NCBI GenBank assembly: GCA_934773085.1
Contig: CAKVMU010000125.1
Coordinates: 1-5,362 of the forward strand
Reading direction: 5' to 3'
DNA length: 5,362 bases
Origin: an uncultured Candidatus Melainabacteria bacterium
GTDB taxonomy: Bacteria; Cyanobacteriota; Vampirovibrionia; Gastranaerophilales; Gastranaerophilaceae
A program made the translations under genes and the position numbers. Below the pieces are notes generated by a model, which was not told the origin of the DNA, did no database searches, and saw only the letters and a list, made by a program, of their open reading frames with translations. This document shows, in pieces, positions 1-5,362 of the stretch; within the stretch, counting starts at the first letter, position 1; every line of letters begins with the position of its first letter.

Positions 1-708
1 TGTATTACCAGGACCAACACCTAAAGCAGGGTTTCCTGATGAATAAGCTGCTTTAACCATGCCAGGACCACCTGTAGCAAGGATACAATCGATAGAAGGG
101 TGTTTCATCAATGCGCTTGAAAGTTCGATTGAAGGAACATCAATCCATCCGATAATGTTTTCTGGAGCACCAGCTTTAACTGCAGCATCAAGAACTAGCT
201 TAGCAGCAGCAATTGTACATTTTTTTGCTCTTGGGTGTGGTGAGAAGATAATACCATTTCTTGTTTTAAGAGAAATCAAAGATTTGAAAATTGCTGTTGA
301 AGTAGGGTTTGTAGTAGGTACGATACCTGCCAAAACACCTAGAGGTTCAGCAACGACTTTGATACCGTTAGCTTTATCTTCTTTTATAATACCGCAAGTT
401 TTTGCGTGTTTGTGTTTGTTGTAGATGTATTCAGAAGCGAAGTGGTTTTTGATGATTTTGTCTTCAAGAACACCCATTCCTGTTTCTTCAATAGCCATTT
501 TCGCCAAAGGAATACGAGCCTTGTCTGCAGCAGCAGCAGCTGCTTTGAATATTGCATCAACTTTTTCTTGAGAGAAAGTTGCAAATATTCTTTGTGCTTT
601 GTGAACTTTAGAAATTAAAACTTCTAGCTGATCGAGAGTTTCAACAACTTCCGGAGCATTAAGAGTTTTTTCTAAATTTTCAACTGTTTTTTTAGTTTTC
701 GTTGCCAT
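1..708 (-). CDS. adhE: Bifunctional acetaldehyde-CoA/alcohol dehydrogenase AdhE, N-terminal part (3' end outside window)
   Basis: AdhE reduces acetyl-CoA to acetaldehyde and then to ethanol, reoxidising NADH during fermentation; it is cytoplasmic and in known cases assembles into spirosome filaments. The 236 codons present are the N-terminal half of the aldehyde dehydrogenase domain and run off the left edge in an open frame. They align over nearly their whole length with E. coli AdhE as I remember it: ARIPLAKMA near 64-72, KNHFASEYIYN near 87-97, the run from PTTNPTSTAIFKSL to SLKTRN at 131-151, FSPHPRAK at 155-162, and the glycine-rich ATGGPGMVKAAYSSG at 211-225. An extra 19 or so residues precede the region where E. 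coli AdhE begins. The catalytic cysteine and the iron-dependent alcohol dehydrogenase domain would lie beyond the window, so bifunctionality is inferred. The ATG is fixed by AGGAG 11 nt upstream and by a promoter at 751-779. A single-domain acetaldehyde dehydrogenase is the alternative. Confidence 0.95.
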   Translation of the reverse strand, partial: MATKTKKTVENLEKTLNAPEVVETLDQLEVLISKVHKAQRIFATFSQEKVDAIFKAAAAAADKARIPLAKMAIEETGMGVLEDKIIKNHFASEYIYNKHKHAKTCGIIKEDKANGIKVVAEPLGVLAGIVPTTNPTSTAIFKSLISLKTRNGIIFSPHPRAKKCTIAAAKLVLDAAVKAGAPENIIGWIDVPSIELSSALMKHPSIDCILATGGPGMVKAAYSSGNPALGVGPGNT

Positions 709-719
709 ATTAGATTTGT

Positions 720-724
720 CTCCT
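720..724 (-). promoter_or_regulatory. Ribosome binding site of adhE
   Basis: AGGAG on the minus strand lies 11 nt before the ATG at 708. The spacing is slightly long, but no competing in-frame start exists between the site and that ATG. Confidence 0.75.
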
Positions 725-750
725 ATCTTATGTACTGGATATTCAATAAT

Positions 751-779
751 ATTACAACACAACGGAAAATTAGAGTCAA
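751..779 (-). promoter_or_regulatory. Predicted sigma-70-type promoter of adhE
   Basis: On the minus strand, TTGACT (779-774) and TGTAAT (756-751) are separated by exactly 17 nt. Each matches the vegetative consensus at 5 of 6 positions. Transcription would begin near 744 and leave a leader of about 36 nt containing the AGGAG site. The promoter lies downstream of the terminator at 851-887, so adhE appears to be transcribed independently of the coiled-coil gene. This is a prediction from sequence only. Confidence 0.65.
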
Positions 780-791
780 CAAAGGAGTAAA

Positions 792-828
792 GGGTATTAG
801 AAAGGCTATAATACTTAACAAAATACCC
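792..828. promoter_or_regulatory. Inverted repeat upstream of the adhE promoter, possible operator
   Basis: GGGTATT (792-798) and AATACCC (822-828) form a perfect 7-bp inverted repeat with a 23-nt spacer, ending 12 bp before the -35 element of adhE. An overlapping AGGCT/AGCCT pair (803-807 and 834-838) could form a competing structure. The location suits a regulator site, but the arms match no operator I recognise, and short inverted repeats are common by chance in AT-rich DNA. Confidence 0.3.
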
Positions 829-850
829 CTCTAAGCCTCTCTGATAAAAG

Positions 851-887
851 ATTTAGCGAGTGTATAACATACACTCGCTAAATAAAA
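851..887 (-). terminator. Rho-independent terminator of the coiled-coil gene
   Basis: A perfect 15-bp stem (851-865 with 869-883) encloses a 3-nt loop; the core arm is TTTAGCGAGTGTAT. Read on the minus strand it is followed by a T-rich run, TCTTTTATC, which suits termination of transcripts from the gene ending at 974, about 90 nt upstream. On the plus strand only scattered T residues follow, so termination there is less likely. Confidence 0.8.
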
Positions 888-973
888 ACTTTATATAATC
901 TTAATAAGTTTGTTTGGTCAGCTTGGTAAAGTCGACCCGACGACTATTATTTTACTCTCATTAACCCCTACCC

Positions 974-2206
974 CTAAATTCCGAATTCTTGGAATTTTAC
1001 ATTCGGAGTCAATAAATTCGGTTGTCCTTCGGGATTTTTATTTCCGTCGTTTGATTCTGTATTTGTAACTGTTTCTAAATCAGTTTTTACTGCTTTTTGT
1101 AACGCTTCATTAGTTGCTTGAACGCCTGCCTCGCCAACAAATGAACCAATACTTGTTATAACCGGCTCTAATGCAGAGTTCCAAGCTCCGACATAACCTG
1201 AGAACTCATTCAATTTGCTGCCGATTGAAGTTTCAAAATGAGCCAAAATTTCTGTATTATTGCTCAAGCCACCAATACCTTGCATTACAGTTCTCAAGTT
1301 TTGAACAGCACCGCCGATTCTTGTTGAACCTGCAGTATTTTGGTCATTTGCTACTCTATACAATTTAGGAGCTGTAGACGCAGTAAGATAATTTGAAGAT
1401 GCTGCTTCTGCAGCTGCTTGTGCAGACGCACCGGTTACTTCATTTGAAACACCAGTTGCATTGCTTTGAACATTATTTTGTATTTCAGCTGCACCGTCTT
1501 GTGCAATTTCGGTTATTTTCATTTGACCGTCTTGTTGAATTTCAACTGCGTTACCTTTTGCTGTTTCAATTTGAGTAACAGCAGCTTCTACTTTAGAGCT
1601 TGCATCTTCAACAGTTGCTTGAATATCAGCCATTGCAGAAGTTATCTCAACAATACTATTTGACAATCCTTGAATTTCGTTAAGCAAACTTGCTCTTTCT
1701 TTAGCAGTTTTTGCACTCGCTAATTCTTCTTGTTTTTCTTGAATTTGTTTAATTATTTCATTAATCTGTTCTTGTTTTGCCTGTAATTCTTCAGAAGTTT
1801 TCTTTAACAAATTTGAAGCACTTACAACAATATCAGATTGTCCTTTTACTTCATTAGAGATTTCTGAAATCTGATTCTTCAATTCAGCTTCAGCGGCTTT
1901 TTGTTCTTTTTCAATTTCAGCAGCTCTTTTTGAATTATTTTTAACATCTCTTTTTGCAGCTTGTGCCTCATTAGAGATTAATTTGTCTATGATTGACATT
2001 ACGCTATTGATTAAGTTTTGGATACCTGCTGCTTTCTGGCTATCATCATCACTTGCAATTTGTTCTACAGAATTAATGCCGTTAAAAATACAATTTACGT
2101 AAGAAGAATCATTACCAGATACCCCGCCCAATGAGCCTAATTGACCAAAAAGGCTTTGTGCTTGATTTAAATAAGTATTAAATTCTGAATTGTTAATGCT
2201 CGTCAT
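974..2206 (-). CDS. Unrecognised 410-residue alanine/glutamate/glutamine-rich coiled-coil protein
   Basis: I do not recognise the family. Residues 1-60 are polar with a glycine/serine stretch (GQLGSLGG at 21-28) and the only cysteine, at 39. Residues about 61-80 are an amphipathic helix. From about 80 to 270 the protein is long charged helix with coiled-coil character. Residues 222-243 carry an 11-residue repeat (EIQQDGQMKIT, then EIAQDGAAEIQ). Residues 300-375 are a glycine-containing, more hydrophobic helical part, and the last 35 or so are polar and probably disordered. There is no signal peptide and no clear membrane segment. It may be a structural, surface or secreted non-canonical protein, but function is unknown. 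The start is less certain than the frame: only a weak GAAAG-like site precedes the ATG, though no better in-frame start is evident. The stop is followed in frame by a second TAG (TAG-GGG-TAG). It is a single-gene unit ending in the hairpin at 851-887. Confidence 0.85.
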   Translation of the reverse strand: MTSINNSEFNTYLNQAQSLFGQLGSLGGVSGNDSSYVNCIFNGINSVEQIASDDDSQKAAGIQNLINSVMSIIDKLISNEAQAAKRDVKNNSKRAAEIEKEQKAAEAELKNQISEISNEVKGQSDIVVSASNLLKKTSEELQAKQEQINEIIKQIQEKQEELASAKTAKERASLLNEIQGLSNSIVEITSAMADIQATVEDASSKVEAAVTQIETAKGNAVEIQQDGQMKITEIAQDGAAEIQNNVQSNATGVSNEVTGASAQAAAEAASSNYLTASTAPKLYRVANDQNTAGSTRIGGAVQNLRTVMQGIGGLSNNTEILAHFETSIGSKLNEFSGYVGAWNSALEPVITSIGSFVGEAGVQATNEALQKAVKTDLETVTNTESNDGNKNPEGQPNLLTPNVKFQEFGI

Positions 2207-2307
2207 CTTACTTAAAACTTTCTTTTTATACCATCTTATATATATAAAAAGTATTCAAAATAGTTGCGATTTCAGAGTTTTAAATATTCTTTACAATTCT
2301 TAATATT

Positions 2308-2336
2308 CTCTTATGACATTTAATTATACGTGTCAA
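2308..2336 (-). promoter_or_regulatory. Possible promoter of the coiled-coil gene
   Basis: The minus strand carries a perfect TTGACA (2336-2331). Seventeen nucleotides further lies TAAGAG (2313-2308), a poor -10 matching only 3 of 6 positions. Use of this promoter would give a leader of roughly 95 nt. Several TATA-like runs nearer the start (2228-2250) have no convincing -35, so the true promoter is unresolved. Confidence 0.25.
2314..2335. promoter_or_regulatory. TGACA-N12-TGTCA inverted repeat in the divergent intergenic region
   Basis: TGACA (2314-2318) and TGTCA (2331-2335) form a 22-bp spaced palindrome about midway between the divergent coiled-coil gene and the tandem small genes. Arm centres are 17 bp apart. 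The right arm overlaps the candidate minus-strand -35, and the whole site lies just upstream of the plus-strand -35 at 2345. It could be a shared operator, but arms of 5 bp are weak evidence. Confidence 0.3.
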
Positions 2337-2344
2337 AAATAATC

Positions 2345-2374
2345 TTGTTTTTTACAAATATTCTGTGCTAGAAT
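2345..2374 (+). promoter_or_regulatory. Predicted extended -10 promoter of the tandem small-gene operon
   Basis: TTGTTT (2345-2350) lies 18 nt before TAGAAT (2369-2374), which is preceded by TG at the extended -10 position (TGCTAGAAT). Transcription would start near 2381, giving a very short leader that contains the AGGAG site of the first small gene. No comparable promoter is obvious between the copies, so all three are probably transcribed together. Confidence 0.55.
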
Positions 2375-2383
2375 TCAATAACA

Positions 2384-2388
2384 AGGAG
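2384..2388 (+). promoter_or_regulatory. Ribosome binding site of small gene copy 1
   Basis: AGGAG with 7-nt spacing to the ATG. It lies in AAGGAGTAAA, a string shared with the other two copies, where the spacing is 6 nt. Confidence 0.85.
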
Positions 2389-2395
2389 TAAAGCA

Positions 2396-2662
2396 ATGCG
2401 AATCAGTCCAATATCCCAGAACAACCAATCATTCAAAGCCGTAAATCAGAAATATTACAAACAGGCGCAAGAGTGGATTAAAGATTGCAATTTTGTTGCA
2501 GATGATGTGTTAAATTGCTTAAGATATGATGTTTATGCGAATGAAATTCCGTTGCAAGACGGTATTGATACATTAAGGGCTATCAAAAAAATATTAACAA
2601 AATCTGATATTACTATAGAAAGAGATTTAAAAATTTATTATAATTTGCTTCAAGGAAAATAA
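2396..2662 (+). CDS. Small paralogous protein, copy 1 of 3 (88 aa), unknown function
   Basis: First member of a tandem family that I cannot assign to a named family. It opens with a head nearly identical in all three copies (MRISPISQNNQSFKA at 1-15, then VNQKYYKQAQEWIKDCN). A diverged, probably all-helical body follows, with family-conserved LRYD at 42-45, an NEIP segment, and DGIDTL then AIKK near 55-65. It has no signal peptide or membrane segment. AGGAG at 2384-2388, 7 nt before the ATG, sets the start. One codon is missing relative to its siblings after LRYD (YA-N where they have LWK). The frame stops at TAA where the siblings have CAA; four codons later an in-frame TAG lies at the position of the third copy's stop, so it looks truncated by one C-to-T change. 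It is first in a probable three-gene operon. Confidence 0.85.
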   Translation: MRISPISQNNQSFKAVNQKYYKQAQEWIKDCNFVADDVLNCLRYDVYANEIPLQDGIDTLRAIKKILTKSDITIERDLKIYYNLLQGK

Positions 2663-2674
2663 TTCAAGCGATAG

Positions 2675-2784
2675 TACCTATTTCAAGTCTTTGAGCAAAT
2701 ATTCACAAGGAGTAAAAAATGCGAATCAATCCAATATCTCAGAACAACCAATCATTCAAAGCGGTAAATCAGAAATATTACAAA
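2675..2784 (+). repeat. Constant segment of unit 2: 44-bp spacer, ribosome binding site and first 22 codons
   Basis: This 110-bp block recurs at 2998-3107. The 44-bp spacers differ at only 3 positions, and the 22 codons differ at 6 positions, all but one of them silent. In front of copy 1 the matching spacer is mostly lost; only about 15 nt around the ribosome binding site remain alike, and the constant coding part there is 2396-2461. Confidence 0.85.
2708..2712 (+). promoter_or_regulatory. Ribosome binding site of small gene copy 2
   Basis: AGGAG with 6-nt spacing to the ATG at 2719, inside the constant leader shared with copy 3. Confidence 0.85.
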
Positions 2785-2994
2785 CAGGCGCAAGAGTGGA
2801 TTAAGGATTGCAATTGGGTTTCATATGATATTTATTGTCGTTTAAGGTATGACATTATGCTTTGGAAGGAAATTCCGGTTCAAGACGGTATAGATACACT
2901 GTTGGCAATAAAAAAACTATTAAACAAACCAAGTGTTGCGTTAGAAGAAGATTTGAAGCTATATCAAAATTTGCTAAAGAAACAATCTAAGTAA
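2719..2994 (+). CDS. Small paralogous protein, copy 2 of 3 (91 aa), unknown function
   Basis: Second member of the tandem family. Residues 1-32 match copy 1 except for serine to asparagine at position 4; in DNA, only about four bases differ over that stretch. From residue 33 the two diverge sharply, although the skeleton is kept: W at 33, LRYD at 42-45, LWKEIP at 48-53, DGIDTL at 56-61, AIKK at 63-66, and a final helix LEEDLKLYQNLLKK. The body is charged and helical, with no membrane segment or signal peptide. It ends in two adjacent stops, TAA then TAG; the TAG matches the stop used by copy 3, and the TAA replaces that copy's CAA. It lies 56 bp after copy 1 and 47 bp before copy 3 and is probably co-transcribed with both. 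Function is unknown. Confidence 0.85.
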   Translation: MRINPISQNNQSFKAVNQKYYKQAQEWIKDCNWVSYDIYCRLRYDIMLWKEIPVQDGIDTLLAIKKLLNKPSVALEEDLKLYQNLLKKQSK

Positions 2995-2997
2995 TAG

Positions 2998-3107
2998 CAC
3001 CTATTTCAAGTCTTTGAGTCAATATTCACAAGGAGTAAAAAATGCGAATCAGTCCAATATCCCAAAACAATCAATCATTCAAAGCAGTAAATCAGAAATA
3101 TTACAAG
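2998..3107 (+). repeat. Constant segment of unit 3: 44-bp spacer, ribosome binding site and first 22 codons
   Basis: Direct repeat of 2675-2784. It ends abruptly after codon 22 (at KYYK), where copy 3 leaves the other two copies in both DNA and protein. Confidence 0.85.
3031..3035 (+). promoter_or_regulatory. Ribosome binding site of small gene copy 3
   Basis: AGGAG with 6-nt spacing to the ATG at 3042, in the same context as copy 2. Confidence 0.85.
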
Positions 3108-3323
3108 AGAGCTGAGAGGGAAATTAGTCGACGAGGCTGGATAACAGAGGATTTGCTATGTTGTTTGAGATATGATGTTTTACTATGGAAAGAAATCTCT
3201 TTTAAGGATGGTGTAGATACTTTATGTGCTATTAAGAATATATTAAAAGAGCCGGATAATTCTCTGGAGTACGATTTAAGTGCATATGAAAAAATGTTTC
3301 AAGAGAGTCAATCTAAGCAATAG
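3042..3323 (+). CDS. Small paralogous protein, copy 3 of 3 (93 aa), unknown function
   Basis: Third and most diverged member of the tandem family. The head of 22 residues (MRISPISQNNQSFKA, then VNQKYYK) equals that of copy 1. Residues 23-41 are unlike the siblings and rich in arginine and glutamate (RAEREISRRGW). The family skeleton then returns: LRYD, LLWKEI, DGVDTL, AIKNIL, and a final helix with DLSAYEKMF. It reads through the two codons where its siblings stop and uses the TAG they retain as an unused in-frame stop, so this is probably the ancestral length. The last 11 bp overlap the stop end of the opposite-strand gene at 3313-4383, and no terminator is visible between the two. There is no membrane segment or signal peptide. 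Function is unknown. Confidence 0.85.
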   Translation: MRISPISQNNQSFKAVNQKYYKRAEREISRRGWITEDLLCCLRYDVLLWKEISFKDGVDTLCAIKNILKEPDNSLEYDLSAYEKMFQESQSKQ

Positions 3324-4383
3324 CATTACCAATTGCTGCACTAGCAATAGAACCCAAACCCATTCCGATTATAGTTCCAACAGGACCGAAGGTTGAGCCT
3401 ATAGCGCCCAAAACTCCTGTTAATGCAGCTGAACTACCCCAGCGGACAACCGCTTTTCCAATTTCTTTCACAGGATTTTTCCCTTTGTTTATTTCATGCA
3501 TAGCATTTATACCCTCAATTCCTCCGGATACGACTAAACCTATAACAGGAGTTCTGGTCATAGCTCTTGCAGTAAGTTTGCCAAACGTACTTTTTCCGGT
3601 AAATTTAAAAGCTTTTACATAAATTGGAAATTCATCTGTATATGTAATATCTTTTATAGACGTTATTATTTCTTCTGGTGAAATTTTAGCTTTTTGTAAA
3701 AAATTATGACCTAATTTTGTTTCAATTAAACTTTTATCGTTATTTACAATAAATTTAGTTAATTTTTTGAATTTATTTTTTGGATTGTTAGGATTCAGAA
3801 ATTTATGTAAAAGAGTTCCTCTGAAGAAAGAAAACGGGTGTTGGTATTCTTTAAAATTATACAAACCATTGTATTTCTTGCCGGTACAAAAAGCTTTTAC
3901 TTGTTTGTAGGCTTCAAAGACGTCACGCAATTCTTCCGGTCCGTTGAGAGCAGCTAGTGACCATAAGGCGCTTGCACCCATATAGTTTTTATCTATTATT
4001 TTTTCCGGAACGCTGTTTAATTTTCCTACAACAGGCAGACCTTCAAAAGCTACTGGACTGTGAAATGATTTTGGTTGCTTGCTGTGACGGTCAGTATAGT
4101 TATCTCTTGGCGTAGCGTAGCGCTCTGAGTTTTCTTGCGTATTATACATTATCGGAATTGGTTGATAATCTGGCAAAACCGGTGTCTCAAAGATTGACAT
4201 GTCCCATGACATTGGCAAACCGGATAAATATTCAGCCATTAATGGGGTATACATTTCAATTGGAGGCGCCAAACGATTCACAACGCTTTGCAAATCTTGT
4301 GCTATGTCCGAAAAATGATTTATTGAATATACACTATAAATTGAATTAACCAATTTAACACACCTTAGAATAACTTCACACAT
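3313..4383 (-). CDS. Unrecognised protein with glycine-zipper-like hydrophobic C-terminus (up to 356 aa)
   Basis: I do not recognise the family. Residues 1-60 have modest hydrophobicity but no proper signal peptide. Residues 60-110 are proline- and polar-rich, probably disordered. Residues 110-260 are a basic, aromatic-rich soluble region (SPVAFEGLPVVGKL at 109-122). Two hydrophobic stretches follow: about 279-297 (PVIGLVVSGGIEG), and 316-356, a run rich in glycine, alanine and isoleucine (LGAIGSTFGPVG at 325-336, GMGLGSIASAAIG at 340-352). Such glycine-zipper tails occur in membrane-inserting and pore-forming proteins and in some polymorphic toxins; a function here is inference. The start is uncertain: the ATG at 4383 lacks a ribosome binding site, whereas TTG at 4353 has AAGGTG 7 nt before it and would give 346 residues. 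The stop overlaps small gene copy 3 by 11 bp, tail to tail. No terminator follows, so its transcript may run antisense through the small genes. Confidence 0.8.
   Translation of the reverse strand: MCEVILRCVKLVNSIYSVYSINHFSDIAQDLQSVVNRLAPPIEMYTPLMAEYLSGLPMSWDMSIFETPVLPDYQPIPIMYNTQENSERYATPRDNYTDRHSKQPKSFHSPVAFEGLPVVGKLNSVPEKIIDKNYMGASALWSLAALNGPEELRDVFEAYKQVKAFCTGKKYNGLYNFKEYQHPFSFFRGTLLHKFLNPNNPKNKFKKLTKFIVNNDKSLIETKLGHNFLQKAKISPEEIITSIKDITYTDEFPIYVKAFKFTGKSTFGKLTARAMTRTPVIGLVVSGGIEGINAMHEINKGKNPVKEIGKAVVRWGSSAALTGVLGAIGSTFGPVGTIIGMGLGSIASAAIGNAIA
4361..4366 (-). promoter_or_regulatory. Candidate ribosome binding site for an internal TTG start of the glycine-zipper gene
   Basis: AAGGTG on the minus strand (4366-4361) is followed 7 nt later by an in-frame TTG at 4353-4351. 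The upstream ATG at 4383 is preceded only by a purine-poor stretch (CAACTTTATAC). The TTG is therefore a plausible true start, especially since the divergent neighbour also starts with TTG. Confidence 0.45.
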
Positions 4384-4439
4384 GTATAAAGTTGTTTTTG
4401 TACAAGAAATTGCTCAATTAGGATGTTATATGGTGCATT

Positions 4440-4466
4440 TTGTAATATATATTTACATAGTTACAA
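4440..4466. promoter_or_regulatory. TTGTAA-N15-TTACAA inverted repeat in the divergent intergenic region
   Basis: TTGTAA (4440-4445) and TTACAA (4461-4466) form a perfect 6-bp inverted repeat whose arm centres are 21 bp apart. It lies upstream of the minus-strand glycine-zipper gene. The spacing of two helical turns suits a dimeric regulator, but the arms are AT-rich, so chance occurrence is possible. Confidence 0.3.
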
Positions 4467-4490
4467 AAAATAATAAATATTTTTTTAAGA

Positions 4491-4519
4491 TAGCCAAGTA
4501 GCCTATAGACAGTTGGCTA
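4491..4519. promoter_or_regulatory. TAGCCAA-N15-TTGGCTA inverted repeat overlapping the -35, candidate operator
   Basis: TAGCCAA (4491-4497) and TTGGCTA (4513-4519) are perfect 7-bp inverted arms with centres 22 bp apart, about two helical turns. The right arm coincides with the predicted -35 (TTGGCT) of the LuxR-type gene, so a protein bound there would block that promoter. The arms are more GC-rich than the surroundings, which makes chance less likely. Autoregulation by the downstream HTH protein is an inference. Confidence 0.5.
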
Positions 4520-4542
4520 AACATGATGTACAAATATATTAT
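4513..4542 (+). promoter_or_regulatory. Predicted promoter of the LuxR-type regulator gene
   Basis: TTGGCT (4513-4518) and TATTAT (4537-4542) are separated by 18 nt; the -10 matches the consensus at 5 of 6 positions. Transcription would begin near 4549, shortly before the ribosome binding site. An alternative -10 is TTATAC at 4539-4544. Confidence 0.5.
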
Positions 4543-4553
4543 ACAAGTGTGAA

Positions 4554-4558
4554 AAGGA
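4554..4558 (+). promoter_or_regulatory. Ribosome binding site that fixes a TTG start
   Basis: AAGGA ends 7 nt before TTG at 4566. No ATG or GTG in this frame has comparable support, so this site decides in favour of the TTG start. Confidence 0.7.
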
Positions 4559-4565
4559 CAAGTTA

Positions 4566-4829
4566 TTGAAAAGGATATCAGAACAGAATATTCTTACTTT
4601 AAAAGAGCAAGAAGTAGTATATTGTTTAGCTTCCGGCTTATCAAATAAGGATATAGCTACTCGTATGAAGGTTTCCATACATACGGTGAAAGCTCATCTT
4701 GAGTCTATTTATGAAAAGCTAAAAGTAGAAAATCGTTTACAAGCTGTTATAAGAGCATTACAGTTAAATTTTATTAACATAAATGAAATTGATATAATTA
4801 ATGTTGATACAGACAAAAGATATAAGTAG
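4566..4829 (+). CDS. Stand-alone LuxR/GerE-type helix-turn-helix DNA-binding protein (87 aa)
   Basis: Residues about 9-68 form a complete LuxR C-terminal (GerE-like) four-helix DNA-binding domain. LTLKEQEVVYCLASG is the first helix with the family's conserved glutamate, SNKDIATRM the scaffold helix, SIHTVKAHLESIYEKL the recognition helix with the TVKAH signature, and VENRLQAV the dimerisation helix. No receiver or ligand-binding domain precedes it, so it resembles the short GerE class of transcription factors rather than a response regulator. About 20 polar, asparagine- and aspartate-rich residues follow the domain. It starts with TTG behind AAGGA. Its promoter overlaps a perfect inverted repeat, which suggests autoregulation. 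It diverges from the glycine-zipper gene across 182 bp and may control it; its actual targets are unknown. Its stop lies 14 bp before the terminator shared with pnp. Confidence 0.88.
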   Translation: MKRISEQNILTLKEQEVVYCLASGLSNKDIATRMKVSIHTVKAHLESIYEKLKVENRLQAVIRALQLNFININEIDIINVDTDKRYK

Positions 4830-4843
4830 AATTTTTTTTATAT

Positions 4844-4882
4844 AAAAAAGCGGGTCGTGAATCTCACAACCCGCCATTTTTT
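4844..4882. terminator. Bidirectional rho-independent terminator between the HTH gene and pnp
   Basis: An 11-bp stem (4850-4860 with 4864-4874) around a 3-nt ATC loop is flanked by an A run on the left and a T run on the right, so it can act in both directions. In the minus-strand RNA the single irregular position is a G-U pair; in the plus-strand RNA it is a C-A mismatch. The stem is therefore better for pnp, whose stop is 23 bp from it, but is usable for the HTH gene, which ends at 4829. Confidence 0.9.
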
Positions 4883-4896
4883 GTTTATTAATCAAT

Positions 4897-5362
4897 CTAA
4901 GCGTTGAGACATTTAGCCTTGTCTTCTTCGGTAACGCCTTTGATTGTCAAGTTTACACGACCCTTATCGTCGATTTTGATAACTTTAACAATAACTTCAT
5001 CACCTACGTTAACATGAGGTTCAATTGTTTCAATTCTTTCTTGGCAGATTTGAGATATGTGAACCATACCGTCTTTTCCGCCACCCAATTCAACGAATGC
5101 ACCGATAGGAATGATTCTAACAACTTTACCTTTTATAACCAGTCCAACTTCAGGTTTGAATGTTAAGTCGTTAATCATTTTCTTAGCGATAGCAGCGCCT
5201 TCTTGGTCGTTAGAAGTAATTGTAACAACACCTGTGTCTTGAATGTCAATTTCTGCGCCGGAAGCATCAATGATAGCACGGATTTGTTTTCCGCCAGGTC
5301 CGATAACTGTTCCGATGTCTTCAACCGGAATTGTCATTGTTGTGATGCTTGGTGCAAATGGA
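4897..5362 (-). CDS. pnp: Polynucleotide phosphorylase, C-terminal KH and S1 domains (5' part outside window)
   Basis: PNPase degrades RNA from the 3' end by phosphorolysis, releasing nucleoside diphosphates, and can also add 3' tails; it works as a cytoplasmic trimer, often with a helicase and an endoribonuclease. The frame is open to the right edge, so the two RNase PH-like catalytic domains lie outside. The 155 codons seen begin with PFAPSITTMTIPVEDIG, the usual entry to the KH domain. The KH domain has its RNA-binding GXXG loop as IGPGGKQI. The S1 domain follows (GKVVRIIPIGAFVELGGGKDGMVHISQI, then VGDEVIVKVIKIDDKGRVNLTIKGV). The protein ends about 12 residues after the S1 domain, without the long acidic or basic tail some bacteria have. 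The stop is TAG, followed by a strong terminator. The internal methionine before TIPVEDIG is not the start. Confidence 0.96.
   Translation of the reverse strand, partial: PFAPSITTMTIPVEDIGTVIGPGGKQIRAIIDASGAEIDIQDTGVVTITSNDQEGAAIAKKMINDLTFKPEVGLVIKGKVVRIIPIGAFVELGGGKDGMVHISQICQERIETIEPHVNVGDEVIVKVIKIDDKGRVNLTIKGVTEEDKAKCLNA

Follow-up and report, generated by a model that had tools for sequence, protein, structure and literature searches.

Small tagged genes of Gastranaerophilales probably belong to a dispersed two-gene module diversified by segmental gene conversion

Results

Architecture of the three-copy array

The window, that is, the whole stretch of 5,362 nucleotides that was analysed (contig CAKVMU010000125.1 of assembly GCA_934773085.1), contains three small open reading frames (ORFs) arranged head to tail on the forward strand. 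Copy 1 (2396..2662, 88 aa) is preceded by an AAGGAG ribosome site and matches the family profile, copy 2 (2719..2994, 91 aa) was modelled with AlphaFold2, and copy 3 (3042..3323, 93 aa) overlaps at its 3′ end with a partner gene by 11 nt. Each copy is composed of a constant head of codons 1–22, hereafter the tag (2396..2461, 2719..2784 and 3042..3107), and a variable body (2462..2659, 2785..2991 and 3108..3320). The copies are separated by spacers of 56 nt (2663..2718) and 47 nt (2995..3041), and the last 47 nt of the former, immediately upstream of copy 2, are identical to the latter, upstream of copy 3, at 44/47 positions. As originally predicted, the start codons at 2396, 2719 and 3042 are twice spaced by exactly 323 bp. 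This period is compensated and not locked, being made up of 267 + 56 nt for copy 1 and 276 + 47 nt for copy 2, and the periods of other arrays differ (404–406 in L001 and 335 in L003). A promoter scan upstream of copy 1 gave only a weak match (2313–2340, 9/12), the region holding 17 matches compared with 12.5 in shuffles.

The partner gene lies on the reverse strand (3313..4353) and encodes 346 aa; its start codon is TTG, preceded by AAGGTG. This start was set by the alignment of relatives; the longest ORF, with an ATG start, extends to 4383. The neighbours within the window encode an aldehyde dehydrogenase, a coiled-coil protein, a LuxR-type helix-turn-helix protein, and KH and S1 domains, the last presumably as in the C-terminal part of PNPase, and the window outside the array and its partner fits a bacterial chromosome. 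The 410 aa coiled-coil protein adjoining the array (974–2206, reverse strand) has only weak SMC-like coiled-coil matches, and beyond the partner lies a stand-alone LuxR/GerE helix-turn-helix protein of 87 aa with a TTG start (4566–4829, forward strand).

Constant head and variable body

The original prediction had described a leader and head nearly invariant in DNA, silent sites included, in front of a body strongly diverged in both DNA and protein. The divergence of the body is borne out by pooled Nei–Gojobori estimates (pS 0.67, 78.2/116.0; pN 0.299, 145.8/487.0). By comparison, the heads differ pairwise at 3, 4 and 6 of 66 nt, with 2, 4 and 5 silent differences, and the pooled values are pS 0.31 (11.0/36.0) and pN 0.012 (2.0/162.0). 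Near-invariance is too strong a term for the silent sites, and the leader of copy 1 has only its last ~20 nt in common with the other two. A skeleton within the body is likewise retained in part: LRYD, DG[IV]DTL and AIK occur in all three copies, but LWKEI only in copies 2 and 3.

The step in silent divergence along the gene, which had been proposed as a check, is present. In a codon-column permutation the head/body step was reached 146/20000 times at silent sites and 0/20000 times at replacement sites, and 6/93 circular 22-codon blocks, the head itself counted, are as silent-conserved as the head. Because this many permutations and blocks reach it, the silent step in the window is judged real but moderate; in genome G256 it is sharp. 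The border between head and body varies by pair, with copies 1 and 2 resembling each other to about codon 33 and copy 3 diverging from codon 23 on.

The small protein and its family

In the AlphaFold2 model of copy 2 (mean pLDDT 80.8), residues 1–17 are predicted to be unstructured and are followed by four helices (residues 18–90), with the VNQKYY core running into helix 1. Copy 2 had no PDB match of note, the best Foldseek E value being 1.7. The small genes had no match in Pfam or PADLOC, their NCBIfam matches (E 0.06–0.09) were taken as chance, and copy 1 gave one PHROGs match (E 0.003) to an entry without assigned function. An initial contig scan with copy 2 alone found no relative, and a DNA search with copy 3 matched short stretches in 2/10 genomes. 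At E 1e-3, 31 relatives of the small protein were obtained, and no precomputed Pfam domain is recorded for any of them. Five public loci of the family lie in three Candidatus Gastranaerophilales MAGs (L001 and L002, L004, L005) and a goat-colon bacterium (L003), and it is by similarity that the window is assigned to this order. A phage origin was rejected, as no relative was found in viral contigs (query A1) and none for copy 3 plus partner in 50,697 phage records.

Further copies, which the original prediction had suggested seeking in related genomes, are plentiful: the family profile gives 63 matches at 52 loci in 19/286 Gastranaerophilales genomes. Each of these 19 family genomes holds 1–9 small genes, which are single or arrayed, with arrays of two at 7 loci and of five at one. 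Numbers of called genes are rough throughout, as a simple script was used that keeps the longest ORFs without overlap and chooses the start by ribosome site. Among the matches listed in our search of the Gastranaerophilales literature on secretion, flagella, effectors and gene conversion, no title concerned this family.

The partner gene and the two-gene module

The C-terminal third of the partner is rich in Gly and Ala and helical in its predicted model, which is of mediocre quality (pLDDT 67.6). The partner has 439 relatives at E<=1e-3; among the 120 of these listed, few are named and all of these are called 'hypothetical protein'. It had no match in Pfam, NCBIfam or PADLOC, and neither fold nor sequence comparison with the PDB gave a match at E below 0.2 (best Foldseek E 0.74). 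Its C-terminal part has weak PHROGs matches, the best (E 8.4e-6) to an entry without assigned function and others to tail lysin and tape measure.

At 48/52 family loci the partner is matched no more than 400 nt away, and at 37/48 of these the match spans at least 600 nt; the four loci without a near partner are in G021, G098, G130 and G277, of which that in G277 lies at a contig end. The partner is present in 55/286 genomes, and all 19 family genomes are among these 55. Wherever gene tables were made, small gene and partner stand tail to tail, and their stop codons either overlap or are separated by a few to some tens of nt; at one exceptional locus (G136:C4, L045) both genes point in the same direction. 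The module is thus a small gene (tag plus body, ~85–160 aa) facing a partner of 280–350 aa, and it adjoins unrelated genes both between genomes and within one genome. The DNA common to compared module copies measures 1160–1369 bp in five single-gene comparisons and 1711 bp in one two-gene comparison, and comprises only the gene pair and short flanks; no terminal repeats or target duplications were noticed at the ends of 14 modules inspected by eye. The unit is one to five small genes with a tail-to-tail partner, larger than the three-gene array first described.

In the five-gene array of G001, each of the four spacers, read on the opposite strand, matches the final 33–34 positions of the partner profile. 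Because the spacers keep these partner tails, the array likely represents repeated modules from which the inner partners were lost. The window spacers of 56 and 47 nt are too short to be assigned to partner remnants.

More distant modules were sampled at 20 partner loci hand-chosen from weaker partner matches (8 in G015, 6 in G009, 2 each in G008 and G021, and 1 each in G026 and G014). A tail-to-tail small ORF of 87–158 aa is found at 18/20 of them. The motif [NSTAVGI]F[GQKST] occurs within residues 5–65 in 18/18 of these ORFs compared with 64/194 background genes of up to 160 aa, although the 18 are not independent because many are paralogues. In an alignment of five of them, identity between types is 18–20%. 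The distant modules thus carry dissimilar bodies behind similar tags, the common segment being a short, loose motif. A still different arrangement is found at L181–L191, in some of the partner-bearing genomes outside the 19, where a distant partner homologue occurs once per genome without a small gene, next to a gene that looks like prfB; we regard this as the likely ancestor. The N-terminus of these homologues is itself tag-like in some cases (VSFSAQN).

Exchange of segments between module copies

The clearest comparison is provided by the modules on C18 and C47 of G256, whose partners are 98%, tags 100% and bodies 56% identical. At silent sites the body (pS 0.63, 22.8/36.0) contrasts with the partner (0.05, 9.0/191.7) and the tag (0.16, 2.0/12.7), and in 60-bp DNA windows 11 consecutive partner windows are identical, the tag window reaches 0.97 and the body 0.65–0.77. 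A pair in G136 behaves similarly but less markedly, with body pS 0.36 (13.5/37.0) versus 0.06 (12.0/198.7) for the partner and 0.14 for the tag. In 4/6 module pairs (G098, G222, G245 and G001; loci L041, L070, L107/L054 and L081/L002) the partner also contains a diverged stretch (module columns ~540–840, very roughly residues 115–200), and exchange is therefore not limited to the body.

Orthologous sites in related genomes were also compared. At the site shared by G256 C18 and G187 C20, the flanks are 0.950 and 0.986 identical and the tag 0.985, whereas the body is 0.687, the leader 0.70 and the partner 0.861; the leader and partner values suggest that part of the exchange may involve whole modules. 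Two other orthologous sites, with a smaller drop in the body, have tags of 0.970 and 0.909, bodies of 0.803 and 0.783, leaders of 0.867 and 1.00 and partners of 0.867 and 0.901, and over the three sites the flanks are 0.93–0.99 identical. The bodies at the first site reappear at other addresses: that of G256 C18 has a counterpart of 0.98 identity at G187 C31, and that of G187 C20 one of 0.99 identity at G256 C47. The addresses G256 C47 and G187 C31, which seem to correspond, share a third body at 1.00 identity. The reverse combination is seen between G098 and G122, which share a body at 0.92 behind tags of 0.54.

Among the copies compared, 41/49 find their best tag match, and 22/49 their best body match, within their own genome (ties counted; 5.3 and 2.9 with random labels). 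The mean tag identity is at least 0.87 within 8/14 multi-copy sets (0.87–1.00; the window, G001, G191, G277, G222, G098, G256 and G187) and 0.39 between genomes, and the other six sets are not uniform (G003 0.35, G136 0.36, G107 0.37, G245 0.56, G002 and G110 0.63). Identity within versus between genomes is 0.68 versus 0.39 for tags and 0.56 versus 0.35 for bodies, and the bodies are thus not free of homogenisation. Consistent with recombination, the PHI test on six G001 copies gave 2/1000, and the proteins P0005 and P0010 differ solely in residues 45–54. Recombination is deduced here from genome comparison, and many of the genomes are drafts.

Similar tags on unrelated proteins

A DNA pattern of ribosome site plus MKINxI gave 81 matches in 117 genomes of the order compared with 3 for the backward pattern. 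In a draw from the phylum, the same pattern gave 71 matches in 46/85 genomes known from the order draw (backward control 3) and 10 matches in 8/109 others (backward 6), the latter being unmatched in base composition and perhaps including members of the order. Among the proteins found by the pattern, 20/28 (one a family member) carry [NSTGA]F[KGQRNT] in residues 8–55 compared with 161/762 genes, leaving 19/27 non-family proteins as tag-like; of the eight without the F motif, three look to us like IspD, an aminopeptidase and FlgH. A Pfam scan of twelve tag-like non-family proteins gave matches at E 0.01 or better for two, to a starch synthase domain in one case and far below the cut-off in the other.

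A tag regular expression applied to gene sets was clearly above chance in G222 (10/293; shuffles mean 1.16, max 5) and borderline in G245 (5/368; mean 0.95, max 5). A separate count gave 6/249, 3/162 and 4/166 compared with shuffle means of ~1, and includes some missed family members. The expression was not above chance in G005 (1/127; mean 0.35, max 4) or in G022, G029 and G064 (0/60), and its 2/110 matches in outgroups were not tag-like by eye. Unrelated Gastranaerophilales proteins beginning with M[KRQ][IV]...[NST]F[KGQ] include the starch-synthase-like L120 and large proteins without Pfam match (loci L111, L112, L114, L116, L118–L125, L128, L130, L133, L134 and L137; L061, L067, L069, L074, L078 and L079).

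A recurring Fli–FHIPEP operon

An operon in the order FliE, FliF, a gene of 338–355 aa (no Pfam match in G004), FliH and a divergent class of FHIPEP (FlhA/SctV) recurs whether or not a genome has a second FHIPEP class; it was assigned by Pfam in G004 (L080 7349–16007) and by eye in G005, G029 and G064 (L146 15080–18961, L151 12075–18188 and L152 11450–17560). In G004, a module (L080 11862–12963) and a TonB_C protein sit between the 346 aa gene of the operon and FliF; in G029 (L151) the corresponding genes are 67 bp apart. The operon possibly encodes a non-flagellar export apparatus across the order.

Discussion

A model of segmental gene conversion

Taken together, the three window genes probably encode the small protein of a dispersed two-gene module, within which segmental gene conversion would maintain the likeness of leader, tag and partner and exchange the bodies. 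Of the alternatives offered in the original prediction, gene conversion is the one that gains support, because silent-saturated bodies lie between near-identical flanks and the same bodies occur at other addresses in a kin genome; the uniform tags in 8/14 sets and the PHI result point the same way. Module copies recur at many sites in some Gastranaerophilales genomes; in this model, conversion between them would homogenise leader, tag and partner, and the bodies behind the tag would be exchanged and kept different. Tandem arrays would be repeated modules after loss of the inner partners. The tag may act as an address for export or envelope targeting, and the body may face a target that changes; the partner, one end of which is glycine-rich and helical in the model, putatively acts together with the small protein.

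The tag as a possible export signal

Reading the tag as an export signal is no more than a guess. In the most specific form of this guess, which is compatible with gene conversion as the main explanation, the tag would be a type III (flagellar-type) signal and the module would encode effector-like exported proteins, one signal being combined with new bodies; we regard this as possible but tentative. FHIPEP is found in 286/286 genomes of the order, in many with a best score of only ~710–740 bits, and the operon of its divergent class holds FliE, FliF, FliH and FHIPEP. The G004 module lies inside this operon and a G107 module lies ~1 kb from the other FHIPEP class. The tag is also unstructured in the predicted model and rich in N, Q, S and I, and it resembles tags of unrelated proteins. 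On the other hand, nearness to FHIPEP genes is seen at few of the 52 loci, and neither the FliE of the divergent operon nor a protein of G191 that we take to be flagellin-like carries the tag. Moreover, G336, G346 and G352 have the divergent FHIPEP class with zero tag-pattern matches, and 39/85 genomes of the order have no such match. According to a paper on a termite member (PMC5877343), reported Gastranaerophilales genomes contain partial flagella gene sets, and earlier authors were at odds over motility. Export by a flagellum-derived apparatus is a reasonable guess, but not more, because of these partial sets, the Fli operon and the presence of FHIPEP throughout. More doubtful still is the full combination, in which a dispersed, self-contained module would make variants of an effector-like exported protein through body exchange behind an N-terminal address common to the lineage, and a flagellum-derived, non-flagellar apparatus found across the order would read that address.

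Alternative explanations

The module might instead be a polymorphic toxin–immunity system, with the partner as a membrane-active toxin and the small genes as immunity proteins kept in arrays after toxin loss. The glycine-rich, predictedly helical end of the partner would suit such a toxin, only a short partner match is left at 11/48 paired loci, some of which are truncated by the end of the contig, and tails of the partner persist between the G001 copies. Partner and body distances also correlate (r 0.88 over 23 modules), but the most variable partner window (151–180) tracks the body less well (r 0.76) than the conserved windows 101–130 (0.80) and 251–280 (0.84), and partners 0.98 and 0.99 identical go with bodies only 0.56 and 0.82 identical. 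With no recognisable toxin domain in the partner (PADLOC, NCBIfam, Pfam) and a small-protein tag resembling that of unrelated proteins, we consider this reading unlikely.

Plain duplication without conversion, in which the head is under strong purifying and the body under diversifying selection, would account for the almost fixed replacement sites of the head and for a tag skeleton conserved across lineages. It is nevertheless improbable: selection on protein cannot explain silent saturation of the G256 body beside 11 identical 60-bp partner windows, nor does it fit bodies that occupy other addresses in a related genome or tags that are lineage-specific and uniform in 8/14 sets. A constraint on the 5′ end as peptide, also raised in the original prediction, holds for the skeleton M..[IV]...F[KQ][AK]VNQKY and not beyond it. 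A constraint on the 5′ end as RNA, as a translation leader or regulatory element, is very improbable: the likeness of copies 2 and 3 does extend outside the coding part, but the three heads have no stable or shared fold and fold no better than shuffles (z 0.88, −1.18 and 0.59), no Rfam match was found, and the tags differ strongly between lineages.

Comparison with known systems

Segmental conversion between module copies, the preferred reading, has a parallel in pilE/pilS of Neisseria gonorrhoeae, where conversion from paralogous copies replaces variable parts bordered by conserved or micro-homologous stretches, the promoter, ribosome site and 5′ coding part of pilE stay constant, and the silent copies are without the constant 5′ part (PMC6796969). 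As in that system, the variable segments of the module are silently diverged between near-identical flanks (G256 body pS 0.63 versus partner 0.05), and possible donor bodies exist in kin genomes (0.98 and 0.99 between different addresses in G256 and G187). Unlike pilS, the module copies observed have their own leader, ribosome site and tag and are scattered together with a partner gene, and none of them stands out as the one expressed locus. A ribosome site and ATG are present in the window copies and in those other inspected copies whose start was in view, and a putative promoter (TTGACA-16-TA[CA]AAT) was seen by eye upstream of copies in G001, G004 and G107.

Small, diverse and repeated genes beside one larger gene, which they can outlive, are also known from polymorphic toxin–immunity loci with orphan immunity genes. 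The tagged genes beside their partner share this appearance, but the module is tail to tail and has no known toxin domain, and among the partner windows none stands out as the one following the small protein. Diversity-generating retroelements concentrate diversity in one part of a gene by adenine-specific changes. Diversity is likewise confined to one part of the small protein gene here, but the changes in the window bodies are not confined to adenines (31/105 variable sites have no A in any copy), and bodies match other module copies. A further likeness is to terminal reassortment of type III effectors, in which a single N-terminal signal region is combined with various bodies (PMC7555288, which cites the original paper, Stavrinides et al. 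2006). The tagged proteins similarly have an N-terminal segment common to unrelated bodies, but in most copies the bodies are homologous, exchange takes place within one family and module, and export is putative.

Implications

Gastranaerophilales are widespread and largely uncultured gut bacteria, and their dealings with host or neighbours are little known. Gene conversion likely passes variable parts between the scattered copies of the small gene, and this would diversify the protein; visible diversification of such a module is a pointer to molecules whose interaction partner changes. The shared tag offers a handle for listing proteins that may be addressed alike, and it makes the purpose of the partial flagellar gene sets reported for these bacteria (PMC5877343) a concrete and testable question.
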